IMG/VR virus record: IMGVR_UViG_3300006805_000021
Span: 1-27,740 of that record
Strand: one strand, 5' to 3'
Length of the DNA stretch: 27,740 nucleotides
Source: a virus
Shown: one piece after another, positions 1 to 27,740 of the stretch
How positions within the stretch are numbered: the stretch's first letter is position 1
How the letters are laid out: every line of letters begins with the position of its first letter
Made by a program: the position numbers and the translations under genes
The notes under the pieces: generated by a model
What the model was told of the DNA's origin: nothing
The model's database searches: none
The model's input: only the letters and a program-made list of their open reading frames with translations

Positions 1-123
1 ATTCAATTCGGAGACATTACGAACGCAGCAGACGGCATTGGCTTGAAAGCCGATGCGGCGTTGGTAATCCTCGGCGATGTATTCGACCTTGGAAACACTT
101 ACATATCGTCTGGAACGGGCGGG
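1..123. repeat. Terminal redundancy, left copy (circular genome junction)
   Basis: These 123 bases are identical to 27618-27740. An open reading frame entering from the right end continues in phase through this copy to a stop at 645. The simplest reading is an assembly overlap of a circular molecule of 27,617 bp. A linear genome with direct terminal repeats is less likely, because the repeat lies inside one gene. Confidence 0.93.
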
Positions 124-645
124 AACTACGTTCGTTCGGATGCCTCAAACCTTCAACAAACGCTTTCAAACACGCTTTGGACGATAAACGACGGGTACTT
201 TTTTTTTCAAGACCTGCGCACCACAAAACCCGGCTTAGAATACTCTTTGGCTACACTCGGGGCAGACTTTACCGATAGCACCCTGGTGCATAGGCGGTAT
301 GTGTCGGATATGATTTACGACAGCATCAACACAAACACGGTGCAGCCTCCAGCCGTCGAAAACATAGAAAATTCCAATTTTACCGCTTTAAAATGGCTCA
401 TAAACGAAGTTGACTGCACAGGCGGCGCAATTTCAGTTACGCCGCCGGCATCGCCGGTTGTAAAAGACCGGTTTGCAATTGTGGACAGCAATGCCAATGC
501 AGCTACTAATAATATCACCATTGATTTTACCGGCGCATCGCAAAAACTCAATGGGTCTGTGCAGGACTTCATAATGAACTGCGACGGCTGTTACATTGAA
601 TTTGTGTACATGGGCAGCACCACAGGATGGGTTTCAACTAAATGA
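1..645 (+). CDS. Receptor-binding/fibre-like protein, C-terminal part (continues from 26031-27617)
   Basis: This is the C-terminal 214 residues of a 743-residue secreted protein whose start lies at 26031. Frame 1 is open from base 1 to a TAA at 643-645, and the 123-base overlap makes the join unambiguous. The last about 60 residues have the pattern FAIVDSNANAATNN ... IEFVYMG ... GW. That Asn/Gly/Thr-rich beta pattern is common at the ends of phage fibre and spike proteins in Bacteroidota viruses. The stop overlaps the ATG of the next gene at 642, so the two are probably translationally coupled. The family assignment rests on pattern only; surface exposure is supported by the signal peptide at the other end. 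Confidence 0.75.
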   Translation: MQFGDITNAADGIGLKADAALVILGDVFDLGNTYISSGTGGNYVRSDASNLQQTLSNTLWTINDGYFFFQDLRTTKPGLEYSLATLGADFTDSTLVHRRYVSDMIYDSINTNTVQPPAVENIENSNFTALKWLINEVDCTGGAISVTPPASPVVKDRFAIVDSNANAATNNITIDFTGASQKLNGSVQDFIMNCDGCYIEFVYMGSTTGWVSTK

Positions 646-1670
646 ACATGAAAAAATATTTGTTTTGTATCATTCTTTTTTGTGTTGTATCAACCTGCCA
701 AGGGCAGATTTACCAAGTTGATCCATGCCCACCAAGCGGCGGGTCTGACACTCTGCGAGTGTACACGACAGATTCGACATGGACAAAGCCAACAGGGCTA
801 CGAGGCTTAACCATTGTGACAATAGGAGCCGGCGGGGGCGGTGGAAGTGGGCGGCGAGGAGGAAGCACGACGGCCCGCCGTGGCGGGGCCGGCGGCGGGG
901 CCGGCGCATATATAAAAGCGTATTGGCCGGTGGATAGTTTGCCTTTGTCGTCATATACAATAACAGTCGGAGCCGGAGGAGCCGGAGGGGCTGCTGTAAC
1001 GACAGACGACACCAATGGAGCGGCTGGCGGTACGGGTGGGGACACATCTTTTGGAGCGCGTCAGACTTGCGGAGGGGGTACCGGTGGAGCTGGTGGAACA
1101 GAAGGAACATCCGCGACTGGCGGCGGGGCGGGTGGATTTCCTGAATCTATTTTGCGGCGGCATATCATTTTCAGTACATCAGGTTCGAACGGTGGGAACT
1201 CCGGCACTGCGGCAAATGCACAAAGTGGCGGCAGCGGCACATCGGTATCCTTGAACCTAAGTTTTACCCCAGCCATTGCGGCAAATGTAAGCGGCGGCGG
1301 CGGCGGAGGCATAGCTGCCGATGGTACGCTACGTTCTGGAGGAGCCGGCGGCAGTATAGGTAATGATGCCGGCGCAAGTGGAGGCGGAGGGACTGGAGGG
1401 GCTTTAGTAGGAGGCAACGGCGGAGACGGAGAAAACAACAGGCTTACCGCCTACTTTACCCCCAATTTGTCCGGTTCTTATGGGCATGGATGTGGAGGCG
1501 GAGGAGGTGCCGCCGGCGATAATACGGCAACTACGCCCGGAGGCACGGGCGGAATTGGTGGAAATTATGGCGGCGGCGGCGGCGGCGGCGGAGCATCAAC
1601 AAACGGATCAAATTCCGGCGGCGGCGGAAACGGCGGCGGCGGCCTTATTATCATCATAGAGCACTATTGA
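642..1670 (+). CDS. Glycine-rich secreted adhesin / fibre-tip-like protein
   Basis: The protein has 342 residues. An N-terminal signal peptide (MNMKKYLFCIILFCVVS) ends near TCQG-Q, a typical Sec cleavage context. The mature protein opens with a beta segment containing TWTKPTGL followed by GAGGGGGSG. It then consists almost entirely of GG-rich blocks broken by short beta strands, and ends in GGGGLIIIIEHY. The W-x-x-P-x-G-then-polyglycine layout and the hydrophobic tip are typical of phage fibre-tip proteins with polyglycine-II sandwiches that bind host receptors. A Sec signal is unusual for a virion protein and implies export, or assembly at the envelope. ATG 642 overlaps the previous stop; ATG 648 is an alternative start. 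Receptor binding is inferred. Confidence 0.72.
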   Translation: MNMKKYLFCIILFCVVSTCQGQIYQVDPCPPSGGSDTLRVYTTDSTWTKPTGLRGLTIVTIGAGGGGGSGRRGGSTTARRGGAGGGAGAYIKAYWPVDSLPLSSYTITVGAGGAGGAAVTTDDTNGAAGGTGGDTSFGARQTCGGGTGGAGGTEGTSATGGGAGGFPESILRRHIIFSTSGSNGGNSGTAANAQSGGSGTSVSLNLSFTPAIAANVSGGGGGGIAADGTLRSGGAGGSIGNDAGASGGGGTGGALVGGNGGDGENNRLTAYFTPNLSGSYGHGCGGGGGAAGDNTATTPGGTGGIGGNYGGGGGGGGASTNGSNSGGGGNGGGGLIIIIEHY

Positions 1671-1674
1671 TTCA

Positions 1675-1947
1675 ATGAAAAAAGAAGATCAAAAACTACT
1701 TCTTGGCATCGCCATTGGCGCCGCCGCTGCCTTTGTGTTTATGCGGCATGCGGCTGCGGCTGCGCCGGTGTTCAATCCGGTACGCTCGCAGCATGTTCCC
1801 GTGTTGCCGCAGCAGATCGAGTTGCAGGCCATGACGGGCACAGGCGTACCGCGATACACGCGCCGAGGCCGTGCCATGCTGGCGGCGATTCAGAAAAACA
1901 ACTACCTGAAACAGCCAGGCTACCCGATGCCGGGTTGGATGGCGTAA
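1675..1947 (+). CDS. Small membrane-anchored protein (unknown)
   Basis: This 90-residue protein was not recognised. Residues 8-30 form an Ala-rich transmembrane helix (LLLGIAIGAAAAFVFM) after a charged KKEDQ start. The remainder is proline-rich and then basic (RYTRRGRAML), ending PGYPMPGWMA. It starts 5 bp after the adhesin gene and lies 10 bp before the next gene. Its layout (short cytoplasmic tip, TM, soluble tail) matches several other small proteins of the late module, suggesting a virion-membrane or envelope protein. Confidence 0.6.
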   Translation: MKKEDQKLLLGIAIGAAAAFVFMRHAAAAAPVFNPVRSQHVPVLPQQIELQAMTGTGVPRYTRRGRAMLAAIQKNNYLKQPGYPMPGWMA

Positions 1948-1957
1948 GCGCTTTGTT

Positions 1958-2374
1958 ATGAACATCAAAATACAAGGACAGATAGTGCCGGTTTCGCAGG
2001 TTGTTGGCAAAAGCCTGTTTGCTGGGCAGCAAATCAAACTGTACCGCAGACCGGACAGCGCAGAAGTAGTTTATACCGTGCCGGCTGGAAAGCACGTCGG
2101 CACCGTGTATTCGTACATAGTGCGCACGCCTGACCTGTGGTGGATGTTCTACGACCAAAACGGCAAAGCCTACTATGCAAAACACGCCGACAATGCTTTT
2201 TCGTGGCAAGCCCTGCAACAACAAGGCACAAAAACCACGCAGGACATCGTGAAGGAACAAACGCCCAAAACGGCGCTGGATTCGGTACTGGAAACTGCGT
2301 CGAACCTCATCAAACCCGCAGTTATTGCAATAGCGGCGTACTATGCCATAAAGGCTTTCCAATCCGAAAAATAA
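1958..2374 (+). CDS. SH3-like protein with C-terminal TM (unknown)
   Basis: The protein has 138 residues. The N-terminal 75 residues are beta-rich (GQIVPVSQVVGK, KLYRRPDSAEVVYTVPAGKHVGTV, LWWMFYDQNGKAYYAKH) and resemble a small SH3/LysM-like barrel, an impression from strand pattern only. A helical linker follows, then a C-terminal transmembrane helix (IKPAVIAIAAYYAIKAF). It sits between a TM protein and the endolysin, and may be a membrane-anchored virion or wall-contact protein. Confidence 0.6.
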   Translation: MNIKIQGQIVPVSQVVGKSLFAGQQIKLYRRPDSAEVVYTVPAGKHVGTVYSYIVRTPDLWWMFYDQNGKAYYAKHADNAFSWQALQQQGTKTTQDIVKEQTPKTALDSVLETASNLIKPAVIAIAAYYAIKAFQSEK

Positions 2375-2378
2375 ACAC

Positions 2379-2999
2379 ATGGCCCGCCTTACACCCGAAT
2401 TTTTCCGGCAAATCCTCAAAATGGAGGGAGGATACCAGGCAATGCCCGACGACAACGGGAACTATGCCTGTGGCGTGCTGGTGGGCACAAAGTACGGTGT
2501 ATCGGCGGTGGCATATTCGTCGTGGGTAGGTCGCTGCCCCAGCGCGGCGGAAATAAAGGCAATTACGGAGGACACGGCGTACAAATTCTATTCGAACTAT
2601 TTCCACAAATACAATTTATACAACATCGAAAACCAGAAGTTTTTTGAACTACTGGCCAACAACACGATGGGCAGCCCTGCGGGCGCAGCACGCACCGAGC
2701 AGCGTGCGCTCAACACAATGGGCTACAACGTAGCCGTGGACGGCGTGCGCGGCCCCAAAACGCTTGCAGCGCTGAACGAAGCGTGGCGCAAAAACCCGTC
2801 AGGAATATACAACGCGGTGCGCTCCGAATGGCTGCAGCACCTGTACAGCATCAACAAACCGCAATTCCTTCCCGGATGGCTCAAACGCATGGACACCTAC
2901 TACCCTCCTATGGCCGTGGCTGCCGGCGGGCTGGGGCTGGTGGTGCTGGGGCTGGGTGTTTGGTGGGCGGTTTCAAACTGGAAAAAATGGCGCGCATAA
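2379..2999 (+). CDS. GH108-type muramidase (endolysin) with peptidoglycan-binding domain and C-terminal TM
   Basis: The protein has 206 residues. The N-terminus contains MEGGYQAMPDDNGN with the predicted catalytic Glu at residue 16, followed by an ACGV segment in place of the family's usual GGxTxxGI. The central part (about 100-160) matches the PG_binding_3 pattern, with RALNTMGYNVAVDGVRGPKTLAALN. Together these indicate a GH108 N-acetylmuramidase cleaving peptidoglycan glycan strands. Residues about 176-199 are a glycine/leucine-rich TM helix ending SNWKKWRA. That suggests a C-tail-anchored enzyme, either held inactive in the inner membrane before lysis or carried in a virion membrane. Flanking TM proteins and a downstream holin-like gene support a lysis/entry role. 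Confidence 0.82.
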   Translation: MARLTPEFFRQILKMEGGYQAMPDDNGNYACGVLVGTKYGVSAVAYSSWVGRCPSAAEIKAITEDTAYKFYSNYFHKYNLYNIENQKFFELLANNTMGSPAGAARTEQRALNTMGYNVAVDGVRGPKTLAALNEAWRKNPSGIYNAVRSEWLQHLYSINKPQFLPGWLKRMDTYYPPMAVAAGGLGLVVLGLGVWWAVSNWKKWRA

Positions 3000-3183
3000 C
3001 CGACACAGAAAAAACGATTTGGCCCGTATTATTTCCCCCCTGGAAACCACCTTGCGCAACCAACGCGCCGACCTACAAAGGCTTTTGCAGAAAAAAACCG
3101 AAGTCATTGAGTACAGCAAAAACGAGGCAACGCTGTTTGGCCTGCGCCGGCGCCCACACATCAGACAAACACAATTTTCATAA
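2956..3183 (+). CDS. Small basic helical protein overlapping the endolysin gene
   Basis: The reading frame encodes 75 residues from a GTG at 2956, overlapping the endolysin 3' end. The region after residue 18 is a plausible amphipathic, coiled-coil-like segment (LARIISPLETTLRNQRADL, then LLQKKTEVIEYSKNEATLFG). The competing frame from ATG 2988 gives a Cys/Pro/Lys-rich sequence with no such pattern, so I favour this frame. The start is uncertain. The position between endolysin and holin-like gene would suit a lysis accessory protein, but no signal peptide or lipobox is visible. Confidence 0.45.
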   Translation: MFGGRFQTGKNGAHNRHRKNDLARIISPLETTLRNQRADLQRLLQKKTEVIEYSKNEATLFGLRRRPHIRQTQFS

Positions 3184-3195
3184 AAAACAAACACT

Positions 3196-3501
3196 ATGAA
3201 CAACACGACACAAACATCTACCCCGGCGACCAGCAAACCGTGGTATCAGTCGAAAATCATTCTTCTGGCTGGTTCGGCCGGGCTGGTGTACGGCGGTAAT
3301 GCGCTTACGGGTTTCCTTACCGGCGCCGGCGTCACGCCCGAACAGATTGAGGTCATCCGATCTACTCAGCCACAAATCGCCGACGCCGTGGAGCAATTCA
3401 AATCCGGTCAAAACGTGCTCACTATCATCGTGGGCGCCGTAATTCCTGTGCTCATCGTCATTGCACGCAAGTGGTTCAACACCATTTCCATGCTCCGATA
3501 A
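3196..3501 (+). CDS. Holin-like small membrane protein
   Basis: The protein has 101 residues and two transmembrane helices: about 22-43 (KIILLAGSAGLVYGGNALTG) and about 74-92 (VLTIIVGAVIPVLIVIA). They are separated by a soluble acidic segment (TPEQIEVIRSTQPQIADAVEQF), and the C-terminus is short and basic. Two TMs with a hydrophilic loop next to an endolysin fit a class II-like holin in Bacteroidota phages. The leader carries ACAAACAC runs like those before the capsid genes. It is the last gene of the late transcription unit, ending at the terminator at 3535. Confidence 0.6.
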   Translation: MNNTTQTSTPATSKPWYQSKIILLAGSAGLVYGGNALTGFLTGAGVTPEQIEVIRSTQPQIADAVEQFKSGQNVLTIIVGAVIPVLIVIARKWFNTISMLR

Positions 3502-3534
3502 AAAGTTCATGAGATTACAATTTGTTGTTATGCG

Positions 3535-3565
3535 CCTCGCCGGTAATGTCCGGCGGGGTTTTTTT
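3535..3565 (+). terminator. Rho-independent terminator of the late operon
   Basis: A 9-bp stem (CCTCGCCGG / CCGGCGGGG, one T-G pair) with a 6-nt loop is followed by seven T. It lies just after the holin-like gene and before the 3' end of the convergent integrase gene. Confidence 0.9.
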
Positions 3566-3573
3566 GTGTATAT

Positions 3574-4731
3574 TCAGGCAAATAGGTCGTTGGCCAACGT
3601 CCTGTATTCCGGGTTTTGCTCATCCGCGTGGTAGTACACGCTGGTAATGGCAAGGCTACAGTGCCCGGCTTGGTCTTTGGTCGCCACCGGCGAAGTTTTG
3701 CGCGTGTGCAAGGAAATGCCTGTGTCCTTCCACGAATACCAGGTCAGCCCGGAAATATCGCCCACCAGCAGCCCGTCGGCGTGCAAGCGCTTCAAAATGC
3801 GTGCATGGCGCTTGTACGGGCGAAGCTCATCAATAGGCCGCGGCGCCGGCTGCATTACAGCCGTGGCGCCATCCCCTACCCTGCCAAACAGGTAGTAGTT
3901 TGCCGGGCACCGATCAAAAACCCCGTCCCGGAAGTAGTGCATCACGCTGGCCGGTATGGTTTTCACCTGCCGGCGCCACGACTTCGCGTTACCTTCCTTC
4001 ACCGTCACCGTGCCGGCGCCCAGATCGAAGTCTGCAAATTTCAATCGGCAAATTTCCACGGGCCGTATGTAGCAAAAAAATTGCAACAGGACGCCGCGAA
4101 ACAGCCAGTAGTCGGTCTGTTCAATGTACGCGGCTACCGTCCGGCGTTCCTCATCGGTGAACGGGCGGCGTAGTTTTTCTTCATTGCGGACGGTCTTGAT
4201 TTTTGCCCATGGGTTTTCCTGCACCGTTTCCCGCTCCACCAGTTCGGCCCACAACGCCCGGAGCGTGGCCAGGTAGTTGTTTAGGGTGCGCCCCCGGTAC
4301 TTTTTCGCGGTGCTCAATTGGTCCCAGTACGCTCGTGCGTGCCGTCGGCCAAAATCCGAAATGCTGGAGTGTGCATAGTGGTGCGCGGCGCACCACTTCA
4401 AAAATGACCGGCACACGGTTTCGTATTTCCTGACGCTGTTTTTTCGAGGTAGCCGGCGTTTCATGCTCAAAGCAAACTCGACGGCATCGGCTACCGTGGT
4501 GGCAGATTTGTCCGGCACCTTGGGAGCCTTCGGAGTGGCAAAAACTTCGATGGATTCAATCAGGCGGGCGGCAACTTCTTCCCGAAGGCGCAAATCTTCA
4601 ATTTCATTTAGGCGGAACCCTTCGCGGTGCCTGGTTTCGGCCCCGGTGGCCGGATCGTAGCGGGTGTAGTCAATGACCCAACGCGTCCCCTTTACCAGCC
4701 GCGCCCGGGCAACAAATGTTTTTTTTGCCAT
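3574..4731 (-). CDS. int: Tyrosine recombinase (phage integrase)
   Basis: From ATG 4731 the protein has 385 residues; an upstream TTG at 4755 would add eight. It has an N-terminal AP2/Arm-like region, a SAM-like core-binding domain (about 78-175) and a catalytic domain (about 185-385). Visible catalytic positions are Arg223 (YIRPVEICRL), Lys250, box II 331-336 (WYSWKD), His357 (AGHCSL) and nucleophile Tyr366 (SVYYH). At box II the canonical HxxR appears as YxxK (Tyr332, Lys335), a variant I associate with Bacteroidota integrases of the YSxKxTG type. It most likely integrates and excises the element. I see no clear IntI-type insertion, so it need not be the enzyme that moves the cassettes. Confidence 0.93.
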   Translation of the reverse strand: MAKKTFVARARLVKGTRWVIDYTRYDPATGAETRHREGFRLNEIEDLRLREEVAARLIESIEVFATPKAPKVPDKSATTVADAVEFALSMKRRLPRKNSVRKYETVCRSFLKWCAAHHYAHSSISDFGRRHARAYWDQLSTAKKYRGRTLNNYLATLRALWAELVERETVQENPWAKIKTVRNEEKLRRPFTDEERRTVAAYIEQTDYWLFRGVLLQFFCYIRPVEICRLKFADFDLGAGTVTVKEGNAKSWRRQVKTIPASVMHYFRDGVFDRCPANYYLFGRVGDGATAVMQPAPRPIDELRPYKRHARILKRLHADGLLVGDISGLTWYSWKDTGISLHTRKTSPVATKDQAGHCSLAITSVYYHADEQNPEYRTLANDLFA

Positions 4732-4978
4732 ACCATGTTTGGCATTCCGTGGCAATTTTTTGATTTATTGCTACAGAAAAGCGCTTTAGTATAGCGTAAT
4801 TGATTGAATAAGTGTTTTTTACAACGTGGGGAGGATGAGGGGGCTCGAAAAAATACCACACTCCCCCACCCTACCCGATGCACACAAAAACAACACATTA
4901 CGCCATTGCATTTTTATAATTTGTGGCAATTTTTGGCACAGATATTTTTATTTGTGCAAATAGGCTGCACACGATCCG
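4732..4978. other. Intergenic region upstream of integrase; candidate attP/regulatory region
   Basis: This 247-bp AT-rich gap between the integrase start and the Xre gene contains no convincing ORF. It holds a G-rich/C-rich dyad (GTGGGGAG at about 4826 and CTCCCCCAC near 4860) and A/T tracts. Attachment sites often lie beside the integrase, but with no host junction I cannot identify the att core. I found no TAnnTTTG element for leftward transcription. Confidence 0.35.
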
Positions 4979-5302
4979 CTATTGTTGGCCGCCTTTTTCC
5001 AGCGCTTGCACACGCCGTTCCAGCGCTTCCAAACGATCCTGCACCGATATCGCGCTGACCAGAACCTGCTCACGCACATTTTCCACCAGCATGGTACCGG
5101 AGCCGCGCAGTAGCCAATTTATGTTCAGGCGTGGGTAGTTGGATGCAAGGGCCAGCAGCACCCCGGCGGATATCCGCTTGCGGCCCCGGATGATCTGGTT
5201 TAGGTAGCCGGCCTGCAAGCCAGTAGCGGCGGCCACTTCCTTTTGGCGAAGCCGTTCGGATGCCATCCATTGTTCCAGGCGCTGGGCAAGTTCTTGATCC
5301 AT
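4979..5302 (-). CDS. Xre-family transcriptional regulator with C-terminal coiled coil
   Basis: The protein has 107 residues. Residues about 8-60 form an HTH_3/Xre DNA-binding domain (LRQKEVAAATGLQAGYLNQI, then GRKRISAGVLLAL). They are followed by NINWLLRGSGTM, the motif that ends the HTH region in many Bacteroidota phage repressors, and a heptad-patterned helix (QDRLEALERRVQALEKG). No peptidase domain is present, so this is a short dimeric regulator. It lies 3 bp downstream of a truncated homologue and upstream of the integrase, all leftward. A repressor controlling the rightward promoter at 5520-5550 is the best inference. Confidence 0.83.
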   Translation of the reverse strand: MDQELAQRLEQWMASERLRQKEVAAATGLQAGYLNQIIRGRKRISAGVLLALASNYPRLNINWLLRGSGTMLVENVREQVLVSAISVQDRLEALERRVQALEKGGQQ

Positions 5303-5305
5303 GCC

Positions 5306-5566
5306 TTAAAGGTTTAGGTGCTTTTCTACACGATCAAGCCTTTCTTCCATTTCGTTGATCCGATCCAGCAGCGACCGCCGCGGCGCCAGCGGGTCAAGAT
5401 TGTACACCGGTTCAAGTTCTTTTACCTCGGCAGGTGGTGATTCTCCTAAAAACATTTCCCCGTCTCCAGTCAAAACCCAATCAATATTGATAAATGGCAA
5501 ATTTTTTTTTGTTGAAGTATTGCGCAGTATCGCAACTGAATATACTTTTGTGCGAAATTTACGCAA
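5306..5566 (-). pseudogene. Truncated Xre repressor lacking its HTH domain
   Basis: The open frame of up to 86 codons has only a TTG (5566) as an upstream start. Its recognisable part begins at LPFINIDWVLTGDGEMF, equivalent to the NINWLLRGSGTM segment of the next regulator, and continues to a coiled coil (LLDRINEMEERLDRVEKHL). The HTH that should precede it is missing; the open frame instead runs through an A-rich tract into the operator region. I interpret it as a decapitated repressor left by recombination. A functional HTH-less partner that heterodimerises through the coiled coil is an alternative. Confidence 0.6.
5520..5565 (+). promoter_or_regulatory. Rightward promoter overlapped by two operator-like dyads
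   Basis: A Bacteroidota-type promoter is visible: TTG at 5520-5522 (-33 region), a 20-bp spacer, then TACTTTTG at 5543-5550, matching TAnnTTTG. Two short inverted repeats overlap it: TTGCG-cagtat-CGCAA (5520-5535) on the -33 element and TGCG-aaattta-CGCA (5551-5565) just after the -7 element. This is the expected layout of an early promoter under repressor control, driving the gene at 5577. Confidence 0.68.
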
Positions 5567-5576
5567 TTAGCGAAAA

Positions 5577-5849
5577 ATGCAAGACAAAGTAATATTACAT
5601 CGCAAAGTCAAAGCCTACGGGCTGGTGGATGCCATACTGGATAAAGCAAAAGCCCTGCGCCCCAAGGGCGTTTCCGAGCGTACCGTACATGCTGTGCTGA
5701 AAAATGGTTCGGATACAGATTTGGGGATTTTGATTTTAACGATTGCTCGGCAACTTGTTTCCGAACACGAAGCGAACATTTTGCAAAACATTCCCGAATT
5801 CGCCAGAATTTCCCAAATGACATTTGAAGCCGCAAACTCACCTGCCTGA
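5577..5849 (+). CDS. Small Cro-like / early regulatory protein (putative)
   Basis: The protein has 90 residues. A helix-turn-helix-like segment is visible (KGVSERTVHAVLKNGSDTDL), followed by a helical region (ILILTIARQLVSEHEANIL). It is transcribed rightward from the operator-covered promoter at 5520-5550, divergently from the Xre/integrase genes, which is the place of a Cro-type or early regulator. The family was not identified with certainty. Confidence 0.6.
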   Translation: MQDKVILHRKVKAYGLVDAILDKAKALRPKGVSERTVHAVLKNGSDTDLGILILTIARQLVSEHEANILQNIPEFARISQMTFEAANSPA

Positions 5850-6023
5850 CGGGGGATTGACTCTTTCATCGAGAACGGGCGGCAAACGAGCCGCCCACAT
5901 TTTCGTACCTGCAGAAAAGAAAAAACCCCTACTGGATCAGCAGTAGAGGCGTGCGGCGGGTGGCTTTACGAGTTACCCGCCCACAAAATTAAACACTTAT
6001 TATTTCACAACAAATTATTTATC
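5850..6023. other. Leader region with three hairpins
   Basis: No gene is seen. Three palindromes lie in a row. GGGCGGC/GCCGCCC near 5877-5897 has no strong T run. CCCCTACTG/CAGTAGAGG near 5926-5947 is preceded by an A-run, so on the minus strand it has terminator form with TTTTTTCTTTT. GGCGGGT/ACCCGCC lies near 5956-5982. An A/T-rich leader (TTATTATTTCACAAC) precedes the ATG at 6024. The hairpins may separate the regulatory transcript from the replication operon. Confidence 0.5.
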
Positions 6024-7361
6024 ATGGCTTTACCGAACACAAACGCATGGTGGGCAGCCGACAAGACCGAGGGGTTGAAGGCTCGAATCGCGCAAATTCA
6101 GCGCATAAACGATCCAACCACCAACGCCGACGAAATTTTGAAGGCGTCCAAAGTGCTCACCTTTATATTGCTCCTCTTTACCGGCTTATTGGGTGGCCTC
6201 TCCTACTACAAAAATTTTTCCGGTGCATTCCCCGCCGAAGCCGCTATTTTCATGGCCTTGTCCTTGACATTTGTCATTGAGTGGGGCAAGAACTACGCTA
6301 CCCTTTGGACACTTCGGATTCCGTTTTTTCGTGGATTTGGCCACCTAATTTCACGCCCGGAAAACACGTTTGTTTGGGTAGGCTTGCTTTGCATCGGTGC
6401 CGCCACGTTCTACATGAGCGTGTACAACAGCACGGTGGGCGGGCGACAATTGGCCACCATGTTGAGCCACGAGCGAAACACCGTCGCATTTAAGCCCGAC
6501 ACGCGGGAAATAGATGCCCAGATTGCCAGCACACAAAAAGGCATTGAAGCAAACCAGGCGGTCAAGTGGAAAGGCACCACAACCTACACGGCGCAAAAAG
6601 CAATTGCAAAACAATCGGACGCACTCACATCGCTGCAACGCCAGCGCGAAGCCACCATTTCGGCCCAGCGCGCCGATTTTGAAAAACTCCAAGGCCGGCA
6701 GGAGGCCAATACCAATTACACCGCCTCTTTGGTTCTGGCTTCCGGCGGGTGGATCGAATTAATACAGGCGCTTTTGTGGCTTCTGCGCGTGTCGTGCGAA
6801 AAGAGTTTGGACAGCCGAGCAGGTTCGCCATCCCCTGCCCCATCTTCGAAGCCTGGCATTGGTTTTCGGCAGCAGGAACAGTTTGCCACCGCTCGCCACT
6901 ACTCCACCGACGACGACGAACATCCCGAGGAATTGCGGATGCCGCGCCGGCCAATCGGGTTCCACTCGGCATCGCCGCCGCCTGTTACAATAACCGGACT
7001 GCCGACTGTTCCGGGCAAAAACCCTGTGGAACAATGTTCCCCAAAGGAACAGCCCGAGAACAGCACCACCACGCCGGCTACTGTTCTGGCCGATTTGAAA
7101 TACTGGGAAAAACGAGCACGGCAATGTTTTGACCGATACTACACCCAACAGCGGGAAGAAAAACGAATGGACAACAAACAGCGCTGTGAATGCTATTTGG
7201 GCATGCTTTCCAGCGTGGGAGTGTTGACGGAGGTGGATTTTAAAACCCAACACCTGAAAATCGAACACCCGCAGGAGTACCGATTTGAACCGTGGAGCAT
7301 TGGCCAAATAGAGGCCAACAAAAAAGAACTTTTGAGAATCGGAAAAACTGCCTACGCATGA
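6024..7361 (+). CDS. Multi-TM protein with coiled coil and cytoplasmic tail (unknown)
   Basis: The protein has 445 residues. TM helices are visible at about 46-65 (FILLLFTGLLGGLSYY), 72-92 (AIFMALSLTFVIEWGK) and 115-135 (FVWVGLLCIGAATFYMS). A helical, Gln/Ala-rich coiled coil spans about 160-230. A fourth hydrophobic helix follows (SLVLASGGWIELIQALLWLL), then a proline/serine-rich linker and a C-terminal helical domain (LKYWEKRARQCFDRYY). No ATPase or protease motif is seen. It is the first gene of the early/replication cluster and overlaps the next small TM gene by ATGA. A membrane scaffold for replication is one possibility, but the function is unknown. Confidence 0.75.
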   Translation: MALPNTNAWWAADKTEGLKARIAQIQRINDPTTNADEILKASKVLTFILLLFTGLLGGLSYYKNFSGAFPAEAAIFMALSLTFVIEWGKNYATLWTLRIPFFRGFGHLISRPENTFVWVGLLCIGAATFYMSVYNSTVGGRQLATMLSHERNTVAFKPDTREIDAQIASTQKGIEANQAVKWKGTTTYTAQKAIAKQSDALTSLQRQREATISAQRADFEKLQGRQEANTNYTASLVLASGGWIELIQALLWLLRVSCEKSLDSRAGSPSPAPSSKPGIGFRQQEQFATARHYSTDDDEHPEELRMPRRPIGFHSASPPPVTITGLPTVPGKNPVEQCSPKEQPENSTTTPATVLADLKYWEKRARQCFDRYYTQQREEKRMDNKQRCECYLGMLSSVGVLTEVDFKTQHLKIEHPQEYRFEPWSIGQIEANKKELLRIGKTAYA

Positions 7362-7498
7362 CAACCAAGCAAATTTTTCTCGCCTTTGTCGTAATACTCG
7401 TAGCCTCATATTGCTGGAAAGGATTTATTGGAGCCGGGTTTTTGTTGTTTTTTGCTTTAATCAATGGCGACATAGAACACCGCCGACCCACCGCATAA
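7358..7498 (+). CDS. Small TM peptide (46 aa)
   Basis: The start ATG overlaps the preceding stop (ATGA), so it is probably translationally coupled. The product is 46 residues with one long hydrophobic segment (IFLAFVVILVASYCW, then GAGFLLFFALI) and a short charged tail NGDIEHRRPTA. Function is unknown; it may partner the upstream membrane protein. Confidence 0.55.
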   Translation: MTTKQIFLAFVVILVASYCWKGFIGAGFLLFFALINGDIEHRRPTA

Positions 7499-7547
7499 AG
7501 CCCCCATTTTCCCCCCACACTTGCACACATTACCGCATTTCTTCACC

Positions 7548-7580
7548 GCTCCCTGCTCGACAGGGTAGGGAGCACTTTTT
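7548..7580 (+). terminator. Rho-independent terminator/attenuator
   Basis: GCTCCCT (7548-7554) pairs with AGGGAGC (7567-7573), with an alternative inner CCCTG/CAGGG pairing, followed by ACTTTTT. It lies in the gap before the gene at 7591, so it either ends the membrane-protein transcript or attenuates read-through into the replication genes. Confidence 0.75.
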
Positions 7581-7590
7581 GCAAAAAAAC

Positions 7591-7866
7591 ATGAAATCGT
7601 TAGTATATGCACCAACCCCGTGGTCAATTAGTCCGACCGGTAAATATATCAGATCAGGAGGGGTACACGGCTGGAATATTGCAATTATCGAAACCCAAGA
7701 ACCTTACACAGAATCGCATCAAAGACTATTTAGGGCCTCGGCTGAAATGTATGAGGCGCTTCGTGCTCTTGTTGAAATGTGGGATTCAGAACCCCACAAG
7801 ACATTCAAAGACTACTGCAAAGCCTTTGATTCTGCCCGTGAATTACTAAAAAAAATTGAACAATGA
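7591..7866 (+). CDS. Conserved phage-type hypothetical protein
   Basis: The protein has 91 residues. The second half (RLFRASAEMYEALRALVEMW, then ARELLKKIEQ) follows the pattern 'AxPxxxEALxxLxx...A..xLxKI' found in many small early phage proteins of unknown role. The N-terminal half is beta-rich with PTGKYIRSGG and GWNIAIIE. The stop overlaps the ATG of the next short ORF. Confidence 0.65.
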   Translation: MKSLVYAPTPWSISPTGKYIRSGGVHGWNIAIIETQEPYTESHQRLFRASAEMYEALRALVEMWDSEPHKTFKDYCKAFDSARELLKKIEQ

Positions 7867-7964
7867 ACTACCGCAAATTATCCGACGCCAACCTGCGAAA
7901 AGAGCATGGCAATAAGGAAGATGCCTCAAAACGTGTTCACTACCTAAATGGCTGCGCATTATGA
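7863..7964 (+). CDS. 33-aa ORF, truncated paralogue of the gene at 8380
   Basis: The ATG overlaps the previous stop and its own stop overlaps the next ATG (ATGA), so it sits in a tightly coupled chain. The first residues, MNYRKLSDANLRKEHG, closely match MNYRKMSDAALLKEQA of the 73-aa gene at 8380, and the DNA is also similar over about 46 bp. After that the sequences diverge and this copy stops early. It is most likely the remnant of a duplication in which the ASCH-like gene became flanked by two copies. Confidence 0.5.
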   Translation: MNYRKLSDANLRKEHGNKEDASKRVHYLNGCAL

Positions 7965-8383
7965 TTTTATCATACAGCAATCCGAAATTCAAAGACATGA
8001 TTCTTTCAGGCCATAAAATACATACCATCCGGCAGGACATGCACGACCGTTGGAAAGTTGGCATTAGCATTCAGCATTGGATGTACAACCCCAGAAACGT
8101 AGCCAAATGCCCACACAAATTTTTAGACGGCACTTGTGCAGGTATTCAGTACATCCATATAGTAAGGCAAGGCGATTACACGCCGGAGGTATTTGTTAGG
8201 CCTACTCCGGTGCATTTTGGAGCAGGCCGAGTTTGGTTAACAAAATCACAGGTACATGAACTTGCCGACAACGACGGGCTTACAATTCCTGAATTTATCG
8301 AATGGTTTTTGCCCAATGGGGCATCTGATTACTACGGGAAAATAATTCATTTTACCAATTTTATGTACACAGAAAGGCTATGA
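7961..8383 (+). CDS. ASCH-domain-like protein
   Basis: The protein has 140 residues. Its motif order fits ASCH-like phage proteins: KFKDMILSGHKIHTIRQD at the N-terminus, HDRWKVGISIQHW, a Cys-containing central loop, then LADNDGLTIPEFIEWF and GKIIHFTNFMY at the end. ASCH domains are small PUA-like barrels thought to bind RNA or modified nucleotides. The role here is unknown. It is coupled to both neighbours by ATGA overlaps. Confidence 0.68.
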   Translation: MILSYSNPKFKDMILSGHKIHTIRQDMHDRWKVGISIQHWMYNPRNVAKCPHKFLDGTCAGIQYIHIVRQGDYTPEVFVRPTPVHFGAGRVWLTKSQVHELADNDGLTIPEFIEWFLPNGASDYYGKIIHFTNFMYTERL

Positions 8384-8601
8384 ACTACCGAAAAATGTCC
8401 GACGCCGCCCTGCTCAAAGAGCAAGCCTACCTCCTTTATCAAGTATCCGCCACCATGCAGCGGATACAACGATGGTCCGTTATGCTTTGCACCGGCCAGA
8501 AAGTTATTTTGACTGGTACACGCCTCACAGAGGATTTGCAGACGCATTTGCAAGCATTAGAGGCCGTCGCCGATGAAATCGGGTTCAGAAAATTACCATA
8601 A
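8380..8601 (+). CDS. Small helical early protein (73 aa)
   Basis: Not recognised. The sequence is helical throughout (MNYRKMSDAALLKEQAYLLY; LTEDLQTHLQALEAVADEIG). Its first 16 residues are duplicated in the 33-aa ORF at 7863. It lies 18 bp upstream of the primase-helicase and overlaps the ASCH-like gene by ATGA. Confidence 0.6.
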   Translation: MNYRKMSDAALLKEQAYLLYQVSATMQRIQRWSVMLCTGQKVILTGTRLTEDLQTHLQALEAVADEIGFRKLP

Positions 8602-8619
8602 TCCACCACACCCAACAAG

Positions 8620-11421
8620 ATGATCCACGCCGATACCGTCGAGGCAATACGCGCAGCCGTCCACATCGAGGACGTAGTAGGGCAGGTAGTCACCCTAAAA
8701 AAAAGGGGGGCCAACCTGCAAGCATGCTGCCCATTTCACACCGAAAAAACGCCGAGTTTCAGCGTCAATCCGGCCCGCAACATTTTCAAGTGCTTTGGCT
8801 GCGGCAAGGGCGGCGACGCCATCACATTCCTAATGGAAACCGGGAAAACCTACCCGGATGCCCTGCGCCACCTGGCCGAACTGTACAAAATTGAGGTGCG
8901 CGAAAATGGCCAGGTGAAAGAGGAACACCACGACGAAAAAACCCGAATGCGCACCACCGCGCAGGTGCTCACCGCACATTTTGCGCTCAACGAGGTGGAC
9001 GACAACCCCGGGCGCAGGTACTGGACAGAACGCGGGTTCAAAGACGAAACGCTGGACGAATTTGCCGTGGGCTACTGCGACGGCAAAAAACCCGTCCACG
9101 TCCCGGATACCGACCTGCAAGCCGTGGGCGCCACCAACGAAAAGGGCAATCTGATTTTCTGGAAACGGTCAATAATTCCAATCCACGACCGGTACGGCCG
9201 TCCGGTGGGGTGGGCTGGGCGCTCGCTCGAAACCGGCAAGGACGTAGCCAAATACATCAACAGCCCCGAAACGCTGATTTATCAGAAAAGCCGGCTGCTG
9301 TTCAACCTGCACCGCGCCGCGCCGCACATCCGCCGCACCGGCGAAGTGTGGGTGGTGGAGGGCTACGCCGACTGCATGGCGCTTTGGCAGGTGGGCGTGC
9401 GCAATGCCGTCGCCCTGTGCGGCACGGCGCTCACAGAAGATCAGGCGGCACTACTAAAGACCTTCAACGGCGAACGCAACCTGCGTTTCTTTCTGGCCCT
9501 CGACAACGAAACCACCAAGGGCAAGGACGGCTACAAAAAGCAGGTGGCCGAAGCCTACGAACGCGCTCTGCAACTGCTCGGGGCCATTGGCGAAGTGCGC
9601 CGGGTGGAATACCCGAAGGCGTGCAAGGACATGGCCGACGTGGTACAACGCGGCATTGATCCGGCTACTATGGAAAAGTCAGACGCCATCACCGTATTGG
9701 TGGCCGACTGGAAGGCGGACAACGAAAATGCCAGCGCGGTGGAAAAGGCGGAGTTTCAGGACAAGGTAGCCGCCATGCTGGCGCAGATCAAACGCGACAA
9801 TGTGCGGGCTATCTACATCAACGACACCGCCGCTCCGCTGGGCATCAATCCCCGGGAACTTGACAGGCGGGTGAAAGACTTCCGTACCAAGCAGGAAACC
9901 GAGCAAAAAAACCGCATTGCGGACGAGTTTCGGTACATCAAGGTAGGTGACGAATACTACCAACGCCTTATCAATTACGACATTTTCACAAAGAGCAGCG
10001 CCGTGGTGTACCGGCGCCGCAAACGGCAAGAGCTCTGCACGGAGGGCATCAGCATCAAAGCCATCGAACGTTTCGACGACTGGATTTGTAAGCCCAGTCA
10101 CACCAACTACCAGCGGATCATTGAAATACCGCACGACGGCGAAACCTTCCGTTTTTTCAACTCCTACAACCCGCTGCCGCACCGGCCAAAGGAGTTTGAA
10201 CTGCCAGCAGGTTTTTACAAAGACCCGGAAGGCTTCGACTACGAAAAAATACCGGAAATCCGCCACACGGCTGCGTTTTTCAAACACATCTTCGACTTTG
10301 CCGGCTACCGGAACCGGTACACCAAAATAGGGTGGGACTGGGTGACGCTGTGCTACCTGCACCCCGAGCAGCGTTTGCAAGCGCTTGCCTTGGTATCGAG
10401 CGAGGAGGGAACCGGAAAAAGCACGTTTATAAACTTCATTTTGGCCATGTTTGGCCAAAATGCGACGATAACGGAGGCATCAAGAATTGGCGCCAATTTC
10501 AACGCCATGAGCGCGGGAAAGGTCATTCAATGCGTAGAGGAAACAAAAGATGAACGAGGCGAGATTGAAAACAAGTTGAAAGCGCTCATAACTGCCTACG
10601 AACAAGTGGTGGAGGCCAAACACCAAGATGCCAAAGTGATGGTATCTTTTTCAAAATATGTATTTGCCAGTAATCACGAGGAGGGGTTTATGAAAGTGGG
10701 TACCGCTACTACACGCTTTTTTGTGATGAAGGTTAACCCAATAAAAAAATTGATAACAGACTTTGAGGAAAAACTGTACCTTGAAATACCGTATGTGCTC
10801 TACTTCATGCAGAAACGCGGCGTTCTCACCCCAAAAGAGGATCGGCTGTGGTTCAGCCCCAAGTTGCTCGAAAACGAAGCACTACTGAAACTTCGCCACG
10901 CTTCGAAGGACCAGGTGCAGCAAGTCATGGAGGAATTGTTTTGCAATTGCTTTTTGCGCTGCGAACTGGCCGAACCAATAATCTACATGAGCAGTCAGTA
11001 TTTAAAATTGCTCATGTGCGCCTACGGCGGCAAATCGTATGAACAAAAAACGCCGGTTTACTTCCAGAACACCGCCACCAAGGACATGCGCCTGAACTAC
11101 TCCGACAGCCCCACACGCCGCGAAACGGTGGAACTGGAAGGCATCCACGCCGATGCCTGGATAAATGCCGACACATGGGCCTACAACATGCGCAAGGCCC
11201 AAGCGCGTTTCATTGAAATACCGATCTGGAAGTTTTGCACCCCGCGCGACGTGCGCGACAACTACGCTCCAAAAAAGGTGTCCGAACTGCTGCTGCGCAT
11301 GCGCGAAAACATGGTGGCGCTCATCGAGCGCTACGGCGTGGAGCCAAGCGACTGGGCGCACAATCTTGAATTACTCACCACGCCCGAGCCGACAGGGGAT
11401 GGCGATAAAATGCCGTTTTGA
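8620..11421 (+). CDS. Fused DnaG-type primase and SF3-like replicative helicase
   Basis: The protein has 933 residues. Residues 36-61 hold a CHC2 zinc finger (ACCPFHTEKTPSF, then FKCFGCGKGGD; Cys37, His40, Cys58, Cys61). A Toprim-containing primase core follows, with WVVEGYADCMALW (catalytic Glu) and a modified acidic motif LALDNETTKGKDG. The C-terminal half is a helicase of the D5/SF3-like class common in Bacteroidota mobile elements. It has Walker A GTGKST at 597-602, Walker B-like KVIQCVEE, and SKYVFASNHEE as sensor/motif C. It should prime and unwind DNA for replication of the circle. No DNA polymerase is encoded, so the host polymerase is presumably used. It is the only clear P-loop ATPase in the window. 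Confidence 0.93.
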   Translation: MIHADTVEAIRAAVHIEDVVGQVVTLKKRGANLQACCPFHTEKTPSFSVNPARNIFKCFGCGKGGDAITFLMETGKTYPDALRHLAELYKIEVRENGQVKEEHHDEKTRMRTTAQVLTAHFALNEVDDNPGRRYWTERGFKDETLDEFAVGYCDGKKPVHVPDTDLQAVGATNEKGNLIFWKRSIIPIHDRYGRPVGWAGRSLETGKDVAKYINSPETLIYQKSRLLFNLHRAAPHIRRTGEVWVVEGYADCMALWQVGVRNAVALCGTALTEDQAALLKTFNGERNLRFFLALDNETTKGKDGYKKQVAEAYERALQLLGAIGEVRRVEYPKACKDMADVVQRGIDPATMEKSDAITVLVADWKADNENASAVEKAEFQDKVAAMLAQIKRDNVRAIYINDTAAPLGINPRELDRRVKDFRTKQETEQKNRIADEFRYIKVGDEYYQRLINYDIFTKSSAVVYRRRKRQELCTEGISIKAIERFDDWICKPSHTNYQRIIEIPHDGETFRFFNSYNPLPHRPKEFELPAGFYKDPEGFDYEKIPEIRHTAAFFKHIFDFAGYRNRYTKIGWDWVTLCYLHPEQRLQALALVSSEEGTGKSTFINFILAMFGQNATITEASRIGANFNAMSAGKVIQCVEETKDERGEIENKLKALITAYEQVVEAKHQDAKVMVSFSKYVFASNHEEGFMKVGTATTRFFVMKVNPIKKLITDFEEKLYLEIPYVLYFMQKRGVLTPKEDRLWFSPKLLENEALLKLRHASKDQVQQVMEELFCNCFLRCELAEPIIYMSSQYLKLLMCAYGGKSYEQKTPVYFQNTATKDMRLNYSDSPTRRETVELEGIHADAWINADTWAYNMRKAQARFIEIPIWKFCTPRDVRDNYAPKKVSELLLRMRENMVALIERYGVEPSDWAHNLELLTTPEPTGDGDKMPF

Positions 11422-11422
11422 A

Positions 11423-11686
11423 ATGACACCACAACAAAAGAAAATCATCGCCTGGGCAAGGGGCCTTGGCGGATCGTTCACCAAGCGCGAAGCCGTTGAG
11501 CGATTTGGCGGCGACTATTACTACAACGGTGAAAAACACGTTGGCGATAGATTGTCCAGAATGGTGGCGCAAAAGTTACTAATTCGACTTGCGCCGGGAA
11601 AATTCAAAATATCCACCGCAACCCAGAAAAAGCCAACTGGAGAAACAGACAACCAACTAAATATTTTTGACCATGCCAATAACTGA
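11423..11686 (+). CDS. Small winged-helix-like protein
   Basis: The protein has 87 residues and starts one base after the primase stop. A wHTH pattern is visible: TKREAVERFGGDYYY, then a recognition-helix-like GDRLSRMVAQKLLIRLAPGK and a wing. It could act in transcriptional or replication control next to the primase-helicase. The C-terminal 20 residues are polar (QNLxIFDxANN type tail). The last 14 bp overlap the next gene. Confidence 0.6.
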   Translation: MTPQQKKIIAWARGLGGSFTKREAVERFGGDYYYNGEKHVGDRLSRMVAQKLLIRLAPGKFKISTATQKKPTGETDNQLNIFDHANN

Positions 11687-12218
11687 CCTTCTCCGCCCCA
11701 CCCGCTACACCGACGCAGCCACTACCGCGCATCGCCTTGCCAAATGCAACACATGCCCAGAGAAAAACAGAATAGGCCGCTGCCGCTTGTGCGGCTGCTG
11801 GGTGCGTCTGAAAACCCGCCTGGCGACCGAGGCGTGCCCCGCCGGCAAGTGGGCCGCTGTCGTGGCCCTGCTGCTGCTGCTGTGGGCGCAGGCGCCGGCG
11901 CAGTCATTCACCGGGCCGTTTTCGGTGCTCACGTCCGACCAAGGCGTGGACATATACCACGTTCCGGTGTCCGTGCTCATCACCGAGGACGAAATACTGA
12001 TTGGGAAAAAAGGCAGCGACATGGACGTGCTCTTTGCCCACATCCTGCACACCGCCGCCGACACCACGGCCAACACCATCACCTACACCACCGAGCAGGG
12101 CAGGGTAGTGCTTGCCACCGAAGGCGACTGCATGGCCGTGACGTGGGAAGGCGGTACCTTTACCTGGCGCATTTACTCACACCTCCCCAAATGGGTGCAG
12201 GTAGAAAACAAAAAGTGA
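11673..12218 (+). CDS. Cys-rich zinc-ribbon-like domain fused to TM and periplasmic-type domain
   Basis: The protein has 181 residues from ATG 11673. Residues about 23-55 contain KCNTCPEKNRIGRCRLCGCW and EACPAGKW, the Cys pattern (CxxC, CxxCGC, CPxGKW) of a small phage protein family (DUF6171-like) that normally ends at GKW. Here it runs straight into AAVVALLLLLWAQAPAQS, a TM or signal-peptide-like segment, and about 110 residues of beta-rich sequence (SVLITEDEILIGKKGSD, CMAVTWEGGTFTWRI). This is either a true fusion or two genes joined by loss of a stop. An internal GTG near 11860 could start a secreted product. Confidence 0.6.
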   Translation: MPITDLLRPTRYTDAATTAHRLAKCNTCPEKNRIGRCRLCGCWVRLKTRLATEACPAGKWAAVVALLLLLWAQAPAQSFTGPFSVLTSDQGVDIYHVPVSVLITEDEILIGKKGSDMDVLFAHILHTAADTTANTITYTTEQGRVVLATEGDCMAVTWEGGTFTWRIYSHLPKWVQVENKK

Positions 12219-12219
12219 A

Positions 12220-12351
12220 ATGAAATTTGTCATCAATATACCCAGCATCAGGATTAGGCCGAGAGGTCTAATTATTGAAATCGGTGCCAAAAAATGGCAC
12301 CTACGCTGGAAAGACCAAAACGGTTGGTGCCTAAAATTTGAAAAAATCTAA
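12220..12351 (+). CDS. 43-aa basic protein (unknown)
   Basis: The ORF starts at ATG 12220, just after the preceding gene, and ends at TAA 12349-12351. The product is beta-rich and basic (KFVINIPSIRIRPRG, KKWHLRWKDQNGW). It lies within the coding chain with a 4-bp gap to the next ATG. Unrecognised, but the spacing and composition favour a real small gene. Confidence 0.5.
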   Translation: MKFVINIPSIRIRPRGLIIEIGAKKWHLRWKDQNGWCLKFEKI

Positions 12352-12355
12352 ATTG

Positions 12356-12547
12356 ATGAAAAACAAAGAAATTATCCAAATCCTTGCCGACGCGCTGGAG
12401 GAGCACATTTGCGCACATGGGAATTTTAGCGCCGCTGACCTTCAAGCCCTACACCATGCCCAGACGATTACCGGTAAAAGGTATGTGCCGGAAGTACAGG
12501 CGGCAGTAGATAAATTTATTGAAGATTGGAAACCAATTGAAAAATAA
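12356..12547 (+). CDS. 63-aa helical protein (unknown)
   Basis: I chose ATG 12356 over an upstream in-frame TTG at 12338, which would overlap the previous gene. The product is helical (EIIQILADALEEHICAH, then VPEVQAAVDKFIEDWK). Its TAA stop lies inside the first hairpin repeat (TAACT), so it is the gene immediately upstream of the cassette-like array. Confidence 0.6.
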   Translation: MKNKEIIQILADALEEHICAHGNFSAADLQALHHAQTITGKRYVPEVQAAVDKFIEDWKPIEK

Positions 12548-12601
12548 CTGAATGCGCCAACGCCGGGCGCGACGCATAGCGAGGCTGTACGGGGGCGCAA
12601 T
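12544..12601 (+). repeat. Hairpin repeat 1 (R1; attC-like, variant type)
   Basis: It begins ATAACTGAATGCGCC, and TGCGCC pairs with GGCGCA at its other end. Bases 12551-12599 are identical to 14042-14090. Unlike most other copies it lacks the closing AGTTA, so the outer core is incomplete. It contains the stop of the upstream 63-aa gene. Confidence 0.7.
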
Positions 12602-12633
12602 GCCTTCGGGCCAATCAGCCCGAGGCGGCGCAA

Positions 12634-13059
12634 ATGGTTCAGCGCGTCATCGAACAACGGAAAATGCAGACACGCGCCGCTTCCGTTCCGTTCGAGGTTT
12701 CCGGTATCGCCCGGCCCGTTTCCGTTTCCGTTCGATCCGTGCCGGAAACACGCCCGGCGTACTGGACGGCGGAACGCGCCAAGGCCGCAGCGCTTGCGGT
12801 TTCCGTGGTCGGCATCGGCGGAACAGTAACGGGGCTTGTCATCATTCCGGCTCTTGTCGCTGCGCTGTCCGCGCTCGCTTCCGTTGCCGTTGTGGTTGCG
12901 CCGTGGCTGATCGGCGGCGGAATTGTTTTTTCCGTTATCCGTGCCGCCATGTCTGGCGAAAAAAAAACGTCCGAACCGTATCCGGCAAAGCCGGTCGGAA
13001 ACGTGTACAACGTTTACATCGGCGAAGGGCAAACAAACGTTCACACAAACACGCCTTGA
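12634..13059 (+). CDS. Two-TM protein of the cassette array (unknown)
   Basis: The protein has 141 residues. A Thr/Ser/Val-rich N-terminus (PVSVSVRSVPETRP) is followed by two adjacent hydrophobic helices (ALAVSVVGIGGTVTGLVIIP; ALSALASVAVVVAPWLIGGG, running on to IVFSVIRAA) and a polar C-terminal tail containing NVYNVYIGEGQTNVHTNTP. The tail's NVYIGEGQ stretch may be a beta hairpin. Codon use is strikingly CG-rich (CGTTCC, TTCCGTT repeats) compared with neighbours, hinting at a separate origin. Function unknown. Confidence 0.6.
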   Translation: MVQRVIEQRKMQTRAASVPFEVSGIARPVSVSVRSVPETRPAYWTAERAKAAALAVSVVGIGGTVTGLVIIPALVAALSALASVAVVVAPWLIGGGIVFSVIRAAMSGEKKTSEPYPAKPVGNVYNVYIGEGQTNVHTNTP

Positions 13060-13061
13060 AA

Positions 13062-13388
13062 ATGGGAATCCTGTACTTGATGGTTCACTTCCCTTTTTTG
13101 ATTTTTGTCAAAATCGGCATCACCGGCAAAAGTGCAGAACGGCGGGCGAAGCAGATTGACCGCGCCGTGTTCGGGTTCCCCGTGCCGGTTATGGTGATGT
13201 TCCTGCCGAACGTTCGCAGCATTGAACAGGCTTTGCACCGGCTTTTTTCCGGCCTGTCTGTGCGGTTCTACCGTGGCGACGGCTCTACCGAATGGTTTTT
13301 TATCCCTGCCGGGCTGCCCGTGTTCGCAATGGGCGTGCTATACTGGTGGGGCGTTTACGAGGCTTTTTGTATATTTGTACAATGGTGA
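13062..13388 (+). CDS. T5orf172/MUG113-like (GIY-YIG superfamily) protein with C-terminal TM
   Basis: From ATG 13062 (2 bp after the previous stop) the product has 108 residues. It shows FVKIGITGKSAERRAKQID near the start, EQALHRLFSGLSVRF in the middle and GSTEWFFIP near the end. That order (KIG-x-T, R..Q, E..lH..F, EWF) is the signature of T5orf172/MUG113 domains related to GIY-YIG nucleases. A hydrophobic C-terminus (GLPVFAMGVLYWWGVYEAF) suggests membrane association, unusual for the family. It could be a nuclease or DNA-binding accessory protein, possibly in inter-virus competition (inferred). Confidence 0.65.
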   Translation: MGILYLMVHFPFLIFVKIGITGKSAERRAKQIDRAVFGFPVPVMVMFLPNVRSIEQALHRLFSGLSVRFYRGDGSTEWFFIPAGLPVFAMGVLYWWGVYEAFCIFVQW

Positions 13389-13453
13389 CCGCACTACTTT
13401 TTTTCCTGCTCATGTGGGCATTGGCCCAAATTATTAACACGCAACGCAGATAA
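13382..13453 (+). CDS. 23-aa TM micropeptide
   Basis: ATG 13382 overlaps the previous stop codon. The product MVTALLFFLLMWALAQII plus NTQRR is a single hydrophobic helix with a basic tail. Its TAA lies inside repeat R2 (ATAACT). Tight coupling and composition favour a real micropeptide, but it is very short. Confidence 0.4.
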   Translation: MVTALLFFLLMWALAQIINTQRR

Positions 13454-13513
13454 CTGAGGCTTTCCCGCCGTGCAAGGTGTAAGAAGCATTGGCGGCCATG
13501 CGGGGTTATTCGG
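13450..13513 (+). repeat. Hairpin repeat 2 (R2; attC-like)
   Basis: Outer arms are ATAAC and GTTAT (13505-13509). Inner CCGCC/GGCGG closes a loop GTGCAAGGTGTAAGAAGCAT. The core end GTTATTCGG opens the next cassette and is 8/9 complementary to CCGCATAAC at the start of R3. Confidence 0.75.
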
Positions 13514-13536
13514 ATTATTTACAATAAAATTATTAA

Positions 13537-13767
13537 ATGATGGATATTAAAAGAATTGAAGCAGCAGCCCAAAAGTGGGCAATAGATAACAAGCGCAAAT
13601 TTCCACACCTGACGATTCAGGAATTTATTGCTGGGGCATTGTGGGCTTTAAGTCAGGTCGAAGCCACCGAAAATACTGAGGCTGTTAAATGCAAAACCTG
13701 CGGGAGTACCGATCTTTTTCTTGCACACCAAAAAGGCCGGTGTAACGATTGCGGGGCAACTGTTTAA
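13537..13767 (+). CDS. Small zinc-ribbon protein (cassette gene)
   Basis: The protein has 76 residues. An N-terminal helical part (RIEAAAQKWAIDNKRKFPHL) is followed by a C-terminal zinc ribbon CKTCGSTDLFLAHQKGRCNDC (Cys x2 spacing at both knuckles). It is the only gene between R2 and R3. Small zinc ribbons of this type often bind nucleic acid or proteins; a specific role cannot be assigned. Confidence 0.7.
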   Translation: MMDIKRIEAAAQKWAIDNKRKFPHLTIQEFIAGALWALSQVEATENTEAVKCKTCGSTDLFLAHQKGRCNDCGATV

Positions 13768-13772
13768 TTTCC

Positions 13773-13838
13773 GCATAACTGGCGCTTTCCCGATGTGCAA
13801 CCGCGTAGGGAGCATGGAAGGGAAAGCGGGGTTAGGCG
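13773..13838 (+). repeat. Hairpin repeat 3 (R3; attC-like)
   Basis: Outer TAAC/GTTA, then an 8-bp inner stem GCTTTCCC/GGGAAAGC, and loop GTGCAACCGCGTAGGGAGCAT. The right core GTTAGGC (13831-13837) matches the attC core consensus GTTRRRY exactly. Confidence 0.78.
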
Positions 13839-13865
13839 ATTTTTAAACCTTTAAAATTAAATAAC

Positions 13866-14039
13866 ATGGCAATTGCTTTCCGTGCAGGGCAAAAATTTAG
13901 ATTCGCCAACGATCCATCAGTTTACACATTTATATCAATCATATTTGAGGATAATGAGCCAATCATTATTTACGCAAACGAAGATGAAGAAGAATTCGAG
14001 GCTCACGGCTTTTATTTATCTGATTTAATTTCTGCTTAA
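13866..14039 (+). CDS. 57-aa acidic protein (cassette gene)
   Basis: ATG 13866 to TAA 14037-14039, the only gene between R3 and R4. The product begins MAIAFRAGQKFRFANDPSVY and has a strongly acidic centre (ANEDEEEFEAHG) and a hydrophobic end (FYLSDLISA). The beta-rich start (GQKFRF..DPSVYTFISI) suggests a small barrel. The stop codon is embedded in the TTAACT of R4. Confidence 0.62.
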   Translation: MAIAFRAGQKFRFANDPSVYTFISIIFEDNEPIIIYANEDEEEFEAHGFYLSDLISA

Positions 14040-14095
14040 CTAATGCGCCAACGCCGGGCGCGACGCATAGCGAGGCTGTACGGGGGCGCATTACC
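14036..14095 (+). repeat. Hairpin repeat 4 (R4; attC-like, variant type)
   Basis: TTAACT followed by TAATGCGCC pairing with GGCGCATTA (14041-14049 with 14085-14093, 9 bp). It shares 49 identical bases with R1 (12551-12599). Like R1 it lacks a terminal GTTA, ending ATTACCG instead. R1 and R4 form a subfamily, possibly recombination-defective. Confidence 0.72.
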
Positions 14096-14140
14096 GTATT
14101 TGAAATTTTCCTTTGTTTACAACGAAAAAAAATCATTGCT

Positions 14141-14482
14141 ATGAGCCTATTCAAATTCAACGGGCAAGTTACTTGTCACGAAACATCAATCCGCCTTAAA
14201 GATGGCGGATTTAAACAATTTGTTGACACGTCACATAGCGTGTACTACAACTTGGAAGGCGAAATTGAAATAGACCCAATTAGCGCCAAGAATCTTTTTT
14301 TTGCGCCGTCAGCGATTGATATTCTGAATGATTTGCATGGTTGGGCGCTGACATCCACCGATCGTGGGTGGATTTGCTACTATTTGCCAGACGGTTTAAC
14401 CGGTTTTCACGGGCACGAAAACCCCGCCGAGGCTTGCGCTATGGCATGGTTTTTTGAACAGGCGCATGACAAAAATAAATAG
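14141..14482 (+). CDS. Hypothetical cassette protein (113 aa)
   Basis: Beta-rich N-terminus (LFKFNGQVTCHETSIRLKDG) and a C-terminal half with GWALTSTDRGWICYYLPDG and a short helix ENPAEACAMAWFFEQA. It resembles small phage accessory proteins in general, but I do not recognise the family. It is the sole gene between R4 and R5. Confidence 0.62.
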   Translation: MSLFKFNGQVTCHETSIRLKDGGFKQFVDTSHSVYYNLEGEIEIDPISAKNLFFAPSAIDILNDLHGWALTSTDRGWICYYLPDGLTGFHGHENPAEACAMAWFFEQAHDKNK

Positions 14483-14504
14483 AAAAAAATATGGACATTT
14501 CGAT

Positions 14505-14568
14505 ATAACTGAATGCTTCGCCGCCGTTAGCGGCATACGGCGAATGGACGGCGAAGCAGAGTTATTGG
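14505..14568 (+). repeat. Hairpin repeat 5 (R5; attC-like, best palindrome)
   Basis: ATAACT/AGTTAT outer arms and a perfect 10-bp inner stem TGCTTCGCCG/CGGCGAAGCA enclose a GC-rich loop containing GCCGTTAGCGGC. The closing GTTATTGG (14561-14568) is perfectly complementary to CCAATAAC at the start of R6, i.e. to the 3' end of the same cassette. Confidence 0.82.
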
Positions 14569-14638
14569 AACAGTGGTGAAAATGGAGATCACGGCCAGAC
14601 CATGTAGGCAGTTGTTGGTTCGAGTCCAACCTGTTCCA
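14567..14638 (+). tRNA. tRNA-like sequence with degenerate anticodon arm
   Basis: A perfect 7-bp acceptor stem (GGAACAG/CTGTTCC), a 4-bp D stem (GTGA/TCAC) with GG in its loop, a canonical T arm (GTTGG-TTCGAGT-CCAAC) and discriminator A are visible. The anticodon arm is abnormal. Only GCC/GGC pairs well, the loop is 6 nt when two weak pairs are allowed, and no T33 precedes a plausible anticodon. At 72 nt it is about one base short. It is probably a decayed or non-decoding tRNA-like element; no isotype is assigned. It starts 5 bases after the R5 crossover point. Confidence 0.5.
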
Positions 14639-14654
14639 CAAAATTAATATCAAT

Positions 14655-14921
14655 ATGAAAGACCCAACAGCATACAGTGATTACGGCAGAATGATGACCG
14701 GGTTTAATTCCAGCATTGAGCATTCAACATTTGGCCATTGGTCTAACCCGGAATACGCGCAACTAATGCAGGAGTCTGAATTGCAGCGTGGAACCTGCCG
14801 TTGTTGCGGCGAACAATGGCAAGATGATTTTTGGAGCGATGAATCAATGACGCTTTGTCTTAATTGTTTTGATCCTGAAAATCAAAATCAGGCCGGAACT
14901 AATACTGATTTGCCATTTTAG
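14655..14921 (+). CDS. Small zinc-binding protein (cassette gene)
   Basis: The protein has 88 residues. The C-terminal half has CRCCGEQWQDDFWSDE and LCLNCFDPE, giving a CxxC...CxxC zinc site. The N-terminus is Tyr/Met/His-rich (AYSDYGRMMTGF, HSTFGHW). It is the only protein gene between R5 and R6 and ends 7 bp before R6. Confidence 0.66.
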   Translation: MKDPTAYSDYGRMMTGFNSSIEHSTFGHWSNPEYAQLMQESELQRGTCRCCGEQWQDDFWSDESMTLCLNCFDPENQNQAGTNTDLPF

Positions 14922-14924
14922 TTG

Positions 14925-14990
14925 CCAATAACTGAGGCATGAACGCCGTGCAACCGTATAGGGCGCATGGCCGGCCATGCTGAGTTATCT
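14925..14990 (+). repeat. Hairpin repeat 6 (R6; attC-like)
   Basis: ATAACT (14928-14933) pairs with AGTTAT (14983-14988); inner GCATG/CATGC; loop GTGCAACCGTATAGGGCGCAT, closely like R3. The left outer sequence CCAATAAC matches the opening bases of the preceding unit. Confidence 0.8.
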
Positions 14991-15006
14991 GTTTTAATTT
15001 TTATCT

Positions 15007-15780
15007 ATGAAACGATTTATCGCATTTTCAGGAGGCGTAGAAAGTACGGCAATGTGTCTGCTTTACGGCAAGGGAGCGACGGCGGTCTTTACCGATACCG
15101 GCAGCGAACATGCCGAAATGTACCGGCGCATTGACAAGGTGGAAAAGGCGCTAATCGAAAATCATAAAGGCGATTTTCAACTTGTCAGGCTTCGCGCCAG
15201 CGTGACAGCCAAGGGCGAAAAAGTTGATAGTCTTACCGCATACGTTGAGCGAATGCAGTTTTTCCCGTCTGGCGCGGATCGCTTTTGTACGGCCCGCTTC
15301 AAAATAGCGCCGCTCGACAAGTTTCTGAAAGAGCAGGGAGAAAGCGAATTATTGATAGGATTGAATGCAGACGAAACCGACCGCGAAGCCAATCACGGCC
15401 TTTTGGCAAATGTGCAATACCGCTACCCATTGCAGGAGGATGGCTACACGCGGCAAGACTGCGTTGATCTACTCGAAAAGCATGGCCTGAAGCCAGATTT
15501 CCCGGCATACATGAGGCGCGGCGGCTGCATTTTCTGCCCGTTCAAAAGCAAAAAGGAATACGCGGCAATGGTACACCTTGCGCCGGAAGAAATAAACCTT
15601 GTTCGGGTTCTGGAAGAAAAAGCGCAAGACAAACGCGGCAAGTATTACCGCATCCGGCATAATATGCCAGCAATGCGGGATTTCATCGAAACCGAAAAAA
15701 ACAATCTGTTCGGCGACCTTTCGCCATACTACGACGCGAGCGACGAGCAATACAGTTGTGGCGTTTTTTGTCACAGATAA
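15007..15780 (+). CDS. PAPS-reductase-family (PP-loop) protein with Cys cluster
   Basis: The protein has 257 residues. The PP-loop SGGVEST at 8-14 binds the adenylyl group, and TDTGSEHAEMYRRID and LIGLNADETDR fit the adenine-nucleotide alpha-hydrolase fold. The C-terminus has RRGGCIFCPFKSKKEY and a terminal YSCGVFCHR. These four cysteines could bind an Fe-S cluster, as in DndC-like or phage-type phosphoadenosine phosphosulfate reductase homologues. The reaction is probably ATP-dependent activation or thiol transfer on a nucleic acid or nucleotide; the substrate is unknown. It is the largest gene of the array and lies between R6 and R7. Confidence 0.8.
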   Translation: MKRFIAFSGGVESTAMCLLYGKGATAVFTDTGSEHAEMYRRIDKVEKALIENHKGDFQLVRLRASVTAKGEKVDSLTAYVERMQFFPSGADRFCTARFKIAPLDKFLKEQGESELLIGLNADETDREANHGLLANVQYRYPLQEDGYTRQDCVDLLEKHGLKPDFPAYMRRGGCIFCPFKSKKEYAAMVHLAPEEINLVRVLEEKAQDKRGKYYRIRHNMPAMRDFIETEKNNLFGDLSPYYDASDEQYSCGVFCHR

Positions 15781-15818
15781 CTCCACTTACACGCACTCGC
15801 CCCTAACAATAAATAGGG

Positions 15819-16064
15819 TCACTCCTCTTGCGCTACGCCCTCCCCATATCGGGGGTAGTAGTCGAACACAATCGGCACTTCCCGGCTGTCAATGTGCAGG
15901 GCCGAGCGCATGACCCCAACGGACAGGCCAAGCGATGTGGCAGCCTTGATTATCTTCCACCGCGTCACGCCGTCAGGACATTCGATGTCAACGGCACGCC
16001 CGAACAGGTGCATAGAGCCAACCGACCCGCCCACGCGGCGGTTTTTACCACAATAGCGGCCGAT
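15819..16064 (-). pseudogene. Truncated M15-type peptidase fragment, antisense in cassette
   Basis: On the minus strand the open frame contains GSMHLFGRAVDIE, which matches the zinc-binding SxHxxGxAxDI motif of M15_3 peptidases. Downstream, SALHIDSR supplies the second HxD. The N-terminal half of the family (catalytic-fold start, usual length about 120-140) is absent: an in-frame TAA lies at 16065-16067 and the only candidate start is GTG 16034. It runs opposite to every other gene in the array. Most likely it is the remnant of an endolysin-type gene trapped with the PAPS-reductase-like gene between R6 and R7. Confidence 0.55.
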
Positions 16065-16102
16065 TTAAAAACGTGCCTTAACCAATATTTTAATTCTGTT
16101 CC

Positions 16103-16168
16103 CGCATAACTGGTGCTTCGACGCTGTGCAAGGCATACGAAGCATAGCCGGCGAAGCGGAGTTAGCCG
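16103..16168 (+). repeat. Hairpin repeat 7 (R7; attC-like)
   Basis: ATAACT (16106) with AGTTA (16160-16164); inner stem GCTTCG/CGAAGC; loop GTGCAAGGCATACGAAGCAT. The closing GTTAGCCGA is 8/9 complementary to TCGACTAAC at the left end of R8. Confidence 0.8.
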
Positions 16169-16196
16169 ATCCACAACACACATAAAATTCAATAAA

Positions 16197-16544
16197 ATGG
16201 AAGAAAAATTTGAAATCTGGGCCTTAGTCGAATTGATGGGCCACAACAAAATCGCCGGTCGCGTGACTGAACATAAATTCGGCAATCAGTCTATGCTCAG
16301 GGTTGATGTTCCTGCAGTCGGGAGCCTGCCAGCATTCTCAAAAATAATTGCAGTGAACGCAGTCTATGCAATTAACCCGCTCACCGAGCAAAATGCAACT
16401 GAATACGCCGCACAACTGAAAGCCAAGCCGCTGGATGTATGGGATATGCAAAACCTGTTTACCGAACGAATCAAAGAACTGGTAAAGAAGGGGCAACTTT
16501 TACAGCCTGAGTTGGCCGAAACAAACGACGATTTAGATTTTTAG
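16197..16544 (+). CDS. Conserved phage hypothetical protein (115 aa)
   Basis: The sequence pattern EIWALVELMGHNKIAGRVTE, then LRVDVP and a KIIAVNAVYAINPLTEQNA motif, is one I recognise from many phage genomes as a conserved protein of unknown function. Typically it reads 'mGH.r.aG.v.E ... lrvdvP ... aiY.i.p.tEe'. The C-terminus is helical and acidic (NDDLDF end). It is the only gene between R7 and R8. Confidence 0.72.
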   Translation: MEEKFEIWALVELMGHNKIAGRVTEHKFGNQSMLRVDVPAVGSLPAFSKIIAVNAVYAINPLTEQNATEYAAQLKAKPLDVWDMQNLFTERIKELVKKGQLLQPELAETNDDLDF

Positions 16545-16546
16545 TT

Positions 16547-16613
16547 TCGACTAACTCAAAGCCCGCCGAAGTCCAGACGATAGTCTGGATTTTCGGAGGG
16601 CGGCAGTTATACG
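16547..16613 (+). repeat. Hairpin repeat 8 (R8; attC-like, second subfamily)
   Basis: TAACT (16552-16556) pairs with AGTTA (16605-16609). The arms CAAAGCCCGCCGAA and TTCGGAGGGCGGC pair with small bulges (extrahelical bases), and an inner TCCAGAC/GTCTGGA hairpin forms the tip. The arm sequence is shared with R9 at 20069. Bulged arms of this kind are the classic attC feature. Confidence 0.78.
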
Positions 16614-16614
16614 C

Positions 16615-16756
16615 ATTCAGGCGCACCAGGGCGGTAAGAACGGGCTACCAAGCCGCAGAAACCGCGAGGCGAGACACACGCCATTTACAGGAAGCACAGA
16701 GAAGGCAATCATAAGCCAAGTATCGGTGTTTTTTCCTGTGCCTGGTGCGCCTGAAT
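16615..16756. ncRNA. Candidate structured element closed by a perfect 16-bp stem
   Basis: ATTCAGGCGCACCAGG (16615-16630) is the exact reverse complement of 16741-16756. Inside are further helices: GCGG/CCGC (16631-16656 region) and ACAGGAA (16687-16693) with TTCCTGT (16733-16739), giving a probable multi-branched fold of about 142 nt with no ORF. It could be a structured RNA on either strand, or a DNA cruciform or mobile element bounded by inverted repeats. It matches no RNA family I can name. It begins two bases after R8 and is followed by two terminators. Confidence 0.5.
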
Positions 16757-16812
16757 TTTCACCTTGCACCATTCCCACCGTCCCCATACCTTTGCCTAGC
16801 TACTTATCACCA

Positions 16813-16841
16813 CGCTGGAGATTCCAGCGGGTTTTTTTTTT
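16813..16841 (+). terminator. Rho-independent terminator
   Basis: CGCTGG-AGATT-CCAGCG followed by a G pair and ten T. It ends rightward transcription coming from the array or structured element. Confidence 0.88.
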
Positions 16842-16945
16842 CATCACTCAATTTTTTCGTCATGCTACCTGAATAAAAAGTAACCATCGAAGTCACCAGC
16901 GCCCAGGATCGGTTTATGCAAACCGTCAACCGCATCGGCCCCTGA
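16842..16945. other. Short spacer between two terminators
   Basis: No gene is supported. A short open stretch ending ...FMQTVNRIGP-stop just before the next terminator looks like the tail of a coding sequence, but an in-frame TAA lies about 22 codons upstream. It may be a degraded gene end. Confidence 0.3.
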
Positions 16946-16978
16946 TCCAGACCGTTCTAAACGGTCTGGATTTTTTTT
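16946..16978 (+). terminator. Rho-independent terminator
   Basis: An 11-bp perfect stem TCCAGACCGTT/AACGGTCTGGA with a 3-nt loop is followed by eight T. It is the second terminator within about 170 bp, insulating the origin-like region from upstream transcription. Confidence 0.92.
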
Positions 16979-17084
16979 GCCCGTTCCGATCAGTTTGGCA
17001 CGGGTATTTTTTTTCAACAAATGGCCATGTAAAAGAAGTGTTTGCAAAAACGACACTCAAAATAATTTTTTTTTACCAAAATAA

Positions 17085-17370
17085 GTGTGCAAGTGTAGCA
17101 AAACCAGTTTTAAAAAAATAAATAATTGAAAATCAAATAGTTAGTCTGGTACACTTTAGGCTACACTTTAAATGTTTCTTTAATGGAAAGTGTAGCCTAA
17201 AGTGTAGCAAAAAAACAGGGTTTTGGCCCTCGACAGCCGGGTTGCTACACTTTTTGGTGGTACACTTTGAAAAGTGGTACACTTTGAAAACGCAAAGTGT
17301 AGCAAGCCGCAACAAAAAGAACCACAACGAGTTACAAGGCCAAAAATGGGGTTTGCTACACTTGCACACT
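17085..17370. repeat. Iteron-like cluster; candidate replication origin
   Basis: Ten copies of TACACTT or its complement AAGTGTA occur at 17091, 17150, 17162, 17187, 17199, 17246, 17261, 17278, 17294 and 17357, usually as G(C/G)TACACTTT. They include a perfect 20-bp inverted repeat (17150-17169 with 17187-17206, 17-bp spacer) and a perfect 17-bp tandem direct repeat (17257-17273, 17274-17290). The flank 17105-17140 is very A/T-rich. No ORF is credible. Such an array beside an AT-rich tract is typical of an iteron origin or a multi-operator control region. The binding protein is unknown. Confidence 0.65.
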
Positions 17371-17486
17371 TTGTTTGGGGAAAATTTGAGTTTTTTGTTT
17401 TTCCCGATTTTCATTTTTCAACAAAAGCCAACAACACATTGCATTTTCAAAAACTTTTCCTGAAAAATATTTGCGCACTCGAATGG

Positions 17487-17516
17487 TTGTGCATTCTCAC
17501 CAAATGGTTACATTTG
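17487..17516 (+). promoter_or_regulatory. Bacteroidota-type promoter (TTG-19-TACATTTG)
   Basis: TTG at 17487-17489 is separated by 19 bp from TACATTTG at 17509-17516, an exact TAnnTTTG -7 element with consensus spacing. Predicted transcription start is about 17523. It is the best promoter match I found on the plus strand and faces the glycosyltransferase and late genes. Confidence 0.72.
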
Positions 17517-17522
17517 TACATC

Positions 17523-17627
17523 CTTTACATAAATTAAAACAGGGTGGTTTGTTGTAAAATTAGCCACTTCTTGGACGAGCAAAGGCGCTTGGGGAAAAGT
17601 CCCTGAGCGCTTTCTTTTTGTCCGAGT
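17523..17627 (+). ncRNA. Short transcript ending in a terminator: sRNA or attenuated leader
   Basis: About 60 bp after the promoter a strong GC hairpin (AAAGGCGCTTGGGG with CCCTGAGCGCTTT) is followed by TTTCTTTTT. A flanking CTTGGAC/GTCCGAG pair (17570-17627) can extend it. The roughly 100-nt product has no ORF. It is either a small RNA or a leader where most transcription stops until antitermination lets it enter the genes from 17779 on. Confidence 0.58.
17581..17619 (+). terminator. Terminator/attenuator hairpin
   Basis: The stem AAAGGCGCTTGGGG/CCCTGAGCGCTTT has one bulge, an AAAAGT loop and a TTTCTTTTT tail. It lies downstream of the promoter at 17487 and about 160 bp upstream of the next gene. 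Confidence 0.8.
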
Positions 17628-17778
17628 GTAACCTATGGCTTATTTCGGCGCATTTTTTGTATAAAAAATTCAACTTATAGTTACATCTTTGAGCCGTGGA
17701 ATATACCGGGTAGAAGTGCCACAAAATCGGCCAGCATTCCGGCAGGCTTCAAACAGTGCTCACCAACGGGAAAAATTC

Positions 17779-18084
17779 ATGCAAGAAAGTGAACGTCACC
17801 CTGTTACATTCCGGGTATCCGATCCCCGACAATTGCCCACGCTGCCCAGCATTCAGGCACCCACGGCACCCATTGGCTGCATCACAAAAAAATGGTTGTT
17901 CTACACCCTGCGCCCCGATAGGGTGGTGTACCGCGCCGCCGTGGTGCGGGAGTTCATGGCCGCCGCCGACCGGCTGGAGCGCTGCGGCATTGGAGCCGAC
18001 GAGTTCAACCGGATCAAAATATTTTCTGCCGAAGCAACGGCGGTAATCCTCAACGATTTGCGACAACTAAATTTCGTCTCATAA
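17779..18084 (+). CDS. Hypothetical protein (101 aa) preceding glycosyltransferases
   Basis: I use ATG 17779; upstream in-frame starts (TTG 17689) are less likely because the first 30 codons look non-coding. The protein has ITKKWLFYTLRPDRVVYRAA followed by a helical segment FMAAADRLERCGIGADEFNR and ATAVILNDLRQLNF. It is unrecognised. Its stop abuts the ATG of the glycosyltransferase at 18085. Confidence 0.58.
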   Translation: MQESERHPVTFRVSDPRQLPTLPSIQAPTAPIGCITKKWLFYTLRPDRVVYRAAVVREFMAAADRLERCGIGADEFNRIKIFSAEATAVILNDLRQLNFVS

Positions 18085-19041
18085 ATGAACAAAATCCGCA
18101 TTCTCGTAGCCAACGCCCCGGAGGAAGTGGGCGGCGTCAGCTGCTGGCGCATGTTTTGGCCGCTCACACACCTGCAACAAGTCCACGGCGACACATTGGA
18201 CATCCGGTACAGCCGTGGCGTAATTTACCCATTTGAGTTTTACCAAACCGACATCCTCATTTGTTACCGGCCCAGCAAGCCCGAACACCTGCAAGTCATT
18301 GAGGAGGCGCGCCGGTTCGGCATCAAAGTCGTCGTGGACTACGACGACGACCACAAAAACATACCCGTAGGCCACCCGGCGTTCTGGAGCCTCGGGCGCT
18401 CGTGGCCCATCGCCGAGGCAGCGCTGAAACTGGCAAACCTCGTGTGGGTAAGCACGCCAGCCCTCGCGGCCCTGTATGGCCACCGCAACACCGTAGTGGT
18501 GCCCAACGCCGTACCGGCGGGCATGGTGGCCGATCTGCCGCAGGATTTTGAAGCGGCCACCGGAATTTGGGCCGGCAGCGACGCGCACCGGGAGGATGCC
18601 GACACGTTTTCGGACGTGTACAAAACCATGCTGCGCTACCTTAAAAAATTTGTCTGGGTCAACTTTATGCCCACATGGGCAGCCGAAGCAAAGCCCGTAG
18701 GCGCCAAAATAAACCTTCACCCGTGGGTACACACAGAGGATTGGTTTGATTGGCTGCGCGGCATGCAAACCACGGTGGTGTGGAAGCCGCTGCGCTCCAC
18801 GCCGTTCAACGACGGGAAAAGCAACATTGCATGGATCAGCGCCACCATAGTGGGCGCCGTATGCGTGTCCACCTACGCCGGCAAACCCGGGTGGGAGTTT
18901 GCCACCCGCGAAATGCCGCGCAACAAAAAGGCATTTGTAGAACTGTGGGAGCGCTCCGCCGATGAGTTGCGCCGGCGGTACAACCTCGACGACGCCAACG
19001 AATCCCGTTTTGTGTCAATGCTAAAACTGGTAAACCAATGA
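18085..19041 (+). CDS. GT-B-type glycosyltransferase
   Basis: The protein has 318 residues. Features are an N-terminal Rossmann-like start (KIRILVANAPEEVGGVSCWR), the acidic segment VVVDYDDDHKNIPVGHP seen in phage-encoded transferases, VWVSTPALAALYG and VVVPNAV, and the donor-site region WKPLRSTPFNDGKSNIAWIS followed by GAVCVSTYAG. This order matches GT1/GT4-like enzymes that use a nucleotide sugar. It may glycosylate virion proteins, DNA, or host surface polysaccharide (serotype change); the substrate is unknown. It is coupled to the next gene by an ATGA overlap. Confidence 0.8.
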   Translation: MNKIRILVANAPEEVGGVSCWRMFWPLTHLQQVHGDTLDIRYSRGVIYPFEFYQTDILICYRPSKPEHLQVIEEARRFGIKVVVDYDDDHKNIPVGHPAFWSLGRSWPIAEAALKLANLVWVSTPALAALYGHRNTVVVPNAVPAGMVADLPQDFEAATGIWAGSDAHREDADTFSDVYKTMLRYLKKFVWVNFMPTWAAEAKPVGAKINLHPWVHTEDWFDWLRGMQTTVVWKPLRSTPFNDGKSNIAWISATIVGAVCVSTYAGKPGWEFATREMPRNKKAFVELWERSADELRRRYNLDDANESRFVSMLKLVNQ

Positions 19042-19211
19042 CCAATAAATTTATACTGGAGCCAGACGACCCCAGCGAAGAATTTGCACCGGAACCCGAG
19101 CGCGCCGGCTGCCATGCGCCGGATGTGGTGGTGGCGATTTTGGTTTGGGTTTGTTTTTGGGCTTTGTGTTTGGCTATTGATTTTTTATTTCAAATTACAA
19201 CCAATGGGTGA
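19038..19211 (+). CDS. 57-aa TM protein
   Basis: ATG 19038 overlaps the glycosyltransferase stop. The product has an acidic N-terminus (ILEPDDPSEEFAPEPERAG) and one TM helix (VVVAILVWVCFWALCLAIDF). A frame from ATG 19114 would read this region differently, but ATGA coupling and the clean overlap with the next gene at 19204 favour this one. Function unknown. Confidence 0.55.
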   Translation: MTNKFILEPDDPSEEFAPEPERAGCHAPDVVVAILVWVCFWALCLAIDFLFQITTNG

Positions 19212-19401
19212 ACTTCCGTTGATATGTCGGCTAAAATTCCACCATTGGCACTATTCTTGGAAATTAGTGCAACGATCGGATGGTTTTCCTTTTGCGTGCA
19301 TCAAACGGCGCTGCAAAAAATGCGGGCTGGAGCAACAGCACTACACCACCCGATACACCGCCGATGAACAACCGATTTGGGAAGACATTAAACTGGCCTG
19401 A
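19204..19401 (+). CDS. Small Cys-rich (zinc-ribbon-like) phage protein
   Basis: From ATG 19204 (overlapping the previous gene by 8 bp) the product has 65 residues: ICRLKFHHWHYSWKLV, then CIKRRCKKCGLEQQHY and a tail TADEQPIWEDIKLA. The 'C-x2-HHW-x-Y ... R-x-CxxCGxxQ' pattern is typical of small phage proteins of unknown role that probably hold one zinc ion. I chose this start over a longer in-frame version because the added N-terminus would be the out-of-phase TM region. Confidence 0.65.
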   Translation: MGELPLICRLKFHHWHYSWKLVQRSDGFPFACIKRRCKKCGLEQQHYTTRYTADEQPIWEDIKLA

Positions 19402-19405
19402 ACAC

Positions 19406-19984
19406 ATGGTAACTGTACTAACCCGAACTTCCCGGCGCCCGATCTACTTTGCCGAATGCCTGCGCAGCGTGCAGGCGCAAACGGTGAAGCCTTACCACAT
19501 CATAAGCAGCGACGACCCAGACGATACCTATGCCCTTGGCAAGGGCGATCACCTGTTGCACATCCCTGCCCAGCATGGCCGAGGCTCCAACCTGTACCTG
19601 AACACCATGCGGCGGTACATCCCGAAAAAATCGCCGTGGGTTATGTTCCTGGACGACGACGACCATTTTACCGACATGCACGCCATCCAGAAAATTCAGG
19701 ACAACATCCGCAGCGACGACGACCTGCTGCTGTGGCAGGTCCAGTTTCCGCACGGACTTGTCCCTGGCCTTGCTCTGGGCAACCCGCCAAGCCCCGGGAA
19801 CATTACCGGAATAGGGTTCTGTTTCCATTCGAAGCATTGGATAGACTGGGTTGCGGATTCTTTCGGCGACTACTTTGTAGTGGCACAGCTCTACATGAGG
19901 CTCAACCCGGTTTGGATTGACGAGGTACTAACCGGCCTGCAATCGGGATCCGGGCACGGTTTGCGGCTGGATTTTGTTAAATGA
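19406..19984 (+). CDS. GT-A-type (family 2-like) glycosyltransferase
   Basis: The protein has 192 residues from ATG 19406. MVTVLTRTSRRPIYFAECL and SVQAQTVKPYHIISSDD form the nucleotide-binding start of GT2 enzymes. PWVMFLDDDDHFTDMHAI carries the DxD-type metal-binding acid cluster. It is short for GT2, without the usual C-terminal helices. It pairs with the GT-B gene upstream, suggesting a two-step glycan on a virion or host component. Confidence 0.82.
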   Translation: MVTVLTRTSRRPIYFAECLRSVQAQTVKPYHIISSDDPDDTYALGKGDHLLHIPAQHGRGSNLYLNTMRRYIPKKSPWVMFLDDDDHFTDMHAIQKIQDNIRSDDDLLLWQVQFPHGLVPGLALGNPPSPGNITGIGFCFHSKHWIDWVADSFGDYFVVAQLYMRLNPVWIDEVLTGLQSGSGHGLRLDFVK

Positions 19985-20012
19985 AAAAACCCCGACCGGA
20001 TCACCGGGCGGG
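19985..20012 (-). terminator. Hairpin with minus-strand terminator form
   Basis: AAAAAACCCCG-ACCGG-ATCA-CCGG-G-CGGGG. The T tail is on the minus strand only. A similar AAAAAACCCC-led hairpin occurs near 5920. No leftward gene ends here, so its role is unclear; it directly follows the GT2 stop and may protect an mRNA 3' end. Confidence 0.4.
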
Positions 20013-20068
20013 GGATTGTCATTTTATCAGCCTTAAAAATCCGCTCGGCTGTTGCGCCTTTAATTGCG

Positions 20069-20131
20069 GATTAACTCCAAGCCCCACGAAGCGCGACATT
20101 AGGAGCATTTTCGGGTGGCGACAGTTATACA
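20069..20131 (+). repeat. Hairpin repeat 9 (R9; attC-like, paired with R8)
   Basis: TTAACT (20071-20076) with AGTTA (20123-20127); arms CCCCACGAA/TTCGGGTGG; loop GCGCGACATTAGGAGCAT like the other copies. Arm and core (GTTATAC) match R8, 3.5 kb away. R8 and R9 therefore bracket the structured element, the iterons, and the glycosyltransferase genes. Confidence 0.75.
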
Positions 20132-20136
20132 ATTAC

Positions 20137-20169
20137 AAGCCCGGTGCTACCACAGCGCCGGGCTTTTTT
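20137..20169 (+). terminator. Rho-independent terminator
   Basis: AGCCCGGTGC/GCGCCGGGCT stem with TTTTTT. It ends the glycosyltransferase transcript just upstream of the virion module. Confidence 0.9.
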
Positions 20170-20254
20170 ATTGTCACCCGTCGCTATTCGTCGAAAAATG
20201 TAGCCACCTGTAGCGACGCTTTTCCCGGCACCAAAACTGTATCATGTTCGCACT

Positions 20255-20761
20255 ATGAAAGTGAACGTTGGTGCATTTATTTTGGTCGGTGGTCTCCTCT
20301 GGTGGCTTATGCGCCAAAGTGGCCGGGTTGACGTCGGCACGCCCGCCATCAGTAGCCTACGCCTTGAGGGCGGCGGCGTTCGCATCAATTTGCGCCTTCC
20401 CATCATCAACCGGTCAAACATCGCCGTGCCCATTCAGGGCTTTTTGGGCGTGCTGCTCTACAACGGCTCCCAGATCGGTACTACCACGCTCACGGCACCT
20501 ACCATTGTACAGCCTCGCGCCGTATCGGAACCAGAGTTTTCCACATTCGTATCCGTGGCCAGCGTGCTGACCAGTACCCCGCTACTTTCCCTGCTCAACT
20601 CCCTTGCACAGAAATACCTCGGCGTGTCCATTCCGGGCATACCGGCCAACACGCCCACCGATTCCAACAGTTTGCAAAAATATATGTCCGGCCTGCGCAT
20701 GCGCGGCACGCTGTACGCTGCCGGGCTGGCCCTCGACATTGACGAACAACTGACCACATGA
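20255..20761 (+). CDS. Membrane-anchored LEA-2-like protein
   Basis: The protein has 168 residues. Residues 5-19 are a TM helix (VGAFILVGGLLWWLM). The following domain has VRINLRLPIINRSNIAVPI, LLYNGSQIGTTTL and a PRAVSEPEF turn. That is the beta-strand pattern of LEA type-2 (LEA14/WHy) domains, small immunoglobulin-like folds. It is the first gene of the late module, joined by ATGA to a transglutaminase-like gene. A membrane-bound virion or assembly factor is plausible. Confidence 0.6.
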   Translation: MKVNVGAFILVGGLLWWLMRQSGRVDVGTPAISSLRLEGGGVRINLRLPIINRSNIAVPIQGFLGVLLYNGSQIGTTTLTAPTIVQPRAVSEPEFSTFVSVASVLTSTPLLSLLNSLAQKYLGVSIPGIPANTPTDSNSLQKYMSGLRMRGTLYAAGLALDIDEQLTT

Positions 20762-21411
20762 CACGTCGCCGCCTGAACGCCGCCGCGCGCCAGGCTGCAA
20801 CGTGTACACCGGCGCACATCATAAAACCAAGCCCCCAAACCGAACTACTTCGGCACCGCAACGGCGGTACCGACGACATCATTGAGGCAATACTGTACAT
20901 GGACTCGCACAGCTCCGAGTGGATCGTGACCGACCGCGTGGAATGCCTTCGCGGCGCCACGGACTACGACACGATGCGCAACGTGTGGGGATTCGTGCGG
21001 AACAACCTGCGATACCGTGCCGACCGGCCTGGGCATGAGCGGGTAAAAAGCCCCGGTGCCCTGTTTTCGGCAGGTGTAGGCGACTGCAAGAGTTTCAGCA
21101 TAGCCGAAGGGGCCATCCTGCACGCACTTGGGTACCGGTACCGCTACCGGTTCACGGCCTACGAGCCGGGCGATTTTTCCCATGTGTATGTGGTGGCCAC
21201 CACGCCCGACGGGCAAGACGTGATACTGGACGCAGTACACACCGCATTCGACGAGGAAGTGCCGTACCGCAGGAAAAAAGACATACGGCCCGAAAAATCG
21301 GGCATACAAGCCCTGCCAACCAATCCAAACCAACAACCCGGACAGCCGCGCCGGTGGCCGGTGCTCCGGTTTGTCCTTGGCGCATGGCTGGCCTACTTGA
21401 TACTTAAATGA
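20758..21411 (+). CDS. Transglutaminase-like cysteine protease with C-terminal TM
   Basis: The protein has 217 residues. The papain-like triad is visible: Cys110 in GVGDCKSFS, His142 in FSHVYVV and Asp158 in VILDAVH, as in bacterial transglutaminase-like (TGc) proteins. The C-terminus VLRFVLGAWLAYLILK is a TM anchor. Such enzymes cleave or cross-link proteins; here maturation or cross-linking of capsid proteins, or a cell-entry function, are options. It overlaps both neighbours by ATGA. Confidence 0.75.
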   Translation: MTRRRLNAAARQAATCTPAHIIKPSPQTELLRHRNGGTDDIIEAILYMDSHSSEWIVTDRVECLRGATDYDTMRNVWGFVRNNLRYRADRPGHERVKSPGALFSAGVGDCKSFSIAEGAILHALGYRYRYRFTAYEPGDFSHVYVVATTPDGQDVILDAVHTAFDEEVPYRRKKDIRPEKSGIQALPTNPNQQPGQPRRWPVLRFVLGAWLAYLILK

Positions 21412-22562
21412 CACGCATCAGCACCATACACGGGATTCCGTTCAACGAGTTTGCCGACCGCAGCGCCAACGTGGCGACTGCAAAGGAATTTTTTCCTTAT
21501 CTGTCCATGACGGCGGGCGAACTCGAACTTTCCCTGCTGCGCCAACGCGCCCAGATATTCCGGCAGTTTGCGCCGGAAATGGGCATTTACTCGGAGGCCG
21601 TTCGAATGATTGACCGCGCCCTGAACGAAGGCCCCGCTGGTGTAAACTACGTCGGTGTGGTGCCGGATGAATTGCAGCCGCTTGCCAAGATACTTACCCA
21701 GGCAACCCACAACAACAAGCCGGCCAGCCGCGCCGGGTTCTTTGGCCGCACATCGGCAAAAGTTGGTGAAATCATCCCCGCCACCCAACGCCGCCAACAA
21801 TGTATCGAAACCAAAATGGCCCAATACGGCCTGCCAAAATCAAGACTGACACCGCCCAACAAATTTCCCAGTCCAAACGAGTATTCAGTTTGGGAAAAAA
21901 CCGTAAAACCATTGTTGGTCAGCGTGACGGCCACCTGCTACCGGCAATTTGAAATCGAAAAAATCCTGAACAGCGGCGTAGAGCGCAGCGGGCACCACCT
22001 GCTGTACAAATCGCTGCCGAAGGATTACCAGATACCGGGCGACGTGCGCACCAAACGCATACTGCACGGCACAGGCGTGGAGGGCATGGCCTTGGTAGGC
22101 GAGATTGACAAAAGCCTGATGTACCTCTGGGTAGAAAATGGCATCATTCAGCGCAACACCGAAAACAAAATAGGCCCCCTTTCGAGCGTGACAAGTAGTA
22201 TCTACTTGGCCCCCGACCCGCAGCAAGCGGTGGCCGCATTCAATGCCTGGGGCGCTACCCAGCCGACGGACAAGTGGCAAAAGATGAAAAGCGGAGCGGC
22301 CCTAAACGGAAAAATTTCCATTGACCCCATCACCGCCGGCGTGATACTCGGCGTGGCCGCCGCTCTCGAGGCCGCATTTGGATTCCTGAAATCAATCCGT
22401 GAACAAAAAGACTATGCAATGGTGCAAGCCCAAGGATTCGGCACGGAGGCTTTCAGCGCATCGCAAGGCGACTGGCTCGGCAATCCTGACGCAGGTAGCG
22501 GCGGATTTAGCACCGGTACCCTGCTGCTGCTGGGCGGTGCGGCCCTATTGCTTTCAAAATAA
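21408..22562 (+). CDS. Large late protein with C-terminal hydrophobic segments
   Basis: The protein has 384 residues and is not recognised. The N-terminal half is helical (GELELSLLRQRAQIFRQF), the middle contains YLWVENGIIQRNTENK, and the end carries ITAGVILGVAAALEAAFGF and a final TM segment FSTGTLLLLGGAALLLSK. The TM at the extreme C-terminus parallels its neighbours. It is coupled to the transglutaminase-like gene. A membrane-associated structural protein (for example a vertex or membrane-linker protein) is a reasonable guess only. Confidence 0.62.
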   Translation: MTRISTIHGIPFNEFADRSANVATAKEFFPYLSMTAGELELSLLRQRAQIFRQFAPEMGIYSEAVRMIDRALNEGPAGVNYVGVVPDELQPLAKILTQATHNNKPASRAGFFGRTSAKVGEIIPATQRRQQCIETKMAQYGLPKSRLTPPNKFPSPNEYSVWEKTVKPLLVSVTATCYRQFEIEKILNSGVERSGHHLLYKSLPKDYQIPGDVRTKRILHGTGVEGMALVGEIDKSLMYLWVENGIIQRNTENKIGPLSSVTSSIYLAPDPQQAVAAFNAWGATQPTDKWQKMKSGAALNGKISIDPITAGVILGVAAALEAAFGFLKSIREQKDYAMVQAQGFGTEAFSASQGDWLGNPDAGSGGFSTGTLLLLGGAALLLSK

Positions 22563-22617
22563 AAACAAACTGCCGGGTAGCGCCCGGTTCACTCAAACAC
22601 AAACACAAACAAACACT

Positions 22618-22899
22618 ATGGCAATCGCAAAGAAAAAAACTGCACGCCGTAAAAGCAGCACGGGCGCTACCAAGCGTAAGCGGAAAACCCGGGTTGGCGA
22701 GGCCGCGAAAAATGTAAAAATCGCCGGCCAAAACTTCAGCAAATCCTCCTGCCACTCTTCCAAGACGGAGGCCAAAAAGCGTGCGGAAAACGTGCGCACG
22801 AAGGGCAACCGGGCACGAGTGCTGAAAAACGGCAAGACCTATTGCGTGTACACCGGCGGCAAAAGCAAAGCGCTGACGCGCCGCGCCAAACGCGCATGA
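22618..22899 (+). CDS. Lys/Arg-rich DNA-binding protein (histone-like)
   Basis: The protein has 93 residues with very high Lys/Arg content, opening MAIAKKKTARRKSS, then KRKRKTRVGEAAKNV, and ending KSKALTRRAKRA. A central short beta motif (VLKNGKTYCVYTGG) interrupts the basic tails. It probably neutralises and condenses the genome inside the capsid or before packaging. The leader is a repeated ACAAAC tract directly before the ATG. Located immediately before membrane and capsid genes, it fits a minor virion protein. Confidence 0.72.
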   Translation: MAIAKKKTARRKSSTGATKRKRKTRVGEAAKNVKIAGQNFSKSSCHSSKTEAKKRAENVRTKGNRARVLKNGKTYCVYTGGKSKALTRRAKRA

Positions 22900-22939
22900 C
22901 CAAACACTTTTCTTACACAAACACAAAAATTTGTCCATC

Positions 22940-23323
22940 ATGTGTGGATGCAAAATTTCTGGAAAAATGGCAAAAAAACGCATCAGCGGTTTTGGCAGCA
23001 TCGGCAGTACCGCCGGCGAATTGCTGCCCATCGTGGCGGGCTACGCAGCCGGCCAAATCCTCACCAAACAACTCACGTTCCTTTCGGCCAACCCCACCAC
23101 GGGCAACCTGGTGAAAATGGCCGCCGGGCTTTTCTTCGCGGGCAGTCGCGGATTCATGGGAGGTCTTGCCAAGGGCGTAGCGCTCAACGGCGCCGCCGGA
23201 TTTGTCATGCCCGTGCTCGAGCAGTCGGGCCTCGGCCTGTTGCCGCCCGGCATGCCGGCCCGCTACATCGCGGGCGTACCGGAACCGGATGCCGTCAACA
23301 CCGGGGAAACTATGGGTTATTAA
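22940..23323 (+). CDS. Glycine-rich membrane protein of the virion module
   Basis: From ATG 22940 the product starts MCGCKISGKMAKKRISGFG (127 residues); ATG 22967 is an alternative. It has two hydrophobic glycine-rich stretches (AGELLPIVAGYAAGQIL; AAGLFFAGSRGFMGGLAKG) and a third around LNGAAGFVMPVLEQSG. It sits directly upstream of the probable capsid gene. Small abundant membrane proteins in this position are typical of viruses with an internal lipid layer, which is an inference. The MCGC start resembles MCNC of the gene at 24200. Confidence 0.62.
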   Translation: MCGCKISGKMAKKRISGFGSIGSTAGELLPIVAGYAAGQILTKQLTFLSANPTTGNLVKMAAGLFFAGSRGFMGGLAKGVALNGAAGFVMPVLEQSGLGLLPPGMPARYIAGVPEPDAVNTGETMGY

Positions 23324-23370
23324 CCCTATGAACAACTTTTTTTTTTCACACAAAAGCACATCGCAAAATA

Positions 23371-24105
23371 ATGGCTGCACAAATCCTTCCTGCAACCCAA
23401 GGCCGCGCGGACTACCTGCGCGTTGGCGAAGCGGTGGCCAGCATGCTGGGCATTGACTTCAACACCTTCAAAAACTCCTACAAGTTCTACGACGACGAGC
23501 TTCGGCTGATTACGCCGCTAAGCCCCTCGCAGAGCTCGTACAACTTCAACCCGGTGCGCGGCATTGACACCAACTTGCCCACGTCCAGCCTCATGGACAA
23601 ATCCGACCTGTTCGCCGTGACCGGTGTGGGCCTCATCTTCACCCGGGCGACGTACGCCAGCGCCACCGGCGCATTGTCGGCCTACGGCAACTACCCGGCC
23701 TACACCTACCCGTACGCGGCGGTGTTTTCCGGCTCGAACGAGCAGGCCGGCCTCTTGAACATCGTCAACGGGCAGGTGGCCCTCGCGGTCAACTCTGACC
23801 AGCAATGGAATATCCCCGCCGACCGCATGGTGTACGCCGATCAGTACATCAATGCGCAGGTGCAAACCATCCAGTACGGCGGCACCAACGGCAAGCAGGG
23901 CATTCTCGACCTGAATGCAATCGTAATCATGGACGGTGAAAATCAGAACGTGATTACGGTGAACCTCCCGGCTGGTGGCACCTTGACCAACATTGACGGC
24001 AACACCAACGCCACCACGCGCAACATCCTCGGCGTTCGCCTTATCGGCTTCCGCATCCGCAACGCGGCCAATGGCGGATTCACCAACGGAAGCTGCCGGG
24101 TGTAG
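23371..24105 (+). CDS. Probable major capsid protein
   Basis: The protein has 244 residues, no TM and no signal peptide. It has few charged residues and is rich in Asn, Thr, Gly, Ala and Tyr (YNFNPVRGIDTNLPTSSL, GNYPAYTYPYAAVF, NLPAGGTLTNIDGN), typical of abundant beta-sandwich shell proteins. A helix-rich N-terminus (YLRVGEAVASMLGIDFNTF) precedes beta-rich sequence. It is the only large soluble protein in this part of the cluster, and a strong terminator directly follows it, which favours high independent expression. No HK97-fold feature is seen. A jelly-roll shell is my best guess, from composition and context only. Confidence 0.55.
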   Translation: MAAQILPATQGRADYLRVGEAVASMLGIDFNTFKNSYKFYDDELRLITPLSPSQSSYNFNPVRGIDTNLPTSSLMDKSDLFAVTGVGLIFTRATYASATGALSAYGNYPAYTYPYAAVFSGSNEQAGLLNIVNGQVALAVNSDQQWNIPADRMVYADQYINAQVQTIQYGGTNGKQGILDLNAIVIMDGENQNVITVNLPAGGTLTNIDGNTNATTRNILGVRLIGFRIRNAANGGFTNGSCRV

Positions 24106-24139
24106 TCACTTCGGAGGAGGCATTTTTTGAAATATCCAC

Positions 24140-24175
24140 ACGGGCGGCGGCCATGCGCTGCCGCCCGTATTTTTT
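24140..24175 (+). terminator. Strong terminator after the capsid gene
   Basis: A 9-bp stem ACGGGCGGC/GCCGCCCGT with an 11-nt loop is followed by ATTTTTT. It lies 35 bp after the capsid stop inside the late gene cluster. Partial termination here would give the capsid mRNA excess over downstream genes. Confidence 0.92.
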
Positions 24176-24199
24176 CAAACACAAACACACCACAACATT

Positions 24200-24634
24200 A
24201 TGTGCAATTGTGTCCACAGATGTTTTGAGCTGCAGGAAATTACCACCGCTGCGGCCCAAAACGCCCTGCCCGATGATACGCGCATTCGCACCAACTTGGT
24301 GACGAGCATACAGGTGCAGCCGTCCGATCCGACCGGATCGCGCACCTACCTTTCGCCGAACGGCAAAACGCTGGCATCGTGGTCGGTGCTGAACTCGTCG
24401 TACCTGTATGTGTACAACCAGAACGGCACACGCCTTGCAATCCTGCCCCTTTCGCAGATCGTGCGCACCACCGAAGATCAGGAACCCATGCGGGTGAGCT
24501 GGCAACAGATTGACCCAACGCAGAGCTTTCTCAAAGTGAACACAAGCGCAGCCGGCTACAATGCCGCCCACGTCTTTGTGCTCAACTGGGGGCTGGCTTG
24601 TGATGCCTGCGGCATCACGCCGAATAATTTGTAA
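24200..24634 (+). CDS. Small virion-type beta protein (possible vertex/penton)
   Basis: The protein has 144 residues. The N-terminus is MCNCVHRCFELQ. It then shows alternating strands (RTNLVTSIQVQPSD, YLYVYNQNGTRLAILPL, HVFVLNWGLACDACG), without TM. Directly following the capsid gene and its terminator, with an ACAAACAC leader, it is a candidate minor capsid or vertex protein. Cysteines at both ends (MCNC...C; ACDACG) could bind a metal or form disulfides. Confidence 0.55.
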   Translation: MCNCVHRCFELQEITTAAAQNALPDDTRIRTNLVTSIQVQPSDPTGSRTYLSPNGKTLASWSVLNSSYLYVYNQNGTRLAILPLSQIVRTTEDQEPMRVSWQQIDPTQSFLKVNTSAAGYNAAHVFVLNWGLACDACGITPNNL

Positions 24635-24656
24635 ACGTTACCACCACACCACGGCC

Positions 24657-25433
24657 ATGACCATAACCAGTTTCGAAAGTTTGCAAAAATGGTTTTACGG
24701 GCAACAGCGCAACGACGACGAAGTGGCGGCGCATTGGAACCTGTACGGCACGCGATTCGGGGAAACCGAAAAGCGTGTGTCATTCAATACCACGATCAAC
24801 GACAAAGACGGATCGTTTTCGTACCTCGCGGAAACCATTCGGCAATTGAACAACCCGGACGGTTCAACGTTCCGCATTCAAGTTTTCCCCAAGGGGAAGC
24901 CGAACAACCCGACGGGAAACGTATATGTACAAATTTTCGAAAAATCTTCGGCTGCCAATTCGGTCATGGCTCCCACTTCGGCTTCTGGCGCTGCCATATC
25001 CGGGCTACCGCCCGGCGTTGGCAGCATCCAGGAGTATGTCAATAAGGAAGTGGAAATGGCCATGTTGAAAAAGGAAGTGCAGGACTTGAAGGACGCGCTT
25101 TCACAGCCGAACAACGGATGGGAACGCGCTGTGGAGACGATCAGCGGAATACCCGGAATAGACAAGGCGCTGCAAGCCCTTGTGGCCGGGCTGGTGACGA
25201 AGTTCAACCCGGGGGCAGCTCCGGCGGTTCAGGCCGCTATGGCCGGAACGCCATCGGTGGCCTATCACGGCGAACACGACGAAGACGACAGCGACGACCC
25301 GCAAACGGTGTTTGCCGAAAACATCAACGCGGCGGCAAACATGCTCCACACCGACCCGCTGACACTTTCCAAAAAAATAAACGCCCTGGTGCAGTCCAAC
25401 CCAGAGGTGGCAAAACAACTGCTAAATGGGTAA
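24657..25433 (+). CDS. Late structural-type protein with coiled coil (258 aa)
   Basis: From ATG 24657 the N-terminal domain is beta-rich (FRIQVFPKGKPNNPTGN, then VYVQIFEK). A flexible Ala/Ser/Pro linker, a heptad helix (NKEVEMAMLKKEVQDLKDAL), an Ala/Pro-rich segment, an acidic stretch (HDEDDSDDPQTV) and a C-terminal helical domain (NINAAANMLHTDPLTLSKKI) follow. Coiled coil plus head domain suggests a trimeric spike or linker protein, or a scaffold. The family is not recognised. It overlaps the next gene by 8 bp. Confidence 0.6.
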   Translation: MTITSFESLQKWFYGQQRNDDEVAAHWNLYGTRFGETEKRVSFNTTINDKDGSFSYLAETIRQLNNPDGSTFRIQVFPKGKPNNPTGNVYVQIFEKSSAANSVMAPTSASGAAISGLPPGVGSIQEYVNKEVEMAMLKKEVQDLKDALSQPNNGWERAVETISGIPGIDKALQALVAGLVTKFNPGAAPAVQAAMAGTPSVAYHGEHDEDDSDDPQTVFAENINAAANMLHTDPLTLSKKINALVQSNPEVAKQLLNG

Positions 25434-25734
25434 CATGCTCAAACTCAAACTGCGGCCCACCACCCTGCCACCCATGACCGCCGACGGCTACATGGTGGAC
25501 GTGGTGGGCGTGGCGGCGATCATTTTCCAGAACACGGGCACCACAAACTGCCATATTTTTAACGGCATGTGGACTATTCTGGCCAATGGCGGCACGCTGG
25601 CCCTGAACGTCACCGAGGATTTGGGCAGCCTCGACGTGCTCGACTTGAGCGTGCAGTTTGTGGGGGCCGGCACCAACCGCCTCGAAATACTCACCCTACG
25701 GCAGGGCAACGACAACAGCACCCTAAATTGTTGA
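25426..25734 (+). CDS. Small beta-rich virion-type protein (102 aa)
   Basis: ATG 25426 overlaps the end of the upstream gene; ATG 25435 is an alternative. The protein is all-beta in pattern (KLKLRPTTLPPMTADGYMVD, VVGVAAIIFQNTGTTNCHIF, DVLDLSVQFVGAGTNRLEIL), with no TM. It looks like a small barrel or spike-base protein. It is unrecognised but clearly part of the late operon. Confidence 0.6.
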   Translation: MGNMLKLKLRPTTLPPMTADGYMVDVVGVAAIIFQNTGTTNCHIFNGMWTILANGGTLALNVTEDLGSLDVLDLSVQFVGAGTNRLEILTLRQGNDNSTLNC

Positions 25735-25738
25735 AAAA

Positions 25739-26044
25739 ATGGCACTTATTCAGGCATGGAACCCGACCACCGGCGGAAGCGGAGGCCAAACGCTGGAATG
25801 GGAGCGCGACCGGGTGGTGGAAACCGACCCATTTTCGGCGGGCTATGCCATCGTGCTGACCGAAACCCCATTGGACGAAAACGCCATCATGGTATGGAGC
25901 AAGGGAATGATCCTCGACACCGATGACTATTCCTACGATTCCGGCACAAATTCAATCATCATCAATTTTTCCGGCGATCCGTCCACCGATACTTCGAACG
26001 GTGAATGGGTTTTTTCGGTAACATATCCCTATGAAGTGGTTTAG
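25739..26044 (+). CDS. Small beta-rich virion-type protein (101 aa)
   Basis: The protein has ALIQAWNPTTGGSGGQTLEW followed by strands ENAIMVWSKGMILDTDDY, SIIINFSGDPSTD and WVFSVTYPYEVV. This repeated beta pattern with Asn/Asp turns is common in fibre-associated phage proteins. Its 3' end overlaps the start of the secreted fibre-like gene (ATG 26031) by 14 bp, so the two are probably co-translated. It may connect the fibre to the particle. Confidence 0.6.
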   Translation: MALIQAWNPTTGGSGGQTLEWERDRVVETDPFSAGYAIVLTETPLDENAIMVWSKGMILDTDDYSYDSGTNSIIINFSGDPSTDTSNGEWVFSVTYPYEVV

Positions 26045-27740
26045 CAAAACACGCCTCGTTGTGGCCGTACTGCTCACGCTTTCCCAAGCGGTTTTTGTTC
26101 AGGTGGTCGGGGCACAATGCCCCGGCCCCGCTCAACGTACGGTGCTCATCAACCTGCAACGCGCCAACGTGCTGGGGAGCACTCGGGCCGGACAGGTGCC
26201 GCTCACCGATACCTGCGGAAACCAGCGCTACGTCCGTCAGGTACAGATCAACCTTGACACCATCAACTACATACCCGCACAGACGGGCAACACGGCCAAT
26301 CTTTCGGAGTTCGTGACCGACACCACAGGTGCGTTGTGGTACATAGACTGGAAAGGCGAAGCGGTGCAGATGCATGGCGGCGGCACCTGCGATCAGGATT
26401 GGCTACAGATAGCCGACGCATCGTGCCCGGAGAGCATCAACGACAGCATATACCACCAGAAATATGCCGCCGTGGGTGCGAGGTATGTTTGGCCGGGAGC
26501 CACATTTTTGGTTAACGACAGTTCCAATGTGAACGGTGCCCTGCAAGTCATCCAGGGCGACAGAATTGTGAAACTTGCTTTTTACGACCTATCAAATGAG
26601 ACGTGGACAATGGTGCACGGCAACGGCGGCGAACTATCTGTGTACGTTCCGCAGGATGGCGGATTTACGGTTTCAACCGCCAGCGGCACGCCTGAAATGG
26701 CCGTGGCCGACGTGACGCATTTTCAAGTGCTGACGGTGGACAGCACGATCGCCATGAACCAGTACCCGAACACGCGGAGGGATACCCAGGCGGTGGCCAA
26801 CTTTCTTTACACCGACGACATGGGCACCGTGCGCAGCCAAAGCGTGGATTCGTTCCCGCTGGCAGGTCGTGGCGGCATATATGGCGGTTCAGGATTGATT
26901 CCAGATTCTACCAGCGCAGAGGTTTATTTTGGTGGATTTTTTCAAATTGCCTACCCGTCTGGCGTGTTTGATCCGGCCATACGAGTAACCGACAACCCGC
27001 CTACCACATCGAGGCAGGTGGACATAAACAGCACAAACGCCACTATTCAGGTTTACCCAAATAATGTAACGGTTGAAGCCCAAGACGGGGTAAACATGAT
27101 TTCAAACGATGGCAGCGAAATGGAAGGGGCTTTTTTTATGTCCCCTTATTCTGTTGGGTTTTCATTGGATAGTTCCGTTGCTGTGGGCTTTAAAAGGGTG
27201 TATGCAGACGGGGAGCGGGTTAGAATGCAAGCATCAAATTCAGGAGAGCCGGGAGCATCAATTGTTGAAGCCACGCCTTCATATTCAGGAAATGCGCCAA
27301 GCGCACAAATGCAAGTTAGTTGGACAGGCGCATTGTATGAAACCAACTCCGTGTTTGTTGACACAACGGGCGTAAAAATTGAAACTTTTGGCTCTTTTGG
27401 TTCACCGGGGCAAGTGCTTCGAAATTCAGGTGGATATCTTGTTTGGGCAGACACTACCGCCATTTCATCGGTTAACATATATAATTCCAACGGCAGCATC
27501 AGCACAAACCGAACGGTGACGCTTTCAGACACGTTACTTTTTGATGCGGCCAGCAGCGCCGGTTCGATTCAATACAACAGCCTAACCGGCAATAATTTGG
27601 AAATTGACGAAACACAGATTCAATTCGGAGACATTACGAACGCAGCAGACGGCATTGGCTTGAAAGCCGATGCGGCGTTGGTAATCCTCGGCGATGTATT
27701 CGACCTTGGAAACACTTACATATCGTCTGGAACGGGCGGG
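26031..27740 (+). CDS. Receptor-binding/fibre-like protein with signal peptide, N-terminal part
   Basis: The open frame runs off the window end and continues at base 124 to the stop at 645, giving 743 residues in the circle. The first 29 residues are a classic signal peptide: basic KWFSKTR, hydrophobic LVVAVLLTLSQAVFVQVV, cleavage after GAQ. The mature part contains QINLDTINYIPAQTGNTANL and LWYIDWKGEAVQM, patterns I know from fibre or adhesin proteins of Bacteroidota phages. Long Asn/Ser/Thr-rich beta repeats follow. A secreted adhesin of this size next to a glycine-rich tip protein suggests host binding. No T9SS C-terminal domain or autotransporter barrel is seen. Confidence 0.78.
   Translation, partial: MKWFSKTRLVVAVLLTLSQAVFVQVVGAQCPGPAQRTVLINLQRANVLGSTRAGQVPLTDTCGNQRYVRQVQINLDTINYIPAQTGNTANLSEFVTDTTGALWYIDWKGEAVQMHGGGTCDQDWLQIADASCPESINDSIYHQKYAAVGARYVWPGATFLVNDSSNVNGALQVIQGDRIVKLAFYDLSNETWTMVHGNGGELSVYVPQDGGFTVSTASGTPEMAVADVTHFQVLTVDSTIAMNQYPNTRRDTQAVANFLYTDDMGTVRSQSVDSFPLAGRGGIYGGSGLIPDSTSAEVYFGGFFQIAYPSGVFDPAIRVTDNPPTTSRQVDINSTNATIQVYPNNVTVEAQDGVNMISNDGSEMEGAFFMSPYSVGFSLDSSVAVGFKRVYADGERVRMQASNSGEPGASIVEATPSYSGNAPSAQMQVSWTGALYETNSVFVDTTGVKIETFGSFGSPGQVLRNSGGYLVWADTTAISSVNIYNSNGSISTNRTVTLSDTLLFDAASSAGSIQYNSLTGNNLEIDETQIQFGDITNAADGIGLKADAALVILGDVFDLGNTYISSGTGG
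27618..27740. repeat. Terminal redundancy, right copy
   Basis: Identical to 1-123; see that entry. Its presence shows the sequence closes on itself. Confidence 0.93.

Follow-up and report, generated by a model that had tools for sequence, protein, structure and literature searches.

CALINs are already known from phage genomes, namely those of TJE1, P12002L and PH101 (Qi et al. 2023, PMC9892861). In canonical attC sites, the strand that is used depends on extrahelical bases on the R''-L'' arm, and cleavage takes place at the other box, R' (PMC2727003). The additional domain of IntI is regarded as the novelty through which recombination of single strands became possible (PMC7790495; Messier and Roy via PMC2426708). 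Integrons in Bacteroidetes have been reported only rarely, Salinibacter ruber being one case (PMC9024848). Here, we analyzed a window of 27.7 kb, a virus record of IMG/VR whose terminal repeat measures 123 bp, in which a preliminary description had recognized an integron-like array of gene cassettes. That reading stood with respect to the cassette architecture, the lack of a viral integron integrase and exchange at G|TT, whereas the order of gene and site, the role of the last palindrome and the assignment to IntI-type sites had to be revised.

Hairpin sites, cassettes and docking sites of the window

All eight palindromes that had been described (R1 to R8) are present, at coordinates that agree approximately with ours. 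Seven of them are attC-like hairpins (12545-16164) and form an array; R8 belongs to a separate class and is not one more site of the same kind. The proposed GTTRRRY core is found in R3, which ends in GTTAGGC, and fails in its strict form at the other sites. A degraded docking site at 15778, a ninth site (R9) and the separate class formed by R8 and R9 had been overlooked.

A degenerate pattern derived from the palindromes gave 5 matches in the window versus 0 in 100 dinucleotide shuffles. We also built a covariance model from 14 sites of the window and the related contig L005, and when searched against 980 kb of viral DNA, most of it unrelated, it matched only those 14, with E-values that are rough. 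These sites can be aligned without large gaps; the alignment reveals a TAACT/AGTTA outer stem, an asymmetric spacer and a covarying five-pair stem, together with a CG pair that hardly varies, a single bulged base and a variable loop. Compensatory changes occur in 9 of 17 pairs, and the TAAC...GTTA boxes pair in an imperfect hairpin, as they do in attC sites. The extrahelical positions comprise one bulged base and the asymmetric spacer, instead of the two to three bases on the R''-L'' arm and the unpaired central spacer of attC. Bottom-strand folding energies, taken alone, are unremarkable for several sites, and an Rfam search of the window returned no attC match.

All sites and cassettes lie on the plus strand. 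R1 (12545-12605) opens cassette 1 (12548-13453), which holds genes for a 141-aa protein with hydrophobic stretches (12634-13059) and a T5orf172/GIY-YIG-type protein (13065-13388; Pfam T5orf172, 1.4e-8). Cassette 2 (13454-13778) consists of R2 (13451-13508) and a 76-aa zinc-ribbon protein (13537-13767; Pfam match below cut-off), cassette 3 (13779-14039) of R3 (13776-13834) and a 57-aa protein (13866-14039), and cassette 4 (14040-14508) of R4 (14037-14096) and a 113-aa protein (14141-14482). R1 and R4 are 96% identical to each other, have both lost the right-hand GTTA box and score 58.4 and 56.7 bits, respectively, with model R1. In cassette 5 (14509-14931), R5 (14506-14564) is followed by a tRNA-like gene (14567-14638) and an 88-aa CxxC protein (14655-14921). 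The tRNA-like element, which had been noticed before, is real (Rfam tRNA, 42.5 bits) and has an abnormal anticodon loop. Cassette 6 (14932-15780) joins R6 (14929-14987) to a 257-aa PAPS-reductase-domain protein (15007-15780; Pfam, 7.7e-10), and cassette 7 (16110-16554) joins R7 (16107-16164) to a 115-aa protein (16197-16544). R2, R3, R6 and R7 were recognized by both the pattern and the covariance model; the genes of cassettes 1 to 4 and 7 were called as ORFs. The degraded docking, or terminal, site that begins with TAACTCC (15778-15800) follows the PAPS gene and was identified by its terminal motif and position. The DNA 3' of it (15819-16046) resembles the DNA 3' of a docking site in L101 and holds, on the minus strand, a fragment of that other phage's backbone gene (79% to L101 467-697, within a 129-aa ORF there).

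The start and end of each unit are related. In each unit, the bases that follow the initial GTTA complement those that precede the TAAC at its own end, often over 9-10 bp including TAAC. Examples are cassette 2 (5 of 7), cassette 5 (GTTATTGG/CCAATAAC) and cassette 6 (GTTATCTGT/ACAGATAAC), and the hidden unit end after the PAPS gene (15778) was recognized because this complementarity revealed it. For nine units of the window and L005, identity was 42/63 versus 24 with permuted partners (P=4e-5). Complementarity reached 4.5/6 versus 2.63 when permuted in 32 viral units (P=2e-5), and 4.59 versus 2.55 in 17 host units (P=2e-5). Cassette-specific complementarity of the two R boxes, as in attC, is found in viral and host units alike; the two flanks of an individual site show no match to each other. 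Complementary ends are the trace that would be expected from circular cassettes with paired R boxes.

R8 (16552-16609) is the docking site of the array. L005, whose primase is 73% identical, is colinear with the window. The array occupies a locus at which L005 has none; at a second locus, after a glycosyltransferase gene, L005 carries five sites, and the window has the lone R9 (20072-20127), an empty docking site followed by the same kind of terminator as in L005. R8, R9 and the last L005 site form one class, which takes the last position in 15 of 15 arrays and is represented at 1 of 32 other sites (Fisher 2e-11). The single exception is L139, with two docking-type sites in a row. The class was absent from 150 host genomes, and no sites were found in L006, a third relative. 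A search for relatives via a 290-aa structural protein found none, and a structure predicted without alignment for a 244-aa protein, as a possible capsid, reached a pLDDT of 31.

Exchange of whole units and polarity of the viral cassettes

Exact loop-based patterns matched nothing in either the viral or the genome collections, in contrast to the arm-based degenerate pattern, which detected eight further IMG/VR contigs and eight MAG contigs, confirmed with the covariance model. A pattern for the docking site matched seven viral contigs, three of them new. Our own covariance models recovered independent arrays in other phage contigs; several of the viral contigs are fragments. The refutation test named in the preliminary description, run with these models, was passed. 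A generic scanner for TAAC/GTTA arms was dropped because it was too noisy on AT-rich phages, and similarity searches that compared the array with plasmids and phages yielded nothing beyond short, marginal matches. At least one array carrier is a tailed phage, since L095 encodes a Terminase_6N large terminase. Some cargo recurs: C5 cytosine methyltransferase domains are present in L094, with a homologue in L093, and in L098, and PAPS-reductase-domain proteins in the window, L094 and L104.

Three comparisons of contigs bear out the claim that whole units are exchanged at G^TT, all with breaks at TAA|C that are exact to within the shared TAAC bases. The backbones of L100 and L104 correspond on the left as far as TAACTG (93.7%) and on the right starting with the docking site (96.5%); between TAAC and TAAC, the two contigs carry different single cassettes. 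L093 and L094 have one C5-methyltransferase cassette in common, which begins in the hairpin and ends at TAACT; it includes the upstream site, the following site differs, and the neighbours differ on both sides. Finally, one cassette of L005 equals L095 1831-2137, exactly from TAAC to TAAC, in another context. Because the site travels with the downstream gene each time, the crossover lies at TAA|C in the gene sense, which is G|TT on the other strand.

These comparisons reverse the expected order of gene and site. Cassettes had been described as a gene followed by its attC, and we dropped the corresponding reading (GTT, gene, attC) because the cassette common to L093 and L094 carries the upstream site. 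In viral units, each site belongs to the gene downstream of it, unlike an attC, whose co-directional gene lies upstream, and the bulge mirrors that of canonical attC relative to the genes. In the gene sense, the validated TJE1 sites have their C and A bulges on the left arm, whereas the one-base bulge of the viral sites is on the right arm, which is the mirror arm relative to host sites too. For R3, R9 and the second TJE1 site, the automatic alignment was not clean, and we assigned the bulges visually. The polarity is consistent with both the breakpoints and the place of the docking site, which implies that viral genes are inverted relative to their own attC and that insertion of new cassettes takes place upstream of that site.

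Host arrays and the recombinase linked to them

Within the family to which a MAG titled Saprospiraceae belongs, 20 of 150 genomes have sites, versus 1 of 294 other genomes of the class. In the host arrays, many of which are on fragmented MAG contigs, the large genes follow the canonical order, the reverse of that in the viral arrays. One MAG, G007, has a virus-type cassette beside host-type cassettes, which suggests traffic between the viral and host cassette pools. The virus host appears to be a Saprospiraceae-like member of the Bacteroidota; this assignment is indirect because several phage-like contigs sit in MAGs of mixed label and many host arrays on fragments.

A tyrosine recombinase gene lies upstream of the host arrays, and the sites have the predicted orientation in 9 of 9 readable loci (all seven with a homologue of at least 63% and more than 3 kb downstream, plus two more). 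At several other recombinase loci, the contig breaks off 0-312 bases downstream of the gene, which is the effect expected of repeats. We examined the recombinase of L114 (7696-9420). It scores 223.3 bits on TIGR02249, below the cut-off of 265 that marks IntI, and its catalytic domain scores 212 bits on the XerA model (cut-off 220). In an alignment, it lacks the IntI additional domain (I2 helix region), with about 45 residues of IntI1 and IntIA missing; it has a long N-terminal extension, and in a limited tree its clade stands apart from IntI1 and IntIA.

No homologue of this enzyme was detected, at the threshold used, in the window, L005 or the other array-bearing viral contigs. The earlier statement that the virus has no integron integrase is correct: on the integron-integrase model, its recombinase reaches 29.6 bits, against the cut-off of 265. 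The viral contigs, several of them fragments, do not have the integrase gene in the same element that makes an integron complete. The view of the sites as ordinary IntI attCs did not hold, as our models do not match class 1, Vibrio or Shewanella integron-bearing records.

Origin of the arrays and relation to known systems

An origin as a canonical CALIN, in which a phage would have captured ordinary gene-then-attC cassettes from a chromosomal IntI-type integron, has a precedent in Polaribacter phage P12002L and would account for the TAAC...GTTA boxes, the hairpins, the small same-direction genes and the lack of an integrase. We nevertheless consider it unlikely: the common cassette carries its upstream and not its downstream site, the bulge is on the arm opposite to that of validated TJE1 attCs, the models miss canonical integrons, a terminal site class is unexpected, and strict GTTRRRY occurs in R3 only. 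That the virus moves cassettes with its own tyrosine recombinase (3574-4755, minus strand) would fit the presence of this enzyme in the same genome and is, in our judgment, very unlikely. Its closest relative (56%) is in the site-free L006, whereas L005, which has sites, encodes only a 33% relative, and compared with the array-linked host recombinase it sits on a very long branch, with 20% identity at best. We rejected it as the cassette enzyme.

Phage genomes are mosaic and some of the sites are about 90% alike, so that the palindromes might also be short homology anchors or terminators for homologous recombination or template switching. The upstream sites of L100 and L104, however, have only TAACTG in common at the junction, which is hardly an anchor, and such passive mosaicism leaves the cassette-specific end complementarity and the constant bulge polarity unexplained; it seems to us the least probable of the explanations considered here.

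We consider it likely that the locus is an array of integron-type cassettes with a virus-specific docking hairpin, with the host's integron-like recombinase as the probable enzyme. The mobile unit consists of C, the attC-like hairpin, GTTA, the gene and TAA, in that order. Units are swapped at TAA|C (G|TT when read on the other strand) through site-specific recombination, presumably via circular single-stranded intermediates. In infected cells, the host recombinase may act in trans on the viral sites, excising and inserting folded cassettes. These would enter just upstream of the docking hairpin, a putative viral attI-like target that keeps its place as the 3'-terminal site and of which R9 is an empty copy. 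Because the viral cassette gene is inverted relative to its attC, inserted genes are read together with the surrounding viral genes, and they would probably be expressed by read-through from upstream. Some of the cargo, for instance DNA methyltransferases and PAPS-reductase-like proteins, may be useful to the phage. Several points count against this explanation: the sites have one extrahelical base versus the two or three usual in attC, the host recombinase is non-canonical, without the domain held essential for integron recombination, the bottom-strand folding energies are unremarkable at several sites, and the assignment of the virus to its host is indirect.

On a broader reading, to which we give an even chance, Saprospiraceae have a second kind of integron, in which a non-IntI tyrosine recombinase recognizes attC-like hairpins without the I2 helix, and several different phage lineages parasitize it through a dedicated docking hairpin and a private pool of inverted-gene cassettes. 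If true, phages would load and swap single accessory genes site-specifically with the gene-capture enzyme of their host, and the IntI additional domain would be dispensable for integron-like capture. A literature search with partial coverage yielded no description of either the docking site or the site family, nor of inverted viral cassettes or this recombinase; the docking site, the inverted cassettes and the non-IntI host recombinase appear to be new.

Like the phage CALINs (PMC9892861), the viral arrays combine clustered attC-like sites with small genes, lack an integrase and have DNA methyltransferases among their cargo. The TJE1 sites, however, have canonical polarity and are IntI1 substrates, whereas the viral sites described here have inverted polarity relative to the genes and belong to another site family, and each of their arrays terminates in a constant docking site. 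Paired R boxes and recombination at G|TT are shared with the chromosomal IntI integrons of Vibrio, Xanthomonas, Treponema and Salinibacter ruber (PMC9024848), as is the adjoining tyrosine recombinase in the case of the host arrays. In contrast to those integrons, the attC has a single bulge, and the recombinase is devoid of the IntI additional domain, falls outside IntI1 and IntIA and is extended at its N-terminus. The catalytic domain of the host enzyme scores on the models of both the IntI family (TIGR02249) and Xer, below the cut-off of either.

Cargo and flanks of the viral array

Within cassette 5 (14509-14931, plus strand), the window carries a tRNA-like gene at 14567-14638 whose anticodon loop is abnormal and to which an undetermined tRNA of Polaribacter phage Danklef is similar. 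Further along the array, the segment at 15819-16046 is a backbone gene fragment from another phage, left behind a degraded copy of the docking site, the virus-specific attC-like hairpin; neighbouring DNA may thus sometimes be carried along when an array moves. Downstream of the array locus, repeats of CTACACTTT / AAAGTGTAG, present in both orientations, are clustered at 17040-17380 and are kept in the colinear relative L005 (15190-15500), which has no array at this locus. We consider this cluster a candidate replication origin or set of regulator-binding iterons.

Structural region

In the structural region of the window (20255-26044), neither a terminase nor a capsid protein was recognisable with Pfam and PHROGs, and a transglutaminase-like protein (20758-21411) was the only one recognised. 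The virus is possibly tailless.

Host array and plasmid-borne recombinase remnant

In host array L114 (G007, contig C28), one 2.8 kb cassette is present twice, and the copies, 99.65% identical, flank a 607-aa gene. Plasmid NZ_CP084417 (L160, 6160-7781) carries, ~110 bp upstream of blaVEB-3, a truncated member of the Saprospiraceae-type recombinase clade; our covariance models of the attC-like sites gave no match at this locus. GAGTTAGCGG occurs at the recombinase/blaVEB-3 junction, as it does at host cassette starts, and blaVEB may descend from an array of a Saprospiraceae-type recombinase.
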